Position numbers and translations under genes: made by a program. Of a DNA stretch of 64,000 bases, positions 1 through 64,000 are shown one piece after another. Source of the DNA: Pseudomonadota bacterium (lineage in GTDB: Bacteria; Pseudomonadota; Alphaproteobacteria; Sphingomonadales; Sphingomonadaceae). Numbering within the stretch: the first letter of the stretch is position 1; each line of letters opens with the position of its first letter. The notes under the pieces were generated by a model. It was not told the DNA's origin and ran no database searches. It saw only the letters and a list, made by a program, of their open reading frames with translations. The stretch lies in contig JAIUPN010000001.1 of the NCBI GenBank assembly GCA_020160755.1, forward strand, positions 186,001 to 250,000, in the 5' to 3' direction.

Positions 1-1
1 C

Positions 2-1498
2 GACCGCCGCAAGTTGCAGGGCATCGCCGACGCCGCCGCGATGGCGGCGGCGGGCCGCCCCGGCGAAGAACAGGTGGCGGCGCAGCGGATCATCGCGGCG
101 AATTGCGATTGCGGCATCCGCATCGCGGCGCTGACCCGCGGAACCTATACGGCGGACCCGGGTATTCAGGCCGAGCAGCGCTTTTCGACCGGCGGCAGCT
201 CGCCGAACGCGGTGCGCATTACGCTGACGCGCGACCGCCCGCTGTTCTTCGGTAGCTTCCTGACCGGCCGGCAGGACAGCGTCATTCGAGCGACCGCCAC
301 CGGCGCACGGCGCGGCTATGCTGCCTTCTCGCTCGGATCGCGTGTCGCAGCCGTGAACGGGGGGCTGCCCAACGCGCTCCTGTCGAGCCTGACGGGAAGC
401 CAGCTCAGCCTTTCGCTGATGGATTATGAGGCGCTCGCCAGCTCCGATGTCGACCTGCTGGCCTTCTCGGAGGCACTGCGCACCGAACTCGACGCCGACG
501 TCCTCACCTTCGGGCAGACGCTCGATACGCAGGTGACGATGCCGCAGGTCGTGTCGGCGCTGGCCAAGGCATCGGACGGGCGCGCGGCGACGGTGCTCGA
601 ACATATCGCAGATCGTGCGCTGCCGCGAAGCTTGCTGCCGTCGCGTGCGATCGACCTCGGCCCGCGATCGTCGAGCATCCGCGTCGACGCGGCGAATCCG
701 GTGAACGTCAACGCGCTCAGCCTGCTTCGCGCGATGCTGCTGCTCGGCAATGCGAACCGTCAGGTTGACCTGTCGGTGGCGAGCAACCTGCCGGGCGGAT
801 CGGGGATCGACATCGCGTTGATGATCGGCGAACCGCCGGCGAACTCACCGCTGATCGCGGTGACCGACACCAACGACGTGATCGTCCGTACCGCGCAGGT
901 GCGGCTCAAACTCGACACGCGGATCGCAACGCCGGTCGCCAGCGTCCACCTGCCGGTTCTCGCCGAGCTCGGATCGGCGTCGGCGCGGATCACCGACATC
1001 GACTGCCGTCCGAACAGCAGCGAGGCGGTATCGCTTGGCGTCGTGACGTCACCGGCGATGCTGGCCATCGGGACGGTCGACGACGGCGATTTTCAGGATA
1101 TGCAGCGCGCGCTCGATCCGGAGATGGCGCGCGTGGTAAAATTGCCGCTCGTCAGTGTCGATGCCGAAGCCGAACTGGTGCTGTCGGATCTCGCCCGGAA
1201 GCAGGTCGCCTTTTCGCGCAGCGCGATCGACGAGGGGCAGGTGAAAACCGTGTCGAGCACCGGGCTGGTCGCCGGCGCGGCGCAATCGCTGTCGGACCGG
1301 ATGGAACTGCACCTCAACGTCCTCGGTCTCGGGCTCAACCTGAAGGCGCTGACGGGGGCTGTCGGCGGAGCCGCCGCGCTGGCTGCGCCGGTGCTCGACG
1401 GCGTGCTGTCAGACCTTACCGGCCTGCTCGGCGTCAGCGTCGGACAGGCCGACGCGCAGGTCAACGCGCTGCGCTGCGGCAAGGCGCGGCTGGTCTGA
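2..1498 (+). CDS. TadG-like pilus-assembly protein, 5' end outside window
   Basis: The frame is open to the window edge, so the true start and the N-terminal membrane anchor are missing. The first visible residues (DRRKLQGIADAAAMAAA) match the segment that follows the transmembrane helix in TadE/TadG-like proteins, which sit in the inner membrane and help assemble Flp/Tad pili. The remaining ~490 residues look like an exported alanine- and serine-rich region with no catalytic motif that I recognise. The cpa/tad genes of this window lie 32 kb away on the other strand, so this belongs to a different locus. TadG-like is a family-level call made mainly on the N-terminal segment. Confidence 0.72.
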   Translation, partial: DRRKLQGIADAAAMAAAGRPGEEQVAAQRIIAANCDCGIRIAALTRGTYTADPGIQAEQRFSTGGSSPNAVRITLTRDRPLFFGSFLTGRQDSVIRATATGARRGYAAFSLGSRVAAVNGGLPNALLSSLTGSQLSLSLMDYEALASSDVDLLAFSEALRTELDADVLTFGQTLDTQVTMPQVVSALAKASDGRAATVLEHIADRALPRSLLPSRAIDLGPRSSSIRVDAANPVNVNALSLLRAMLLLGNANRQVDLSVASNLPGGSGIDIALMIGEPPANSPLIAVTDTNDVIVRTAQVRLKLDTRIATPVASVHLPVLAELGSASARITDIDCRPNSSEAVSLGVVTSPAMLAIGTVDDGDFQDMQRALDPEMARVVKLPLVSVDAEAELVLSDLARKQVAFSRSAIDEGQVKTVSSTGLVAGAAQSLSDRMELHLNVLGLGLNLKALTGAVGGAAALAAPVLDGVLSDLTGLLGVSVGQADAQVNALRCGKARLV

Positions 1499-1511
1499 TC
1501 GGTTCATAACG

Positions 1512-1553
1512 GTGCCGGGGCGGATGCGCTTGATGGCCATTATCGCCCGGCAC
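1512..1553 (+). terminator. Hairpin downstream of the TadG-like gene
   Basis: GTGCCGGG and CCCGGCAC form an 8-bp stem around a ~26-nt loop, 14 bases after the stop codon. There is no T-run behind it, so it may be a weak or Rho-assisted terminator, or a processing hairpin. Confidence 0.35.
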
Positions 1554-1598
1554 ACCCCATAAAGGGAAAGGCTGCACCGGAAATCGGGGAGGGCGAGG

Positions 1599-2501
1599 AT
1601 GGCTAAAGCGCATGAACCACAGCGCGTTTCGGCGGCGGATTTCATTCGGGGCTTTGCCAATTGGCGGTTGCAGTCGGCGCGCAAGCCCGTCGTCGTGACG
1701 CACCATGGCAAGGACGCGCATGTCCTGATCTCGCTCGACGATTACCGGCGTCTCGACCGCGATGGCGCGGCCGGGGTCGCGTCGGGAGCGAACCTGCTGC
1801 AAGCCTCGCTCGCCGGGCTGGTCGAAGCGATCCGCGACGGCGTGATCCTGATCGACCGGGGATGGCGTATCGCGGCGGTCAATCCCGCGGCGAGCGACAT
1901 GCTGGGCGCAGCGGCGGCCGCGCTGATCGGCGGCGATCTGGCGACCGCCTTGCCGGGGCTCGACGGCAGCCTGCTTGCACATCGGTTGAACCGGCTCATC
2001 GATCATCGCGAACGTTTTTCGGGCGATATGCCCGGCATCCTGCGCCCGCGCCAATGGCTGCGCGTCGACCTGGTGCCCGTCCCGGCGGGCGGCGCGATCA
2101 TCCTGCGAGACGTGAGCGAAACGATGGAGGAATGCGCCGCGGGCGACGCGCGGAACGCGCTGCTCGCGGCCGTCGAGGCCGATGGCGCCGTCGGCCACGC
2201 CCGCATTACGGTGCGCGAAACGGTCGAGACTGCGAACGAAGCGCTGACCGCCATGGTCGGGGTCGACGCGGCCGCGATCCGGCGGGTGCGTTTTTCGGCG
2301 CTGCTGGCGATCGGGCAGCGGCAGGCCTTTGTCGAAGCGCTGGAATCGGTGTTTCGGACGGGCGTGCCTGCCCGCGTTGCATCCGAGATGATCACGCGCG
2401 ACGGCGCGATCCTGCCCGTCACCCTCTCGATCGCCGAAGTTCGCGGCGCTTATGCCAGCGACGGGGCCGTGATCCTCGCAACCCCTCGGATCACCCGCTA
2501 G
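1599..2501 (+). CDS. Phd/YefM antitoxin-like domain fused to PAS domains
   Basis: The 300-residue protein starts at an ATG behind a GGGGAGGGCGAGG-type ribosome site. Residues ~8-55 (VSAADF..., VVVTHHGKDAHVLIS, LDDYRRLDR) follow the pattern of Phd/YefM antitoxin DNA-binding domains. Residues ~65-180 look like a PAS sensory domain (DGVILIDRGWRIAAVNPAA), and residues ~190-300 like a second, more diverged PAS. No kinase, cyclase or output enzyme follows, and there is no toxin gene next to it. The likely role is a one-component regulator in which a PAS signal controls an antitoxin-type DNA-binding module. The domains are read from the sequence; the function is inferred. Confidence 0.75.
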   Translation: MAKAHEPQRVSAADFIRGFANWRLQSARKPVVVTHHGKDAHVLISLDDYRRLDRDGAAGVASGANLLQASLAGLVEAIRDGVILIDRGWRIAAVNPAASDMLGAAAAALIGGDLATALPGLDGSLLAHRLNRLIDHRERFSGDMPGILRPRQWLRVDLVPVPAGGAIILRDVSETMEECAAGDARNALLAAVEADGAVGHARITVRETVETANEALTAMVGVDAAAIRRVRFSALLAIGQRQAFVEALESVFRTGVPARVASEMITRDGAILPVTLSIAEVRGAYASDGAVILATPRITR

Positions 2502-2593
2502 GCCTGTTCCTGTATCGACAGCGGCGGGCACGCTGGACAAGCGGGCCCGTTACGCGCAATCATCGGAGGAGCGGGAAGGTTGCAAGTCGCAAC

Positions 2594-2609
2594 TTGCCGT
2601 TTACGTAAA
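2594..2609. promoter_or_regulatory. LiuR-like palindrome upstream of acyl-CoA dehydrogenase pair
   Basis: TTGCCGTTTACGTAAA matches the ideal palindrome TTGACGTTTACGTCAA at 14 of 16 bases and ends 47 bases before the start of the first acyl-CoA dehydrogenase. The same motif occurs near 55.2 kb. It resembles operators of MerR-family regulators of branched-chain amino acid and fatty acid catabolism; no such regulator is in the window. Confidence 0.5.
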
Positions 2610-2656
2610 GGTGAGCGCTCAGTATAAGGGCGCCATTACCCGATGGGAGATTCGTG

Positions 2657-3850
2657 ATGGACATGGAATTCAGCCCCGAAGATCTCGCCTTCCAGCAGGA
2701 AGTGCGCGACTTCATCGCCGAAAATTACCCCGCCGAACTGCGCGGAAAACAGGATGAGGGCGAGGAGCTGTCCAAGGAGGATTTCCTCGTCTGGCACAAG
2801 ATTCTGCATAAAAAGGGCTGGATCGCGCCCGCGTGGCCGGTCGAATATGGCGGCACCGGCTGGACGCCGACGCAGCGTTTCATCTGGTCGGAGGAAACCG
2901 CCCGCGCCGACTGCATCCGCCTGATGCCCTTTGGCCTCGCGATGGTCGGTCCCGTCATCTACACCTTCGGCACGCCCGAACAGAAAGCGCATTTCCTGCC
3001 GCGCATCCTGTCGGGAGAGGATTGGTGGTGCCAGGGCTATTCGGAACCCGGCTCGGGCTCTGACCTCGCCTCGCTGCGTACCGCCGCGGTCCCCGATGGC
3101 GACGATTATATCGTTAACGGTCAAAAGACCTGGACCACGCTGGCGCAGCACGCCGACTGGGGCTTTTTCCTCGTCCGTACCGACAAGGATGCGAAGCAGC
3201 AGGAAGGCATCAGCTTCCTTCTGATCGACATGAAATCGCCCGGCATCACCGTGCGCCCGATCATCACTTTGGGCGGCGAGCATGAGGTCAATGAAGTGTG
3301 GCTCGAGGATGTCCGCGTGCCGCAATCGCAGCGCGTCTACGAAGAGAATAAGGGCTGGACCTGCGCCAAGTTCCTGCTCGCGCACGAACGCACCGGCATC
3401 GCCGGTGTCGCGGCGTCGAAGCGCGGGATCGAGAAGGTGAAGGCGATTGCCCGCACCGAACTCGACGGCGACAAGCCGCTGCTCGCCAACGCCTTTTTCA
3501 AGCGCAAGGTCGCCGACCTCGAAGTCGATCTCGCGGCGCTCGAATTTACCGAGCTGCGCAGCCTGGCCGGTCCGAATGCTAACCGCGGTCCGGGGCCGGA
3601 ATCGAGCCTGCTCAAGATCAAGGGTTCGGAAATCCAGCAGCGGCTGACCGAGCTGACGCTCGAAGCCGTCGGCCATTATGGCGCACCCTATTTCCGCGGT
3701 TTCGGAGAGGGCGACAACGAGCATCCGATCGGGCCCGATTACGCGCACCGCGCCGCGCCGACCTATTTCAACACGCGCAAGACGACGATCTATGGCGGGT
3801 CGAACGAGATTCAGCGCAACATCATCGCGAAGATGGTTCTGGGGCTCTGA
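2657..3850 (+). CDS. Acyl-CoA dehydrogenase, PimC-like (large) subunit
   Basis: This 397-residue flavoprotein would catalyse alpha,beta-dehydrogenation of an acyl-CoA. I chose the ATG 8 bases after GGGAGA; a GTG sits one codon upstream. The N-terminal helical region (FQQEVRDFIAENYPAELRGK), the central beta domain (GYSEPGSGSDLASLRT, VNGQKTWTT) and the C-terminal helical domain (KTTIYGGSNEIQRNIIAKMVLGL) are all in place. It is followed by a second acyl-CoA dehydrogenase of the small-subunit type. Length and pairing resemble the pimeloyl-CoA dehydrogenase subunits PimC/PimD, but the substrate cannot be read from sequence. Confidence 0.9.
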   Translation: MDMEFSPEDLAFQQEVRDFIAENYPAELRGKQDEGEELSKEDFLVWHKILHKKGWIAPAWPVEYGGTGWTPTQRFIWSEETARADCIRLMPFGLAMVGPVIYTFGTPEQKAHFLPRILSGEDWWCQGYSEPGSGSDLASLRTAAVPDGDDYIVNGQKTWTTLAQHADWGFFLVRTDKDAKQQEGISFLLIDMKSPGITVRPIITLGGEHEVNEVWLEDVRVPQSQRVYEENKGWTCAKFLLAHERTGIAGVAASKRGIEKVKAIARTELDGDKPLLANAFFKRKVADLEVDLAALEFTELRSLAGPNANRGPGPESSLLKIKGSEIQQRLTELTLEAVGHYGAPYFRGFGEGDNEHPIGPDYAHRAAPTYFNTRKTTIYGGSNEIQRNIIAKMVLGL

Positions 3851-3859
3851 CCTAAAACC

Positions 3860-3933
3860 ACCCCGGACTTGATCCGGGGTCTCGGGCGGTCTTGCCGATC
3901 GCCATCGGGCATGGGCCCCGGCTTTCGCCGGGG
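3860..3933. repeat. REP-like intergenic element, CCCCGGA family
   Basis: Two GC-rich hairpins stand in tandem: ACCCCGGA/TCCGGGGT around CTTGA, and CCCCGGC/GCCGGGG around TTTC. The core CCGGACTTGATCCGG recurs at 17.98-18.00 kb, so this is a dispersed palindromic repeat. It sits inside the presumed two-gene transcript and could tune expression of the second gene. Confidence 0.7.
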
Positions 3934-3959
3934 AACGATCAAGATCAGGAAAAACGATA

Positions 3960-5099
3960 ATGGATTTCACCTATACCGAAACGCAGGACATGATCCGCGA
4001 CACGCTCGCCCGCTTCCTCGGCGACACCTATGATTTCGAAACGCGCCAGAAGTTCATCAATTCGGACAGCGGTCGCGATCCCGCGATCTGGACCGCGCTG
4101 GCGCAGGAACTCGGGATGCTCGGCGCCCCCTTTGCCGAAGAACATGGCGGCCTCGGCGGCGGTGCGCTCGAAAATGCGATCGTGATGGAGGAGCTCGGCA
4201 AGGTCATCGGGATCGAGCCCTATCTGCCGACCGTCGTGATCGCGGGCGGCGCGCTCAAGGCCGTCGGTGGCGCGCAGGCCGATGCGTTCATTCCCGAGAT
4301 CATCGCGGGCAATGCGATCATCGCCTTTGCCTATGCCGAGCCGCAGGGTCGCTACGACCTTGCGAATCTTCGCACGACCGCGAAGAAGGACGGCGCAGGC
4401 TATGTACTGAACGGCCACAAGGGCGTCGTCTATGCTGCGCCCTGGGCGACCCACCTGCTCGTCACCGCGCGTACCGGCGGCAACCAGCGCGACCGCGACG
4501 GCGTGTCGCTGTTCCTGATCGACGCGAACCTGCCGGGCATCGTCCGCCGCGACTATCCGACCGTCGATGGCAATCGCGCGTCCGAAATCTATTTCGAGAA
4601 TGTCGCGATCCCCGCCGACGCGCTGCTGGGCGGCGAGGGCGCCGGCTTGCCGCTGATCGAACAGGTCGTCGACGAAGCCACGGTCGCGGTATGCGCCGAG
4701 GCGACCGGCGTGATGCAGAAGCTGCACGAAGGCACGCTGGAATATACGCAGCAGCGCAAGCAGTTCGGCGTGCCGATCGCCAAGTTCCAGGTGCTCCAGC
4801 ACCGCATGGTCGACATGTTCATGGAGGTCGAACAGGCGCGCTCGATGACGATCATGGGTACGCTGAAGCTGGGCCTGCCCGCGAACGAGCGCATGGCGGC
4901 GGTATCGGCCGCCAAGGCGAAGGTCGCGCGCGGCGCCAATTTTGTCGGGCAGAATGCGATCCAGACGCACGGCGGCATCGGCATCACGCAGGAATTGGCG
5001 ATTGGCCATTATTTCAAGCGGTCGACGATGATCGAAAGCCAGTTCGGCAGCGCCGATCACCATATGGACCGTTACGAGCGGATTGCGCTGGCCGACTGA
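3960..5099 (+). CDS. Acyl-CoA dehydrogenase, PimD-like (small) subunit
   Basis: The 379-residue protein belongs to the acyl-CoA dehydrogenase family. It has the N-terminal domain with PFAEEHGGLGGG, a middle domain with LNGHKGVVYAAP and RDRDGVSLFLIDA, and a C-terminal helical domain with TQQRKQFGVPIAKFQVLQHR and QTHGGIGITQELAIGHYFKR. ATG follows an AGGAAAA site. It probably pairs with the upstream dehydrogenase as a heteromer, as in pimeloyl-CoA dehydrogenase-type pairs, and shares its promoter with a repeat element between them. The substrate is unknown. Confidence 0.88.
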   Translation: MDFTYTETQDMIRDTLARFLGDTYDFETRQKFINSDSGRDPAIWTALAQELGMLGAPFAEEHGGLGGGALENAIVMEELGKVIGIEPYLPTVVIAGGALKAVGGAQADAFIPEIIAGNAIIAFAYAEPQGRYDLANLRTTAKKDGAGYVLNGHKGVVYAAPWATHLLVTARTGGNQRDRDGVSLFLIDANLPGIVRRDYPTVDGNRASEIYFENVAIPADALLGGEGAGLPLIEQVVDEATVAVCAEATGVMQKLHEGTLEYTQQRKQFGVPIAKFQVLQHRMVDMFMEVEQARSMTIMGTLKLGLPANERMAAVSAAKAKVARGANFVGQNAIQTHGGIGITQELAIGHYFKRSTMIESQFGSADHHMDRYERIALAD

Positions 5100-5164
5100 C
5101 GGCGTCGCCGTCGGGGGTCGACTGACGGCCCGGCTGGTTGGTTTGGGAGAGCCGCGGCGTCGCC

Positions 5165-7672
5165 TCAATAGGCGACGTCGACGGCGATCCGGAGTGTGCG
5201 CGGGCGCAGCGGGGTCAGGAACCCTTCGTTGCCTTCGACAAAGGGCGTGCCCAGCGAGAAGCGGTTTCCGCGTGAATCGAACAGATTGGTCAGCGTCAGC
5301 GACAGTCCGCGGCGTTCGTTGCCGACGCGCATCGCTAGCCCGGTATCGATATAGTCGCCCTGGCTTTCGCCAAGCACCGGCCCGATCCCCAGCCGCGACG
5401 GGCCGATATAATTGGCCCATCCGTTCACGCGGAATCCCTCGTCGCCGATGACGGTGGCATAGTTCACCGAACCGCGCACCGCGTGACTTGCCACATTGGG
5501 AATGCGGCCGAGCCGGCCCGGCGCCGCGTCGAACACGGGCAGAATCTGCGGTGCCAGATCATCGACCCGGCTGTGGTTATAAACCGCGCCCAGCTCAAAG
5601 GTCAGCGCTTCGGTCGGGCGCATCGCGAGCGCACCCGACAGGCTGGTGATACGCCCGTCGCCGATATTGGCAGTGGTCGGGAAACCCGTGCTGTCAATGA
5701 AATCGGCCTGGATATTGCGCCAGCGGCTGTGCGAGATCGAGACGCTGGCGTCGAACAGGCTCTGCCCCTTGTCGCCGAAGCGCATTCCGGCTTCCCACGT
5801 CCGCACCTGATCGTTGAGGAAGCGCCGCACGAAATTGCCGTCGACCGCAAGGCCGCCGGGGCGGAACCCCTCCTGATAGCGCGCATAGAGCCGGACATTG
5901 TGCAGCGGCGTCGCGAGCAGCGAAAAGGAGGGGAGAAGGTCGGTTTCGTTGCGCGAGGCCGTTGTCGCGCGTCCCGCCTGCGATAGGGCGAAGGAGACCC
6001 CCTCGGCTTCGCCGCCGAGCTTGGCATGCGACAGGCGGAGGCCGCCCGAAGCGATGAGGTTCGGCATCACCTCGACCGTCGCCTCGGCATAGCCTGTGAA
6101 CTCGGTGATCCGGTTCGTCACGCCGGGCAGGATCGCGCGGAGCGGGCCATAGCCATATTCGCGGTCCTGCCGCGCCCGGTTGTCGATGAAGCTGGCGCCG
6201 ACCACCCAGCCCAGACCGTCGCGATACGGGCGCGACAGGCGGTTTTCGCTGACAAACATGCGTGTGGCATTATGCTGGTCGAGTACGCGCGGCACATCGT
6301 TCAGCGGAATGACCTGAATCGGCGCGAACAGGCGCTCGACATCGACCGCTGCAACCGAAGGCGGGGCGGGTACGCCGCCGCTGGACATGTCGCTCCCTTG
6401 CCGGGCTTCGGGCAGGCTCGCGTCGAAACGCTCGAACAGGCGGTGGTCGATGAAGGCGTTCGACGACTGGAAATGCAGGTCGTCCCAATCCTTCATCACC
6501 ACCACCGTGCCCATACCGTAACGAGCGGTCGCATTCTGTTCGACCATCGAGTTGCGCGTCAGCGGCGGGCCGTCCTTGTCGGCATATTGGGCATCGTCCG
6601 ACGTGATTGCCTGATAGACGCCGCCGAAATCGACCGTCCAGTCGTCGCCGGCCTCGAAGCGGAAGGTCCCGCGCCCGCCGCGAACATGGACGCGGTTGAC
6701 GTCGTTCTGGCCGCGTAGCGGGTTGTCGATATAGCCGCCGTCGGTCAGCATATAGCCGACGAGGCGCAGCGCATGGCCGTTTTCGCCGACGGGGAGGTTG
6801 GCGATCGCGGCGATATCGCCGCCCGGGTCGCCATGCTGGGTGATCGAGACGCCCGCGATGGCCTGTATCGTCATCGCGCGCGGGTCGGGCGCCTTGGGCA
6901 CGACGCGGATGATGCCGCCGAGCGAGCCGGCGCCATACAGCGTGCCCTGCGGCCCTTCGAGGATTTCGACATTGTCGACGTCGTAAAGGCGCAGGTCAGG
7001 GTCGGGTGCGTTGTAGCTGAGGCGGATGTCGCCGAGATACTGGCCCACGGTCGACTGCGTCGGGCCGGTGAAGCTGGAATCGGCGATACCGCGAATGAAC
7101 AGCTTGTTGCGTCCAGAACCAAGGTGGGTCGAGGAGACCGTCGCGGTCCGCGACAGGATCGAGTCCATTCCGCGTTCGCCGCCAAACGTCAAATCGCCGC
7201 CATCCAGTTGGGTGACGACGCCCGCGAAGTGCGAATAGGGAAGGTCGGTCTTCGACGCCGTGACGATGATTTCGTCCTCCGCCGACGCGATCGTGTCCTG
7301 CGATGGTTCGCGGGCGCGCGGTTGCGGAGCCTGCCGCGGTGCGGGTGCCGCACGCGCGACGCGCGGCGCGGCAGGACGCGGCTCGATCCGCCAGCTCGTC
7401 GCGCTGACGCGCACAGCGCGCGCGTCGGAGCCGGCGAGCAGGCGACGGATTGCTTCGTCGACGCTCATCCGTCCGCGCACCGGTTTGACGCGCGCCTGCC
7501 AGAGTTTCGCATCGACGACGCTGATACTGACCCCGGCCTGCCGGCTGATCACCGGCAAAACGCTCGACAGGCTTCCCCTCGGCACGTCGAACGCGCGTTC
7601 CTCCGCCGCCAGAACCTGCGCGGGCAGGCTCAACGTAATTGCTGCTGCGGCAAGAGAAAGGCGCGATCGCAT
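5165..7672 (-). CDS. TonB-dependent outer-membrane receptor with STN signalling domain
   Basis: The 835-residue protein has a signal peptide (residues 1-22), then an STN domain (~27-92, FDVPRGSLSSVLPVISRQAG) that contacts FecR-type anti-sigma factors. A plug follows (~140-245, with VEILEGPQGTLYGAGSLGG), then a beta-barrel ending in an aromatic residue. Its start lies 2 bases after the fecR stop, so it is the third gene of a sigma/anti-sigma/receptor operon. It should take up a TonB-dependent substrate and report its binding to FecR. The ligand is unknown; homology to FecA would suggest a ferric chelate, but sphingomonad receptors of this kind also handle sugars and aromatics. Confidence 0.9.
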   Translation of the reverse strand: MRSRLSLAAAAITLSLPAQVLAAEERAFDVPRGSLSSVLPVISRQAGVSISVVDAKLWQARVKPVRGRMSVDEAIRRLLAGSDARAVRVSATSWRIEPRPAAPRVARAAPAPRQAPQPRAREPSQDTIASAEDEIIVTASKTDLPYSHFAGVVTQLDGGDLTFGGERGMDSILSRTATVSSTHLGSGRNKLFIRGIADSSFTGPTQSTVGQYLGDIRLSYNAPDPDLRLYDVDNVEILEGPQGTLYGAGSLGGIIRVVPKAPDPRAMTIQAIAGVSITQHGDPGGDIAAIANLPVGENGHALRLVGYMLTDGGYIDNPLRGQNDVNRVHVRGGRGTFRFEAGDDWTVDFGGVYQAITSDDAQYADKDGPPLTRNSMVEQNATARYGMGTVVVMKDWDDLHFQSSNAFIDHRLFERFDASLPEARQGSDMSSGGVPAPPSVAAVDVERLFAPIQVIPLNDVPRVLDQHNATRMFVSENRLSRPYRDGLGWVVGASFIDNRARQDREYGYGPLRAILPGVTNRITEFTGYAEATVEVMPNLIASGGLRLSHAKLGGEAEGVSFALSQAGRATTASRNETDLLPSFSLLATPLHNVRLYARYQEGFRPGGLAVDGNFVRRFLNDQVRTWEAGMRFGDKGQSLFDASVSISHSRWRNIQADFIDSTGFPTTANIGDGRITSLSGALAMRPTEALTFELGAVYNHSRVDDLAPQILPVFDAAPGRLGRIPNVASHAVRGSVNYATVIGDEGFRVNGWANYIGPSRLGIGPVLGESQGDYIDTGLAMRVGNERRGLSLTLTNLFDSRGNRFSLGTPFVEGNEGFLTPLRPRTLRIAVDVAY

Positions 7673-7674
7673 GT

Positions 7675-8607
7675 TCAGCGGGTCAATATCCAGCCATCGC
7701 CTCGCCGCTCGGCCCGGGTGCCCGACAGGGCGGCGAGGTCGGCGATCGTACGGTTGCGGTTCTTGTCGATAATCAGCGCGCCGCGGAACGACAGGCCGCT
7801 CGCTTCGGGCGCGATGCTGACCTGCATCCCGGCCGTCCGCTTCAGGTCCTCGGCGACGACGGCGAGCGGCGTGCCGTTATAGACGAGCAGGCCGCTGCGC
7901 CAGCCGCCGACATTAGCGACATCGACATCCTTTACGACGGGCGGTTTGCGGTCGCCGTCGCGCGCTTCGATCCCCTTGCCCGCGACGAGGCGGACATTGT
8001 CGTGGTCGGGGTTGTAAAGGACGATGCCTTCGGAGACTGCGACCGAGGTCTGGCGATCGCGGCGCACGACATTGAACGCGGTGCCGAGGTCGACGATCCT
8101 TGCGCCGCCCGTTTCGACGACGAAGGGATCATCGTCGCGGTGCACGACGTGGAACATCGCCTCGCCCGATTCCAGCCGCGCAAAACGCGGGCGGTCCTTG
8201 TCGATCTCGACCACCGACGCGCCGTTGATCTCGATCTTCGACCCGTCGGCGAGGGTAACCGTACGATGTTCGCCCGCGAGGGTTTCGATCCGGTCCGCGC
8301 TGCCGAACAGGCCCAGGCTCGACAGGCTGACCGCGCCGACCAGCGCCGCCGCCATCGCACCGCCGAACCACGCACGCCGCGACGGGCGGCGCGGTGCGTC
8401 GGCTATCGTCACCACCGAAGGTTTGTCGACCGGTGGCAGCGCATCGAGATCGCGGTCGAGGCTCGCGACCGCATCAAAAACCGCGGCATGATCCGCGTCC
8501 TCGGCGAGCCAGTCGGCAAAACCGTCCCAATCGTCGAACAGGGGATCGCGCTGGCGGATCAGCCAGTCGATCGCGCGCGCTTCGGTGTTCGTCCGGTCAG
8601 CTTGCAT
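7675..8607 (-). CDS. FecR-family anti-sigma factor
   Basis: The protein has 310 residues if it starts at the ATG that follows CCGGAGGCAATTCG; this ATG overlaps the end of the sigma gene by 11 bases. The N-terminal cytosolic domain (AIDWLIRQRDPLFDDWDGF) should bind the sigma factor. One membrane helix lies near residues 85-105, followed by a periplasmic FecR domain (GEHRTVTLADGSKIEIN) and a C-terminal STN-like fold (VVAEDLKRTAGMQVSI). It links the TonB receptor in the outer membrane to the sigma factor in the cytoplasm. The gene is translationally coupled to its partner. Confidence 0.92.
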   Translation of the reverse strand: MQADRTNTEARAIDWLIRQRDPLFDDWDGFADWLAEDADHAAVFDAVASLDRDLDALPPVDKPSVVTIADAPRRPSRRAWFGGAMAAALVGAVSLSSLGLFGSADRIETLAGEHRTVTLADGSKIEINGASVVEIDKDRPRFARLESGEAMFHVVHRDDDPFVVETGGARIVDLGTAFNVVRRDRQTSVAVSEGIVLYNPDHDNVRLVAGKGIEARDGDRKPPVVKDVDVANVGGWRSGLLVYNGTPLAVVAEDLKRTAGMQVSIAPEASGLSFRGALIIDKNRNRTIADLAALSGTRAERRGDGWILTR

Positions 8608-9118
8608 CGAATTGCCTCCGGATGACGGCGAGCGCTGCATAGACTTTGCGCAGATCGGCTTCGACGGTGCTCAGACTGACCCCCATTTTACTGGCTATAT
8701 CGCGCTGACTGAGGCCGTCGACACGAAAGCAGCGAAAGATGCGCGCCGGTCGCTCGCCGGTCGCGGCAATCGCCGTCTCGACCAGTGCAAGCTGCTCGCG
8801 CGAGATCAGCGAGGTTTCGCTCGACGGGGCGTGCGTGGCAGATGCTTCGCCCCACGCCTTGTCGCGCAGTTCCCGTTGCCGCGCCGAGCGATAGCGATCG
8901 AGCATCAGGTTGTTTGCCGCACGCATGATATAGGGCAGGGGGTCGGCAATCGGCCCGCTTCGCCGGTCGGTCAGCCGCATCCACAAATCCTGAAACAGGT
9001 CTTCGGCGCCGTCGCCGGCGCCGCGAACCTCCAGAAAGCGGACGATACGGTCCCGGTTGGCGAGCAATACGCCTTCGATGCCCTGGACGGCGCCGGTTCG
9101 GTCACGAGGCTCGGTCAT
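8597..9118 (-). CDS. ECF sigma factor, FecI-like
   Basis: An extracytoplasmic-function sigma factor of about 173 residues. Region 2 contains AEDLFQDLWMRL and YIMRAANNLMLDRYRS, and region 4 contains the helix-turn-helix SQRDIASKMGVSLSTVE. The first gene of the sigma-fecR-receptor operon, it should direct RNA polymerase to that operon or to other targets when the receptor binds its ligand. The start is uncertain: ATG at 9118 gives a typical length, ATG at 9142 adds eight residues, and neither has a strong ribosome site. No Fur-box-like palindrome is visible upstream. Confidence 0.88.
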   Translation of the reverse strand: MTEPRDRTGAVQGIEGVLLANRDRIVRFLEVRGAGDGAEDLFQDLWMRLTDRRSGPIADPLPYIMRAANNLMLDRYRSARQRELRDKAWGEASATHAPSSETSLISREQLALVETAIAATGERPARIFRCFRVDGLSQRDIASKMGVSLSTVEADLRKVYAALAVIRRQFDAS

Positions 9119-9293
9119 GGATTGCTTGCTTTGGAACGCCATCTTCTGTCGGTCAGCGCCACTTCGCCCTGCGCCATACGTCCCCCTGATGGCGCCGTCA
9201 TATAGCGCCAACGGCCTGCGGCGCAACCGCGGTGGGGGGAGAGGGATGATGGCCAGTGCAAGCATCGGTTTCTTCGTTCATGTCCCTAGGCAA

Positions 9294-9326
9294 GGGGGAA
9301 GCGTGGGTAGGGGTAACGCTTCCCCC
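9294..9326 (-). terminator. Hairpin behind the autotransporter gene
   Basis: A perfect 11-bp stem (GGGGGAAGCGT/ACGCTTCCCCC) with an 11-nt loop lies just past the autotransporter stop and before the sigma gene. The T-run is poor, so termination is likely but not certain. Confidence 0.5.
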
Positions 9327-9351
9327 TCGCGGGCGGGGCCGGCCAGGGGGG

Positions 9352-12300
9352 CTAGAGGCCGACCCGCAGACTCGCACGGAAAGCCCAGCCGATATGGCTT
9401 TGCTGTTCTTCGGCGGACACTTCGCCGGCGACCTGGAAGGCCGAATTTCCGGCGATGCCGCGGAAACGGCCGACCCAGCCGCTCGTGCGATCATCGGGGG
9501 TGAGAGTGAAGGGCGTGCCGTTCTTGAACGACGCGGTGGTTGCGCCCAGCGTACCGCTGACGATCTGGCGGCGGCCGCCTTCGAGTTCGAAGCGCGTCCA
9601 GCCGTCATATTCGTCGGCGCCGCCGAAATCGAGACCGATGGCGACGGTCCCCGACACGGCGAGCTCGTCGCTGTCGCGGTTCAGCACCTTGAGGTCGAGC
9701 GCATCGCCGCCGCCGGTTTCCTGATAGCCGTCTTCTTTCAGCTTGAAGTAATCGACCGCGACCATCGGACGGATTGTCAGGCCGCCGGCACGGGCGTCGT
9801 AGGCGAGCGAGCCCGAGGCCGACCACAAGGTGCCGTCCCACTTGCCCTTCATCGTCTTTTCGATGTCGTCGGCGCCGGCTTCGGCGCGGAAGATGCGGGT
9901 GCCCTTCATGCTGATCGGGGCACCCGACACGCGCGCGTTCGCCATGAAGCCGTCCGAGCGAAGGCGCCAGTGCAGCGCCCCTTCGAACTGGCTGGTGCTG
10001 ACTTCGTTGGCATTGCTGCCATTGCCGTCCTTGCCGTTGAGAAAGGCGATCGAGCCGCCGAAGCTGCCGATATCGCTCTTGATTTCGGCGCCGCCCGAAA
10101 TGCCCCAGCCGCTGACGTCATAGCTCGCGGTGTCGCCGACGCTCTTCGAGGTGCCCCAGACCGCCTGATTGACCCAATAGCCCCATTTGCCTTCGTCCTG
10201 GAACGGCGCATTGGGATCCTGCAGGTAACGCGACAACGCGCGCGAGCCCGAGGTGACGGTTTCGAAAACGCCGCCTTCATGCTCGGGGAGCATCTGGCCG
10301 AGCTGGCCCCGGAACTGGGCGCCATCAGTGATGCCGAGGAAAACACCCTCGACCTTCTTGTCGGCGATCACAGCGTCGAGCACCGCGTCGAAGGCACCGG
10401 CTTCGGAGCGATTCAGGCCGAGTTCGGTCGTGCTCTTGCGCGACACGTCGACGATCAACTGCGTGGCGTTCGACGTCAGCGTGCCCTTGTAGAGGAAAGG
10501 CAACAAGGTCTGCGACGCGGTCAGGTTGTTCGCACCGGTCAGCGTGCCCGCCGTCAGCACGACATGTTTGCCTTCCGCCTTTTCGATGCTCGACAGCTTC
10601 AGCGCGAGTTTCGATTCGGCGCCGAAGCTGGCGTTTCCACTGACCTGAAGGTTGGTTCCGGTGCTGCCCGTATCGAGCATCACGCCGAGCGTGCCCTTGT
10701 CGGTGATCGCGAGCGACGAAATCGTCGCAGCGCCGCCGACGTCGAAGGTGCCGCCGGAGACCGAAACCGCCAGACCCTGCGAATTGGCGAGGGTGCCCGA
10801 GAAGATCGACGTGCCACCGATCGTCAGCGTATCGGCGCCGCCGCCGAAATCGGCCAGGCCGGTGAACTTCGACGTTCCGGCGAGCGTCATCGTGTCGTTG
10901 CCGGCGCCGAAGCGCGCGTTTCCGGCGTAGGTTGCGTCGCCCGACAGCGCGAGCTTGTTGTTGCCGGCACCGAAGAAGCTGTTCCCCTTCACCGAACCGT
11001 CGGCGATGTCGAAGATGTCGTTGCCGCTGCCGAAGCGGACGTCGCCGATGATGCTGGGCGCGGTGACGCCCGCGGCCACCGCGGTCTGCTTGACCGTCGC
11101 GCCAGTGCTGTTCGCCGACAGGTCGATGGCGATATTGCGATCCGACGAGGCGAGGGCGCCCGTGGCGCTGATCGTGCCGCTGTTTTCGACCGTGCCAACC
11201 TTGCCCGACAGGTCGACGATGGCGCGCGCGGTGCCATTGTCGCCGCCGGTCTTGGCGGTGATCGAACCGCTGTTGCGGATCAGCGGCACGTCGCCGCCGG
11301 CCTCGACCAGCACCGCCGTCGCGATCGAATTCGCGGCGTTGCCCGCTGTCGTTGCGTCGATCTTGCCGGCGTTGCGGAGTTCGGGCGTGGCCGCATCGCT
11401 GCCGATGCGGATCGCCGTCGCCGCCGTATCCTTCGACAGCGCCAGAACGCTGCCCGTGGTGCTGATGCCGATGCCGCCGGCGATGTTGACCGCGCCGCCG
11501 AGGCCGCCGATCTGCATGCCGTTGCCGTCCTTGCCGGCATAAAGCCCGTTCCCGATTACCGAACCTTCGATGATCAGGCCCAGCCCGGTTCCCGTTCCGG
11601 CGACGGGGCCGATCGTGACCGCCTGTGTGGCGGAGCCGATGCGGACTGCGGCCGCCGAGCCGAAGGAGCGAACCGCTGCGGTGCCTTCCTTGTCGTCGTC
11701 GATGCCGTCCTTGTCCTCGTCCTTGTCGTCGGGCTTGGTGTCCTTGGGCGCCGCAGCGAGGACGATACCGCCCGTCACATTGCCTTCGACCGACAACGCG
11801 TTGCCGCCGATCAGCAGGTCGTCGGCGTCGAGCTTCGACGGGTCGGCTGGCGGGGTCGTGAAACGATAACCGGTAGCGGTCAGATTGCCCTGGACGACGA
11901 GCGCGCCGGTGATGTTGCCGGCAAGCCGTGCGCCGGTTGCATCGAGCCCCGTGGCGGTGATCGTGCCGGCAAGGCGGACGTTCCCGGTAACATCCTGCAA
12001 CCCGACGCCAAGCGCGCGGTCGCCGAGGACGGTGACCGTGCCGTCATTGGTGAAATTGCCCGTCAGCGGTCCGCCGAGGCGGATGCCAGCCGAATCATTG
12101 CCCTCGATCGCGATTGCTCCGCTGTTGACGATGTTGCCCGCAAAGGCACCGCCGGTGGCGATGCCGACGCGGCCCGTGCCGATCGCGAAGGCGCCGTCGA
12201 GGTCGCCGTCATTGTCGATATCGGTCGGCGCATAGGTTTCGCCGATAGTGATCTTGCCGGTCGCGCTGTTGGTAATGCCGCCCGACGTCCCGGCATTGGC

Positions 12301-12567
12301 GAAGATGCCCGTTGCACCGTTGACGTTGCTGAATTCGATCGTGCCTTCGTTGATCACCTTGTGATTGCTGTCGATCGTGACGGCGGGACCCGCAACCGTC
12401 GGCTTGATCGAGCCGGTCGAGGTGATCTTGATATCGTCGGGTGCGCCCGATTTGATCGTCGATGTCCGCACCGGCGCCGTGGTCGCGGTGGTGATCGTCG
12501 TTTCGGCATGGGCCGTGGTCGAAAGGAGGGTGGCCAGGCAGGTGGAGGCCAGCAAGGTCTTGCGCAT
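9352..12567 (-). CDS. Large autotransporter with beta-barrel domain
   Basis: The 1071-residue protein starts at the ATG behind AGAGGAACCCG and opens with a signal peptide (MRKTLLASTCLATLLS, cut after AHA). The passenger is low in charge and built from repeating beta-strand units (FGAGNDTMTLAG, FGGGADTLTIGG) as expected for a right-handed beta-helix. The last ~270 residues form the autotransporter barrel (WGYWVNQAVWG, ending in L). Two acidic DxDxDG-type segments interrupt the passenger: DIDNDGDLDGAF near residue 115-126 and DKDEDKDGIDDDKEG near 275-290. These could bind calcium. The function on the cell surface (adhesin, enzyme or other) cannot be told. Confidence 0.88.
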   Translation of the reverse strand: MRKTLLASTCLATLLSTTAHAETTITTATTAPVRTSTIKSGAPDDIKITSTGSIKPTVAGPAVTIDSNHKVINEGTIEFSNVNGATGIFANAGTSGGITNSATGKITIGETYAPTDIDNDGDLDGAFAIGTGRVGIATGGAFAGNIVNSGAIAIEGNDSAGIRLGGPLTGNFTNDGTVTVLGDRALGVGLQDVTGNVRLAGTITATGLDATGARLAGNITGALVVQGNLTATGYRFTTPPADPSKLDADDLLIGGNALSVEGNVTGGIVLAAAPKDTKPDDKDEDKDGIDDDKEGTAAVRSFGSAAAVRIGSATQAVTIGPVAGTGTGLGLIIEGSVIGNGLYAGKDGNGMQIGGLGGAVNIAGGIGISTTGSVLALSKDTAATAIRIGSDAATPELRNAGKIDATTAGNAANSIATAVLVEAGGDVPLIRNSGSITAKTGGDNGTARAIVDLSGKVGTVENSGTISATGALASSDRNIAIDLSANSTGATVKQTAVAAGVTAPSIIGDVRFGSGNDIFDIADGSVKGNSFFGAGNNKLALSGDATYAGNARFGAGNDTMTLAGTSKFTGLADFGGGADTLTIGGTSIFSGTLANSQGLAVSVSGGTFDVGGAATISSLAITDKGTLGVMLDTGSTGTNLQVSGNASFGAESKLALKLSSIEKAEGKHVVLTAGTLTGANNLTASQTLLPFLYKGTLTSNATQLIVDVSRKSTTELGLNRSEAGAFDAVLDAVIADKKVEGVFLGITDGAQFRGQLGQMLPEHEGGVFETVTSGSRALSRYLQDPNAPFQDEGKWGYWVNQAVWGTSKSVGDTASYDVSGWGISGGAEIKSDIGSFGGSIAFLNGKDGNGSNANEVSTSQFEGALHWRLRSDGFMANARVSGAPISMKGTRIFRAEAGADDIEKTMKGKWDGTLWSASGSLAYDARAGGLTIRPMVAVDYFKLKEDGYQETGGGDALDLKVLNRDSDELAVSGTVAIGLDFGGADEYDGWTRFELEGGRRQIVSGTLGATTASFKNGTPFTLTPDDRTSGWVGRFRGIAGNSAFQVAGEVSAEEQQSHIGWAFRASLRVGL

Positions 12568-12645
12568 CGGGTTCCTCTTGTGATCGGGGCCGGAGCATCG
12601 TTCCGGCGACAATCACAAGACGGAGCAGCGGCGGCGCAGCCTTGG

Positions 12646-12668
12646 AAAAAAATGCGCGCGGCCGCGCG
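12646..12668 (-). terminator. Rho-independent terminator after methyltransferase
   Basis: Read on the reverse strand, CGCGC-GGCC-GCGCG is followed by CATTTTTTT. The hairpin starts a few bases after the methyltransferase TAG and separates it from the autotransporter gene. Confidence 0.75.
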
Positions 12669-12671
12669 GCG

Positions 12672-13523
12672 CTAGTTTCGCGCGGTCACGACCCACGCGG
12701 CGCCGTCGATCAGCACCGACCTTTCGCCAGGGCGCCTCGCAAAGGCGGCGCGGACGGCCTCGGCTGCGCGCGCGCGGATATCGTCGGATTGTTCGGCGAG
12801 TGCGCGCGACAGCGGGCCGACCTGAAATGCCATGTCGAGCGCATCGTCGATCGCCGCCTCGCGGCTCGCGCCCCGGCCATAAGACAGCGTGGTGTCGAAG
12901 GGCGCGATGTCGATCGCGGTGAACCCCGCAGCGGCGAGGATATCGGCGAGCCGCTGCCGGTCTCCGAAAGCGAACGGGCCAGGTGCATTGGGGGCGGCGG
13001 GCGCGGGCTCGACGATGTCGCGGATCGCGGCCATCGGCAGACGAACCCAGTCATTCTCCTGCGCGCCGCGCCAGCATATGAACGCCACGCGTCCGCCGGG
13101 CTTCAGCGCGCCGCGCATATGTGCAAACGCGGCGACGGGGTCGTCGAAGAACATCACGCCAAAGCGCGAAAAGAACAGGTCGAACTGCCCCTGCGGCAAG
13201 GCTGCGGTGGCGGCGTCGGCGCAGCGGAAAGAGACCGGCGCGCCGTCGGGGATCGCGGCGCGGGCTATGTCGACGAGTTGTTCGGAAATATCGACGCCGA
13301 GGACGTGACCCGACGAGCCGACCCGCTGCGCCAGCGTGAAACTCGTTGTCCCCGACCCGCAGCCGACGTCGAGTATCTGTTCGCCGGGCCGCGCGCCGGC
13401 TGCGGCGATTGCGGCGCTGCCGAAATCGGTAAGCATCAGGTCGAGCCGCGTCAGGTTGGCCGCCCAGCGCTCGCCGCTGTCGCCGTTCCAGTCGTGGGTC
13501 GGGGCTGGCTGGATGTCGGGCAT
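12672..13523 (-). CDS. Class I SAM-dependent methyltransferase
   Basis: The 283-residue protein carries the SAM-binding glycine loop ILDVGCGSGTTSF (motif I), the acidic motif II (VLGVDISEQL) and the post-motif FDLFFSRFGVMFFDDP, as in UbiE/methyltransferase-11 type enzymes. The substrate is unknown. The gene stands alone, with a strong terminator behind it. A perfect 8-1-8 palindrome of Fur-box shape lies 19 bases before its ATG, which suggests iron or metal control. That is unusual for this family, and no siderophore gene is next to it. Confidence 0.85.
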   Translation of the reverse strand: MPDIQPAPTHDWNGDSGERWAANLTRLDLMLTDFGSAAIAAAGARPGEQILDVGCGSGTTSFTLAQRVGSSGHVLGVDISEQLVDIARAAIPDGAPVSFRCADAATAALPQGQFDLFFSRFGVMFFDDPVAAFAHMRGALKPGGRVAFICWRGAQENDWVRLPMAAIRDIVEPAPAAPNAPGPFAFGDRQRLADILAAAGFTAIDIAPFDTTLSYGRGASREAAIDDALDMAFQVGPLSRALAEQSDDIRARAAEAVRAAFARRPGERSVLIDGAAWVVTARN

Positions 13524-13542
13524 CGATCGGCACTCTCAATTG

Positions 13543-13559
13543 TTGCGAATGATTCGCAA
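13543..13559 (-). promoter_or_regulatory. Fur-box-like palindrome before methyltransferase
   Basis: TTGCGAAT-G-ATTCGCAA is a perfect 8-1-8 inverted repeat. Its inner TGCGAAT-G-ATTCGCA fits the 7-1-7 geometry of Fur-family sites (TGATAAT-N-ATTATCA type). It would overlap the promoter or leader of the methyltransferase; glk on the other strand starts 121 bases away. Confidence 0.55.
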
Positions 13560-13594
13560 ATAGGCGCGCGGCGAACAAAGGACAAGGGGGTCGC

Positions 13595-13606
13595 GCATAG
13601 CTATGC
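13595..13606. promoter_or_regulatory. 12-bp perfect palindrome upstream of glk
   Basis: GCATAGCTATGC is a perfect palindrome 73 bases before the glucokinase start, in the intergenic region shared with the methyltransferase. It could be an operator; no partner regulator is visible. Confidence 0.25.
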
Positions 13607-13679
13607 CTTGTTGCATCGCGCCGGGCCATGCGACATTCCACCCGCAGTCCGGCCATATCGGGACCGGCGAGGGAGAGTC

Positions 13680-14651
13680 ATGAGCGAACAGATCGTCACG
13701 GTGGACATCGGCGGCACCCATGCGCGGTTCGCGATTGCCGAGGTCGAAAGCGGGCGCGTCCTGTCGCTCGGCGAGGCGACGACCCTGCATACCAAGGACC
13801 ATGCAAGCTTCCAGACCGCCTGGCAGGATTTCGAGCGCCAGCAGGGCGGCACGCTGCCGCGCGCGGTTGCGATCGCCATTGCGGGGCCGACGCGTGGCGA
13901 GATCATCCGCTTTACCAACAATCCGTGGATCATTCGCCCGGCGCTGGTGGGCGAAAAGCTGAACGTCGACCGCTATGTGCTGGTCAATGATTTCGAGGCC
14001 GTCGGCCATGCTGTGGCGCAGGCCGACCCAAGCTATTTCGAGCGGTTGACGGGTCCCGACGAGCCGCTCCCCGCGACGGGTACGATCAGCGTCATCGGCC
14101 CCGGCACCGGGCTGGGCGTCGCGCATATCTGGCGCGACGGCACCGACTACCGCGTTCAGGCGACCGAGGGCGGACATATCGATTTCGCGCCGCTCGACAG
14201 CATCGAGGACGCGATCCTCGCGCGGCTGCGCAAACGGCATCGGCGCGTGTCGATCGAACGCATCGTGTCGGGGCCCGGCATCGTCGACATTTACGAAACG
14301 CTGGCGATGCTCGAAGGACGGCCCGTGACCCCGCTCGACGACAAGGCGATCTGGACCAACGCACTGAGCGGCGAGGACAGCCTTGCTGCCGCGGCGGTCG
14401 ACCGTTTCTGCCTGTCGCTGGGCAGTGTGTCGGGCGACCTCGCGCTCGCGCAGGGGGCGAGCGGTGTGGTCATCGCCGGCGGGTTGGGGCTGCGCATCCG
14501 CGACAGCCTCGTCCGGTCGGGCTTTCCCGAACGCTTTATCGAGAAGGGGCGGTTCGAGGGTTTCATGTCGGCGCTGCCGGTCAAGCTGATCACGCATCCC
14601 CAACCCGGACTGTTCGGCGCGGCGGCGGCCTTTGCGCGTCAGCATAGCTGA
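13680..14651 (+). CDS. glk: Glucokinase
   Basis: A 323-residue ATP-dependent glucokinase of the Glk (ROK/hexokinase fold) family that phosphorylates glucose for the Entner-Doudoroff or glycolytic route. It shows the phosphate-binding VTVDIGGTHARFAIA at the N-terminus, VIGPGTGLGVA, the sugar-binding ATEGGHIDFAP and the second phosphate loop VVIAGGLGLRI. The ATG follows GAGGGAGAG with good spacing, and the length is close to E. coli Glk (321). No edd, zwf or pgl gene is adjacent. Confidence 0.93.
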   Translation: MSEQIVTVDIGGTHARFAIAEVESGRVLSLGEATTLHTKDHASFQTAWQDFERQQGGTLPRAVAIAIAGPTRGEIIRFTNNPWIIRPALVGEKLNVDRYVLVNDFEAVGHAVAQADPSYFERLTGPDEPLPATGTISVIGPGTGLGVAHIWRDGTDYRVQATEGGHIDFAPLDSIEDAILARLRKRHRRVSIERIVSGPGIVDIYETLAMLEGRPVTPLDDKAIWTNALSGEDSLAAAAVDRFCLSLGSVSGDLALAQGASGVVIAGGLGLRIRDSLVRSGFPERFIEKGRFEGFMSALPVKLITHPQPGLFGAAAAFARQHS

Positions 14652-14726
14652 CGCAAATATCGCTGGCATCGGCGGGAGAAAATCGGCAGCAAGGAATCCT
14701 CGCAACGCACAAGGATTTCGCCGCCC

Positions 14727-15467
14727 GTGTCCGCCCGCCCCGTCCTCGGCATCATCGCCTGCAACCGGCAGGTCGGCGCCGAATATGCCCAGGCGGTGAT
14801 GAACCGTTATGCGAAGGCGGCGATGCGCCACGCCGATTGCGCCGCGCTGCTGATCCCCTCGCTTCCCGACTATATGCGCGCCGACGAGATCGTCGGTCGG
14901 CTCGACGGTGTGTTGCTGACCGGGTCGCCGTCGAATGTCGAGCCCGCGCGCTATGGCGAGGATGACGCGGGAGAGGGGCCGTTCGATCCCGATCGCGACC
15001 GCATGATGCGCGATCTGGTCGAGGCGGTGATTGCCGCGCAGCGCCCGCTTTTCGGCATCTGCCGGGGGTTTCAGGACATCAATGTCGCGCTCGGCGGGAC
15101 GCTGCGCCGCGATACCGCGACCAATGGCGAATTGCTGCGCCACCATACCCCCGACGGCACATTGTTCGACGCGATGTTCGATCATCGCCACCATGTCGAT
15201 CTCGTCGAAGGCGGGATGCTGGCATCGGCCTATGGCGGCGCGTCGCTCGATGTGAATTCGGTTCACTATCAGGGTATCGGGCGGCTAGCCGACGGGCTGT
15301 CGGTCGAGGCGCGCGCGCCCGACGGGCTGGTCGAGGCGTTCAGCGCGCGGCCAAATGGCGCACCTTTGCTTGCCGTCCAGTGGCACCCCGAATGGGCGGT
15401 CGACGGCAACGAAGAGAGCCAGAACTATTTTCGCCTGCTCGGACAGGCATTGCGAGGCGTGCTGTGA
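14727..15467 (+). CDS. puuD: Class I glutamine amidotransferase-like gamma-glutamyl hydrolase, PuuD-like
   Basis: The 246-residue enzyme of peptidase family C26 should hydrolyse gamma-glutamyl-GABA or a similar amide. The catalytic cysteine is C112 in LFGICRGFQ, and the histidine and glutamate are H220 and E222 in VQWHPEW. The start is a GTG behind AAGGAT; no better start is present. It is followed at once by a class III aminotransferase and faces the reverse-strand puu/pot operon, which fits a role in polyamine catabolism. The substrate is inferred from family and context. Confidence 0.85.
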   Translation: MSARPVLGIIACNRQVGAEYAQAVMNRYAKAAMRHADCAALLIPSLPDYMRADEIVGRLDGVLLTGSPSNVEPARYGEDDAGEGPFDPDRDRMMRDLVEAVIAAQRPLFGICRGFQDINVALGGTLRRDTATNGELLRHHTPDGTLFDAMFDHRHHVDLVEGGMLASAYGGASLDVNSVHYQGIGRLADGLSVEARAPDGLVEAFSARPNGAPLLAVQWHPEWAVDGNEESQNYFRLLGQALRGVL

Positions 15468-15595
15468 ACCGGCGCGTCACCCGCTACGACCGCTATCTCG
15501 CGCGGCTCTGCTTCTCGCCCTGATCGATGGATCGGGCCTTGTCGCCCGTCCACCATTCCGCGGTCCCGGCCGCTTCCCAAGATCAGGAATTTGAT

Positions 15596-16969
15596 ATGCC
15601 CCGCAATCACGACATCGCCGAACTGCGCCGCCTCGACGTCGCGCACCATCTTCCCGCACAGGCCGACTGGGCCGAGATCGAAAAGCTCGGCGGCAGCCGC
15701 ATCATCACCCATGCCGAGGGTTGCTATATCACCGACGGCGACGGCCACCGCATCCTCGACGGGATGGCGGGCCTGTGGTGCGTCAACGTCGGTTACGGCC
15801 GCGAGGAGCTGGTCGAAGCGGCGGCCGCGCAGATGCGCGAGCTTCCCTTCTACAACACCTTCTTCAAGACCGCGACGCCGCCGACGGTGCTGCTTGCGGC
15901 GAAGATTGCCCAGCTGACGGGCAATCGCCTGCCGCACATTTTCTTCAACGCCTCGGGCAGCGAAGCGAACGACACCGTATTCCGCATGGTGCGCCATTAC
16001 TGGAAGCTCAAGGGCGAACCCAAGCGCACGGTCTTCATTAGCCGCTGGAACGCCTATCATGGCTCGACCGTTGCGGGCGTCTCGCTCGGCGGGATGAAGG
16101 CGATGCACGCGCAGGGCGATTTGCCGATCCCCGGCGTCGAGCATGTCCGCCAGCCCTATGCCTATGGCGAAGGGCAGGGGATGAGCGAGGAGGAATTCTG
16201 CGACGCCTGCGTCCAGGCGATCGAGGACAAGATCCTCGAGGTCGGCCCCGAAAATTGCGCGGCGTTTATCGGTGAGCCGGTGCAGGGCGCGGGCGGTGTC
16301 ATCATCCCGCCAAAAGGATACTGGCCGAAGGTCGAGGCGGTGGCCCGCAAATATGGCCTGCTCGTCGTCGCCGACGAGGTGATCTGTGGGTTTGGCCGCA
16401 CCGGCAAAATGTGGGGGCATGAGACGATGGGCTTCACGCCCGACCTGATGCCGATGGCGAAGGGGCTGTCGTCGGGCTACCTGCCGATTTCGGCCACCGC
16501 AGTCGCGAGCCATGTCGTTGACGTGCTCAAGACCGGCGGCGATTTCGTCCACGGCTTTACCTATTCGGGCCATCCGGTCGCGGCGGCGGTGGCGCTCAAA
16601 AATATCGAGATCATCGAGCGCGAAGGCCTCGTCGAACGCACGGGCAGCGTCACCGGGCCGCATCTGGCGAAAGCGCTCGCGACGCTGGGCGATCACCCGC
16701 TCGTCGGCGAAACGCGCTCGGTCGGGCTGCTCGGTGCGGTCGAGATCGTCGCCGACAAGGAAACGCGGGCGCGCTTCGGCGGTGCCGAGGGAACCGCGGG
16801 CCCGATGGCGCGCGATGCGTGCATTGCGAACGGGCTGATGGTCCGCGGCATTCGCGACAGCCTGGTAATGTGCCCGCCGCTGATTATCACCACCGAACAG
16901 ATTGACGAGATGGTTGCCATCATCCGCAAATCTCTCGATGAGGTGCTGCCGAAACTCCGCGCGCTCTAA
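15596..16969 (+). CDS. Class III aminotransferase, polyamine/putrescine-pyruvate type
   Basis: A PLP enzyme of ~457 residues in the omega-aminotransferase group. It has HIFFNASGSEANDT, SRWNAYHGSTVAGVSLGG, VVADEVICGFGRTGKMWG and the PLP-lysine segment MPMAKGLSSGYLPIS. The close fit to SpuC/putrescine-pyruvate aminotransferases and the gene next door suggest it deaminates putrescine, spermidine or a related amine onto pyruvate. I chose the ATG behind CAGGAATTTGAT; another in-frame ATG 69 bases upstream is less likely. It is probably co-transcribed with the PuuD-like gene and the DUF808 gene. Confidence 0.88.
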   Translation: MPRNHDIAELRRLDVAHHLPAQADWAEIEKLGGSRIITHAEGCYITDGDGHRILDGMAGLWCVNVGYGREELVEAAAAQMRELPFYNTFFKTATPPTVLLAAKIAQLTGNRLPHIFFNASGSEANDTVFRMVRHYWKLKGEPKRTVFISRWNAYHGSTVAGVSLGGMKAMHAQGDLPIPGVEHVRQPYAYGEGQGMSEEEFCDACVQAIEDKILEVGPENCAAFIGEPVQGAGGVIIPPKGYWPKVEAVARKYGLLVVADEVICGFGRTGKMWGHETMGFTPDLMPMAKGLSSGYLPISATAVASHVVDVLKTGGDFVHGFTYSGHPVAAAVALKNIEIIEREGLVERTGSVTGPHLAKALATLGDHPLVGETRSVGLLGAVEIVADKETRARFGGAEGTAGPMARDACIANGLMVRGIRDSLVMCPPLIITTEQIDEMVAIIRKSLDEVLPKLRAL

Positions 16970-16989
16970 ACAGGAAAGACCAACACTCT

Positions 16990-17931
16990 ATGCCCTCCGG
17001 CCTTTTTGCCCTGCTCGACGATATTGCGACGATCGCCAAGGTCGCTGCGGCGAGCATCGACGATATCGGCGCCGCAGCGTCGAAAGCGGGGGTGAAGGCC
17101 GCGGGTGTGGTTGTCGACGATACCGCAGTGACGCCGCGCTACGTCACCGGCTTCACCCCCGACCGCGAACTGCCGATCATCTGGCGGATCACCAAGGGGT
17201 CGATCTTCAACAAGCTGGTGCTGATCCTGCCGGCGCTGCTGCTGCTGTCCACCTTCCTGCCGTGGGCGATCACCCCGCTGCTGATGCTCGGCGGCGCCTA
17301 TCTCTGCTTCGAAGGTGCCGAAAAGGTGCTGCATTCGTTGCAGAAGGACAAGACCAGCCTTGCCGAGGATGCCGAAATCGTTGCCGACAAGGATCATGAG
17401 GAGGCGATGGTGAAGGGCGCGGTGCGCACCGACTTCATCCTGTCGGCCGAGATCATGGTGATCGCATTGAACGAAGTGCTCGACGAACATTTCGCGATGC
17501 GCGCCGCTACGCTCGCGGTGGTCGCGATCGCGATCACCATTGCGGTTTACGGCGTCGTCGGGCTGATCGTGAAGATGGACGACATCGGGCTGCACATGGC
17601 GAAGGAGGGCAATAGCGCGCGCCGCGCGATCGGGCGCGGCCTCGTGTCTTTCATGCCCAGGCTTCTGTCGGCGCTGGCCGTGGTCGGCACCGCCGCGATG
17701 CTGTGGGTCGGCGGCCAGATTTTCCTGCACGGGCTGCACGAATATCATATCGGCGGCATTGCCGAAGGGATCGATGCCTTCGCCAAGTCCGTTGCCGGCA
17801 ACCTGCCGGGTGCCGGCGTTTGGGAATGGCTGATCAATGCCGGCGGCGCGGGAATTTTCGGGCTGGTTCTTGGCGGCGTGATCGTCGGTGTGCTGCATCT
17901 GCTGCCGGGGAAGAAGGCGGGCGCCCATTAA
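16990..17931 (+). CDS. DUF808 (YedI-like) inner-membrane protein
   Basis: The 313-residue protein begins MPSGLFALLDDIATIAK, the signature start of the DUF808/YedI family. It has at least five hydrophobic segments: LVLILPALLLLSTFLPW, a second right after it, and further ones near residues 155, 235 and 285. The conserved block EGAEKVLHSL lies between them. Its function is unknown in any organism. It lies 20 bases after the aminotransferase, so it may be carried in the same transcript without sharing a pathway. Confidence 0.85.
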   Translation: MPSGLFALLDDIATIAKVAAASIDDIGAAASKAGVKAAGVVVDDTAVTPRYVTGFTPDRELPIIWRITKGSIFNKLVLILPALLLLSTFLPWAITPLLMLGGAYLCFEGAEKVLHSLQKDKTSLAEDAEIVADKDHEEAMVKGAVRTDFILSAEIMVIALNEVLDEHFAMRAATLAVVAIAITIAVYGVVGLIVKMDDIGLHMAKEGNSARRAIGRGLVSFMPRLLSALAVVGTAAMLWVGGQIFLHGLHEYHIGGIAEGIDAFAKSVAGNLPGAGVWEWLINAGGAGIFGLVLGGVIVGVLHLLPGKKAGAH

Positions 17932-17934
17932 TTT

Positions 17935-18005
17935 GTCACCCCGGAATTGATCGGGGGGCGATGACCGCAAAGCTGCGATGGATCCCGGATCAAGTCCGGG
18001 ATGAC
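17935..18005. repeat. REP-like intergenic element, CCCGGACTTGATCCGGG family
   Basis: GTCACCCCGGA...TCGGGG and ATCCCGGA-TCAAG-TCCGGGAT form two hairpins flanked by GTCA/TGAC ends. The core is the same as in the element near 3.9 kb. It sits between convergent genes and may serve as a bidirectional terminator for the DUF808 gene and for the end of the pot operon. Confidence 0.75.
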
Positions 18006-18018
18006 GAGGGAAGCCGGG

Positions 18019-19149
18019 TTACCCCAGCAACACCACCGGGCTATCCGCGCGCCAGTGCATGCTCACCTTGTCGTCCCAGGTAAAATCCTCCTGATCGTGG
18101 CGCGACAGGTTCGGGCGTGACACGCGGATACGCGCGCCGGTTTCCAGCTCGATCTCGAACAGCGTGATGTCGCCGAGATAGGACATGCCCTTGATCTTGC
18201 CGCGCGCGAAATTGTAGCCGTCAGGCGCATCCTGCGCGGCGGCCTTGACCGCCTTGCCTTCGCCGGGAACGTGGAGATAGATTTTCTCGGGGCGCAGTGC
18301 GACCCAGACGTCGGCGCCGTGCGGGCCGGTGACACCGTGGTTGAGATAGACCTTGCCGAGCCCCGGGCAATCGACCGCGGCCTTGTCGGGTTCGTCGAGC
18401 GTCAGCTTGCCCTCGAAGATATTCACCGACCCGACGAAATCGGCGACGAAGCGGTTCGCCGGATATTCGTAAAGATCCGATGGCGTCGCGAGCTGCGCCA
18501 CCTCGCCCTTGTTGATCACGCCGATCCGGCACGCCATCGACAGCGCCTCGTCCTGATCGTGCGTGACGGTGACGAAGGTGATGCCGACCTTTTCCTGTAG
18601 TTCGGACAGTTCGAACTGCATCTGCGCGCGAAGCTTCGCGTCGAGCGCCGACAGCGGTTCGTCGAGCAGCAGCACCTTGGGCCGCATCACGAGGCTGCGT
18701 GCGAGCGCGACGCGCTGCCGCTGGCCGCCCGACATCTGATCGGGCATCCGCGTCTCGAACCCGCCGAGCTTGACCAGTTCGAGCGCCTCGGCGACGCGGT
18801 CCTTGACCTCGCCACCCTTGACCCCCGCGATCTTGAGGCCATAGGCGACATTGTCGGCGACGCTCATATGCGGGAACACGGCATAGCTCTGGAACACCAT
18901 GTTGACGGGGCGCTTGTTCGGCGGAATCCCCGCCATATCCTGTCCGTCGATCAATATCCTGCCCTCGGTGGGCAGTTCGAACCCCGCGATCATCCGCAGC
19001 AACGTCGTCTTGCCGCAGCCCGACGGGCCGAGCAGCACGAAGAATTCGCCCGCATTGATATCGAGACTGACATTGTCGACCGCGGTCACCTTACCAAAGC
19101 GTTTCGAGACATTCTGGATCTGGATGATCGGGCGGGCGGTTTCGGTCAT
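18019..19149 (-). CDS. potG: Polyamine ABC transporter ATP-binding protein
   Basis: The 376-residue ATPase powers the polyamine importer. It has Walker A GPSGCGKTT, the signature MSGGQRQRVALARSL, Walker B VLLLDEPLSALD and the switch histidine in VTHDQDEA. A C-terminal TOBE-type regulatory domain of ~130 residues follows (VALRPEKI, MSYLGDITLFEIEL). The ATG is 2 bases after the potI stop. It is the last gene of the puu/pot operon and ends just before a REP-like element. Length and order fit PotG/PotA. Confidence 0.92.
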   Translation of the reverse strand: MTETARPIIQIQNVSKRFGKVTAVDNVSLDINAGEFFVLLGPSGCGKTTLLRMIAGFELPTEGRILIDGQDMAGIPPNKRPVNMVFQSYAVFPHMSVADNVAYGLKIAGVKGGEVKDRVAEALELVKLGGFETRMPDQMSGGQRQRVALARSLVMRPKVLLLDEPLSALDAKLRAQMQFELSELQEKVGITFVTVTHDQDEALSMACRIGVINKGEVAQLATPSDLYEYPANRFVADFVGSVNIFEGKLTLDEPDKAAVDCPGLGKVYLNHGVTGPHGADVWVALRPEKIYLHVPGEGKAVKAAAQDAPDGYNFARGKIKGMSYLGDITLFEIELETGARIRVSRPNLSRHDQEDFTWDDKVSMHWRADSPVVLLG

Positions 19150-19151
19150 GG

Positions 19152-19994
19152 TCAGTGGGTTTCCGCAATGGCTTTCACGCCCTGAAGCTTCAGCGCGATG
19201 AAGGTCAGGATGACGGTCAGGATGATGAGCAACGTCGAGGCCGCATTGACCTCGGGTGTCACCGAGAAGCGGACCATCGAATAGACCTTCACCGGGAAGG
19301 TGATCGTGTCGGGGCCGCTGGTGAAATAGGTGATGACGAAATCGTCGAGGCTCAATGTGAAGGACAGGAGCGCGCCGGCGACGAGCGCGGGCCGAATGTG
19401 CGGGATCAGGACGTCGCGGAACACCTGCCACTCGCTGGCGCCGAGGTCCTTTGCCGCTTCCTCCTGTTCGCGGTTGAAGGACGCGAGGCGCGATCGCACC
19501 ACCATCGTCACGAACGGGAAGCAGAAGGTGATGTGCGCGATCGTGATCGCGCCGAGGTTGAACGGCCAGACGAGGTCGGTCGGCCAGCCGACCGCGGCGA
19601 AGAACATCAGGAAGGCGACACCGAGGCAGATTTCGGGGACGATGATCGGCAGCGAAATCGTGCCGTCGACCGCGCCCTTGAGCGGGAAGCGGAAACGCCA
19701 CAGCATCACTGCGGCGACCGCTCCGAGTAAAAGGCTGGCAATCGTCGCGAGCGCCGCAATCGTCAGCGAATTGAGCAAAGCCTCGACGAGCTGGTCGTTG
19801 CCGAGCGCCTTTTCATAATATTTGGTGGTGAAGCCGCGCCAGACGACGTTGCGCTTGCTGTCGTTGAAGCTGAAGATCATCAGCACGATCAGCGGCGCAT
19901 AAAGGAAGACCATAACCGCGCCGACCCAGAGGCGCATCCACAAGGTGCGGCTATACTCGAGCGGCGCGATCGGCGAGCGTGAGAAAAGTGCCAT
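19152..19994 (-). CDS. potI: Polyamine ABC transporter permease
   Basis: About 280 residues with six predicted membrane helices and the permease signature EEAAKDLGASEWQVFRDVLIP, which docks onto the ATPase. It starts with MALFSRSPIAPLEYSR. The A of its ATG is the last base of the potH stop (TGATG), so the two permeases are translationally coupled. It forms the membrane channel with PotH. Confidence 0.92.
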   Translation of the reverse strand: MALFSRSPIAPLEYSRTLWMRLWVGAVMVFLYAPLIVLMIFSFNDSKRNVVWRGFTTKYYEKALGNDQLVEALLNSLTIAALATIASLLLGAVAAVMLWRFRFPLKGAVDGTISLPIIVPEICLGVAFLMFFAAVGWPTDLVWPFNLGAITIAHITFCFPFVTMVVRSRLASFNREQEEAAKDLGASEWQVFRDVLIPHIRPALVAGALLSFTLSLDDFVITYFTSGPDTITFPVKVYSMVRFSVTPEVNAASTLLIILTVILTFIALKLQGVKAIAETH

Positions 19995-20899
19995 CAGCCG
20001 ACCTCGGGCACTTTCCTGCGCATCGACTGGATCGCGATCAGCGCGAACATCGCATAGATGAGCAGGAAGGAGAGGGCGGCGCCGAAGGGCCAGTCGTTCG
20101 CTTTCTTGAACTGGCGCTCGATCACATTGGCGATCATCTGGCTGTCGGTCCCGCCCATGAGGTCGGGGGTCAGGTACGCGCCCAATGCTGGGATCAGCGT
20201 GATCATTACCCCGGCCACGATGCCGGGCGCCGCGAGCGGCACGACGATGCGCATGATCGTGCGGAAGTGCCCTGCGCCCAGATCGAGGCTCGCCTCGATC
20301 AGGCTGCGGTCGAGCCGGTCGAGCGCGGCATAGAGCGGCAGGACCATGAAGGGCAGATGGACATAGACGAGCCCGAACACGACCGCGAAATTGTTGAAGA
20401 GAAGCTGCACCGGCTCCCACGTCGGGAGCGGCTGGAGCCCGACGAGCGTTTTGACCCAGCTCGTCCCCTCCCACAGGGCGCCGAGCCCCTTGTTCGCGTA
20501 GCCTTGCGACCCGAGCAGGATCATCAGTGCATAAGTGCGGACGAGCAAATTGGTCCAGAAGGGCAGCATGATGCCGAGCAACAGCCAGGGCCGCCATTTT
20601 TCGCCGGCAAAGGTGATCGCCATCGCGACCGGGAAGCCGACGATCAGGCAGATCAGCGTGACGAGCGCGGCGACGGCAAAGCTCTTGCCGAAGATCGTGA
20701 CATAGAGCCACTCGGTGGCGCGCTTGTAGTTGTCGAGCGTGCCCGAAATGTCGATTTCGGTCAGCCCCTTGTTCTCACCGAAGCTGTAAAGCCAGACGAT
20801 CGCCATGGGGACAACGAAAAAGACGATGATCCAGAAGAGTGTCGGCAGCGACACCGCTGCAAAAACCCGCCTGTTCGTTTTCCAGTCCTGTTCGGCCAC
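19994..20899 (-). CDS. potH: Polyamine ABC transporter permease
   Basis: 301 residues, six membrane helices, with the permease loop DRSLIEASLDLGAGHFRTIMRIVVP. The start is a GTG behind GGAGG (MAEQDWKTNRRVF). It lies 23 bases after the substrate-binding protein gene and overlaps potI by one base. The order potF-H-I-G differs from the E. coli potFGHI order. Confidence 0.92.
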   Translation of the reverse strand: MAEQDWKTNRRVFAAVSLPTLFWIIVFFVVPMAIVWLYSFGENKGLTEIDISGTLDNYKRATEWLYVTIFGKSFAVAALVTLICLIVGFPVAMAITFAGEKWRPWLLLGIMLPFWTNLLVRTYALMILLGSQGYANKGLGALWEGTSWVKTLVGLQPLPTWEPVQLLFNNFAVVFGLVYVHLPFMVLPLYAALDRLDRSLIEASLDLGAGHFRTIMRIVVPLAAPGIVAGVMITLIPALGAYLTPDLMGGTDSQMIANVIERQFKKANDWPFGAALSFLLIYAMFALIAIQSMRRKVPEVG

Positions 20900-20922
20900 C
20901 CCCCGATGCCTCCTTCAGCCGC

Positions 20923-22029
20923 TCAGGCCGCCCGCACTCTCGTGAAGGCTTCTTCGTAAAGCGGCTGCAATTCGGGATTGAAGCGCGCATATTCGCATTT
21001 CGCGAGCACATCGGCGGGCGGGAAGATCACCGGGTTGTTCTTGTAGCTGTCGGGCATCAATGCCTTTGCCGCGCTGTTCGGGGTCGGGAAGAGGATCGTT
21101 TCGGTGATCTTCTTGTCGACTTCCGCGTCGAGCATATAGTTGATGAAGGCGTGCGCATTCTTCGGGTGCGGGGCGCCCTTCGGAATGCAGAGGTTGTCCG
21201 AGTTGAGCTGGCTGCCTTCCTTGGGCACCACGAAGTCGATGTCCTTGTCCTCGACCATGATCTGCGCGATGTCGCCATTATATTCGAGCACGAGGTCGCA
21301 ATCGCCCTTCAGCAACAGGTCCTGCCCGTCGTCCTCGTGGAATTTCTTCACATTGGGCTTTTGCTTGATCATCATCTTTTCGATCGTCGCGATGTCCGCA
21401 GGGGTCAGCGCGTTGACCGATTTGCCGAGGTATTTGCCATAGAGGCGGAACATGTCGCCTGCCTCGGACAGCCAGGCGATACGGCCCGCATATTCGGCGC
21501 TGTCGAACAGCACTTTCCAGCTGTCGGGCGCAGCCTTCACTTTCGATTTGCGATAGCCGATGCCGAGCGCGAGCCATGTGTAGGGCATCGAATATTTACG
21601 CTGCAGGTCATATTCGACGTTGATGTACGCCGCGTCGATATTCTTCTTGTTCGGGATCTGGGCATGGTCGAGCGGCATCAGCATGTCGGCCTTCGCCATG
21701 CGTTCGACGAAATCGTTCGACGGTACGATGACGTCGTATCCGGGATTGCCCGCCTTGAACTTGGCGAACAGAACGTCGTTGCTGTCGAACAGGTCCATCG
21801 TAACGTCGACGCCGGTGGCTTGCTTGAAATCGTCGAGAGTCGTCTCGCCGATATAGGTATCCCAGTTGTAGAAGTTGAGCTTGGCTTCCTCACCGTTGGC
21901 GAGCTTCTTGCCTTCGCCCTTGCTGCACGCCGCGAGGCCGCCGAAACTGATCCCGACCGCCGCGACCCCCAGCGCCTGAAGGAGCGAGCGACGCCCGCGG
22001 GTTTGCTTGATCACTTCGAACGGGTCCAT
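20923..22029 (-). CDS. potF: Polyamine ABC transporter substrate-binding lipoprotein
   Basis: The 368-residue PotF/PotD-type protein binds putrescine or spermidine in the periplasm. The ATG follows GGAGGCTCGCC. The N-terminus combines a twin-arginine-like stretch (RGRRSLLQALG) with a lipobox ending LAAC at C35, so it is probably a membrane-anchored lipoprotein and perhaps Tat-exported. NFYNWDTYIGETTLDDF and DVIVPSNDFVERM are typical of the family. It is the fifth gene of the operon, after the two glutamine-synthetase-like enzymes, the oxidase and the aminotransferase. Confidence 0.92.
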   Translation of the reverse strand: MDPFEVIKQTRGRRSLLQALGVAAVGISFGGLAACSKGEGKKLANGEEAKLNFYNWDTYIGETTLDDFKQATGVDVTMDLFDSNDVLFAKFKAGNPGYDVIVPSNDFVERMAKADMLMPLDHAQIPNKKNIDAAYINVEYDLQRKYSMPYTWLALGIGYRKSKVKAAPDSWKVLFDSAEYAGRIAWLSEAGDMFRLYGKYLGKSVNALTPADIATIEKMMIKQKPNVKKFHEDDGQDLLLKGDCDLVLEYNGDIAQIMVEDKDIDFVVPKEGSQLNSDNLCIPKGAPHPKNAHAFINYMLDAEVDKKITETILFPTPNSAAKALMPDSYKNNPVIFPPADVLAKCEYARFNPELQPLYEEAFTRVRAA

Positions 22030-22134
22030 GGCGAGCCTCCCTGAATGTGACGTCAAGCTGACTCAATCCGGGCAGCTTGGAAAGAGCTTTTTTGCGCTGC
22101 ACCACGATTCTTTGAAACTTTGTTCCAGGTGTAA

Positions 22135-23526
22135 TCAGGCGTTGCGCAGGTACCAGTCGTAATCGAGCGTCGGGACGACGCTGAAATAATTGTCCTGCTC
22201 GACGCGCTTCACGATGCTGAACATGTCGACGAAGCGGGTCCCCAGATAATCGCGCATCAGCTTCGACGCGTGGAACCGGTCGACCGCGGCGAACCAGTTC
22301 GACGGCGGCTTGTCGTCGCCGCTGTTGTCGCGGTCATAGCCGTTGCCGACGACCGCGGCGCCCGGATCGGCCTTGTTTGTCATGCCATGGTGCATCCCGG
22401 CGAGGACTGCCGCGACCGCGAGATAGGGGTTGGCGTCGGCGCCGCACGCGCGATGTTCGACATGGCGGCTCGGCGGCGGTCCCGCGGGAATGCGGAACGA
22501 TACGGTGCGGTTGTTGACCCCCCAGGTTGGCGCGACGGGCGCATAGCTGTTTGCCTTGAACCGGCGATAGCTGTTCGCGTGCGGCGCAAAGACCGCGAAC
22601 GCGTCGCCGATGCTGCCGATCATCCCGCCGATCGCGTGGCGCAGCGCGGGCGTGCCTTCGGGATCGTCGCTGGCGAAGATATTATTGCCCTTACCGTCGT
22701 CGACCGAAACATGGATATGCATCCCGCTGCCCGCCTGTTCGGCGAAAGGCTTGGCCATGAAGGTCGCCTCGAGGCCCTGCGCCTGCGCGATCGCCTTGAC
22801 GAGGCGCTTGTACATGATCGCATCGTCGCATGCGCGCAGCGCGTCGGGCTTGTGGCGCAGCGTCAGTTCGAACTGGCCGGGCGCAAATTCGGAGATCGCG
22901 CTTTCGAGCGGCAGGCCCTGCACGTCGGTCGCGGCGTAAAGCGCGTCGAAAAAGGGCCGGAAATCGTCGAGTTCGCGCAGGCCATAAACCTCGACATGGC
23001 GCGGCGTGTCGCGGCTGTAGCCGGGACGGGCGGGGCGGATCGATCCATCGCGCGCGCGGCGCGGGTCGACGAGGTAGAATTCGAGTTCGACCGCGAGCAC
23101 CGGGGTCAGCCCGTCGGCCGTGAAACGGTCGATCACGCCACCAAGCACATGGCGCGGATCGAGATCATGCGGCGTACCGTCGAGTTCGTAGAAATCGACA
23201 AGGAATTGCGCGGCATGGTCGCCGCCCCATGGTGTACGCACGAGCGTGCCGGGAATCGGCTTCATCGACCGGTCGGCGTCGCCATCTTCCCACACGAGGC
23301 CCGTCTCGACCGTGTCCTGCCCGGTGATATCGACGACCGTGATCGAGCCGGGAAACATCCGGCCGCTCTCGTAAACCGCGAGCACCTCATGCTGGCGCAG
23401 CCGCTTGCCGCGCGGGACGCCGCCCATGTCGGTATAGATCATCTCGATCGAATCGACACCGGGATTGGCCTTGAAAAAGGCTTCGGCCTCCGAACGCGGC
23501 GCGATCACGCCCGATGACTTCGACAT
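22135..23526 (-). CDS. Glutamine synthetase-family enzyme, gamma-glutamylpolyamine synthetase type (second copy)
   Basis: The 463-residue ATP-dependent ligase of the GlnA fold has the metal/glutamate motif AGSGMHIHVSVDD, WGVNNRTVSFRIP and HRACGADANPYL. It resembles PuuA-like enzymes that join glutamate to an amine and not assimilatory GlnA, because the GlnA adenylylation tyrosine region (NLYDLPPE type) is absent. It starts behind GAGGGGCG, 7 bases after the aminotransferase stop. A second such gene opens the same operon, so the two may act on different amines or form a mixed oligomer. Confidence 0.87.
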   Translation of the reverse strand: MSKSSGVIAPRSEAEAFFKANPGVDSIEMIYTDMGGVPRGKRLRQHEVLAVYESGRMFPGSITVVDITGQDTVETGLVWEDGDADRSMKPIPGTLVRTPWGGDHAAQFLVDFYELDGTPHDLDPRHVLGGVIDRFTADGLTPVLAVELEFYLVDPRRARDGSIRPARPGYSRDTPRHVEVYGLRELDDFRPFFDALYAATDVQGLPLESAISEFAPGQFELTLRHKPDALRACDDAIMYKRLVKAIAQAQGLEATFMAKPFAEQAGSGMHIHVSVDDGKGNNIFASDDPEGTPALRHAIGGMIGSIGDAFAVFAPHANSYRRFKANSYAPVAPTWGVNNRTVSFRIPAGPPPSRHVEHRACGADANPYLAVAAVLAGMHHGMTNKADPGAAVVGNGYDRDNSGDDKPPSNWFAAVDRFHASKLMRDYLGTRFVDMFSIVKRVEQDNYFSVVPTLDYDWYLRNA

Positions 23527-23533
23527 CGCCCCT

Positions 23534-24877
23534 CTACTCCTTCAATGCACGCACGCAGTCGGCAAAGGTGCCAACCAGCCGGTCGATCTGGTCGTCGCCG
23601 GTCACGGGACTCACCAACATCATATTGTGGAACGGCGCCAGCAGAATTCCGCGATTGGCGAGGAAGAGGTGGATTGCCGCTTCGAGTTCGGGATGCATCG
23701 CGGCCTTCGCCTCGCCGCCGTTGCGGGGAGGCATGGGGCAGGTGAGAAATTCGACGCGCGCGCCGACCTGTGCGACGTGCCAGTCGAGGCCGGCCGCGGC
23801 GATCGCCTGCTCCAGCCCCCCGACGAGCCGCGCGGCGCCTCGCAGCATCGGGTCATAAGCCGCCGGGGTGATGACATCGGACAACATGGCATCCATCGCC
23901 GTGATCGCGAGCGCGTTGGCCGATAATGTGGTGCCGATCCCGCTATGCCCCGACGGGCGCGCGGCGTCGAGCGCGGCCATGCGGTCGGCGACTTCCGCGC
24001 TGACCCCATAGACCGCGCAGGGAACGCCGCCGCCGATCGATTTGCCGACGACCATCAGGTCGGGCGCGGGGCCGTAAGTGACGCCATGGCCGCCATAGCC
24101 CGACGAGATGGTGTGCGTTTCGTCGAAGACGAGCAGCGTGCCGGTCTCGTCGCACAGCCGCCGCAGCGCCGCGAGGAAACCCGGTGCGTCCAGCACCATG
24201 CCGACATTGGTCATCACCGGCTCGGCCAGCACGCAGGCGATGTCGCCTCGGCGCAGCGCGGTGGCCAGCGCTTCCTCGTCGTTGAATTCGATCACCGTGG
24301 TGGTGCCGCGCAAATCATGGACCTGACCCACGAGGCTCGCGCGCATCGTTGGCACGCCGCCCTTGAGGTCGACGAAGGCATCGTCGACCGCGCCGTGATA
24401 GGCGCCGTTGAAGGTCAGGATTTTGGTTCGCCCGCTGACCCCGCGGCACCAGCGGATGACGGCGCGATTAGCCTCGCTGGCGGTGGTCGTCACCTGCCAT
24501 AAGGGTAGGCCGAACATCGCCGCCAGCCGCCCGGACAGCGCGGCGCCGCGCGTCGTCGGGAGCATATAGCTCAACCCTTCGCCGGCTTGCTCCGCGAGCG
24601 CGGCGGCGAGCGCCGGGGGTGAATGACCGAAGAGGCTCGCAGTGTCGCCAAGGCAGAAATCGTCATAGGTCCGGCCGTCGATGCCCGTCAGCGTCGCGTC
24701 CTTCGCCGACGCCGCGACGATTGGTGCCGGGCTCGGCCAGTCGCGCATCCAGTGGAAGGGGACCGACTGGAACCAGCCTGTCGCGGCGGCATGGTGCGCG
24801 AGGGTGCGCGGGTTGGCGGCGCGGAAGCGTTCGGCCTCGCTGTTCGCGATGCGGGCAATGGCGGTGTCGGATATCAT
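23534..24877 (-). CDS. Class III aminotransferase, glutamate-1-semialdehyde-aminomutase-like
   Basis: A PLP enzyme of 447 residues with TTASEANRAVIRWCRG, LVFDETHTISSGYGG and the PLP-lysine segment MVVGKSIGGGVPCAVYG. The last segment is characteristic of the HemL-like branch of class III aminotransferases. Its ATG overlaps the stop of the oxidase gene by 4 bases (ATGA). The operon context suggests a polyamine-derived amine or amino acid as substrate. It is unlikely to be the biosynthetic HemL. Confidence 0.82.
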   Translation of the reverse strand: MISDTAIARIANSEAERFRAANPRTLAHHAAATGWFQSVPFHWMRDWPSPAPIVAASAKDATLTGIDGRTYDDFCLGDTASLFGHSPPALAAALAEQAGEGLSYMLPTTRGAALSGRLAAMFGLPLWQVTTTASEANRAVIRWCRGVSGRTKILTFNGAYHGAVDDAFVDLKGGVPTMRASLVGQVHDLRGTTTVIEFNDEEALATALRRGDIACVLAEPVMTNVGMVLDAPGFLAALRRLCDETGTLLVFDETHTISSGYGGHGVTYGPAPDLMVVGKSIGGGVPCAVYGVSAEVADRMAALDAARPSGHSGIGTTLSANALAITAMDAMLSDVITPAAYDPMLRGAARLVGGLEQAIAAAGLDWHVAQVGARVEFLTCPMPPRNGGEAKAAMHPELEAAIHLFLANRGILLAPFHNMMLVSPVTGDDQIDRLVGTFADCVRALKE

Positions 24878-26142
24878 CCGAGCTTGTCCCTCATCGCATA
24901 CCAGAGCAGCCCGAGCGTCGCGAGCGGCCGACGCAGCCATTTGCCGCCGGGGAAGGGCTTTGACGGCAGGTTCGCGAGTACGTCGAAGCGTTCGGCGGTA
25001 CCCGCCATCGCCTCGGCGATCAGCTCGCCGGCCAGCGTCGTCACCAGTGCACCATGCCCCGAAAAACCATGCGCGTAAAAGACGTTCCCGCGCCGGCCGA
25101 TATGCGGCAGGCGGTTCATCGTCACCGCAACCGCGCCGCCCCAGCCATAATCGATGGGTGCGTCGGCGATCTGGGGGAACACTTCGGCCATGAAGGGCCG
25201 CACGAATGCCGCGATGTCGCGCGGCGGGGTTTGCGAGTAGCGCTCGCCGCCGCCGAAGATCAGGCGCTTGTCTGCCGAGAGGCGGAAATAGTTGAGCACG
25301 AAACGGCTGTCGGCAACCGCTGCGTCGCTGGGGATCAGCGCGTCAGCGTTCGCGAGGGGGGCTGTCGCGATATTATAGTTCATGATCGGCACGGTGTAGC
25401 GGCCGAGGTCGGGTTCGAGCTCGCCGATCCAGCTGTCGGTCGCGTCGATAAAATAACGTGCCTGCACGGTACGGTCGCGGAGGAGCAGTTCGTCCGTCGC
25501 GAGTATGAGCTCGACCCTTTGTCCTTCCCATATTTCGACACCAGCAGCCTTGGCCGCCGTTGCGAGGCCGATTGCATAGTTTAGCGGATGGAAATGGCCG
25601 CCCTGTGGATCGTATACGCCGCCATGATAAAGCGGCGTTGCAATATGCGCGGACATGTCAGCTTTCGCGACGACCGTGCTTTCATAGCCGAAGCGTTTGG
25701 CAAGATGCTCCGCCTCGCGTTGCATCGCCTCGAAATCGCCGGGCGTCCATGCTGCCTCCAGATGGCCTGTCTTCAGGTCACAGCTAATCTCATGCTTCGC
25801 AATCCGTGCGGCTACCGGATTGTTTCTCCAGCACAGGTCGAATAGCGTACCGGCCCGATCTCCGCCCAGCTCGGTTTCCAGCTCGGATGCCGACCAACGC
25901 AGGCCAGGGATCAATTGTCCGCCATTGCGTCCCGAGGCTCCGAAGCCGATCCGCTCGGCTTCGACCAGAATGACCGAATAGCCCCGCTCCGCACAGGCAA
26001 GCGCCGCGCTGAGGCCCGTGAAGCCCCCACCCACGACCGCGACGTCGAAACTGTCGCATTCGCGATCATTGTCGACATCGATTTGCGGCCGCCACGCGTT
26101 TGCGGTCGCGGCATAATAGCTGTAGCTCAGCGGGTCGGTCAT
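24874..26142 (-). CDS. puuB: FAD-dependent oxidoreductase, PuuB-like gamma-glutamylputrescine oxidase
   Basis: The 422-residue DAO-family flavoprotein has an N-terminal dinucleotide fold (VAVVGGGFTGLSAALACAER) and the active-site stretch RNGGQLIPGLRW. The C-terminal block GYGWGGAVAVTMNRLPHIGR and YAHGFSGHGA completes the fold. It should oxidise gamma-glutamylputrescine to the aldehyde with release of ammonia and peroxide. It lies 12 bases after the first gamma-glutamylpolyamine synthetase and overlaps the next aminotransferase by 4 bases. Confidence 0.88.
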   Translation of the reverse strand: MTDPLSYSYYAATANAWRPQIDVDNDRECDSFDVAVVGGGFTGLSAALACAERGYSVILVEAERIGFGASGRNGGQLIPGLRWSASELETELGGDRAGTLFDLCWRNNPVAARIAKHEISCDLKTGHLEAAWTPGDFEAMQREAEHLAKRFGYESTVVAKADMSAHIATPLYHGGVYDPQGGHFHPLNYAIGLATAAKAAGVEIWEGQRVELILATDELLLRDRTVQARYFIDATDSWIGELEPDLGRYTVPIMNYNIATAPLANADALIPSDAAVADSRFVLNYFRLSADKRLIFGGGERYSQTPPRDIAAFVRPFMAEVFPQIADAPIDYGWGGAVAVTMNRLPHIGRRGNVFYAHGFSGHGALVTTLAGELIAEAMAGTAERFDVLANLPSKPFPGGKWLRRPLATLGLLWYAMRDKLG

Positions 26143-26154
26143 GGCGGGCGCGGA

Positions 26155-27501
26155 TCAGACCCGCATCAACAGATGTTCACGTTCCCAGCTCGATACGACC
26201 GACTGGTAGTTGAAGAGCTCGTAATCCTTCACCGCGAAGAAGATTTCGAAGAAATCGTCGCCGAGCAGGTTGCGCACCTTCTTGCACGAGCTGAACCGGT
26301 CGAGCGCGGCTTCCAATGTACGCGGAAGGGTGCGCGCGCGGTTATACGCGCTGCCGGTGATCGGTTTGGCCGGCACCATGCGGTCGACCATGCCGATATA
26401 GCCGCAGATCAGCGAGGCCGCGATCGCGAGATAGGGATTGCTGTCGGCACCGGGCAGGCGGTTTTCGACGCGGCGGTTGTTCTTGTCCGAAATCGGCACG
26501 CGGAACCCGCACGAGCGATTGTCCTCGCCCCACTGCACGTTGATCGGCGCCGCGCTGTCGGGTCGCATCCGGCGGAAGCTGTTCACATTGGGCGCCCACA
26601 GCGGCGAGATTTGCGGCATGTACCGCACCAGCCCGGCGATATAGCTGCGGAACATCGCACTATCGCGGCCGTTGGCGGTCGAGAACAGATTCTTGCCGCT
26701 CGCGGCGTCGACGACCGACTGGTGAATATGCATCGCGCTGCCCGGTTGGCCGGCCATCGGGTTCGCCATGAAGGTCGCATAGACGCTGTGCTGCTTGGCG
26801 ACGTTGCGCACGACGCGCTTGAACAGGAACACCTCGTCGGCAAGGCGCAGCGGGTCGCCATGCTCGAAATTCACCTCGAGCTGCGCGGCGCCCATTTCGT
26901 GGATCATCGTGTCGATATCGAGCCCCATCAGCTCGCAATCGTCATAGATATGATCGATGATATCCTCATATTCGTTCATCGCCTCCAGCCCGTAAGGCTG
27001 GCTCGCGCTCTCGCTGCGCCCCGACTGGCCGACCGGCGGGGTCAGCGGAAAATCGGGGTCGGCATTCTGCGAGACGAGGTAGAATTCGACCTCGGGTGCG
27101 ATGATCGGTTTCCAGCCCTTCTCCGCATAGAGGTTCAGCACCTTCTTCAGGATCGTGCGCGGCGCAATCTCGACCTCGGTCCCGTCGCCGTTGAAGGCGT
27201 CGGCGATGACGAAGGCGGTCGGCGAAGTGAAGCCCGGCGCGACGCAGATCGTGCCCGGATCGGCGATCAATATCTTGTCGGGATCCTTGTCCCAGATGTC
27301 ATCGATGTCCTCGGGATAATGGCCGTCGATCGTGCAGATAAAGACGCTGCCCGGAATGCGCAGCGACTTGTCCTTGACCGAGGAGAGAAACTTCTTGGCG
27401 GGCAGCACCTTGCCGCGCTGGACCCCGTTGATGTCGGGGACGATACATTCGACTTCGTCGATTTTATGGTCGCTGATCCATTGTTCCAGATTGACTGACA
27501 T
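26155..27501 (-). CDS. puuA: Gamma-glutamylputrescine synthetase-like enzyme (first copy)
   Basis: The 448-residue GlnA-fold ligase is the first gene of the operon. It contains GQPGSAMHIHQSV, WGEDNRSCGFRVP and NRLPGADSNPYLAIAASL. It should couple glutamate to the amino group of putrescine at the expense of ATP, the first step of the Puu route. The ATG (MSVNLEQWISDHKIDEVEC) follows only a weak ribosome site. About 250 bases separate it from the divergent aminotransferase gene; that gap holds a repeat element and the promoters. Confidence 0.88.
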   Translation of the reverse strand: MSVNLEQWISDHKIDEVECIVPDINGVQRGKVLPAKKFLSSVKDKSLRIPGSVFICTIDGHYPEDIDDIWDKDPDKILIADPGTICVAPGFTSPTAFVIADAFNGDGTEVEIAPRTILKKVLNLYAEKGWKPIIAPEVEFYLVSQNADPDFPLTPPVGQSGRSESASQPYGLEAMNEYEDIIDHIYDDCELMGLDIDTMIHEMGAAQLEVNFEHGDPLRLADEVFLFKRVVRNVAKQHSVYATFMANPMAGQPGSAMHIHQSVVDAASGKNLFSTANGRDSAMFRSYIAGLVRYMPQISPLWAPNVNSFRRMRPDSAAPINVQWGEDNRSCGFRVPISDKNNRRVENRLPGADSNPYLAIAASLICGYIGMVDRMVPAKPITGSAYNRARTLPRTLEAALDRFSSCKKVRNLLGDDFFEIFFAVKDYELFNYQSVVSSWEREHLLMRV

Positions 27502-27643
27502 GCGCCCCCGATTGGGCCGAGGAGTCGGCCCGTTGTGGAGCGGGCAGCGTATCGCAAGCTTTGGAGGAGCGCCAGAGGGGGTCGCTATTCGGCCATTTTC
27601 GGCATGATTATATGTCCAATTCTTTGCGCGCGCGAAAGCCGGT

Positions 27644-27739
27644 TGTCATTGTCAGCGAAGCAAAGCAATCTCCGTCTCCCGGCGTCGGGAATGGCCGGGA
27701 GCCGGAGATTGCTTCGTCGCTGCGCTCCTCGCAATGACA
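27644..27739. repeat. REP/ERIC-like repeat, CHCEERSDEAIS family
   Basis: The element is bounded by TGTCATTG and CAATGACA. It carries long internal inverted repeats (GCAATCTCCG/CGGAGATTGC and an inner CTCCCGG/CCGGGAG). Translated on the reverse strand it reads CHCEERSDEAIS, the well-known false peptide of this dispersed repeat. It ends 18 bases before the aminotransferase start and so lies in that gene's promoter or leader. Confidence 0.8.
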
Positions 27740-27757
27740 GGTTGAAAGGAGATCGCG

Positions 27758-29074
27758 ATGAGGGGTGAAAACGACCAGCTGGCGTCCTTCTGGATGCCCT
27801 TTACCGCCAATCGTTCGTACAAGGCGAACCCGCGCCAGCTCGTGTCGGCAAGCGGGATGCACTACCGGAGCAGTGACGGACGGACGATCCTCGACGGCAC
27901 TGCGGGGCTGTGGTGCAGCAACGCGGGTCACTGCCGCCCGGAAATCACCGACGCCATCGCAAAGGCGGCGGCGACGCTCGATTTCGCACCGACTTTCCAG
28001 CTCGGACATCCGCTGCCCTTCGAACTCGCGCAGCGCCTCGCCGCATTGATGCCCGCAGGAATCGACCGGATATTCTTCACCAACAGCGGCTCGGAATCGG
28101 TCGATACCGCTCTGAAAATCGCGCTCGCTGTTCAGCGCGCGAAGGGGCAGGGAACGCGCACGCGGCTGATAGGGCGCGAGCGCGGCTATCATGGCACCGG
28201 TTTCGGCGGGATCAGCGTCGGCGGACTCGTCAACAATCGCCGCGCTTTCGGCGGCGGATTGCCGGGTGTCGATCATCTCCGCCATACGCACGACATCGAG
28301 CGCAACGCCTTCACGCGCGGTTTTCCGCAGCATGGTGCCGAGCTGGCGGACGATCTGCAGCGCCTTGTCGACCTGCACGGCGCCGACACGATCGCGGCGG
28401 TCATCGTCGAACCGATGGCGGGCTCGACCGGGGTGCTGGTCCCTCCTGTCGGCTATCTTCTGCGTCTGCGCGAAATCTGCGACAAGCACGGCATTATCCT
28501 GATCTTCGACGAAGTGATCACGGCATTCGGCCGCGTCGGCGGCGCGACCGCGGCGGGGGTCTGGGGCGTGACGCCCGATATCATCACGATGGCCAAGGGG
28601 CTGACCAACGCGGCGGTGCCGATGGGCGCGGTGGCGGTGAAGCGCGAACTTCACGATGCGGTGATCGACAGCGTGCCAGGCGGGATCGAGCTGTTTCACG
28701 GCTATACCTACTCGGGCCATCCGCTTGCGAGCGCGGCGGGTCTCGCGACGCTCGATCTTTATGCGCGCGATGGCCTGTTGGACCGCGCGAACGAGCTCGC
28801 CGGCTATTGGGAGGATGCGGCGCACAGCCTGAAGGGCCGGCGCCATGTCATCGATATCCGCACGATCGGCCTTGTCGCCGGTATCGAACTCGAACCGCGT
28901 GCGGGTGCGCCGACGGCGCGCGCGATGGAATTGTTCCACGGCTGTTTCGACGATGGATTGCTCGTCCGCGCGACGGGCGACATCATCGCACTGTCGCCGC
29001 CGCTGATCGTCGACAAGGCGCAGATCGACGAGATATTCGGGAAGATCGGGGCGCTGTTGGGCCGTATCGACTGA
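27758..29074 (+). CDS. Class III aminotransferase, beta-alanine/omega-amino acid-pyruvate type
   Basis: The 438-residue PLP enzyme begins behind AAAGGAGATCGCG. It has FFTNSGSESVDTALKIAL, GYHGTGFGGISVGG, LIFDEVITAFGRVG and MAKGLTNAAVPMGAV with the PLP lysine. These fit the beta-alanine-pyruvate aminotransferase branch, which also accepts GABA and other omega-amino acids. It runs divergently from the puu/pot operon and could handle the amino acid end-products of that pathway. Its stop codon lies inside a perfect palindrome shared with the neighbouring gene. Confidence 0.87.
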   Translation: MRGENDQLASFWMPFTANRSYKANPRQLVSASGMHYRSSDGRTILDGTAGLWCSNAGHCRPEITDAIAKAAATLDFAPTFQLGHPLPFELAQRLAALMPAGIDRIFFTNSGSESVDTALKIALAVQRAKGQGTRTRLIGRERGYHGTGFGGISVGGLVNNRRAFGGGLPGVDHLRHTHDIERNAFTRGFPQHGAELADDLQRLVDLHGADTIAAVIVEPMAGSTGVLVPPVGYLLRLREICDKHGIILIFDEVITAFGRVGGATAAGVWGVTPDIITMAKGLTNAAVPMGAVAVKRELHDAVIDSVPGGIELFHGYTYSGHPLASAAGLATLDLYARDGLLDRANELAGYWEDAAHSLKGRRHVIDIRTIGLVAGIELEPRAGAPTARAMELFHGCFDDGLLVRATGDIIALSPPLIVDKAQIDEIFGKIGALLGRID

Positions 29075-29091
29075 CCGGAACCGGTCAGTCG
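29068..29091. terminator. Perfect 11-2-11 palindrome covering two convergent stop codons
   Basis: CGACTGACCGG-AA-CCGGTCAGTCG contains the TGA of the forward aminotransferase and the TGA of the reverse 70-residue protein. It is a candidate bidirectional terminator, although it has no T-run. Confidence 0.45.
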
Positions 29092-29297
29092 GCGGGGCCA
29101 TTCGCTTCGGCGCGCGCCGCGGCCGCGGCGACCTGCCGGGCGCGCGTGGCTTCGGTCTGGATCAGCCGCTCGGCCATCGTGCGCCACGCCTGTTCGGCGC
29201 GCAGATTACGGTCGCGAACTTGCGACAACGTGCTTTCCGCCGCGTCGACAGCGCATTTATCCGCCTGGATCAGGTAGAAATCGCTGGTGTTCGACAT
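29085..29297 (-). CDS. Small conserved-looking protein of unknown function (70 residues)
   Basis: It reads MSNTSDFYLIQADKCAVDAAE and then a long, charged, probably alpha-helical region (LRAEQAWRTMAERLIQTEATRAR). The ATG follows AAGGA at good spacing. I do not recognise the family. It is soluble in appearance, without membrane segment or signal. It is the last gene of a reverse-strand group made of cold-shock protein, IF-1 and a 46-residue protein, 46 bases behind the latter, so a role linked to cold or growth transitions is possible but unproven. Confidence 0.7.
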   Translation of the reverse strand: MSNTSDFYLIQADKCAVDAAESTLSQVRDRNLRAEQAWRTMAERLIQTEATRARQVAAAAARAEANGPAD

Positions 29298-29343
29298 GGC
29301 GGAAATCCTTGGTTTAGATGGGTTTAGGGTCGGGCTGGAAGGC

Positions 29344-29484
29344 TCAGTCGACCATTTGGGCAATCAGGCGGCGCAGTTCGCGCCGCGACAGCGTCGGCGA
29401 CCGCCGCGCTGTATTATCGGCCCGCGCGTCGATCGCGGAATAGGGCCGAAGGAGGGAGGGAAATGCATTCAATTTAAAGTTCAT
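29344..29484 (-). CDS. 46-residue protein of unknown function between infA and the 70-residue gene
   Basis: A short open frame begins MNFKLNAFPSLLRPYSAIDA and ends with the basic helix LSRRELRRLIAQMVD before TGA. The ATG stands 6 bases after AGGA, and the 40-base gap to the IF-1 stop is AT-rich. The C-terminal amphipathic helix, the ribosome site and its place between two genes on the same strand argue that it is real. It is too short for routine gene callers. I do not recognise a family. Confidence 0.62.
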   Translation of the reverse strand: MNFKLNAFPSLLRPYSAIDARADNTARRSPTLSRRELRRLIAQMVD

Positions 29485-29524
29485 AATATCCTGTGGTTTT
29501 ATTCTGTTTTTTGGTTGGTGGGTA

Positions 29525-29788
29525 TCAGCGTCGGTTGCCCTTGCGGGGACCGCCGCCGGCCGGACCGGCGCCGCGATCGCGATAAACGATGCGGCCCTTG
29601 GTCAGGTCATAGGGCGTCATTTCGACGCGAACGGCGTCGCCCACGACCGACCGGATACGAAAACGTCGCATCCGGCCTGCCGTGTAAGCGATGATCCGAT
29701 GATCATTCTCCAGAATGACGCCGAAGCGCCCGTCGGGAAGGATTTCATCGATCTGGCCGTCGAGGGTCAGTAGTTCCTCTTTGGCCAA
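29525..29788 (-). CDS. infA: Translation initiation factor IF-1, TTG start
   Basis: An S1/OB-fold initiation factor of 87 residues that binds the 30S A site. The TTG start gives [20 protein letters not shown], which aligns with the universal MAKED.. start of IF-1; no ATG exists at this place. Further motifs are [21 protein letters not shown] and [16 protein letters not shown]. The tail ([15 protein letters not shown]) is a basic extension beyond the usual 72 residues. It starts 4 bases after the cold-shock gene stop, so translation is probably coupled. The main infA of alphaproteobacteria often lies near maf, so this may be a second copy. Confidence 0.88.
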
Positions 29789-29792
29789 AAGC

Positions 29793-29999
29793 TCAGGCCG
29801 ACTGGATGTTGACGGCGGCAACTTTGCCGCGCTGGTCGGTTTCCAGATCATAGGAAACGCGCTGATCCTTGTTCAGCGTCGTCATCCCGGCGCGTTCGAG
29901 GGCGGTGATGTGGACGAAATTGTCGCCCGAGCCGTCCTCGTTGGCGATGAAGCCATAGCCCTTTTCGGTGTTGAAGAATTTTACGGTGCCGATCGGCAT
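29793..29999 (-). CDS. cspA: Cold-shock domain protein
   Basis: The 68-residue single cold-shock domain carries RNP-1 (KGYGFIA) and RNP-2 (NFVHITAL). It binds single-stranded RNA or DNA and acts as an RNA chaperone. The ATG ([10 protein letters not shown]) follows GAAAGGAACGACCT. It heads a compact group with IF-1 and two small proteins. A terminator for the upstream kinase lies ~90 bases before it, so the promoter must lie within that stretch. Confidence 0.95.
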
Positions 30000-30088
30000 A
30001 GGTCGTTCCTTTCACGGAAGCGGAGTTACCACCGGCCGATGCCGATGGCGCCAGGTAGCGTGAAGATGGAAGTGTCCGCCGATCAGGC

Positions 30089-30111
30089 AAAAAAATCCGT
30101 CGCAGGCGACG
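30089..30111 (-). terminator. Rho-independent terminator after the sensor kinase
   Basis: On the reverse strand CGTCG-CCTG-CGACG is followed by GATTTTTTT. It separates the histidine kinase gene from the cold-shock gene. Confidence 0.65.
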
Positions 30112-30186
30112 ATAGCTTCCGGAAGATGGGGGTGATCGGGGCGAAAGTCAAGGATAGGGCCGGATTCGCGCTTTGCCGGCCGTCGG

Positions 30187-31419
30187 TCAGATATCGCCCG
30201 ACAGAGGAAATGTGACCGAAACGCGGGTGCCTTTGCCCAGTTCGCTTTCGATATCGAGCTGGCCCTGATGGCGCTCGCTGATGTGTTTGACGATGGCAAG
30301 GCCGAGCCCCGTTCCGCCCACCGAACGGCTGCGCGCCTCGTCGACGCGATAGAAGCGTTCGGTCAGGCGCGGCAGGTGATCGGGTGCGATCCCGTCGCCT
30401 TCGTCGCTGACCGACAGGCGTATGCGGCGGCCCTCGCGGGCAAGCTCGACGGTGACGGGCGTATCGGCATGGCCATATTTCATCGCGTTCGACACGATAT
30501 TGTGCGCGAGCTGTTTCAGCTGGGCTTCGTCCCCCAGCATCGGCGCGGGGATCTCGTCGAGCCGCGCGACGATGTCCTTGGCGCGCGCCTGTTCGCTGTC
30601 GCGCAGCTGCGTGATCGTCGTGTGGACGATGCTGGCGAGATCGACCGGCGTCGTCGGACGGCGAAAGCGGTCGGCTTCGACCCGCGAGATCGACAGGAGG
30701 TCGATGACGAGTTGCTGCATCCGTCGCGCCTCGCGATCGATGATCGAAAGGAAACGGTTGCGCGTCGGTGCGTCCGCCTCTCCGTTCATTTCCTGCAATG
30801 TTTCGACATAGCCAAGGATAGCGGCGAGCGGGGTGCGCAGCTCGTGGCTGGCGTTGGCGACAAAATCCGACCGCATCCGGTCTGCGGCGTCGATCGCGGA
30901 GCGGTCCGAAAGGAAGATGATCCGCTCGCTTCCCGAAAGGGTTGCCGTTCGCATCGTCCAGCGCTGTCCCGGACGTGGGAAATCGACGAGGCTGATCGTT
31001 TCGAGCGGGGCGTTGCCGTCGATGTGCGAAAGCCAGTCGGTCGCGGCGGGGTGGCGGATTGCGGTGCGGACATCGGCGCCGACGATATGCCGCCCGAGCA
31101 GCCGGATCGCCGCATCGTTGGCGATCGTGACGATATTGTCCGCAGTGCCGAGCAGCGGCTCCTTCTCCTGATCGACCCAATGCGCAAAATCGGGATGACG
31201 AAGCAGCGATACGGGTGGTGCTTCGACCGGTAGCGAGGTGGCTCCCTGCGCGTCGGGCAGCGCCGTAGGAAGGGCACTGTAAACGGTGGCGGCGGCAATG
31301 AAGCCGGCGAGTAGCATGATCGCGATCGACAGCGGATCGCCACCGGACAGCGCCGCAAAAATGGCCGCAATGGCGACGAGCGTCAGGGCGATGACCAGGC
31401 TGGACAGACGATCGAACAT
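30187..31419 (-). CDS. PhoR-like sensor histidine kinase
   Basis: The membrane kinase has ~410 residues if it starts at MFDRLSSLVIALT; an ATG 132 bases upstream is possible. Two N-terminal helices are followed by a PAS-like region. Then come the H-box NASHELRTPLAAILGY, the N-box HNIVSNAMKYG, DEGDGIAPDHL (G1) and GGTGLGLAIVKHI (G2). The layout matches phosphate-sensing PhoR kinases. No response regulator, pst or phoU gene is nearby; the next gene is divergent and the one behind is insulated by a terminator. Its partner must be elsewhere. Confidence 0.85.
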   Translation of the reverse strand: MFDRLSSLVIALTLVAIAAIFAALSGGDPLSIAIMLLAGFIAAATVYSALPTALPDAQGATSLPVEAPPVSLLRHPDFAHWVDQEKEPLLGTADNIVTIANDAAIRLLGRHIVGADVRTAIRHPAATDWLSHIDGNAPLETISLVDFPRPGQRWTMRTATLSGSERIIFLSDRSAIDAADRMRSDFVANASHELRTPLAAILGYVETLQEMNGEADAPTRNRFLSIIDREARRMQQLVIDLLSISRVEADRFRRPTTPVDLASIVHTTITQLRDSEQARAKDIVARLDEIPAPMLGDEAQLKQLAHNIVSNAMKYGHADTPVTVELAREGRRIRLSVSDEGDGIAPDHLPRLTERFYRVDEARSRSVGGTGLGLAIVKHISERHQGQLDIESELGKGTRVSVTFPLSGDI

Positions 31420-31568
31420 CGCGGCGGTGCGTCGCACGAAGCGATGCGGCGAGGCAAGGATGTTTACGGTAATTAACGCTCCATTCGCGAATGTCCCAAA
31501 GCGGGAAGCGTCGACGGCGCCGCGGTGTTTTCCTTTTCCTTGCGCCATCATTGGGTTATGCGCGCGTC

Positions 31569-31979
31569 ATGGATGCGAGCGACAATCCCGCCGAAACCGG
31601 TGAGACCGGCGAAACCATTCCCACGCGCCGCCGGATGCTGGCGCTTGGCGCCGTCGGCGTGTCGGCGGCGCTGACGATCCGTCCTGCCTTCGCGCAGACC
31701 GCCGTGTCGGTGATGAATTGCCAGATCCCGGTACCCGGACCGACCGGGGCGGGTAAATATATCGACACCGCGGGGAAGCTGGTCCCTCCGGGGACCAAGG
31801 GCGCATTTCCGGGCTTTGCGCGTCCGTTCACCGGCGAAGAGGTCAAGCGCGCATTCCGTGGTCAGACGCTGCCCGGAACGACTTACAATCAGTCGCAGGC
31901 GTATCTTCAATATATCCGGCGCTTGCAGGCGGGGCAGAGCGGCTTTACCTGTTTCGCCTCGATCACGATGTCGCGCTGA
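31569..31979 (+). CDS. Small Tat-exported protein of unknown function
   Basis: The 136-residue protein has a clear twin-arginine signal (TRRRMLALGAVGVSAALT, cleavage likely after AFA). The mature part contains NCQIPVPGPTGAGKYIDTAG and QSQAYLQYIRRLQAGQSGF, with two cysteines. I do not recognise the family. No strong ribosome site is visible before the ATG. It lies 60 bases before the FAH-family hydrolase gene and could be its operon partner. The window also encodes TatABC, which would export it. Confidence 0.7.
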   Translation: MDASDNPAETGETGETIPTRRRMLALGAVGVSAALTIRPAFAQTAVSVMNCQIPVPGPTGAGKYIDTAGKLVPPGTKGAFPGFARPFTGEEVKRAFRGQTLPGTTYNQSQAYLQYIRRLQAGQSGFTCFASITMSR

Positions 31980-32039
31980 TTGTCGCTCCCTTCTTTTGGC
32001 GATGTCGGTCCAGCCGCATCGTCAGAAAAAGGAAAATTC

Positions 32040-33041
32040 GTGAAACTAGCATCGCTCAAAAAAGGCCGCGACGGACGCCTCGTCGTCGTTTCGGACGACC
32101 TCGCCTGGTACGCCGACGCCGGCCAGATTGTCCCGACGATGCAGGCGGCGCTCGACAATTGGGCCTATGCCGCGCCGCGCCTCGCCGCGCTGGCCGAAGA
32201 CCTGAACCATGACGCCATTCCCAAGGAACGGTTCCACGAACGCGACGCGGCTTCGCCGCTGCCGCGCGCCTATCAGTGGGCCGACGGCAGCGCCTATGTG
32301 AATCACGTTGCGCTGGTAAGGCAGGCGCGGGGCGCCGAAATGCCCGACAGCTTCTGGCACGATCCGCTGATGTATCAGGGCGGCAGCGACGCCTTCCTTG
32401 GTCCGCGCGATCCGATCCCGCTCGGCGATCCCGCGTGGGGATGCGATATGGAAGCCGAAATCGTCGTCGTAACCGGCGACGTTCCGGCGGGCATCGACCC
32501 CGTTGCGGCGCGCGAGAAGATACTGCTCGTCGGCCTGACCAACGATGTGTCGCTTCGCGGCCTGATCCCGGCGGAACTCGCCAAGGGCTTCGGCTTTTTC
32601 CAGTCGAAGCCGTCGAGTGCGATGTCGCCCGTTTTCGTGACACCCGACGCCCTCGGCGATCGCTGGAAGGACGGCAAGCTGCACGGCACGCTCAGCGTCG
32701 ATCTCAACGGTGAACCGCTGGGACGGGCCGATGCCGGCGTCGACATGACATTCGATTTTGGCGCGCTGATCGCACATGCTGCAAAGACGCGCGACCTTGG
32801 CGCCGGAACGATCATCGGCTCGGGCACGGTGTCGAACCGCGATGCCGATGGCGGCCCGGGCAAGCCGATCGCCGCGGGCGGTCTTGGCTATAGCTGCCTG
32901 GCCGAGGTGCGGACGGTCGAGACGATCCAGCAAGGTGAGCCCAAAACCCCGTTCATGCAAAAGGGCGATACGGTCCGCATCTGGATGGATGATGCCCGCC
33001 ACCACAGCATCTTCGGCGCGATCGAGCAGCAGGTCGGCTGA
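32040..33041 (+). CDS. Fumarylacetoacetate hydrolase-family protein
   Basis: A 333-residue metal-dependent hydrolase of the FAH superfamily. I chose the GTG behind AAAAAGGAAAA because it gives the family-typical start VKLASLKKGRDGRLVVVS. An N-terminal cap domain is followed by the catalytic domain with CDMEAEIVVVTGDVP (metal-binding acids), VGLTNDVSLRGLI and GSGTVSNRDADGG. The likely substrate is fumarylacetoacetate or a similar beta-diketo acid from aromatic catabolism. No hmgA or maiA gene is adjacent, so the substrate remains open. Confidence 0.85.
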   Translation: MKLASLKKGRDGRLVVVSDDLAWYADAGQIVPTMQAALDNWAYAAPRLAALAEDLNHDAIPKERFHERDAASPLPRAYQWADGSAYVNHVALVRQARGAEMPDSFWHDPLMYQGGSDAFLGPRDPIPLGDPAWGCDMEAEIVVVTGDVPAGIDPVAAREKILLVGLTNDVSLRGLIPAELAKGFGFFQSKPSSAMSPVFVTPDALGDRWKDGKLHGTLSVDLNGEPLGRADAGVDMTFDFGALIAHAAKTRDLGAGTIIGSGTVSNRDADGGPGKPIAAGGLGYSCLAEVRTVETIQQGEPKTPFMQKGDTVRIWMDDARHHSIFGAIEQQVG

Positions 33042-33046
33042 ACGAA

Positions 33047-33078
33047 AAGGGGCGGGAAGACTCCCGCCCCTTCGGTTT
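33047..33078. terminator. Bidirectional terminator between FAH-family gene and tadC
   Basis: AAGGGGCGGGA-AGAC-TCCCGCCCCTT is a perfect 11-bp stem with a T-rich tail in each direction, placed between two convergent genes. Confidence 0.85.
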
Positions 33079-33095
33079 CCTTGTCGTCGGCGGGT

Positions 33096-34139
33096 TCAGC
33101 TGCCGCCGAAGCTGCCGCCCGAGAGAGCATCGCTGAGCGCGCAGGATGCGGGGCCCAGAATGACGATGAACAGCACCGGCAGGATGAACAGGATCAGCGG
33201 AACCGTCATGATCGCGGGCAGGCGCGCGGCCTTTTCTTCGGCGCGCATCATGCGTTCGTTGCGGAATTCGGCCGACAGTACACGCAAGGCGCTGGCGAGC
33301 GGCGTGCCGTATTTTTCGGTCTGGATCATGGTCGTGACCACACCCTTCACCGATTCCAGATTCACACGATATGCGAGGTTTTCAAACGCCTGGCGCCGCT
33401 CAGTCAAAAAGCCGAGTTCGATCGAGGTGAGGGCGAATTCTTCGCCGAGTTCGGGATAGGCCCGACCCAGCTCCTTCGACACCCGCGAAAAGGCGGAGTC
33501 GACGGTCAACCCGGCCTCGGCGCAGATGACGAGCAGGTCGAGCGCATCGGGCAAACCCTTGCGGATCGCGTCGGTGCGCTTGGTCCGTTTGTTCTGCACG
33601 AAAAGATCGGGAGCCTTGTAGCCAAGCACCAGCATCGCCATCGTAAAGCCCGAACGCTTGAACGGCGTCATGTCGGGCCACATGTCGACACCATAGATCA
33701 GGAAAGCCGCAAGTCCGCCGAAAACGATAGGCAGGACCATGCGTCCAAAAATCACGGCGACCGCCAGATCCTTCGACCGGATGCCGGCCTGCGCCAGCTT
33801 TTGCTGGACCTCCTTGATCTGCTCTTCCTGCAGCACCTGGAGCTTGCCGAGGAAGGTGCGCATCTTGTCGGCATGCTGGTTCTTGCGAACGAGCCTGGCG
33901 CGGCGTTTCGCCGTTGAAGCCGTGATGCCGGCCTTGAGCTGCTCGCGGCGCTCGTTCAGCGCCTTGACGCGCTTGGTCATCGGATTGCGGACCGTCAGCG
34001 CGTTGTAGATCGCGAACAGGACGGCGAAGACGCCGACCGCCGCCAGCATGGTTCCGGCCCACACGACGTCGACGCCGAGTATCATCGGGCCGGTCTGCGC
34101 CCCGGTGAATGCGGAAGAAAGAAGGAGGCTGCTGTTCAC
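33096..34139 (-). CDS. tadC: Tad pilus inner-membrane platform protein TadC
   Basis: A 347-residue type II secretion F-domain protein that forms the inner-membrane base of the Flp/Tad pilus machine with TadB. The T2SSF segment contains LPDALDLLVICAEAGLTVDSAF. Hydrophobic helices lie near residues 25-45, 135-185 and 315-335. It starts with GTG behind AAGGGG, 13 bases after tadB. It is the last gene of the cpa/tad cluster and is closed by a strong terminator. Confidence 0.92.
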   Translation of the reverse strand: MNSSLLLSSAFTGAQTGPMILGVDVVWAGTMLAAVGVFAVLFAIYNALTVRNPMTKRVKALNERREQLKAGITASTAKRRARLVRKNQHADKMRTFLGKLQVLQEEQIKEVQQKLAQAGIRSKDLAVAVIFGRMVLPIVFGGLAAFLIYGVDMWPDMTPFKRSGFTMAMLVLGYKAPDLFVQNKRTKRTDAIRKGLPDALDLLVICAEAGLTVDSAFSRVSKELGRAYPELGEEFALTSIELGFLTERRQAFENLAYRVNLESVKGVVTTMIQTEKYGTPLASALRVLSAEFRNERMMRAEEKAARLPAIMTVPLILFILPVLFIVILGPASCALSDALSGGSFGGS

Positions 34140-34152
34140 TTGGTCTGCCCCT

Positions 34153-35118
34153 TCAGATTTCGAAACTGATCATCTTGGCCATGATCCCGGCGCCGATGCC
34201 CATCCAGACAAGACCGCCGAGGCCCGTCACGATCAAACGCTGTTCGGTGAAGAAGCCCGCCAGATAGCTGGGGTTCATCGACCAGACGACGCCGAACACG
34301 AAGAAGGGCAGCGCGCCGACGATATAGGCGGACGCCTTCGCTTCCGACGACATCGCCTTGATCTTGAGCTTCATCTGCGCGCGCTTGCGCAAAACTTCGG
34401 ACAGGTTGGCGAGCGTCTCGGCCAGGTTGCCGCCCGTTTCGCGCTGGATCTGGATCGTGATGCAGAAAAACTGGAATTCCGGAGTTCCCAGCATCTCGGC
34501 GGATTCCTGCAACGCGGATTCCATCGTGTTGCCGATGCGAATGCGTTCGACGACCCCCTTGAATTCTTCGCCGACCGGCCCCGGCAGTTCCTGGCTCACC
34601 ACCTGGAATGTTTCGGTGACCGGCAAACCCGACTTCAGGCCACGCACCAGAAGATCGATCGCGTCCGGAAAACGGGCGTTGAATTTCTTGACGCGCTTTT
34701 TGATCGCCATGCCGACGACAAGATAGGGAAGCCCGAGGCTGATCATCAATCCGACGAGGCCGGCCATGAGTATGGGCGCGCGCAACGCCAGAAGCCCGCC
34801 AGTGACGGCGACAAACAAGGCCATCGAAGCGAACATATACTGGGTTACGGTCCAGCCCTTGCCGGTCCGGCGTATCCGCTTTTCCAGCTCTTCGCGGCGC
34901 GGCATCAGGTTCGTCAGCGTCGAATGGCCCTGCGACGATGCAATCGTCTTGCGCATCTGCGCCGCCACCACCGCTTCGGTGGATGCGGCGTGCCGGTCCT
35001 TGACCGACGCCAGTCGCCGCGTCTTTGCCTTGCCGACCGATGGCCCGCCAAGCAGGACCACGAGAAGGGTGAAGGCCAGAAAGGCTCCGGCGATGATAAG
35101 GATGACTGGCAGATTCAT
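34153..35118 (-). CDS. tadB: Tad pilus inner-membrane platform protein TadB
   Basis: A 321-residue F-domain membrane protein. N-terminal helix VILIIAGAFLAFTLLVVLL, T2SSF segment FPDAIDLLVRGLKSGLPVTETF, RIRIGNTMESALQESAEMLG, and two C-terminal helices. It pairs with TadC. The gap to cpaE upstream is only 58 bases, so the cpaF/tadA ATPase gene that normally stands here is absent. Confidence 0.92.
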   Translation of the reverse strand: MNLPVILIIAGAFLAFTLLVVLLGGPSVGKAKTRRLASVKDRHAASTEAVVAAQMRKTIASSQGHSTLTNLMPRREELEKRIRRTGKGWTVTQYMFASMALFVAVTGGLLALRAPILMAGLVGLMISLGLPYLVVGMAIKKRVKKFNARFPDAIDLLVRGLKSGLPVTETFQVVSQELPGPVGEEFKGVVERIRIGNTMESALQESAEMLGTPEFQFFCITIQIQRETGGNLAETLANLSEVLRKRAQMKLKIKAMSSEAKASAYIVGALPFFVFGVVWSMNPSYLAGFFTEQRLIVTGLGGLVWMGIGAGIMAKMISFEI

Positions 35119-35176
35119 GGCTGGCTGATGTCCGCTTCTATCGCTGGTGGGTGGTGACGGCGCGTCCGGCGCGCCG

Positions 35177-36451
35177 TCATGCCGCCTGTTTCGCGCCCTT
35201 TTTCGTCATCAGACCGAGCTTGCCGAGCAGCGAGCCGCCCGACTTGCCCTTGGTCGCCGCGATCTGGGCCTCTTCGGCTTCGACATCGGCACCGTCGAGA
35301 ATGAGGCGCGTCAGATTGGTCCAGACCTGTGCCGATTTCGTGCCCTTACAGATTTCGGCATAGGATTTCCCAAGCTTTGCCGACTGGCTGACCATTTTGG
35401 GGTCGAACGGAATCACGATGTCGATCTGTCGTTCGATCGACGATTCAAATTCCTTGCGCGACAGTTCGCCGATCGCGTTCTGGAACTTGTTCGCGACGAG
35501 CAGGACGCGCGCGCCAGGAACATTCTGTTTGAACCAGGTCAAGAGGCGGATCGTGTCGCGCGCTGCGGCGAGCGTGACATCGCTGACGAGCAGGATGGTG
35601 CCCGCTTCCGACACAAGGTGCGGGAAGGGGATCAGAACCTGGCGCGGGATGTCGACGATTGTCATCTCGAACGCGCCCCGAAGCTCTTCCTCGAGCTGGA
35701 AGAAGGCCGAACCATCGGTCATCACCGGCTGGTGGATCGGCGCTTCGGCCGACAACAGGCTGAGCTTGTCCGACGCCCGCACCATCGCGCGTTCGATGAA
35801 CAGCCCGTCGATGCGGCTGGGATTGTCGATCGCGTCGATCAGGCCGCGGCCGGGCTCGAGGTCGAGCGTCAGTGCGCCGGTGCCGAAATGGACGTCGAGG
35901 TCGAGCAGCGCCGTCTGTCGGCTCGCCTGTTCGCTGATCGCCCATGCGAGCGAGGTCGACACGAGCGAGGCACCGACCCCGCCGCGCACGCCGACGACGG
36001 CCATCATGTGATGCGGCTTGTCGTCCGACATGTCGCTGTGTTTCGGCGCGGTCAGCATGGCCTGTGCCATCGTCAGCGATTCGCGCACCTGCTCGAGCGA
36101 CAGCGGCTTGAGGAGATAGTCCTGGATACCACTCGACAGAAGATCGCGGTACAGGCGAACATCGTTCACCTGGCCGGCGGCGATCACGACCGTACCGGGC
36201 TCGCAGACCTCGGCAAGGGCATTGATGTCGTTAATCGGGTCGCCCGATTCGGACATGTCGACGAACAGGATGTTCGGGCTTGCCGATACCGACAGCGACT
36301 GGACGGCGTTGCGCAGTCCGCCCTTGTTACATTTTTCGACCGGCCAGCCCATGTCGTTGGCCGCGGCGCGGATCAACTCCAGCGTATCGTCGTCGCAGAC
36401 GAAGGCGTTGAAGGGGTCGCGTAGCCCCGCCGATTTGAAAGGAGCGTTCAC
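35177..36451 (-). CDS. cpaE: Tad pilus assembly protein CpaE/TadZ
   Basis: The 424-residue protein has a receiver-like N-terminal domain followed by a MinD/ParA-type ATPase domain. The Walker A loop reads VRGGVGASLVST, lacking the usual lysines, as is known for TadZ proteins. LLDLDVHFG and DIPRQVLI are the other ATPase motifs. TadZ proteins mark the pole where the pilus is built. The start is a GTG that overlaps the cpaD stop by 4 bases (GTGA), so the pair is coupled. Confidence 0.92.
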   Translation of the reverse strand: MNAPFKSAGLRDPFNAFVCDDDTLELIRAAANDMGWPVEKCNKGGLRNAVQSLSVSASPNILFVDMSESGDPINDINALAEVCEPGTVVIAAGQVNDVRLYRDLLSSGIQDYLLKPLSLEQVRESLTMAQAMLTAPKHSDMSDDKPHHMMAVVGVRGGVGASLVSTSLAWAISEQASRQTALLDLDVHFGTGALTLDLEPGRGLIDAIDNPSRIDGLFIERAMVRASDKLSLLSAEAPIHQPVMTDGSAFFQLEEELRGAFEMTIVDIPRQVLIPFPHLVSEAGTILLVSDVTLAAARDTIRLLTWFKQNVPGARVLLVANKFQNAIGELSRKEFESSIERQIDIVIPFDPKMVSQSAKLGKSYAEICKGTKSAQVWTNLTRLILDGADVEAEEAQIAATKGKSGGSLLGKLGLMTKKGAKQAA

Positions 36452-37089
36452 TTGTTGCCTCCGTTCGTCGCTACGCCCGGCAATGCGCCGGCGCCGGTTT
36501 GGGGTTTGGTACGGTAGGTCTGGATCGCGCGTGTTGCCGTCGCGGGGTCGCTTCCCGTTTGGCTGGCGCCGCGGATCAGGTCATTGGGGTCGGCCACCAT
36601 CGAGGCGATATTGCTGTTGACCGCGCAGCCGTAATTCGACGAGGTCGCATTGACCGCATTGAGCGACGATTTGCTTTCCCAGTTCGGGCAGCCCGGCACC
36701 GAGGCCGATGCGCGCGTGACGATAACGCGGAGATAACCCTGCGGCACGGCGCCCGTCGTTACCGGAACATCGGAGCTGAGCAGGATGCCGCGGCGTTCGA
36801 CCATCGAGCGGACGGTCGCCTGGGCAGAACCGGCGCCATAGGCCGACCCGTCCTCGATTGCGACGCGGTCGCCGTAACGCACGCCCATCGCGTCGAACCA
36901 TCCTTGCAGACGGCCCTGTTCGCTGGGCGGCAATTCGCCGTTCGAGGCGGCGACGTCGAATTGATAGATGCTGTTGCGGACGACCGGCTGGTGCACCGAT
37001 TCGAGGCTACGGTTGCTATAGGCGGCGCCCGTGCAGCCCGCGAGCGACGTGGCGAAAGCCAGGACCGTCCAAGTTGCGATTTTCTTCAT
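36448..37089 (-). CDS. cpaD: Tad pilus lipoprotein CpaD
   Basis: A 213-residue outer-membrane-associated lipoprotein. The ATG follows CAGGAGCAAAGTG, and the signal peptide ends in the lipobox LAGC at C19. YLRVIVTRASASVPGCPNW and the conserved NYGCAVNSNIASMVADPNDLI stretch identify the CpaD family. It works with the CpaC secretin. It lies between cpaC and cpaE. Confidence 0.92.
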   Translation of the reverse strand: MKKIATWTVLAFATSLAGCTGAAYSNRSLESVHQPVVRNSIYQFDVAASNGELPPSEQGRLQGWFDAMGVRYGDRVAIEDGSAYGAGSAQATVRSMVERRGILLSSDVPVTTGAVPQGYLRVIVTRASASVPGCPNWESKSSLNAVNATSSNYGCAVNSNIASMVADPNDLIRGASQTGSDPATATRAIQTYRTKPQTGAGALPGVATNGGNK

Positions 37090-37114
37090 CACTTTGCTCC
37101 TGAAATCCGCCGCG

Positions 37115-38671
37115 TCACTTGATGCTGAAGCCCGGCGCCGCGTCGCCGCTGCTGCGCGGGCGATCGGCGTCGCCCACGGTGGTCTCGAGCCGCGGCTTCG
37201 GACGGTCGCCGCCCGTGACGCCATTGCTCGTCTGGCCGAGGAGCAGGCGTTGCAGGTCGTTCGCATCCTGGAAGGCGTCGGTCGGCAGCTTGATGTCGTT
37301 CGCCGACACCGGCTGGACCAGATAGGGGGTCACGACGATCACCAGTTCGGTTTCGCCGCGGCGGAAGCTGTCCGATTTGAACAGGGTGCCGAGCAGCGGC
37401 ACGTCGCCGAGGCCAGGCATCTTGTCGATCGCACCGATCGAGCGATTGTTCAGCAATCCGGCGATCATGAAGCTTTCGCCCGACCCGAGTTCGACCGTCG
37501 TTTCGGCGCGGCGGACCGTCAGTGCGGGGACCTGAAACCCCTGCATCTGGATCGCGCCTTCGGTCGAAAGTTCCGACACTTCGGGACGAACGCGCAGGCT
37601 GATCCGTCCGTTGGACAGCACCGTCGGCGTATAGGCCAGGCTGACGCCATATTGACGATATTCGATCGTCGTGCCGGCGAAGTTGCCGGGGATCGGCACC
37701 GGGAATTCGCCGCCGGCAAGGAAGTTCGCGGTTTCACCCGAGATCGCCGTCAGGTTGGGCTGTGCCAGCGTCGCGACCAGGCCCGAACGCTCGCCGATAT
37801 CGAGCGAAGCCATCAGGTCGAGGCCGAACAGGCGGCCCGCGCCGCCCAAGCTGCGTTTGCCGACGACATTATTGAACTGATAGGCGGTGCCGAGCGTCGT
37901 CCGGTCGATCGGAAGGCCGGTAGCCGGGTCATAGGGGCGCGGAACCGGGCTACCGGGAAAAACCGCGGTCGGCGCGGGAATGTCGGTAATCGTGCCTCCG
38001 CTGCGGCCGCCAAAAATGCTGCCCAAAAAGCCATTGCCGAATGCGCTGTCGTTGTCGCGCGTCAACACGTTGCCGCTGATTTCCTTGAGCAGGGAACGGT
38101 TCACTTCGGCGATGCGGACCTGCAGGTTGACCTGTAGCGGGGTCGCGGTGCGCAGGCGCGACAGGACCTTCGTCGGCTCGCCGACGAACGCCTGTACCAG
38201 GCGTTCGGCTTCGGCGGCGTCGTCGGGCGACTGGACTGTCCCGGTCAGCAGCACAAAGCCGTTCATCGTGTTGGCCGAAATGCTTGCGCCGGGCATGGCT
38301 AGCGACAGCATCTGGTCGATCGTCTCGATGTTGTTGCCGACGCGGGCGACGGTCGAAAAGACGACCCGGCCGCTGGCGTCGGTGGCATAGATGCTCGTTT
38401 CACCGGGCTTTTTGGCGAAGATATAGAGCTGGCGGTTCGAGCGGACCTGGACGTCGGCGACGCTGTCGTCGGCGACGAAGATGTCGGACATCGAAGCCGG
38501 CAGGCTGACGAGGCGGCCGCGACCGACCGACAGGTCGATGCTGCTGCTGGCGTTCTGCACAGCCTGGGCCTGTACGGGCGCCGAAGGTGCGGCGGCCAGA
38601 GTGGCCGCTACCAGACCGATCGCCAGGGTGCGGGCCAAGGCAGTCGCCTTGAAATTGGCTTTGCTGTTCAT
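37115..38671 (-). CDS. cpaC: Tad pilus outer-membrane secretin CpaC
   Basis: The 518-residue secretin forms the outer-membrane pore for the pilus. It has a signal peptide (cut after VQA), an N-terminal domain (LVSLPASMSDIFVAD), and a BON-like segment (NGFVLLTGTVQSPDDAAEAERL). The secretin core follows with LVATLAQPNLTAISGETANF, GGEFPVPIPG and the C-terminal IAGLLNNRS...PGLGDVPLLGTLF. The ATG lies behind GGGGG. The cpaB stop and this start are one base apart. Confidence 0.94.
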   Translation of the reverse strand: MNSKANFKATALARTLAIGLVAATLAAAPSAPVQAQAVQNASSSIDLSVGRGRLVSLPASMSDIFVADDSVADVQVRSNRQLYIFAKKPGETSIYATDASGRVVFSTVARVGNNIETIDQMLSLAMPGASISANTMNGFVLLTGTVQSPDDAAEAERLVQAFVGEPTKVLSRLRTATPLQVNLQVRIAEVNRSLLKEISGNVLTRDNDSAFGNGFLGSIFGGRSGGTITDIPAPTAVFPGSPVPRPYDPATGLPIDRTTLGTAYQFNNVVGKRSLGGAGRLFGLDLMASLDIGERSGLVATLAQPNLTAISGETANFLAGGEFPVPIPGNFAGTTIEYRQYGVSLAYTPTVLSNGRISLRVRPEVSELSTEGAIQMQGFQVPALTVRRAETTVELGSGESFMIAGLLNNRSIGAIDKMPGLGDVPLLGTLFKSDSFRRGETELVIVVTPYLVQPVSANDIKLPTDAFQDANDLQRLLLGQTSNGVTGGDRPKPRLETTVGDADRPRSSGDAAPGFSIK

Positions 38672-38672
38672 C

Positions 38673-39704
38673 TTACTTACCCCCAACCGGAACGACGGTC
38701 ATCTTGTCGCCGCGGGTCACACGAACGACCGGACCGGCCGGCGCGGAGCCGCCGCGATCCACATAAGACGGAGCGGAATTGCTGTTGCCGGGCGCCTGCG
38801 GCGGCGCCGACACACGGCCGCGAACCGGGATCCAGAAGCGCGAGACGTCGCCGCCGGTCGTCGCCGACGAACGGCTTGCCGTCGGGCGCGCGGCGGCTTC
38901 GGCCAGCATCTTGCGTTCTGCGACCGCGCCACCCTTGGCAGGGACGTTGATCTCGCCCGAAGCGATGGCGCTTTCGAGGTCGCCGGTGCTTTCGGCGAGC
39001 GGACGCAGAGCCAGTGACAATTTGCCCATGTCCTGTGCGACCGCGATCTTTTCGGCGATTTCCGGCGTGGCTTCGAGCGTCACCGAGCCGAAGGTGCGAA
39101 CCGGGGTCTTGCCCGTTTCATCCTCGGCGTCGTAGCGCTGGTCAGTCGCCAGCACGCGAACATTGCGAACGATCGTTTCGGCGGTGAAGATCTGCTTGTC
39201 GGGATAGGCGCTGCCTTCCTGGACCTCGATCGTCTGGGCCAGCATCACGTCGACGCGGTCACCCGGGAAGACGAAGCCCGCGACACCCTGTTCCTGGCTG
39301 ACCTTGACCGTCACTGCACGCATGCCCGGACCAAGCGCCGCGGCGAGGAAGCCGCGATCGTCGGGATGAACCAGCGCGCCTTGCGTCAGCGGCTGACCAG
39401 CGGTGATCGGATAGCGCACGACGGTGCCGACCAACGTGTTCACGTCGGTCTTTTCCTTCATGAAATAGGCCTTTTCGACCAATTCCTTCGGCCAGGGCTG
39501 GAACCGGAAGCTGTCCGGGCCGATAATCGTGCCGACGGGGAGCTGCCGCGTCGCCACCAATATCATCGGACCGGTAATTTCCGGTGCCGCTGCCGCACGA
39601 GCCTGCGGCGCCGCTGCCCCGCGCATCATCAGGTTGACCCCGAACGCTGCGCTGATGGCAATCACCAGTGCGCCGACGATCAGCATAATCTTTCGCGTAT
39701 CCAT
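38673..39704 (-). CDS. cpaB: Tad pilus assembly protein CpaB
   Basis: 343 residues: an N-terminal membrane helix (IMLIVGALVIAISAAFGVNL), then a SAF-domain (ILVATRQLPVGTIIGPDSF) and a periplasmic RcpC/CpaB region (PGMRAVTVKVSQEQGVAGFVFPGDRVDVML). It acts in the periplasm between the inner-membrane base and the secretin. The proline/alanine-rich tail follows the family. The prepilin peptidase gene lies upstream by 54 bases. Confidence 0.93.
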   Translation of the reverse strand: MDTRKIMLIVGALVIAISAAFGVNLMMRGAAAPQARAAAAPEITGPMILVATRQLPVGTIIGPDSFRFQPWPKELVEKAYFMKEKTDVNTLVGTVVRYPITAGQPLTQGALVHPDDRGFLAAALGPGMRAVTVKVSQEQGVAGFVFPGDRVDVMLAQTIEVQEGSAYPDKQIFTAETIVRNVRVLATDQRYDAEDETGKTPVRTFGSVTLEATPEIAEKIAVAQDMGKLSLALRPLAESTGDLESAIASGEINVPAKGGAVAERKMLAEAAARPTASRSSATTGGDVSRFWIPVRGRVSAPPQAPGNSNSAPSYVDRGGSAPAGPVVRVTRGDKMTVVPVGGK

Positions 39705-39758
39705 GACGATTTTTCGCCTCCTCACACCAGCCAGAACCGGCGGTGCTTGCCCTCAGGT

Positions 39759-40241
39759 TCAACCGATAGACTGAAACTGGTTAAGATATTGTTGGTGAAG
39801 CGCCCAAAGGCCTGCCGCGGCGATGGCCACCCCATAGGGTACCTCCGCCGCCTTTTCCGAAGGGCGCAATTTCATATGGATAAGCATGATGGCGGAGAGG
39901 ATTCCGCCCCCGACGGCCATTACGGTGAGCGTCGGCATGAACAGCGGGAGCGGGATCCAGAGCATCACCGCACCGATCATTTTCACGTCGCCGCCGCCCA
40001 TCGCGCCGATGGCGAAGAGCCCGGCAAAGACGAGGAATACTGCAAAGGCGGCCCCGAACTGGATCGGAACATCGGGCCATGCAGCAAGGCCGCTGGCGAT
40101 CCAGAAGGGGATCGCCAGCAGCGCGATCGCCGCGTTGAGTTCATTCGAGATGGTCCGCGACCGCAAGTCGCTGATCGCGGCGGCGACCATCAGCACGCCG
40201 AGCAGGACCATCAGGCCGAGGGAGATTGTGCCGTTTTCCAT
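39759..40241 (-). CDS. cpaA: Prepilin peptidase CpaA (A24 family)
   Basis: A 160-residue membrane aspartic peptidase. The catalytic aspartates are in SDLRSRTISN near the N-terminus and in GGGDVKM (the GxGD motif). Six hydrophobic segments fit the short TadV/CpaA type, which cleaves Flp prepilins. The ATG is behind AGGAGAAAG. It is the first gene of the cluster. The Flp pilin gene, which usually comes just before, is missing: the gap to the divergent neighbour is only 95 bases. Confidence 0.92.
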   Translation of the reverse strand: MENGTISLGLMVLLGVLMVAAAISDLRSRTISNELNAAIALLAIPFWIASGLAAWPDVPIQFGAAFAVFLVFAGLFAIGAMGGGDVKMIGAVMLWIPLPLFMPTLTVMAVGGGILSAIMLIHMKLRPSEKAAEVPYGVAIAAAGLWALHQQYLNQFQSIG

Positions 40242-40275
40242 CGGCTTTCTCCTACGCATTATGGCTTACCAAAGA

Positions 40276-40283
40276 GTAACCAT
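40276..40283 (-). promoter_or_regulatory. Possible CtrA half-site upstream of cpaA
   Basis: GTAACCAT (forward strand) differs at one base from the CtrA half-site TTAACCAT. It lies 35-42 bases before the cpaA start in the promoter region of the pilus cluster. In Caulobacter, pilus genes are under CtrA control. A one-off 7/8 match is weak evidence. Confidence 0.2.
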
Positions 40284-40336
40284 GCCGCCGGCTACGTGCG
40301 ACTTGCATTCCCCGGTCCAGCGGATATGCGGCGGGC

Positions 40337-41467
40337 ATGACCGCCGCGCCGCCTTCCGCCACCGATGTGCTGATTGTCGGCGCCGGGATCGCCGGGGCCA
40401 GCCTCGCGGCGGCGCTTGCCCCCTCGCGCCGCGTCATGCTGGTCGAGGCGGAAGATGTTCCCGGCTATCACGCGACCGGCCGCTCGGCTGCCTTCTGGCA
40501 CGAAAGCTATGGCGGGGCAGGGGTCCAGCCGCTGACCCGTGCATCGCTGGACATGCTGGACAGCCCGCCGCCGGAGTTTTCGGATCGGGGCTTCCTGTTG
40601 CCGCGCGGGGCACTGACGCTGGGCCAGATGTCCGAGTCCGCCGCGGTCGACGCTTTCGCCACCGAGTTTGCCGCCCAGGGCGTCGATGTCGTCCGGATGT
40701 CGGGTGCGGCTGTGGCGGAGAGGATTCCCGGCCTTCGTCCTGAATGGAGCGAAGCGGCCTATGAAGCGGCGTGCCGCGATATCGACGTCGGTGCACTCCA
40801 TGCCGCCTATCTTCGCGCAGCAAAGCACGCGGGCGCGACGCTGATCACGCGCGCACCTTTGCGACGGGCGCGGCGCGTCGGCGGCGGGTGGGACGTCGAA
40901 CTGGGCGGGGGACAGGTCCGCGCAGCGCTGATCGTCAACGCGGCTGGGGCGTGGGCGGATGAGGTTGCCGCCGCTTGCGGAATCGCGCCGGTCGGCATCC
41001 AGCCCTATCGCCGGACGGTAATGCAGGTCCGGCTTGGCGTGCCGGTTCCGGCCGATCTGCCGCTGGTCGTCCATGTCGGCGGCGAATTCTATTTCAAGGG
41101 GCAAAGCGAGGGGCGGGTCTGGTTGACGCCGCACGACGAGACCCCGACGGCGCCGCACGACGCCGCACCCGAGGAATTCGATGTCGCGCTGGCGATCGAC
41201 CGGATGCAATCGGTCGTTGACTGGCCGGTCGTCGCGGTCGAGCGCAAATGGGCGGGATTACGCAGCTTCGCGCCCGACCGCCTTCCTGTCTTTGGCGCCG
41301 ATCGGAACGAAGGCGCCTTCATCTGGTGCGCGGGGCAGGGCGGGTTTGGTATCCAGACCTCACCGGCGATCGCCGCGTTGCTGGCGGCGCAGCTCGGTGC
41401 GACGCCCGCGGCGGGTGCGATCGCGCGCATTGATCCCGCGCCCTTTGCACCCTCGCGTTTCGATTGA
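40337..41467 (+). CDS. FAD-dependent D-amino acid dehydrogenase-like oxidoreductase
   Basis: The 376-residue DAO-family flavoprotein has the FAD loop VLIVGAGIAGASLAAALAP, GYHATGRSAAFWHESYGG and VNAAGAWADEVA. It ends with AGQGGFGIQTSPAIAALLA. The second motif and the length fit the D-arginine dehydrogenase/DadA-like branch, which oxidises D-amino acids and passes electrons to the respiratory chain. It runs divergently from cpaA and stands alone. The substrate is inferred from family only. Confidence 0.83.
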   Translation: MTAAPPSATDVLIVGAGIAGASLAAALAPSRRVMLVEAEDVPGYHATGRSAAFWHESYGGAGVQPLTRASLDMLDSPPPEFSDRGFLLPRGALTLGQMSESAAVDAFATEFAAQGVDVVRMSGAAVAERIPGLRPEWSEAAYEAACRDIDVGALHAAYLRAAKHAGATLITRAPLRRARRVGGGWDVELGGGQVRAALIVNAAGAWADEVAAACGIAPVGIQPYRRTVMQVRLGVPVPADLPLVVHVGGEFYFKGQSEGRVWLTPHDETPTAPHDAAPEEFDVALAIDRMQSVVDWPVVAVERKWAGLRSFAPDRLPVFGADRNEGAFIWCAGQGGFGIQTSPAIAALLAAQLGATPAAGAIARIDPAPFAPSRFD

Positions 41468-41559
41468 ATGCGTCTGCCCGCTTGCGCGCGGTGAAACGAC
41501 CGGCTTAACATGGCCTTGGCTGTGCCACCCCCGGCACAGCCTGACCTGTGGAGGATGGC

Positions 41560-41736
41560 ATGGCCCATTATTTCGAGATCAAGAAGAACAAGGCCGGCGA
41601 GTTTGTCGCCTATTTCAAATATAACAGCGAACCCATCTTCTGGACCGAAGGCTATAGCAGCAAGGCCTCCGCAAAAAATGCCATCGAGTCGATCCTGAAG
41701 AACGGCCCGGGCGCGGAAGTTCGCGAAGCGGAATAA
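41560..41736 (+). CDS. DUF1508 (YegP-like) small protein
   Basis: The 58-residue protein has the DUF1508 pattern: FEIKKNKAGEFVAYFKYNSE, then GYSSKASAKNAIESIL. The ATG follows TGGAGGATGGC. It is a single YegP repeat; family members are abundant small proteins of unknown role in many proteobacteria. It ends two bases before the rnhA stop on the other strand. Confidence 0.88.
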   Translation: MAHYFEIKKNKAGEFVAYFKYNSEPIFWTEGYSSKASAKNAIESILKNGPGAEVREAE

Positions 41737-41738
41737 AT

Positions 41739-42212
41739 CTACCGCGCGGGTGCCCTGCGTGCCCGCGCGACTTCCAGCGCGGCGTCACTCGCGAGCGTGT
41801 CGGCCAGTTCATTGTCGCCATGCCCTGCATGACCTTTGACCCAGATCCACTCGACCTTGTGGCGCGCGTTCTCCTTGACGAGGCGCTGCCAAAGATCGGC
41901 ATTGGCCACCGGCTTTTTCGCAGCGGTTTTCCAGCCGTTCTTCTGCCAGCCGAAGATCCATTTGGTGATACCGTCGCGGACATAGACGCTGTCGGTCGAC
42001 AGCTCCACATTGCAGCTCCGCTTCAGCGCGGCCAGCGCCTCGATCGCCGCCATCAATTCCATGCGGTTGTTTGTCGTATCGGGTTCGCCCCCCGACAGGG
42101 TCTTTACGACATCGCCCCAGCGCAGCACGGCGCCCCAACCACCGGGGCCGGGGTTGCCCTTGCACGCGCCATCGGTGGCAACGATTACCGTTTTGCTCGC
42201 GCCCTCGGTCAT
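41739..42212 (-). CDS. rnhA: Ribonuclease HI
   Basis: The 157-residue enzyme degrades RNA in RNA-DNA hybrids. The four catalytic acids are visible in [38 protein letters not shown] and [10 protein letters not shown]. The start overlaps the thrB stop by 4 bases (ATGA), so it is the third gene of the ispH-thrB-rnhA operon, an order common in alphaproteobacteria. Confidence 0.95.
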
Positions 42213-43171
42213 GCTGCGGCGAACAGGCTTGCGGCGTCGGGGGCGCTGTAGCGCTGCAGGCGCGCAAGGAAAGGCGACGGGTCCTTGCGCGTGACGAGCG
42301 CATCGGCGGGCGTGTGCACCCAGTCGTGCGCGCGTGTCAGGAGGAAGCGCAGCGATGCGCCGCGGGCGAGCAGCGGCAGCGCGGCAATCTCGGCCTCGCT
42401 CAGTGCGATCTCGCGCGCATAACCGCGCATCAACGCCTGCGCGCGCGCCGGATCGCAATGCTTCCCGTCGGCCGAGAAAGCCCATGATGCGTGGGTGATG
42501 ACCAGATCGTAAGCGCGAAAATCGCTTGCAGCGAAATAGAAATCGATCAGCCCGGTGACGCGGTTGCCGAGCATCAGAACATTGTCGGGGAAAAGGTCGG
42601 CGTGGATGACATGCGCGGGCAGATCATCGGGCCAATGCGCGTCGAGCCAGGCCAGTTCCTCGTCGACGATCGACTGGAGGCCCGGCAGCACGGCATCGAG
42701 ATTTCCCGTCGCTTCCGCGACACCGCGCCAGTAGCGATGGCCCATGCTGTTTTCGCGCGCGCCCGCATAATCTTCGAGCGCGCGGTGCATCTGGCCGAGC
42801 GCGGAACCGGCGGCCTCGCACTGCTCCGGCGTCGGCTGGGTGAGCGAGATGCCGGGCAGGAACTGGATCACGCACGCGGCACGGCCCGAAATCTGCTGGA
42901 TTGCGATGCCGTTCCGGTCGCGGATCATCGCCGGGACCGGACAATCCTGACCGGCAAGATGGTTCAGCAGGTCGACGAAGAAGGGCAGGTCACCTTCGCT
43001 GACGCGCCTTTCATAGAGCGTCAGGATGAAGCGGCCGCCCGTGGTTTCGAGCAGGAAATTGCTGTTTTCGACGCCCTCTGCGATCCCCTTGCACGAGACG
43101 ACAGTGCCGATGTCGTAGCGGGTTACCAGTGCAGCAAGATCGTCGGGCTCGACGTGCGTATAGACGGCCAT
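42209..43171 (-). CDS. thrB: Homoserine kinase, ThrB (APH-fold type)
   Basis: The 320-residue enzyme of the aminoglycoside-phosphotransferase fold phosphorylates homoserine in threonine synthesis. It shows the start [20 protein letters not shown], the catalytic loop [11 protein letters not shown] and the metal-binding GLIDFYFA. This is the alphaproteobacterial form, distinct from the GHMP-type ThrB of E. coli. It overlaps ispH by one base and rnhA by four. Confidence 0.93.
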
Positions 43172-44151
43172 CAGGCTGCTTCGAGCCCGCGCGGAAGTTT
43201 GAAGACCATATTCTCTTCAGCGGTAACGACCACATCCTCGACGATCGGGCGCACGGCTGCGACGGCGTCGATCACTTCGCGGACGAGCGTTTCGGGAGCG
43301 CTTGCTCCGGCAGTGATGCCCAGCGTGCCGATGTTCTGCAGCCATGCCGGGTCGACGTCCGTCCCACGCTGGACCAGATGCGCGGGCGTCCCCAGCCGCT
43401 CGGCGACCTCGACGAGGCGCAGGCTGTTCGAACTGTTCGGCGCGCCGATCACGATCATGCGGTCGCATTCGCCCGCAATCGCCTTGACCGCGTCCTGTCG
43501 GTTCGACGTCGCATAACAGATATCCTCGCCTCGCGGGCCGGAGATCGTGGGAAAGCGGTGCTGCAACGCTGCAATAATGTCGCGCGTGTCGTCGACCGAC
43601 AGCGTGGTTTGGGTCAGGAACGACAGCATATCGGGATCGGGCGGCGCCAGTGCGGCGACGTCGTCGACCGATTCGACCAGCGTCATGGCACCTTCGGGCA
43701 ACTGGCCCAGCGTGCCGATCACTTCAGGATGCCCGGCGTGGCCGACAAAGATGATATGCCGGCCCGTTTCGTGCGCGCGTTCGGCCTGACGGTGCACCTT
43801 CGACACCAGCGGACAGGTCGCGTCGATATAGTCGAGCCCGCGCATCTCGGCCTTCGCCGGCACCGCCTTGGGCACGCCGTGCGCGCTGAAGACCACGGGG
43901 ACATCGTCGGGAACCTGATCGAGCGATTCGACGAAAACCGCGCCCTTTGCCTTCAGCGAGTCCACGACATAGCGGTTATGGACGATTTCATGCCGGACGA
44001 AGACCGGCGCGCCATATTTCTGCAGCGCGAGTTCTACGATGCGGATCGCGCGATCGACGCCGGCGCAAAAACCGCGCGGCGCGGCGATCAAAACCTTGAG
44101 TTCTGCTGCTTCGTCGCCGTCGGGCCGTGTCATCGGATGGGGAGCGTTCAT
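43171..44151 (-). CDS. ispH: 4-hydroxy-3-methylbut-2-enyl diphosphate reductase
   Basis: A 326-residue [4Fe-4S] enzyme for the last step of the MEP isoprenoid pathway. The three iron-sulfur cysteines are in [24 protein letters not shown] and [20 protein letters not shown] and the histidine-containing [10 protein letters not shown] are conserved. It is the first gene of ispH-thrB-rnhA. Confidence 0.96.
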
Positions 44152-44304
44152 AATGCGCGCGCTCTAGCGCAGCAGGCGCATTGCGGTAAAGCGGCTTCGT
44201 CTATGTTGCGCCTTGTTCATCGCACCGATAAGAAGCGGCGCGCATGAAGCGGGATCGACCGTCCCGACGCCTGTCAAAGCGCCTGTTTGGAAAGCCTGAT
44301 TATC

Positions 44305-44976
44305 ATGATGTCCATTTCGTTCCCGTCGCGTAAATTCCTGACCGTGCTGTGCGGCACGGCAGCCATGGCGACGGTGGCGGGCTGTGCGAAGGATAATGAA
44401 ATCGACCTCGCAGGCGGCGTCGGCATTACGTCCACGCGCAGCGCCTGCCCGGCGGTTGCGGTTCCGCTGCACACCGGCGACGTCACGATATTCGACCCGG
44501 CGACAAGCCGTGACGCGCGTGCGGTCGACGTCGTTGCCGCGATCACCAATGTGACGCCGCAGTGCAACGACGCTGGCGAAAAAGTCTATCAGCTTGCGAG
44601 CTTTGACGTCGTCGCGACGCGCCGCGACGCCGGGCCGGCACGGACCGTAACGCTGCCCTATTATGCCACCGTCCTGCAGGGCGGCACCGCCGTCGTGGCA
44701 AAACGGCTCGGCAATGTGGCGGTGACCTTTGCCGAGGGGCAGGTCCGCGGCACCGGCCGGGCGCAGGCGTCGGCCTATGTCGACCGTGCCGCAGCGACGC
44801 TGCCCGCCGACATCCAGGAACGTATCACGCGCAAGCGCAAGGCGGGTGATCAGGATGCAGCGGTCGATCCGCTCAGCCTTCCCGAAGTGCGCGCCGCGGT
44901 GCAGCGGGCGAGCTTCGAGCTGCTCATCGGCTTCCAGCTGACGCAGGATCAGCTCGAATATAACGTCCGACGATAG
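44305..44976 (+). CDS. Putative lipoprotein of unknown function
   Basis: About 223 residues. The signal peptide ends with the lipobox VAGC (C27), preceded by RKFLTVLCGTAAMAT. The mature part contains ACPAVAVPLHTGDVTIF, VVAAITNVTPQCND and a C-terminal helical region (LPADIQERITRKRKAGDQDA) after a beta-rich domain. I do not recognise a domain. ATG at 44305 and at 44308 are both possible; GGAAAG stands ~9 bases before the first. A terminator follows the gene, so it is probably monocistronic. It may be anchored in the outer membrane. Confidence 0.75.
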   Translation: MMSISFPSRKFLTVLCGTAAMATVAGCAKDNEIDLAGGVGITSTRSACPAVAVPLHTGDVTIFDPATSRDARAVDVVAAITNVTPQCNDAGEKVYQLASFDVVATRRDAGPARTVTLPYYATVLQGGTAVVAKRLGNVAVTFAEGQVRGTGRAQASAYVDRAAATLPADIQERITRKRKAGDQDAAVDPLSLPEVRAAVQRASFELLIGFQLTQDQLEYNVRR

Positions 44977-45014
44977 GATCCGCGGCGGCGCCCCGGCGCC
45001 GTTCGCTTCTTCAC

Positions 45015-45047
45015 GCCCTGCGCGCCGCCCGGTGACGCAGGGCTTTT
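45015..45047 (+). terminator. Rho-independent terminator after the lipoprotein gene
   Basis: GCCCTGCG and CGCAGGGC form an 8-bp stem with a 13-nt loop and a TTTT tail. It lies between the lipoprotein gene and argS. Confidence 0.6.
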
Positions 45048-45112
45048 CGCGTGCGCCAAGCTGCGATAGGGCGCGCGCAAGACTTTTCCCGATCGAAGAT
45101 AGGCCAAGCCCT

Positions 45113-46840
45113 GTGACCCTGTTCAGCCGTTTTTCCCACCATATCGGCACCGCGCTCGACGCACTTGCTGCCCGCGATGCCTTGCCCGCCGGCCTCGACC
45201 GTTCGGCAATCAGCGTCGAGCCGCCGCGCGATCCTGCGCATGGCGATGTCGCGACCAACGCCGCGATGGTGCTCGCGAAGCCTGCGGGAATGAACCCGCG
45301 CGCACTCGCCGAGCTGCTCGTCGCCGAATTGGGCGCGCTCGATGAGGTGACCGAGGCAAGCGTCGCTGGCCCCGGTTTCATCAACCTTCGCCTCGTCGAC
45401 GACAGCTGGCGCGACGAACTGGCACTGATTTTCAGCGAAGGCGGCGACTATGGCCGGTCGACGATGGGGCAGGGGCGCCGTGTCAACGTCGAATATGTCT
45501 CGGCGAACCCCACCGGTCCGATGCATGTCGGCCATTGCCGCGGCGCGGTCGTCGGCGATGCGCTCGCCGCGCTGCTCGAATATGCCGGGCACGAAGTGAT
45601 CCGCGAATATTATGTCAACGACGCGGGCGCGCAGGTCGATGTGCTCGCGCGTTCGGTGCACATGCGGTACCGGGAGGCGCTCGGCGAGGACATCGGTACG
45701 ATCCCCGAGGGGCTGTATCCGGGCGATTATCTGATGCCCGTCGCCGGCAAACTCGCGGTCGAATATGGTGATCGCTTCGTCGGCGCGCCCGACAGTGCAT
45801 GGCTCGGCCTGTTCCGCGCCGAGGCGGTCAGCGCGATGATGGACATGATCCGCGCCGACCTTGCCAAGCTCGGCATTCATCACGACCTCTTCTCGTCGGA
45901 AGCCGAACTCCAGGCCGAGGGCAAGCCCGCCGCCGCCGAACAATGGCTGCGCGAGCATGATCTGGTCTACGATGGCCAGCTTGAAGCGCCGAAAGGCGAG
46001 ACTCCCGAGGATTGGGAGCCCGTCGAACTGCCGCTGTTCCGTTCGACGCAGTTCGGCGACGACCAGGACCGCCCGATCAAGAAGTCGGACGGCAGCTGGA
46101 CCTATTTCGGCGCCGACCTCGCCTATCACTATCAAAAGGCGCAGAATGCCGACGAGCTGATCGACATCTGGGGCGCCGACCATGCCGGCACGGTCAAGCG
46201 GATCAAGGCCGCGGTCGCGGCGCTCACGGACGGCAAGACGCGGTTCGACGTCAAGCTGGTGCAGATGGTCCGCCTCCTCAAAAATGGCGAGCCGTTCAAA
46301 ATGTCTAAGCGCGCGGGCAATTTTGTGACGCTCGCCGACGTCGTCGACGAAGTCGGCAAGGATGCGGTGCGTTTCACCATGCTGACGCGCAAGGCCGACG
46401 CGCAGATGGACTTCGATTTCGCGAAGGTGGTTGAGGCCTCGCGCGACAATCCGGTCTGGTATCTGCAATATGCCAACGCCCGGATCGCGCGGCTGCGCAA
46501 GAAGGCGGCTGACGCGGGGATCGTGCTGCCGGTGCCGGTTCCGGCGCGCCTCAACGCGCACGAGCTGGGGCTGATCAAGCTGCTTGCGCAGTTCCCGCGG
46601 ACGGTCGAGGCGTCGGCCTCAGCACGTGAGCCGCACCGGATAGCTTTCTATCTCGCCGACGTCGCTGCGGCGTTCCATGCCTGGTACAATCTGGGCAACG
46701 ACGATCCGGCGCTGCGTATCGTGCTCGACAATGATCCCGAATTGACCGCGACGCGCCTTTATTTGGCCGATGGAATCGGGCAGGTTATCCGTAACGGGCT
46801 GAACCTGATGGGGGTCGAGGCGCTCGAGGAGATGGTTTGA
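45113..46840 (+). CDS. argS: Arginyl-tRNA synthetase
   Basis: A 575-residue class I synthetase. HIGH-type motif is in NPTGPMHVGHCRGAVVG and the KMSKS-type loop in PFKMSKRAGNF; the N-terminal additional domain and the anticodon-binding C-terminus (TRLYLADGIGQVIRNGLNLMG) are present. I chose the GTG (VTLFSRFSHHIG) because the segment upstream does not look coding. It opens the argS-SPOR-nagZ-scpA-scpB-tatABC run seen in alphaproteobacteria. It overlaps the next gene by one base. Confidence 0.95.
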   Translation: MTLFSRFSHHIGTALDALAARDALPAGLDRSAISVEPPRDPAHGDVATNAAMVLAKPAGMNPRALAELLVAELGALDEVTEASVAGPGFINLRLVDDSWRDELALIFSEGGDYGRSTMGQGRRVNVEYVSANPTGPMHVGHCRGAVVGDALAALLEYAGHEVIREYYVNDAGAQVDVLARSVHMRYREALGEDIGTIPEGLYPGDYLMPVAGKLAVEYGDRFVGAPDSAWLGLFRAEAVSAMMDMIRADLAKLGIHHDLFSSEAELQAEGKPAAAEQWLREHDLVYDGQLEAPKGETPEDWEPVELPLFRSTQFGDDQDRPIKKSDGSWTYFGADLAYHYQKAQNADELIDIWGADHAGTVKRIKAAVAALTDGKTRFDVKLVQMVRLLKNGEPFKMSKRAGNFVTLADVVDEVGKDAVRFTMLTRKADAQMDFDFAKVVEASRDNPVWYLQYANARIARLRKKAADAGIVLPVPVPARLNAHELGLIKLLAQFPRTVEASASAREPHRIAFYLADVAAAFHAWYNLGNDDPALRIVLDNDPELTATRLYLADGIGQVIRNGLNLMGVEALEEMV

Positions 46841-47610
46841 TGGCCGAGGACAAGGGCGCCGGGCAGGCGGATGCGGGGCTGGGGCTGGAGGACGATGATC
46901 GTCTGCCCTGGCTCGAAGCGGCCGACGGATTCGAGGAAGACGGCGAAGTCTCGCCTGCGCGTCTGCTGGTGATGGTGCTCGGCGGATTGCTCCTGATCGG
47001 TGCGGTGCTCGGTGGCCTGTGGTGGGTCCAGAACGGCGGCGCGCGCGGCAAGGGCGAACTGATCGCTGCGCAGCAGGGCGACTACAAGGTCGCGCCGAAG
47101 AACGACGGCGCGAAGATGTTCGACGGCGAGGGCGATGCCAGCTTCTCGGCCAGCGAAGGCGCCGAGCCGGCGGGCAAGGTCGATCCGACGCGGATGCCCG
47201 AAGAGCCCGCGGTGACCCCGCAGGAACGTGAGGCGGCAGCGAAGAAGGCCGCTGCGGACAAGGCGGCGGCAACGAAAGCGGCCGCGCTCAAAACCGCCCC
47301 GGCGGACAAGGGTAAGCCCGCTGCCGCTCCGGTGAAGACAGCCGAAGTTGCTGCAAAGCCCGCGCCGGTTTCGAGCGGGGCAATGATCCAGCTCGGCGCG
47401 TTCAGCAGCGATGCCGCGGCCTCCAAGGCGTGGACCAATTTGTCGAAGCGCTTTGCCTATCTTGCCGAACTCAACAAGTCGGTGTCGCCCGCCAAGGTCG
47501 GCGACGGTACCGTCTATCGTTTGCGGGTCTCGGCGGGAACCGCCGCCAACGCCGCGAATTTGTGCGGAAAATTGCGCGTTGCGGGTGAAAATTGCGTCGT
47601 CGTTCGCTGA
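46840..47610 (+). CDS. SPOR-domain membrane protein
   Basis: 256 residues: an acidic cytosolic N-terminus, one membrane helix (LLVMVLGGLLLIGAVLGGLWW), an alanine/lysine-rich periplasmic linker and a C-terminal SPOR domain (MIQLGAFSSDAAASKAW to ENCVVVR). SPOR domains bind denuded peptidoglycan at the division site. The ATG overlaps the argS stop (TGATG). Position between argS and nagZ is conserved in related bacteria and fits a cell-wall role. Confidence 0.9.
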   Translation: MAEDKGAGQADAGLGLEDDDRLPWLEAADGFEEDGEVSPARLLVMVLGGLLLIGAVLGGLWWVQNGGARGKGELIAAQQGDYKVAPKNDGAKMFDGEGDASFSASEGAEPAGKVDPTRMPEEPAVTPQEREAAAKKAAADKAAATKAAALKTAPADKGKPAAAPVKTAEVAAKPAPVSSGAMIQLGAFSSDAAASKAWTNLSKRFAYLAELNKSVSPAKVGDGTVYRLRVSAGTAANAANLCGKLRVAGENCVVVR

Positions 47611-47717
47611 TTCGGCCCGCTTGGCCGCAGACTCCGTTGGTACAAAGCATCCGCTATGGCATGATCATAGGCTGGCCGCTGCCTGAGGGGACGGCGACCG
47701 ATGGAGTTTGACGCACG

Positions 47718-48725
47718 ATGATACCGGCTATTTTTGGCCTCTCGGGCCTGACCCTCACCGATGATGAGCGCGCCTTTTTTCGCGACAGCGACCCGGCGGG
47801 CTATATCCTGTTCGGGCGCAACATCGAAAACCGCGAGCAGGTTCGACGCCTGACCGACGAACTGCGCAGTCTCGACGGGCGTGCCGATTTGCCGATCCTG
47901 ATCGACCAGGAGGGCGGCCGTGTTGCGCGGATGAAATCTCCCGAATGGCCCGCTTTCCCAAGCGGTGCGGCCTTTGACGCGCTGTACGAACGGGCGCCTG
48001 CGAGTGCGATCGAGGCGGCGCGGCTGAACGCAATGGCGCTCGCCGCCATGCTGTCGGAGGTCGGCATCACGGTCGATTGCCTGCCGCTGCTCGATGTTCG
48101 CCAGCCGGGCGCCAGCGACGTTATCGGCGACCGCGCGCTCGGCAGCGAGCCGATGCGCGTCGCCGCACTCGGCCGCGCGATCCTCAGCGGATTGCAGGAC
48201 GGCGGCGTCGTCGGGATCGTCAAGCATATTCCGGGTCATGGCCGTGCCCTGCTCGATTCGCACAAGGAGCTGCCCGTCGTCACCGCGCCCGACCGCGATC
48301 TTCAGACCGATCTCGCACCCTTCGCCGCGCTCCGCGATGCAGCGATGGCGATGACCTGCCATGTCGTCTTCACCGCCTGGGACCCCGATCGGCCCGCGAC
48401 GCTGTCCCCGCTCGTCATCGACAGCGTGATCCGCCAGCGCATCGGGTTCCACGGCCTGCTGCTCAGCGACGATCTCGATATGGAAGCGCTGTCGGGCGAC
48501 GTTCCTTCACGCGCGGCCGGCGCCGTTGCTGCGGGCTGCGACATCGCGCTCAATTGCTGGGGCAAGATGGACGACATGGTCGGGATCGCGAATGCGCTCG
48601 ATCCGATTAGCACCGTGTCGCGCGCGCGCCTTGAAGGCGCGATGGATCGTGTTTCGGGTGTTGGCGACGACCGCGCCTTTGCGACGCTGGTCGACCAGCG
48701 CGACGCGCTGTTGGCGATGGCCTGA
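47718..48725 (+). CDS. nagZ: Beta-N-acetylhexosaminidase
   Basis: A 335-residue glycoside hydrolase family 3 enzyme that removes GlcNAc from cell-wall muropeptides in the cytoplasm. It has PILIDQEGGRVARM, the catalytic His/Asp loop KHIPGHGRALLDSHKELP, and the nucleophile aspartate in LLSDDLDMEAL. The ATG follows GGAG. It is the peptidoglycan-recycling member of the cluster. Confidence 0.94.
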   Translation: MIPAIFGLSGLTLTDDERAFFRDSDPAGYILFGRNIENREQVRRLTDELRSLDGRADLPILIDQEGGRVARMKSPEWPAFPSGAAFDALYERAPASAIEAARLNAMALAAMLSEVGITVDCLPLLDVRQPGASDVIGDRALGSEPMRVAALGRAILSGLQDGGVVGIVKHIPGHGRALLDSHKELPVVTAPDRDLQTDLAPFAALRDAAMAMTCHVVFTAWDPDRPATLSPLVIDSVIRQRIGFHGLLLSDDLDMEALSGDVPSRAAGAVAAGCDIALNCWGKMDDMVGIANALDPISTVSRARLEGAMDRVSGVGDDRAFATLVDQRDALLAMA

Positions 48726-48732
48726 CCGGCTG

Positions 48733-49518
48733 ATGGAAGAACTGCCGCTCGATTTCGAGGTCGCGCCGGCAGCGCCCGAACGCGAAGATGCCTTGCAGCT
48801 TTCGCTCGAAAGCTGGGAAGGCCCGCTCGACCTTTTGCTGGCGCTCGCGCGCAACCAGAAGGTCGACCTCAAGCAGATCTCGATCCTCGCGCTCGTCGAA
48901 CAATATCTCTCGTTCATTTCAGAAGCGCGCGAATTGAAGCTGGAGGTCGCGGCCGACTATCTCGTGATGGCGGCGTGGCTCGCCTATCTCAAATCGGCGT
49001 TGCTGCTCCCCAAGGACCCGCTGGAGGACCCGTCGCCCGACGAGCTGGCGCTGCGCCTGCAATTGAGGCTCCAGCGGCTCGCGGCGATGCGCGATGCTGC
49101 GGCGCGGCTGCTCGCGCGCGACCGCGTCGGCCGCGACGTCTTTCTTCGCGCAAAGCCGGAAGGACTGCGCGACGTACGGGTCCGGCGTTGGGATGCGAGC
49201 CTTTACGATCTGCTTTCGGCCTATGGACAGGTCAAGCTCCGTTCCGAGCCCGTGGTGCACATGGTCTCGCGGCGCCCCGTCGTCACGCTCGACGCAGCAC
49301 TTCACCATCTCCAGCGTATGCTGGGGGTAAAGCTCGACTGGGCCGAGCTTTCGGATTTCCTGCCCGTTGACTATGACGGCCCGCTCCGCCGTTCGGCGAT
49401 TGCATCGAGCTTCGTCGCTGCGCTCGAACTGGCGCGGCAGGGCCGCGTCGAGCTGAAGCAGGAGGGGGCGTTCGAACCGCTTTATCTGAAGGCAGCCGCG
49501 ATGGGACAAGGGGCATGA
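48733..49518 (+). CDS. scpA: Segregation and condensation protein A
   Basis: A 261-residue kleisin that joins the two heads of the SMC dimer. It shows FEGPLDLLL-like WEGPLDLLLALARNQKVDL, ISILALVEQYL, ADYLVMAAWLAYLKSALLLP and the C-terminal winged-helix segment (SFVAALELARQGRVELKQ). It starts 7 bases after nagZ and overlaps scpB by 4 bases. Confidence 0.95.
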   Translation: MEELPLDFEVAPAAPEREDALQLSLESWEGPLDLLLALARNQKVDLKQISILALVEQYLSFISEARELKLEVAADYLVMAAWLAYLKSALLLPKDPLEDPSPDELALRLQLRLQRLAAMRDAAARLLARDRVGRDVFLRAKPEGLRDVRVRRWDASLYDLLSAYGQVKLRSEPVVHMVSRRPVVTLDAALHHLQRMLGVKLDWAELSDFLPVDYDGPLRRSAIASSFVAALELARQGRVELKQEGAFEPLYLKAAAMGQGA

Positions 49519-50108
49519 TCGACGATCTCGAACGCGCGATAGAGGCGATGCTTTTCGCCAGCGACGAAGCGCTCGACGCGAGGCAGGTCGCGAATCGGCT
49601 GGGCGGCGAGATGACGCCGGGCGACGTCCGTGCGATCATCCAGACGATCGCCGCGCGCCATGCCGGCAGCGGGATCGAACTTGTCGAGCGCGGCGGGCAC
49701 TGGCATTTCCAGACGCCGGCTGATCTCGCCCACCTGCTCCGCCGCGAGCGTGACGACCCGCGCAAACTGTCGCGCGCCGCCGCCGAAGTGCTGGCCATCG
49801 TCGCCTATCACGAACCCGTCAGCCGCGCCGAAATCGAAGCGATCCGCGGCGTTCAGACGTCGAAAGGGACGCTCGACGTGCTGATGGAGGCCGAGTGGGT
49901 TGCCCCCGCGGGGCGCCGCGAGGTGCCGGGGCGTCCGCTGATATACAAGACGACCGACGCGTTCCTGCAACATTTCGGCCTCACGAGCCGCAAGGACCTG
50001 CCGGGCGTCGATGATTTGCGCGCGGCGGGACTGCTCGACCCGGTCGATCTCGCTTTCGAGGAAGCGATGGGCGAACTGGACCTAGTAAAAGACGGCGAGG
50101 AAGCTTAG
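49515..50108 (+). CDS. scpB: Segregation and condensation protein B
   Basis: The 197-residue partner of ScpA is built of two winged-helix domains. AIEAMLFASDEALDARQVA marks the first, and AAAEVLAIVAYHEPVSRAEIEAIRG with YKTTDAFLQHFGL the second. The start overlaps the scpA stop (ATGA), which suggests balanced, coupled synthesis. Confidence 0.95.
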   Translation: MIDDLERAIEAMLFASDEALDARQVANRLGGEMTPGDVRAIIQTIAARHAGSGIELVERGGHWHFQTPADLAHLLRRERDDPRKLSRAAAEVLAIVAYHEPVSRAEIEAIRGVQTSKGTLDVLMEAEWVAPAGRREVPGRPLIYKTTDAFLQHFGLTSRKDLPGVDDLRAAGLLDPVDLAFEEAMGELDLVKDGEEA

Positions 50109-50133
50109 ATAGCGGCCTCAAGGAGAATTTGAG

Positions 50134-50367
50134 ATGGGTAGCTTCAGCATCTGGCACTGGCTCGTGGTCGGGATTCTCGTCCTGCTGCTGTTCGGCAAGG
50201 GTCGTTTTTCGGACATGATGGGCGATGTCGCCAAGGGCATCAAAAGCTTCAAGAAAGGCATGTCGGAAGACGATGCGCCGACGCCCGCGCCCAAGCACAT
50301 CGAGGGCCAGCGCGCGCCCGATGCCACCCCGGTTTCGACCCCGACTGCCGAGCGCGACAAGCTCTGA
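50134..50367 (+). CDS. tatA: Sec-independent translocase subunit TatA
   Basis: 77 residues: short periplasmic end, one membrane helix ([15 protein letters not shown]), then the FG hinge and an amphipathic helix ([21 protein letters not shown]). The ATG follows AAGGAGAATTTGAG. It forms the pore of the Tat system with TatB and TatC. Confidence 0.95.
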
Positions 50368-50399
50368 TTGCCGTCCGCTTGCGGGGGAAGTGTTAGTTC

Positions 50400-50783
50400 A
50401 TGTTTGACGTTGCGCCCACCGAGTTGCTGCTCGTCGTGGTGGTGGCCCTGGTCGTTATCGGCCCCAAGGACCTCCCCAAGGCGATGCGTTTCGTCGGCAA
50501 ATGGATGGGGAAGGCGCGCGGAATGGCGCGCCATTTCCGTGCCGGGCTCGACACGATGATGCGCGAGGCCGAGCTCGAGGAGCTCGAAAAGCAATGGCGC
50601 GAACAGAATGACGCGATCATGCGCGAGTTTCCCCGCATCGACGATGCCGGCACTGCGCAGCCCGCTGCGTCGGCGCCCGCGGCCGGGAGCGAGCCGGTGA
50701 CCGAAGCCGAGGCCGACGAAGCGGCCGCCGCGAATTCGCCCGAAACGCACGCGATCCCGCCGAAGGACGGACCCTTGCCATGA
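50400..50783 (+). CDS. tatB: Sec-independent translocase subunit TatB
   Basis: 127 residues with the TatB start MFDVAPTELLLVVVVALVVIGPKDLP, an amphipathic helix and an acidic, alanine-rich tail. The glutamate in the membrane helix and the GPK/DLP turn distinguish it from TatA. It overlaps tatC by 4 bases. Confidence 0.94.
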   Translation: MFDVAPTELLLVVVVALVVIGPKDLPKAMRFVGKWMGKARGMARHFRAGLDTMMREAELEELEKQWREQNDAIMREFPRIDDAGTAQPAASAPAAGSEPVTEAEADEAAAANSPETHAIPPKDGPLP

Positions 50784-51589
50784 GTGCCGAAGCACCCGTG
50801 ACGGCGGGAGATGACGATGGCGCCGGCGGCAAGATGCCGCTGCTCGACCATCTGATCGAGCTGCGATCGCGCCTGCTGAAATCGCTGCTGGCGATCGGCA
50901 TCGCCTTTGGCGTGTGCCTCTATTATGCCAAGCCGATTTTCGGCGTTCTGGTGCAGCCGCTGGTCCGCGCGGGGCAAGGGAAGCTCATCTATACCCAGCT
51001 CTTCGAGGCCTTCTTCGTCGAGATCAAGGTCGCGCTGTTCGCGGCGATGATGATCGCCTTTCCGGTAATCGCCAACCAGCTATGGAAATTCGTCGCACCG
51101 GGGCTTTATCGTAAGGAAAAGCGTGCGCTGCTGCCCTTCCTGCTCGCGACGCCGGTCCTGTTCGCCACCGGCGCCTGCTTCGCTTATTTCCTTACCATCC
51201 CGATCGCGCTCAAATTCCTGCTTGGCTATCAGGGCGACATTGGCGGGATTACGCAGGAAGCACTGCCTTCGGTGGGCAATTACCTCAGCTTCACGATGCA
51301 GTTCATCATGGCGTTCGGCATCGCCTTCCTGCTTCCGATCCTGCTGATGCTGATCGAAAGATCGGGGCTGGTGACGCGCGAGCAGCTGGTTTCGGCGCGT
51401 CGTTACATGATCGTCGCTGCCTTTGCGATCGCGGCGGTGTTCACGCCGCCCGATGTCCTCAGCCAGCTCCTGCTCGCGGTGCCGCTGGTGTTCCTTTACG
51501 AAATGTCGCTCTTCGCGATCTGGTTTACCCAGCGCCGACGCAAAACAGGCGCCGAAGAGGCGCCTGTCGAGCCTCTCGAAGAGGCTTAG
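50780..51589 (+). CDS. tatC: Sec-independent translocase subunit TatC
   Basis: A 269-residue six-helix receptor for twin-arginine signals. It has the N-terminal MPLLDHLIELRSRLLKS, the conserved FEAFFVEIKVALFAAM and PFLLATPVLFATGACFAYF segments, and ALPSVGNYLSF. The ATG overlaps tatB. A short inverted repeat (GCCTCTCGAAGAGGC) forms the end of the reading frame and may help termination. Confidence 0.95.
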   Translation: MSAEAPVTAGDDDGAGGKMPLLDHLIELRSRLLKSLLAIGIAFGVCLYYAKPIFGVLVQPLVRAGQGKLIYTQLFEAFFVEIKVALFAAMMIAFPVIANQLWKFVAPGLYRKEKRALLPFLLATPVLFATGACFAYFLTIPIALKFLLGYQGDIGGITQEALPSVGNYLSFTMQFIMAFGIAFLLPILLMLIERSGLVTREQLVSARRYMIVAAFAIAAVFTPPDVLSQLLLAVPLVFLYEMSLFAIWFTQRRRKTGAEEAPVEPLEEA

Positions 51590-51610
51590 GGTAAGTTAGT
51601 CAGTCCCGGA

Positions 51611-51739
51611 TCAGTTGATGGCATCGCTGCCGGCCTGGCCGACAGATTCGATGTCGCGACCGGCACCCTTTACCGTGTTGCAGCCAGCGACCAGAAAGCT
51701 TGCCATCAGGGCGAGAAGGATTGCGCGGTAACTCGTCAT
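51611..51739 (-). CDS. Entericidin A/B-family small lipoprotein
   Basis: The 42-residue lipoprotein has the signal MTSYRAILLALMASF and lipobox VAGC (C20), followed by NTVKGAGRDIESVGQAGSDA, the entericidin pattern. The ATG follows GAGAGGTAGAAAT. Entericidins are small cell-envelope lipoproteins linked to stationary phase and stress. Upstream lie an EcfG-type promoter (128-153 bases before the start) and a GC-rich hairpin in the leader, so general stress control is likely. Confidence 0.88.
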   Translation of the reverse strand: MTSYRAILLALMASFLVAGCNTVKGAGRDIESVGQAGSDAIN

Positions 51740-51764
51740 ATTTCTACCTCTCAGGATGTGGTGC

Positions 51765-51816
51765 AAAATGGCCCGGCGCGCTTTCGAGGGGGGGGAGGGA
51801 AATGCGGGCCGGGCCA
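51765..51816 (-). promoter_or_regulatory. Hairpin with T-run in the entericidin leader
   Basis: TGGCCCGGC and GCCGGGCCA pair in a 9-bp stem around a ~30-nt loop that holds a run of cytosines on the reverse strand; TTTT follows on the reverse strand. It lies between the EcfG-type promoter and the entericidin ribosome site. It may be an attenuator, or a terminator for transcripts from mgtE. Confidence 0.45.
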
Positions 51817-51866
51817 ATGTTGCTGAGCAGCGCTGCGGGGGGGCGATGACCGCTGCTCGAAATGGA

Positions 51867-51892
51867 AACGACGGACTGGTCGGATAGGTTCC
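51867..51892 (-). promoter_or_regulatory. EcfG-type (general stress) promoter
   Basis: On the reverse strand GGAAC is followed by 17 bases and CGTT. This is an exact match to the GGAAC-N16/17-CGTT consensus of the alphaproteobacterial general stress sigma factor EcfG. It points at the entericidin-like gene, with a leader of roughly 120 bases. Confidence 0.7.
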
Positions 51893-51960
51893 CAAAAAAA
51901 ATCGCGTCAGTGAATTTTTTTCGAACTCTTTTGAAACGCCCCGATTCCAGCATCCTGGTG

Positions 51961-53412
51961 TTAGAGCGAGGTCAATCCGCTGAGTACCGCGAGCCCGAGA
52001 AATGCCAGAAAGCCCATGGAATCGGTCGTCATGGTGACAAAGATCGAACTGGCGACCGCAGGGTCCTGGTCGAGCCGGTCGAGCAGCAGCGGGATCGCAA
52101 CGCCCGCCACGCCTGCCACAAAGATGTTCACGATCATCGCGGCTGCGATGACTCCGCCGAGTTGCGGATTGCCGAACCACAGCGCCGTCGCCGTCCCCGC
52201 GATCAGCGCGATCGTGCCGCCGTTGAGCAATGCGATTTTCATCTCGCGCCAGATGGCCCGCCAACTGTTCGAATCGGTGAGCTGGTTCATCGCGAGCGCG
52301 CGCACTGTGACCGCGAGCGTTTGCGTCCCCGCATTGCCGCCGACCCCCGCGACGATCGGCATCAGCGCGGCGAGCGCAACCATATGCTCGATCGCACCGC
52401 CGAAGAAACCGACGATCGTCGACGCGACGAGCGCCGTACCGAGGTTGGCGATCAGCCAGCGCACGCGCGCGCTGTAGGTTTCGCGGATCGGCTCGTTGAT
52501 GTCGCCGTCGCCGGCGCCCGACAGGCGCAGGATATCCTCGCCCGCCTCTTCCTGAATGATATGGACGATATCGTCGACCGTGATCATCCCGACCAGCCGC
52601 CCGCCCTTGTCGATGACCGCAGCCGAGATCAGGGCGTATTTCTGGAACCGCAATGCGACCTCTTCCTGATCCATGTCGATCGGGATCAGCGTCTGTTCGC
52701 GCTTCATCACGTCGCTGATCGCGATGTCGCGCGGGGTACGCAAAATCCAGCTCAGCTGGCAGGTGCCGACGGGGCGGTGCATCGGATCGACGACGAAGAT
52801 TTCCCAGAAATCGCTGGCAAGGTCGGTGTCCTCGCGCAGCCGGTCGATCACGTCGCCGACGGTGACATGTTCGGGCACCGCGACGAGATCGCGCTGCATC
52901 AGGCGCCCGGCGGATTCCTCGGGGAAGGAGAGAGCGTCCTCGATCGCGGCGCGATCTTCGGGTTCCATCGCCTGGAGGACGGCCTGCTGCTCGTCCTCCT
53001 CCATATCCTCGATGATCGCCACGGCGTCGTCGGTATCGAGTTCGGACGCGAGTTCGGCGACTTGCTCGGGCGCGAGGAGATCGATCAGTTCCTCGCGAAC
53101 ATAATCGTTCATTTCCGCGAGCACGTCCGCGGACAGCATGTCGCCGAGCACGGCGGCGAGCATCGGGCGCTCGTCGGCGCGCGCCAGTTCGAACAGGTCG
53201 GCGATGTCGGCGGGGTGGAGGCGGCCGATCCGCTCGCGGGCGGCTTCGCTCTCGCCGGCTTCGGCAAGGTCAAGGACATCGCGAACGAATTCGGGTTTCA
53301 GCCGGTCGTCCTCGTCGAGTTCGGTCTCGGCCTCACGCGGCGGCGGGTCGCGGTCGCGTTCGTCGGTGATGACGATTTCTTCCGGCGGCAGGGAATCTTC
53401 GCGTTTATCCAT
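51961..53412 (-). CDS. mgtE: MgtE-family magnesium transporter
   Basis: 483 residues. The cytosolic MgtE N domain (RLHPADIADLFELARADER, ELIDLLAPEQVAEL) is followed by two CBS domains (LVAVPEHVTVGDVIDRL and LIPIDMDQEEVALRF). A five-helix membrane domain with MPIVAGVGGNAGTQTLAVTVRA completes it. The N and CBS domains sense Mg2+ and gate the channel. I chose the ATG behind GGGAGAACC. Confidence 0.94.
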   Translation of the reverse strand: MDKREDSLPPEEIVITDERDRDPPPREAETELDEDDRLKPEFVRDVLDLAEAGESEAARERIGRLHPADIADLFELARADERPMLAAVLGDMLSADVLAEMNDYVREELIDLLAPEQVAELASELDTDDAVAIIEDMEEDEQQAVLQAMEPEDRAAIEDALSFPEESAGRLMQRDLVAVPEHVTVGDVIDRLREDTDLASDFWEIFVVDPMHRPVGTCQLSWILRTPRDIAISDVMKREQTLIPIDMDQEEVALRFQKYALISAAVIDKGGRLVGMITVDDIVHIIQEEAGEDILRLSGAGDGDINEPIRETYSARVRWLIANLGTALVASTIVGFFGGAIEHMVALAALMPIVAGVGGNAGTQTLAVTVRALAMNQLTDSNSWRAIWREMKIALLNGGTIALIAGTATALWFGNPQLGGVIAAAMIVNIFVAGVAGVAIPLLLDRLDQDPAVASSIFVTMTTDSMGFLAFLGLAVLSGLTSL

Positions 53413-53568
53413 CGCGCGGTTCTCCCTGACAATTGCGGCGTGCGAGCTTTCCCCTAGTGCCGCCACCCGCCGATGGCAACGCCGCGAACGCCATTTGCGC
53501 ATTTAATGCGTGGCTTTGAATGCGGCGACGGCTATGGGACCGCCAGCACAGACCGCAGGAGTTCACCC

Positions 53569-54015
53569 ATGTCCGAAACGCTTACCCTTTCGCTGTCGAC
53601 CGGCGATGTCGTTATCCGCCTCCGCCCCGACCTCGCGCCGCAGCATGTCGAACGCATCTCGTCGCTCGCCAAGGAAGGCTTTTATGATGGCGTCGTGTTC
53701 CACCGCGTGATTCCGGGCTTCATGGCGCAGGGCGGCGATCCGACGGGCACCGGCATGGGTGGCAGCGAGCTTCCTGACCTGCCGCAGGAATTCAACAGCG
53801 AGCCGCATGTTCGCGGTGTCTGTTCGATGGCGCGCGCGCAGAACCCGAACAGCGCGAACAGCCAGTTCTTCATCTGCTTCGACGACGCACGTTTCCTCGA
53901 CAATCAGTACACCGTCTGGGGCGAAGTGATCGAAGGCATGGAGAATGTCGACGCGCTGCCGAAGGGCGAGCCGCCGCGCGAGCCCGGCAAGATCGTCAAG
54001 GCGACCGTCAGCTGA
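53569..54015 (+). CDS. Cyclophilin-type peptidyl-prolyl cis-trans isomerase
   Basis: The 148-residue cytosolic cyclophilin starts behind GCAGGAG (MSETLTLSLSTGDVVIRL). It has FHRVIPGFMAQGGDPTGTGMGG, SMARAQNPNSANSQFFICF and FLDNQYTVWGEVIEGMENVD, which include the active-site arginine, phenylalanine and glutamine. No signal peptide is present. It is a single gene closed by a strong terminator. Confidence 0.94.
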   Translation: MSETLTLSLSTGDVVIRLRPDLAPQHVERISSLAKEGFYDGVVFHRVIPGFMAQGGDPTGTGMGGSELPDLPQEFNSEPHVRGVCSMARAQNPNSANSQFFICFDDARFLDNQYTVWGEVIEGMENVDALPKGEPPREPGKIVKATVS

Positions 54016-54020
54016 ATTAC

Positions 54021-54049
54021 AAAGTCCCCGCTCCGGCGGGGACTTTTTT
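54021..54049. terminator. Terminator between the cyclophilin and nitronate monooxygenase genes
   Basis: AAAGTCCCCGC-TCCG-GCGGGGACTTT is an 11-bp perfect stem, followed by TTT in the forward direction; the A-run before it would serve the reverse gene. Confidence 0.88.
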
Positions 54050-54051
54050 AT

Positions 54052-55188
54052 CTACTCGCCGATAAAGCCGTTGAGCCTCTCGCAGGCGGCGACCCAGTCC
54101 TGCTTGAATTCCTGCACAACCTGCCCGGCGCCCATCGCCTCGTTCATCAGGCCGACGCCCTGGCCGACCCAATAGGTCGCGAGCGCCTTCGCGCCCTCGT
54201 GACCGCCCTCTGACAATTTATCGACCTTGCGCAATGCAGGCTCGCTGACCAGCGATTGCAGCGGCATGGGCAGCGGCTTGGGTGCGCCATCGGCTTCCCA
54301 TGCGTCGGTCCACGGCGAGCGGAGCTGGCGCGACGGCTTGCCCGTGCGACTTTTCGATCGCACTGTGTCGCGCGAAGACGCCGCGAGCATCTTTTCCTTC
54401 ACGATCGGGTTGGTTTCGGCCTCGGCGGTGGTCAGCCAGACGGATCCCGTCCACGCGCCGTGCGCGCCCATCGCCATCGCAGCCGCCATTTGCCGGCCCG
54501 TAACAATCCCGCCCGCGGCGAGGATCGGCGTGTTTGCACCGACGGCCTCGACCGCCGCGGCAACTTCGGGAACGAGCACCATCGTCGCGACCTCGCCGCA
54601 ATGGCCGCCCGCTTCGCCGCCCGCGACGACGAGAATGTCGACGCCCGCGCGAACCTGCGCCAGTGCATGGTCGCGCGTGCCCACCAGCGCCGCGACGGGG
54701 ACATTGTTGCGCTTGCCGAGCTCGAGCATCAGCGGCGGCGGAACGCCCAGCGCGTTGGCGATCAGCTTGATCGGGTGACGAAACGCGACTTCGAGCAGCC
54801 TGGCTGCGCCATCCTCGTGCATATTGTCGCCGAAACTCTGCCGCGCTTCCATCGCGGCTTCGAGTCCCGCTGCGTCGACGTCGAACTTGCCGAGCAGGTC
54901 GGCGGCAAACTGCAAATGCGTTTCCGGCACTTTTCCGGCGCCGGACGAGGGAGCTTCGCCCTTACCGACAAAGCTGTTGGGGACGATCAGGTCGACGCCA
55001 TAGGGGAGGCCGCCGATATGCGCGTCGATCCACTGAAGCTCTTCCTCGAGCTGTTCGGGCGGCAGCGCAGCGGCGCCGAAGACGCCCATGCCGCCCGCCT
55101 TCGACACGGCAACGACGACGTCGCGACAGTGCGAGAAGGCAAGAAGCGGGAACTCGATGCCGAGCATCGCGCAGATGGGGGATTGCAT
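54052..55188 (-). CDS. Nitronate monooxygenase (2-nitropropane dioxygenase family)
   Basis: The 378-residue FMN enzyme has SKAGGMGVFGAAALPPEQLEE at the N-terminus and the FMN-phosphate region VVAGGEAGGHCGEV with the catalytic-type histidine. ANTPILAAGGIVTGRQMAAAMAMGAHGAWTG completes the barrel. Family members oxidise alkyl nitronates; several sphingomonad relatives lie in acyl-CoA degradation loci. A LiuR-like palindrome 44-59 bases before the start fits such a role. Confidence 0.88.
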   Translation of the reverse strand: MQSPICAMLGIEFPLLAFSHCRDVVVAVSKAGGMGVFGAAALPPEQLEEELQWIDAHIGGLPYGVDLIVPNSFVGKGEAPSSGAGKVPETHLQFAADLLGKFDVDAAGLEAAMEARQSFGDNMHEDGAARLLEVAFRHPIKLIANALGVPPPLMLELGKRNNVPVAALVGTRDHALAQVRAGVDILVVAGGEAGGHCGEVATMVLVPEVAAAVEAVGANTPILAAGGIVTGRQMAAAMAMGAHGAWTGSVWLTTAEAETNPIVKEKMLAASSRDTVRSKSRTGKPSRQLRSPWTDAWEADGAPKPLPMPLQSLVSEPALRKVDKLSEGGHEGAKALATYWVGQGVGLMNEAMGAGQVVQEFKQDWVAACERLNGFIGE

Positions 55189-55231
55189 GGGGCCTCTCCT
55201 GTTTGTCTATTTGCACCCTTGTCAGCGCCAG

Positions 55232-55247
55232 TTGACGTAAACGTCAA
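55232..55247. promoter_or_regulatory. LiuR-like palindrome between nitronate monooxygenase and nadC
   Basis: TTGACGTAAACGTCAA is a 16-bp inverted repeat (TTGACGT/ACGTCAA arms). It is the best copy of the motif also found before the acyl-CoA dehydrogenase pair. It lies 44 bases from the monooxygenase start and 36 bases before nadC. Confidence 0.6.
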
Positions 55248-55283
55248 GTTGATTTGCTCGGCAGGCCGATTATCGCAGTCGGC

Positions 55284-56132
55284 ATGACCGATTTTTCCTT
55301 GCCCGATTTCGACCTTGATGCCTTCGTTCGCGCCACTTTGGCCGAAGACCTGGGAGCGGGGGGCGATATCACCTCGATGGCGACGATTCCTGCCGACGCG
55401 CGCTTCGGCGGCGCAATGGATAGCCGCGATGCGATCACGGTCGCGGGCCTGCCAATCGCCGAGCGATTCTTTCGCGCGCTCGAACCCGCGATGGAGATAG
55501 AGATACTGGTCGAAGAAGGCGCGCAGGTCGCGCCGGGCAGCGACCTGATGCGGCTGTCGGGCAATGCCCGCGCGATGCTGACCGCCGAGCGATCGGCGCT
55601 CAATACGGTGCAGCATCTGTCGGGCATCGCAACGATGACGCGCCAATATGTCGATGCGCTCGCCGGAACCGGCGCGACCTTGCTCGATACGCGCAAGACG
55701 ATTCCGGGCCTTCGCGTGCTCGAAAAATATGCGACGCGGATGGGCGGCGCGACCAATCACCGTATGGGTCTGTGGGATGCGGCGATGATCAAGGATAATC
55801 ATGTCGCGGTCGCGGGATCGGTCGAGGAAGCCGTGCGGCGGGCAGTCGCGGCGGGGATCGCAAGCATCATCGTCGAGGTTGACCGCGTCGCGCAGGTCGA
55901 GCCCGCGCTGGCCGCCGGTGCGACGCACCTGCTGCTCGACAATATGGACCTCGCCGAATTGCGCGAATGCGTCGCATTGGTCGGCGGCAAGGTGCCGACC
56001 GAGGCGTCGGGTGGGGTCCGACTCGATACGATCCGCGATATCGGCGCGACCGGCGTGACCTATGTGTCGGTCGGGCGGCTGACGCAGTCGGCGCCTGCGG
56101 CGGACATCGGGCTCGATTTTGCGCTGGCTTAG
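55284..56132 (+). CDS. nadC: Nicotinate-nucleotide pyrophosphorylase (quinolinate phosphoribosyltransferase)
   Basis: A 282-residue enzyme for the third step of NAD synthesis from aspartate. It shows TAERSALNTVQHLSGIAT, DTRKTIPGLRVLEKYA, GGATNHRMGLWDAAMIKDNH and the barrel motifs IIVEVDRVAQVE and LLLDNMDLAEL. nadA and nadB are not adjacent. The ribosome site is weak. It overlaps the RNase T2 gene by 14 bases. Confidence 0.94.
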   Translation: MTDFSLPDFDLDAFVRATLAEDLGAGGDITSMATIPADARFGGAMDSRDAITVAGLPIAERFFRALEPAMEIEILVEEGAQVAPGSDLMRLSGNARAMLTAERSALNTVQHLSGIATMTRQYVDALAGTGATLLDTRKTIPGLRVLEKYATRMGGATNHRMGLWDAAMIKDNHVAVAGSVEEAVRRAVAAGIASIIVEVDRVAQVEPALAAGATHLLLDNMDLAELRECVALVGGKVPTEASGGVRLDTIRDIGATGVTYVSVGRLTQSAPAADIGLDFALA

Positions 56133-56835
56133 CGCGATCGCGCTGGCGCTGATCCCGGTCGCGGCGCAGGCGCAATCGCTGGCCTGCTCGGCGCCCGACC
56201 GTATACAGGTGCCGCGGCTCGAACAGCCGAAGCGCGGCGAACCCGTACGCAATCCACGGACGACGGGTTATCTGCTGAGTATGAGCTGGTCGCCCCAGCA
56301 TTGCGCCAATTCCCGCAATCCGAAGGACGCGCGCGACCGCTTCCAATGCTCGGGCGAAGGCGGGCGTTTCGGGTGGGTGCTCCACGGGCTGTGGCCCGAA
56401 ACTGACTCCCCCGGTTATCCGCAATGGTGCCGTCCGGCAAAGATCGTGCCGCAACCGGTGCTGAAGAAGCACATGTGCATGACGCCATCGGCGCAGCTCC
56501 TCCAGCATGAATGGGCGAAGCACGGGACGTGCATGAGCCCGAATCCCGCCGCCTATTTCCGGTCGGCGGAGATATTGTTCCGCGCGGTGCGCTTTCCCGA
56601 CATGAAGAAACTTGCGGCTGAACCCCAGACGGCGGGCAACATCCGGAGGGCCTTTGCAGCGGTCAATCGCGGCGTCACGCCGCCGATGATCGCCGTCTCG
56701 CTCGACCGGAAGGGGTGGCTCAGCGAGGTGCGCCTGTGTCTTGGCGCGCGGATGAAACCGGCGCGTTGCAAGCCGTTCCAGTCGGGCGTCGGCGACAGCC
56801 GCCAAGTCCGCATCAAACCGATGCCCGGAGCTTAA
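56119..56835 (+). CDS. Secreted ribonuclease T2 family protein
   Basis: The 238-residue enzyme starts at a TTG inside the nadC end; no ATG or GTG fits. The signal peptide is MRWLSAIALALIPVAAQAQS. Both active-site blocks are present: WVLHGLWPE (H89) and LLQHEWAKHGTCM (H130, E131, K134, H135). Conserved cysteines flank them (C62/C77, C104/C120/C138). It should cut RNA in the periplasm or outside the cell, probably for phosphate or nucleotide scavenging. Confidence 0.9.
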   Translation: MRWLSAIALALIPVAAQAQSLACSAPDRIQVPRLEQPKRGEPVRNPRTTGYLLSMSWSPQHCANSRNPKDARDRFQCSGEGGRFGWVLHGLWPETDSPGYPQWCRPAKIVPQPVLKKHMCMTPSAQLLQHEWAKHGTCMSPNPAAYFRSAEILFRAVRFPDMKKLAAEPQTAGNIRRAFAAVNRGVTPPMIAVSLDRKGWLSEVRLCLGARMKPARCKPFQSGVGDSRQVRIKPMPGA

Positions 56836-56876
56836 GGAGCGTGTGGCCATGCGTCCCACAGCGGGACGGCGCGGCG

Positions 56877-56909
56877 TTAACACTCTTTTAACCTTATCGA
56901 CTCGTTAAC
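56877..56909 (+). promoter_or_regulatory. CtrA-type binding site (TTAAC-N6-TTAAC) with extra half-site
   Basis: TTAAC, 6 bases, TTAAC is an exact full CtrA site (TTAA-N7-TTAA). A third TTAAC lies 12 bases further on. It stands 37-53 bases before the 74-residue membrane protein gene, a normal position for a CtrA-activated promoter. Confidence 0.62.
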
Positions 56910-56929
56910 ATCGTCCTAGCCTCGGCTGC

Positions 56930-57154
56930 ATGGACTCGGACGATCATATCGATATTCGCACCCTGGTTCGCGAACATGGGGCACGGCAGCTGACGATCGC
57001 GCGGCTGAGTGCACCGGCGGACTGGCAGGGTGAATTGCGAGCGGCACTTGCCGCGCATCGCGAGCCGGTCACGATCTTTTCCGGCAACGACTTCCGGCTG
57101 TTTCTTCAGAGCTTCGCGATCTTCTTCACTGCGACGATGATGTTCCTGATCTAG
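56930..57154 (+). CDS. Small protein with C-terminal membrane helix, unknown function (74 residues)
   Basis: It reads MDSDDHIDIRTLVREHGARQ, then an amphipathic middle (LRAALAAHREPVTIF) and a hydrophobic C-terminal helix (FLQSFAIFFTATMMFLI). It is a tail-anchored-like microprotein. I do not recognise the family. No clear ribosome site precedes the ATG (CGGCTGCATG). A full CtrA-type site upstream suggests cell-cycle or motility control. Its stop codon is shared with the convergent transporter gene through a CTAG. Confidence 0.75.
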   Translation: MDSDDHIDIRTLVREHGARQLTIARLSAPADWQGELRAALAAHREPVTIFSGNDFRLFLQSFAIFFTATMMFLI

Positions 57155-58446
57155 TCAGGCCGCAGTCGCGGACCTTCATCGCAGGCCTTGTGGAGGCGCC
57201 AGGCGAGCATCGCCGACACGAGACACATCACCGCGACCATCAGCAGCGTGTCGTCGATCGTCAAGCCGATGCCGATCAGCACGCTGAGCAGCAGCGTCGC
57301 GGCAACCATGAAGCCAGAATTTACGATATTGTTCGCGGCGACAGTACGCGCGGTCTGCGATTTGGCGACTGTGGTCGTCAGAAAGGCATAGAGCGGCACC
57401 ACGAACATCCCGCCGGCGATCGCGATGCCGAGCAGGTCGAGGATGATGCGATCGCCCGCGGTGAGCGCGAGGAAATCGCGCCAGTTCATCAGCGTCGCAC
57501 CATGGTGGTTCCACCCCTTCACATTCCACCACAGGTCGAGCACGAACAGACCCATGACGATCACCGATCCCGGCGAATAGCGCGCCGAGACATGACCCTT
57601 GAGAAGACGGTTCACGACGATCGAACCGATTGCGACGCCGACCGAGAAAATTGCGGTGAACAGGGTCGCGACGGTGTTGTCGGCCCCCAGCGCATTTTTC
57701 ACCAGCGGCGGGAATTGCGCTGCGAGAATCGCGCCGATCGCCCAGAAAAAGCTGATCGAGAGGATCGCCAGAAACAGGCGCGGGATATGCATCGTCGAAT
57801 TGACGATCTGCCACGATGAGCGAAGGACGTTGCGATCGATGACCATCCCCGCAGCCTCCTTTTCGGGCGGCGCTGAAGGCACATAAGTCGCGGTCAGGCG
57901 CCCGATGATCGCGACGAGAATGATGCCGGGGATAGCGATATGCGGCGGAGTGAGGCCCCCGACGATCGTCCCGCCGAGGATCGCGATATAGGTGCCCGCC
58001 TCGACCCAGCCCGTTCCCGCAAGCACTTCGTCTTCATGCAGATGCTGCGGCAGGATCGCATATTTGATCGGGCCGAAGAAGGTCGAGTGCATGCCCATCG
58101 CGAACAGCGCGAGCAGCATCACGGGCACGAGGTGGAACCAGATGCCGATCGCGCCGACGATCATGATGAAGATTTCCGCCGTCTTGATCACGCGGATCAT
58201 CCGCGTCTTGTCAGTGCTGTCGGCGAGTTGCCCGGCGAGCGCGGAAAAAAGGAAGAAGGGCAGGATGAAGAGGCCGCCCGCGAGCGCATTGAACCACGCC
58301 TCGGTCTCGGGATCCTTATAGATAGTGAAGGTGACGAGGATCACCATCGCCATCTTGTAGAAATTGTCATTGAAGGCGTTGAGGAACTGTGTCGCGAACA
58401 GTGGCAGGAACCGGCGTTGCTTCATCAGCGCAAAGGAACCGGTCAT
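57151..58446 (-). CDS. MFS transporter, LplT-like (lysophospholipid transporter family)
   Basis: A 431-residue 12-helix transporter beginning MTGSFALMKQRRFLPLFATQFLNAFNDNF. That opening, with QFLNAFNDNFYKMA, is characteristic of LplT and its relatives, which flip lysophospholipids across the inner membrane. SALAGQLADSTDKTRMIRVIK is the conserved loop between helices 2 and 3. An in-frame ATG 27 bases upstream is a weaker start. The acyltransferase Aas often fused or adjacent to LplT is not here. Confidence 0.82.
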   Translation of the reverse strand: MTGSFALMKQRRFLPLFATQFLNAFNDNFYKMAMVILVTFTIYKDPETEAWFNALAGGLFILPFFLFSALAGQLADSTDKTRMIRVIKTAEIFIMIVGAIGIWFHLVPVMLLALFAMGMHSTFFGPIKYAILPQHLHEDEVLAGTGWVEAGTYIAILGGTIVGGLTPPHIAIPGIILVAIIGRLTATYVPSAPPEKEAAGMVIDRNVLRSSWQIVNSTMHIPRLFLAILSISFFWAIGAILAAQFPPLVKNALGADNTVATLFTAIFSVGVAIGSIVVNRLLKGHVSARYSPGSVIVMGLFVLDLWWNVKGWNHHGATLMNWRDFLALTAGDRIILDLLGIAIAGGMFVVPLYAFLTTTVAKSQTARTVAANNIVNSGFMVAATLLLSVLIGIGLTIDDTLLMVAVMCLVSAMLAWRLHKACDEGPRLRPD

Positions 58447-58593
58447 TGAAAATCCACTTTTGTACCCCGACATCCGGACAACGCCCGCCCCGGGAGGCAA
58501 TATGGTTGTCGCCCGGCGGGCTTATCGGTTAGGGGAAGCGGGGTCAAAGCCCATTTTGGGCGGAACGTAACGCGCGCGCTGGAATCAGGGACC

Positions 58594-59166
58594 ATGCTCA
58601 GTCTTCCGAACATCCTGACATTGTCGCGCATCCTGGCGGTGCCCATATTGCTTTTCCTGCTGTGGCCGGGGGTCGTCGAAGGATCGCATCAGCCGAAGCC
58701 GATCGACTATGCGCTCGCCTTTGGCCTGTACTGCCTGATGGGCATTACCGACTATTTTGACGGCTATGTTGCACGCTCGCGGGGTATCGTGTCGCGCCTC
58801 GGCGCTTTCCTCGACCCGATCGCCGACAAGATCATGATCGCGGCGGTGATCCTGCTGCTCGTCTTCACCCGCGATATCGATGGATATCATGTCATCGCGG
58901 CGCTGATGATCCTGCTGCGCGAGATCATCGTGTCGGGACTGCGCGAATTTCTTGCGACTTTGCAGGTGTCGATGCCGGTCACGCAGCTTGCGAAGTGGAA
59001 AACGACCTTTCAGCTTGTCGCCTTTGGCGCGCTGATTCTTGCCGGTGCTCTTCCGGCGATGGCATGGATCAAGGGGGTCGGGCTTGCTTCGCTCTGGGGC
59101 GCCGCGGTGCTGACGCTGATTACCGGATGGGATTATCTGCGCGTCGGCCTGAAGCATATGGATTGA
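58594..59166 (+). CDS. pgsA: CDP-diacylglycerol-glycerol-3-phosphate 3-phosphatidyltransferase
   Basis: A 190-residue membrane enzyme of phosphatidylglycerol synthesis. The CDP-alcohol phosphotransferase motif is complete (DYFDGYVARSRGIVSRLGAF, then LDPIADK, with all aspartates). MLSLPNILTLSRILAVP is the typical start. It lies 4 bases before moaD. Confidence 0.94.
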   Translation: MLSLPNILTLSRILAVPILLFLLWPGVVEGSHQPKPIDYALAFGLYCLMGITDYFDGYVARSRGIVSRLGAFLDPIADKIMIAAVILLLVFTRDIDGYHVIAALMILLREIIVSGLREFLATLQVSMPVTQLAKWKTTFQLVAFGALILAGALPAMAWIKGVGLASLWGAAVLTLITGWDYLRVGLKHMD

Positions 59167-59170
59167 GCGT

Positions 59171-59428
59171 ATGGCGCTTCACATCGCCTATTTCGCCTGG
59201 GTTCGCGAACGAATGGGAGTCGCCGAAGAGGTCGTCGAGATTCCGGCGAGCATAACCCATGTCGGCGCGCTGATCGCATGGCTCGCCGCGCGCGACGCGC
59301 AAGGTGCGCTGGCCTTTACCGAACCTCAGCGGATTCGAGCGGCGGTCGACGGGGTGATGATGGGGCCCGACGCGCCGCTATCGGGGGCACGCGAGGTCGC
59401 GCTGTTCCCGCCGGTGACCGGCGGATGA
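59171..59428 (+). CDS. moaD: Molybdopterin synthase small subunit
   Basis: An 85-residue ubiquitin-like protein that carries the sulfur for molybdopterin on its C-terminal glycine pair (FPPVTGG). YFAWVRERMGVAEEVVE at the N-terminus is typical. It overlaps moaE by 4 bases and probably shares the pgsA transcript. Confidence 0.93.
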   Translation: MALHIAYFAWVRERMGVAEEVVEIPASITHVGALIAWLAARDAQGALAFTEPQRIRAAVDGVMMGPDAPLSGAREVALFPPVTGG

Positions 59429-59871
59429 TTCGCGCCCTTGTCCAGCGTGCGGCGATCGATGTGACCGCCGAACTCGACCTCCACGACGCAGGTGGACATG
59501 GCGCAAGCGCGAGCTTCATCGGCCGCGTGCGCGGCGAAGGTGACCTCGCAGAACTTTTTCTCGACCATCATCCGGTAATGACCGAAGCGGGGCTGGCCGA
59601 TCTGGCCCATGCGGCCGCCGACCGCTGGCGGCTTTCGGCGCTGACGCTGATCCACCGCGTCGGCGCGATGGTTCCGGGTGACACGATCGTTCTCGTTCTA
59701 GCGAGCAGCCCGCATCGTGCCGAGGCGCTCGCGGCGTGCGAATATCTGATCGACCGGCTGAAAACCGATGTGATGCTGTGGAAGCGCGAGACGTTCGCCG
59801 ACGGACGCGTGCAATGGGTCGAGCAGCGCGAGGGCGATCACAGCCGCGCGGGACGCTGGGACCAGGCCTAG
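59425..59871 (+). CDS. moaE: Molybdopterin synthase large subunit
   Basis: The 148-residue catalytic subunit converts precursor Z to molybdopterin with MoaD. It has ASFIGRVRGEG, LFLDHHPVM, HRVGAMVPGDTIVLVLASSPHR and LKTDVMLWKRE with the active-site lysines. The ATG overlaps the moaD stop, and its TAG is shared with oxyR on the other strand. Confidence 0.95.
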   Translation: MIRALVQRAAIDVTAELDLHDAGGHGASASFIGRVRGEGDLAELFLDHHPVMTEAGLADLAHAAADRWRLSALTLIHRVGAMVPGDTIVLVLASSPHRAEALAACEYLIDRLKTDVMLWKRETFADGRVQWVEQREGDHSRAGRWDQA

Positions 59872-60776
59872 GTCGTCACCTGATGTTTGCGGAAAATGTC
59901 CGCGAGCATCCGGAACTCGTCGGCCCGCGGGCTGCCTTTGCGCCACACGAGCGCGATCGTCCGCCAGTCATGCTCCGAATCGAGCGGGCGCGTGTCGATG
60001 TCGGTGTGATCGAGGATGCCCGCCTCGATCGCCATCTGCGGCAACATCGTGATGCCGAGGCCGTTGTCGACCATCTGCACCAGCGTGTGCAGCGATGTTC
60101 CCATCATCCGTGCACCCGCGCGCAATTCTGGGCGGTTGCAGGCGGCGAGGACATGATCCTTCAGACAATGCCCGTCCTCGAGCATCAGCATTTGCGCCGG
60201 ATCGAGTTGATCGGCGCTGACCATCGCGGGCAGGTCCTCGGACTGGTCGCCGGGGAAGGCGACGAACAGCGCGTCGTCGAACAGATTTTCGGCTTCGACG
60301 TCGCCGCACGCATAGGGCAGCGCGAGCAGGACGCAGTCGACGGTGCCGTGGTGAAGCGACTCGCACGCCTGCGCGCTCGGTTCCTCGCGCAGAAAGAGTT
60401 TCAGCGACGGCCGCTCCTTGCGGAGGCGCGGGAGCAGGCCGGGGAGGAGGAAGGGTGCGATCGTAGGGATGACGCTCATCCTGAGTTCGCCGACGAGCGG
60501 CGCGGCAGCAGCGGCGGCCATGTCGGCAAGCTCCTCGGCTTCGCGCAAGACGCGATGCGCCTTTTCGACGATCGCGTTGCCGAGGCCGGTGAAGCGCACA
60601 ACCCGGCGAGTTCGTTCGACGAGCGTCTGCCCGAGCAAGGTTTCAAGCTCGCGGATACCTGCCGACAGCGTCGATTGCGTGACGTTGCAAGCGTCGGCGG
60701 CGCGGCCGAAATGACCGTGCTCGTGCAGCGCGACGAGATATTGCATCTGTTTGAGCGAGGGGAGGTAGTTGTGCAT
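59868..60776 (-). CDS. oxyR: Hydrogen peroxide-sensing LysR-type regulator OxyR
   Basis: The 302-residue regulator has an N-terminal winged helix (LKQMQYLVALHEHGHFGRAA) and a C-terminal sensing domain. Two cysteines, C204 and C213 in LEDGHCLKDHVLAAC, have the spacing and context of E. coli C199 and C208, so it should form the peroxide-induced disulfide. No catalase or ahpC gene is next to it; the divergent EF-hand gene is 136 bases away. Confidence 0.92.
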   Translation of the reverse strand: MHNYLPSLKQMQYLVALHEHGHFGRAADACNVTQSTLSAGIRELETLLGQTLVERTRRVVRFTGLGNAIVEKAHRVLREAEELADMAAAAAAPLVGELRMSVIPTIAPFLLPGLLPRLRKERPSLKLFLREEPSAQACESLHHGTVDCVLLALPYACGDVEAENLFDDALFVAFPGDQSEDLPAMVSADQLDPAQMLMLEDGHCLKDHVLAACNRPELRAGARMMGTSLHTLVQMVDNGLGITMLPQMAIEAGILDHTDIDTRPLDSEHDWRTIALVWRKGSPRADEFRMLADIFRKHQVTT

Positions 60777-60912
60777 TAATCGAATGTAGCAATGGAGGGT
60801 GCTTTTTTGAACAAGTTTGTCGATCTAAATTCGTGGCCATTATGGCGGTGATTATTGTCGGTTCCCGGCGGGCCGTGGTAACCAGGGTGATCAACCGGCG
60901 CGGAGGGGCGGT

Positions 60913-61380
60913 ATGGCGATTTCCCGTTTTCTGATCGGCGGCGTGGCGAGCGCGCTCTTGCTCACCGGCGGGCTGTTCATGTGGAAGGGCTATACGCAGA
61001 TCGCCGAGGAAGAGGTCTTGCCCGACCCGCCGCCAGCCTTGCCCGCAATCCCTGTCGCCGCTGTCAATGCGCCCAAGCGCGGACCCGCGCCGCCCGCGCT
61101 GCCCGCTGCCAAGGAAGCGTCGCGCGAAGAACGGCGCTTCAACCGCTTCGACCGTGACCGCAACGACAGGATCAGCCGGGTGGAGCTGATGTCGTCGCGC
61201 ACCGCGGCATTCCGCAAGCTCGACAAGGACGGCAATAATCTGCTGACCTTCGAGGAATGGGCGGCCGCGACGGGGCAGCGCTTTGCGGGGGCCGACGGCG
61301 ACAAGTCGGGCGACCTGACGCGCGCGGAATTTGCGACGACAGCACCGAAGCAGTCCGCCAAGCCTAAATGTAGCTGCTAG
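60913..61380 (+). CDS. Exported or membrane-anchored EF-hand protein
   Basis: 155 residues. A membrane helix or uncleaved signal lies at residues 5-25. A proline/alanine-rich linker ([14 protein letters not shown]) leads to three EF-hand loops at residues 80-91, 104-115 and 128-139 ([36 protein letters not shown]). All keep the calcium-binding acids. It ends CSC. It is probably a periplasmic calcium-binding protein; the partner is unknown. Confidence 0.85.
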
Positions 61381-62723
61381 GCGGCAACCCCGTCGGCGGT
61401 TTTGACCCATTCGGCCAGCGCCGTCCCTGCACGCTGCGTATAGCCGAGCTTACGGTCCTTCTTGCGGACATCTTCGGCGAGCGGCGGGAAGAGGCCGAAA
61501 TTGACGTTCATCGGCTGATAGCTCGCGGCGTCGGCACCGCCGGTGATATGGCCGAGCAGTGCGCCCAGCGCCGTTTCGGGCGGCGGCGGGGGCAGGGTCC
61601 GGCCACCGAGTTCGGCGATAGCGAAGCGCGCTGCGACCAGGCCGATCGCGGCGCTTTCGACATAGCCTTCGCAGCCGGTGATCTGGCCTGCGAAACGGAT
61701 ATGCGGCGCGGACTTCAGGCGAAGCTGGTCGTCGAGCAGCTCGGGCGAGCGGATGAAGCTGTTGCGATGAAGGCCGCCGAGGCGTGCGAACTCGGCCTTT
61801 TCGAGGCCGGGGATGGTACGGAACAGCTCGACCTGCGCGGCGTGTTTCAGCTTGGTCTGGAAACCGACCATGTTCCACAGTGTGCCGAGCGCATTGTCCT
61901 GCCGGAGCTGGACGACGGCATAGGGCCAGCGCCCGGTCCGCGGATTGTCGAGCCCGACGCCCTTCATCGGGCCGAAGCGCAGCGTTTCTGGGCCGCGTTC
62001 GGCCATCACCTCGATCGGCATACAGCCCTCGAAATAGGGCGTGTTCTTTTCCCAATCCTTGAATTCGGTCTTGTCGCCGTCGACGAGTCCCTGAACGAAG
62101 CCGTGGTACTGGTCCTTGTCCATCGGGCAGTTGATATAATCCTTGCCGTCGCCGATCGGCCCGACCTTGTCCCAACGGCTCGCCATCCACGCGACGTCCA
62201 TGTCGATGCTGTCGCGGTAGACGATGGGGGCAATGGCGTCGAAAAAGGCGAGCGCATCCTTGCCGGTCGCGTCGCCGATGCTGGAGGCGAGGCCGGCTGC
62301 TGTGAGCGGGCCGGTGGCGACGATGGTCAGACCTTCGGCGGGCAGCGTGTCGATGCGTTCGCGAACGATGGTGATATTCGGATGCTGTTCAAGCGCGCGC
62401 GTGACGCCGCCCGAAAAGAGGTCGCGATCGACCGCGAGCGCCGAGCCGGCGGGGACCTTGTGCACATCGGCCTCGCGCATGATGATCGAACCCAGCGTGC
62501 GCATCTCTCGGTGGAGGAGGCCCACGGCGTTGCTGTCGCCGTCGTCGCTGCGAAAGCTGTTCGAACACACCATCTCGGCAAGCGCGTCGCCCTGATGCGC
62601 CGGGGTCATATCGCCGCCGCCGCGCATTTCAGAGAGTCGCACGCGAAAACCGGCCTCGGCGAGTTGCCATGCGGCTTCGGATCCGGCGAGGCCGCCGCCG
62701 ATGATGTGAATGTCGTGACCCAT
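61377..62723 (-). CDS. trmFO: Methylenetetrahydrofolate-tRNA-(uracil-5-)-methyltransferase
   Basis: The 448-residue flavoprotein makes m5U54 in the T-loop of tRNAs using methylene-THF and FAD. Motifs include [46 protein letters not shown] and [22 protein letters not shown]. Its TAG overlaps the stop of the EF-hand gene. Confidence 0.94.
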
Positions 62724-62832
62724 TTTACGCTATCCGTTGACTTGTACTTGTGGAGCCGCGCGCGCTGGTTGACTTGCGCGGCAGTTGCCGCGCACTAGGC
62801 CCATTGAAAGCAAGATGCAAAGGGGGCGGACG

Positions 62833-63498
62833 ATGGGCGGCCAGCGGGATTGGGATCGGGCGCGGTGGCTGTGGTGGCTGGCGCTGGCTGGCGGGATCAG
62901 CTTCTTCCTCGCCGTGTATCAGCGGCTCGACGGTCCGGCGATCTGGGCATGGAAGACGAGCGGAGTCGGCCTTCTGGCGCTGTGGGCCGCCGCGAATGCG
63001 CGCGAACGGAATGGCTGGCTGATCGCGGCGGCCCTGGGTTTCGGGGCGCTCGGCGACTGGCTGCTCGATGCCAAGGGTCTCGAAACCGGCGCGGTGGCTT
63101 TTGTGGTCGGGCATGTCATCGCGATTGGTCTGTACCTGACCAACCGACGGCCGCAGACGACGCCGTCGCAACGGCTGCTTGGCTGGTTGACGATGCCGGC
63201 GACGCTCGCGATTGTCTGGGCGATGCTGAGCCCCGCGCCGGGCTGGTGGCACGCCGCCGTCTATTCTCTGTTCGTCGCCGCGATGGCTGCGGCCGCCTGG
63301 ACCAGCCGCTTCCCACGTTATCGTACCGGGGTCGGCGCGATGCTGTTCCTCGCGAGCGACCTGTTCATTTTCGCGGGCGAGGGCGGGGTGATTTCGAAGG
63401 ACGTCAGGATGTGGCTCGTCTGGCCGCTCTATTTCGCCGGGCAGGCACTGATCGCCTGGGGCGTGGTCGGTACGCTGTCAAAAGAGGCGAAAGCCTAG
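62833..63498 (+). CDS. YhhN-family (lysoplasmalogenase-like) membrane protein
   Basis: A 221-residue protein with seven or eight hydrophobic helices. I chose the ATG behind AGGGGGCGG; one 18 bases upstream is also possible. GFGALGDWLLD is the family-typical acidic motif with the aspartates proposed for hydrolysis, and FLASDLFIFAGEG the second. Eukaryotic relatives (TMEM86) cleave the vinyl-ether bond of lysoplasmalogens; the bacterial substrate is unknown. Confidence 0.83.
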   Translation: MGGQRDWDRARWLWWLALAGGISFFLAVYQRLDGPAIWAWKTSGVGLLALWAAANARERNGWLIAAALGFGALGDWLLDAKGLETGAVAFVVGHVIAIGLYLTNRRPQTTPSQRLLGWLTMPATLAIVWAMLSPAPGWWHAAVYSLFVAAMAAAAWTSRFPRYRTGVGAMLFLASDLFIFAGEGGVISKDVRMWLVWPLYFAGQALIAWGVVGTLSKEAKA

Positions 63499-64000
63499 GC
63501 GCCGTCCCACGCGGCGATCGTCGTGCGGTGAAGCAGGCGGTCATAGCCGTCGTAACCGCCGGTCGCTCGGTGGAGAACCGAGCGATTGTCCCACATGATC
63601 AGCATGTCGGGTTCCCATTCGTGGCTATAGCGGAATTCCTCGCGGCCCTGCCACTGGATGAGTTCGTAGAGGAGCGGGAGTCCCTCGCTGTCGTCGAGCC
63701 CGTCGAAGCCGATAATATAGCCCGCGCAGCCGAACAGGCCGCGGCGGCCCGTTTCGGGATGTTCGCGGACGAAGGAATGGAGCTGTGTTTCGAGCGCTTC
63801 GTCGCCCGAACGGATGTCCATGCTGCGGTCCTTGTCGTTCGCGCCATACATGCCCGAGGGGGCGTAGCCGGCGCGCGCGCTGTGTATCGCCCTTAATCCC
63901 TCGACACGCGCGCGGAGATCGGCGGGCATCGCATCGAGCGCGGCGTGCTGGTTTGCAAATTCGGTATTGCCGCCGACCGGGGGAATCGTGATCCCGAACA
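63495..64000 (-). CDS. TauD/TfdA-family dioxygenase, 5' end outside window
   Basis: Only the C-terminal ~168 residues are visible. PPVGGNTEFANQHAALDAM matches the segment with the second half of the jelly-roll core, and IMWDNRSVLHRATGG contains the third iron-binding histidine. It should be a Fe(II)/2-oxoglutarate-dependent dioxygenase acting on taurine or another small acid. The HxD pair lies outside the window. Its stop is shared with the YhhN gene by a CTAG. Confidence 0.85.
   Translation of the reverse strand, partial: FGITIPPVGGNTEFANQHAALDAMPADLRARVEGLRAIHSARAGYAPSGMYGANDKDRSMDIRSGDEALETQLHSFVREHPETGRRGLFGCAGYIIGFDGLDDSEGLPLLYELIQWQGREEFRYSHEWEPDMLIMWDNRSVLHRATGGYDGYDRLLHRTTIAAWDGA

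Follow-up and report, generated by a model that had tools for sequence, protein, structure and literature searches.

A putative CtrA-controlled, tail-anchored microprotein family of the Sphingomonadaceae

Overview

A 74-codon open reading frame (ORF) preceded by two CtrA-type boxes lies in the window analysed here, a stretch of 64,000 nucleotides from a genome whose closest relatives belong to Sphingopyxis. Judged from comparative sequence analysis, the best reading of this locus is that it represents an undescribed family of CtrA-controlled, tail-anchored microproteins of the Sphingomonadaceae. We consider it probable that the locus is a CtrA-regulon gene encoding a microprotein anchored by its tail in the cytoplasmic membrane, with the composite-promoter mechanism set out below included in that judgement. 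The initial annotation of this DNA had proposed an exact TTAAC-N6-TTAAC site in front of the ORF, and such a site is indeed present at 56877-56892. The finding is real, and it is broader and better supported than could be known from that first reading. The features of the locus are as follows.

56853..56867, no strand assigned: palindrome GTCCC-N5-GGGAC, a further cis-element conserved in the promoter, recognised by conservation and phased spacing to the proximal box
56877..56892, plus strand: distal CtrA-type box TTAAC-N6-TTAAC, -53 to -38 from the ATG; exact TTAA-N7-TTAAC in 55/58 Sphingopyxis orthologues
56894..56909, plus strand: proximal CtrA-type box TTAT-N7-TTAAC, -36 to -21 from the ATG; TTA[TC]-N7-TTAA in 55/58 Sphingopyxis orthologues
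56899..56903, no strand assigned: GACTC, a GANTC (CcrM-type) methylation site within the proximal box; GANTC here in 36/58 orthologues
56917..56922, plus strand: -10-like element TAGCCT (consensus TAGCNT), 7 nt before the ATG; TAGCNT in 54/58 orthologues
56930..57154, plus strand: 74-residue microprotein gene with no known domain, supported by orthologues, coding constraint and profile searches
57083..57151, plus strand: predicted C-terminal membrane anchor, residues 52-74, from the predicted helix 52-73 and a tail profile match to the family in other genera
57151..58500, minus strand: convergent MFS (LplT-like) gene, PF07690

The microprotein and its gene

The ORF begins at the ATG at 56930 and ends in a stop codon that overlaps that of the convergent MFS gene (CTAG, 57151-57154). 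Upstream lies a gene of the RNase T2 family (56119-56835), a position occupied by different genes in other genera. Orthologues of the microprotein were found at 58 distinct Sphingopyxis loci. Among these, the differences at the three codon positions amount to 0.16/0.11/0.38, single-base codon differences are synonymous in 7603 cases and non-synonymous in 2518, and insertions and deletions comprise whole codons. Given the synonymous bias and the distribution of differences over codon positions in the 58 loci, the ORF is, on this comparison, under protein-coding constraint. Profile searches against Pfam, NCBIfam and PHROG returned no significant family above cut-off, in line with the earlier statement that the protein lacks a known domain, and a search of PDB structures gave no match.

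With regard to its architecture, the predicted model has three helices, at residues 10-26, 32-43 and 52-73, the last of which agrees with the C-terminal hydrophobic helix proposed at the outset and is followed by a single residue. The Kyte-Doolittle maximum over 17 residues is 1.9, at residue 58, and the anchor follows the pattern D-x-R-L-F-x-x-S-F-x-x-F-F-T-A-x-x-x-F-L-I, which reaches the last residue. Since the C-terminal hydrophobic helix, confined to about the last 30 residues, is the only membrane segment, the prediction is of a tail-anchored microprotein whose N terminus faces the cytoplasm. The microprotein resembles bacterial tail-anchored membrane proteins in its single C-terminal hydrophobic helix, soluble N-terminal part and lack of a signal peptide, but it is not related in sequence to any named family, and its helix ends at the C terminus.

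Promoter conservation within Sphingopyxis

The 58 distinct orthologous Sphingopyxis promoters align without gaps, and their mean pairwise identity is 81% over the 47-bp promoter compared with 34% in the 45 bases that precede it. The segment TTTTAACCTTAYC is nearly invariant among them. Lack of conservation of the site in orthologous promoters had been named at the outset as one result that would refute the proposal; within the genus, few bases of the locus are as well conserved as the boxes, and the distal box is exact in 55 of the 58 promoters. The distal box reads TTAACACTCTTTTAAC, its position being counted from the A of the ATG; the exact TTAAC-N6-TTAAC arrangement occurs once in the window and in none of 100 dinucleotide shuffles. 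When described as the TTAA-N7-TTAA type, the match is exact at 56877-56891 and carries one mismatch at 56894-56908. A third TTAAC had also been reported, 37-53 nt before the start; it exists (56905-56909), but it lies outside that range, 20 nt before the ATG, and belongs to the proximal box. Because the promoter is conserved in 58 orthologues, a chance origin of the boxes is excluded on comparative grounds, whereas raw motif counts prove nothing.

Downstream of the boxes, the distance from the -10-like element to the ATG is 6-7 nt in 57 of the 58 orthologues and 5 nt in the remaining one, and the region upstream of the ATG contains no Shine-Dalgarno-like sequence. Considering this constant distance and the missing Shine-Dalgarno-like sequence, the mRNA is probably leaderless or near-leaderless, with transcription starting at or beside the ATG. 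A second GANTC (CcrM-type) site is found at 56933-56937, across codons 2-3 (ATG GAC TCG).

A diverged family beyond the genus

By sequence search alone, the microprotein looked specific to Sphingopyxis. Such a restriction was ruled out by a synteny search beside the LplT-like transporter, orthologues of which were found in 141 of 150 genomes of the Sphingomonadaceae. A diverged short ORF with the same kind of hydrophobic tail lies next to the transporter in 60 of 87 examined loci of the family, while about a third of the examined transporter loci yielded no microprotein with the filter used. The epithet 'undescribed' thus holds in that no Pfam or NCBIfam family covers the protein, but the gene is not local and occurs across the family. 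Many other genera have in common an N-terminal motif, M[RK]RxLVLTxExARHPFRxSLPPHV, which is missing in Sphingopyxis, and only 25 columns of the tail align between the profiles of Sphingopyxis and of the other genera (hhalign probability 94.5, E 8e-8). As only the anchor can be aligned and the N-terminal parts cannot, it is synteny and the promoter that argue for a common function. Outside the Sphingomonadaceae, the other matches (E 0.004-0.007) were short and partial and were judged to be due to chance.

The promoters of these diverged homologues were analysed as a set of 59, from which Sphingopyxis was excluded. A CtrA-type box, defined by at least 8 of 10 matches no more than 75 nt from the ATG, recurs in 43 of the 59, compared with a mean of 1.9 and a maximum of 6 in 200 shuffles, so that conservation of the site extends beyond the genus; the 59 promoters, coming from related genomes, are not independent events, though most other positions vary between the genera. 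In 47 of the 59, the best match to the box begins 24-26 nt upstream of the ATG, which places its 3' half-site 8 nt before the ATG. Since its spacing to the palindrome matches, the proximal box is, by this alignment of elements, the Sphingopyxis counterpart of the box conserved in the other genera, and the exact distal box seems to have been gained within Sphingopyxis. A further TTAAC upstream is also carried by 18 of the 59 promoters of other genera.

Within Sphingopyxis, the gene appeared to be absent from the small genomes G015, G017 and G356, an absence that was dismissed when diverged ORFs with TTAAC promoters were found at the same place. In G046 the microprotein gene has been lost and the RNase T2 gene directly adjoins the transporter, from which it follows that the microprotein is not indispensable in the genus. 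The incomplete genomes G009 and G042 gave no match to the transporter.

A phased palindrome as a second cis-element

The dyad YGTCCC-N5-GSGACR spans 17 bp, with its core between 63 and 77 nt upstream of the ATG. The genome has four copies of the palindrome, that of the locus being the sole non-coding one. At a threshold of at least 10 of 12 matches, the dyad is found in 42 of the 59 promoters of other genera, where about 2.2 would be expected; as the upstream gene differs between the genera compared, it belongs to the microprotein promoter. Counted to the proximal box, the spacing in other genera falls into groups at 43, 54 and 65 bp. The Sphingopyxis value is 42-43 and in rare cases 53 bp, obtained by adding 17 to the 25-26 or 36 bp between the dyad and the distal box; related genomes weaken the statistics of this spacing. 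With steps of 11 bp, dyad and CtrA box would always face the same way on the double helix, a geometry suggestive of contact between two bound proteins.

Promoters co-regulated by CtrA and SciP in Caulobacter (PMC4287350) offer a parallel, in that both have an N5 dyad next to the CtrA boxes, some 70-80 bp ahead of the start. The right arm of the dyad is GCGAC in several genera, reminiscent of SciP half-sites; the full SciP motif is GCGNC-N5-GNCGC (PMC4287350), compared with the arms YGTCCC and GSGACR in the microprotein promoter.

CtrA in the host genome and the limits of motif counting

The host genome encodes CtrA as a 234-residue protein (contig C12), the receiver half of which matches the CtrA domain 4qpj_C at 4e-54. 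The motif TTAA-N7-TTAA occurs only 4 times in the 4.3 Mb genome, and one of the four sites is TTAAATCAAAATTAACC, upstream of the ctrA gene. By our own estimate, base composition alone gives about 3 such sites, and with the count so close to that expectation, rarity alone is no proof of function. The genome-wide count that the initial annotation had advised as a check therefore showed no enrichment. Sites with one mismatch to TTAAC-N6-TTAAC are rarer than a reversed control (42 versus 65, both strands of the genome), and genome-wide counting was abandoned as proof of CtrA sites. The one-mismatch sites are intergenic in 29 of 29 cases compared with 12 of 30 for the control, a difference that was discounted as evidence since most copies of TTAAC by itself are intergenic; this bias is in large part accounted for by TAA stops and by the rarity of TTA codons. 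A spacing test in the window was likewise set aside: N6 leads with 13 matches, but 5 of these come from the microprotein locus.

Behind the one-mismatch sites stand 20 annotated genes, including 3 MCP, 3 PilZ, 1 GGDEF-EAL and 1 CHASE2 gene as well as 1 M23 peptidase, 1 sugar-transferase and 1 Wzy_C (O-antigen ligase-like) gene; none of these classes is represented among the 10 genes behind the control pattern, the classes having been chosen post hoc, after the list was inspected. They fit the published sphingomonad CtrA programme, which in Sphingomonas melonis covers motility, exopolysaccharide (EPS) and c-di-GMP (PMC8921679 citing Francez-Charlot 2015).

Proposed regulation and alternative explanations

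In the proposed mechanism, phosphorylated CtrA would bind the two upstream TTAA-N7-TTAA-type direct repeats (distal, -53; proximal, -36), which adjoin a weak promoter with TAGCNT as its -10 element, and the geometry in Sphingopyxis would lead to activation by CtrA and to a leaderless mRNA. A second factor, bound to YGTCCC-N5-GSGACR so as to share a face of the helix with CtrA, would modulate or cooperate with the latter. The C-terminal helix would then insert post-translationally, leaving the N terminus in the cytoplasm, and the short cytoplasmic part might dock on a membrane-bound partner of the motile or pre-divisional programme; this docking step is conjecture, suggested by the regulon. The motif TTAA-N7-TTAA is that published for CtrA (PMC4287350). 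In activated Caulobacter promoters, full CtrA motifs start near -35 (-39 in ctrA P2, -49 in podJ P1) (PMC4287350). If transcription starts at the ATG, the 5' ends of the boxes lie at -36 and -53, compatible with the positions near -35 to -50 expected of the activated class. Full-site CtrA promoters of Caulobacter crescentus are further alike in their direct repeats, in a 5' end near -35/-49, in a nearby GANTC and in the motility and c-di-GMP genes found downstream of sites in the same genome (PMC4287350); the microprotein locus, known from sequence, differs from them in its two tandem boxes with a phased palindrome, its microprotein target and its predicted leaderless start. The CckA-ChpT-CtrA programme of S. 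melonis (PMC6472365, PMC8921679) is that of a member of the same family, with CtrA present and a motility, EPS and c-di-GMP regulon, and the microprotein gene is not named in the accounts of it given by these citing papers.

The sign of the control is where an alternative deserves most thought. CtrA might repress the gene, the proximal box masking the -10 element, so that the microprotein would be made once CtrA has been cleared (G1-S), possibly with activation through GANTC methylation and GcrA. In Caulobacter, CtrA half-sites over the -10 element repress, and ctrA P1 has TTAA at -14 and GANTC at -28/-29 (PMC4287350); the GANTC kept in 36 of the 58 Sphingopyxis promoters agrees with this, and in other genera the 3' half-site 8 nt before the ATG is at least as compatible with repression over the -10 element as with activation, if not more so. 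The Sphingopyxis boxes, however, start at -53 and -36, ahead of the conserved TAGCNT, which is activator geometry, and activation by CtrA appears the more likely sign there. Repression as the explanation seems to us rather unlikely, and the regulatory sign may differ between genera, since the box of the other genera lies closer to the ATG. It is improbable that another response regulator of the OmpR/PhoB family, for example an envelope regulator, owns the gene. Direct repeats of 11 bp are general for that family and the genome has 13 Trans_reg_C proteins, but the motif is the published one for CtrA and recurs before ctrA and before chemotaxis, PilZ and c-di-GMP genes, that is, the known CtrA programme. 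CenR was rejected as the binder, its motif TGA-N8-TGA (PMC9275681) differing from the conserved boxes of the promoter.

The remaining alternatives concern the product. The pairing with the LplT-like transporter might be conserved because the microprotein serves it as an accessory subunit or regulator, as the adjacency in 60 of 87 loci from many genera with a variable other flank could indicate. The two genes are convergent and form no operon, G046 keeps the transporter without the microprotein, and the filter used picked up no microprotein in about a third of the loci; we regard this role as quite improbable, and as a partner the transporter is a weaker candidate than a membrane protein of motility or division. 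That the ORF is spurious or incidental and the conserved entity a regulatory or RNA element deserves almost no credence: strong conservation of non-coding bases would agree with it, but it is already contradicted by the sequence comparisons, namely the synonymous bias, third-position divergence, whole-codon indels and an anchor kept across genera while the DNA diverges.

Wider implications and further observations

The proposed regulation is of a known kind and the protein is unnamed. In a broader interpretation, on which we are evenly divided, the locus would stand for an unnamed family found throughout the Sphingomonadaceae, made up of tail-anchored microproteins that are under cell-cycle control and have rapidly evolving cytoplasmic peptides; the promoter would join CtrA to a second regulator, possibly a SciP-like CtrA partner, through a palindrome at whole helical turns (43, 54 and 65 bp). 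Sphingomonads keep CckA-ChpT-CtrA, while the DivJ-PleC-DivK layer is lost or degenerate (PMC2877005), which draws attention to the way CtrA output is read at the membrane in these bacteria. The microprotein, with a promoter better conserved than its N-terminal sequence, gives a handle on this read-out, since it could be deleted, tagged or employed as a CtrA reporter. From the phased palindrome a second regulator may be expected, for which the DNA could serve as bait. Moreover, synteny combined with promoter conservation can uncover microprotein families that profile libraries miss.

Two further observations were made. Two proteins combining PilZ with HTH_3/HTH_31, each behind a CtrA-type site, are possible c-di-GMP-linked transcription regulators. 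Additionally, in genome G361, at about 1500-1620 of the locus, the sequence TTAACCCTCTTTTGACCTTA precedes an ORF that may resemble the RcdA/DUF1465 family, a regulator of CtrA degradation.
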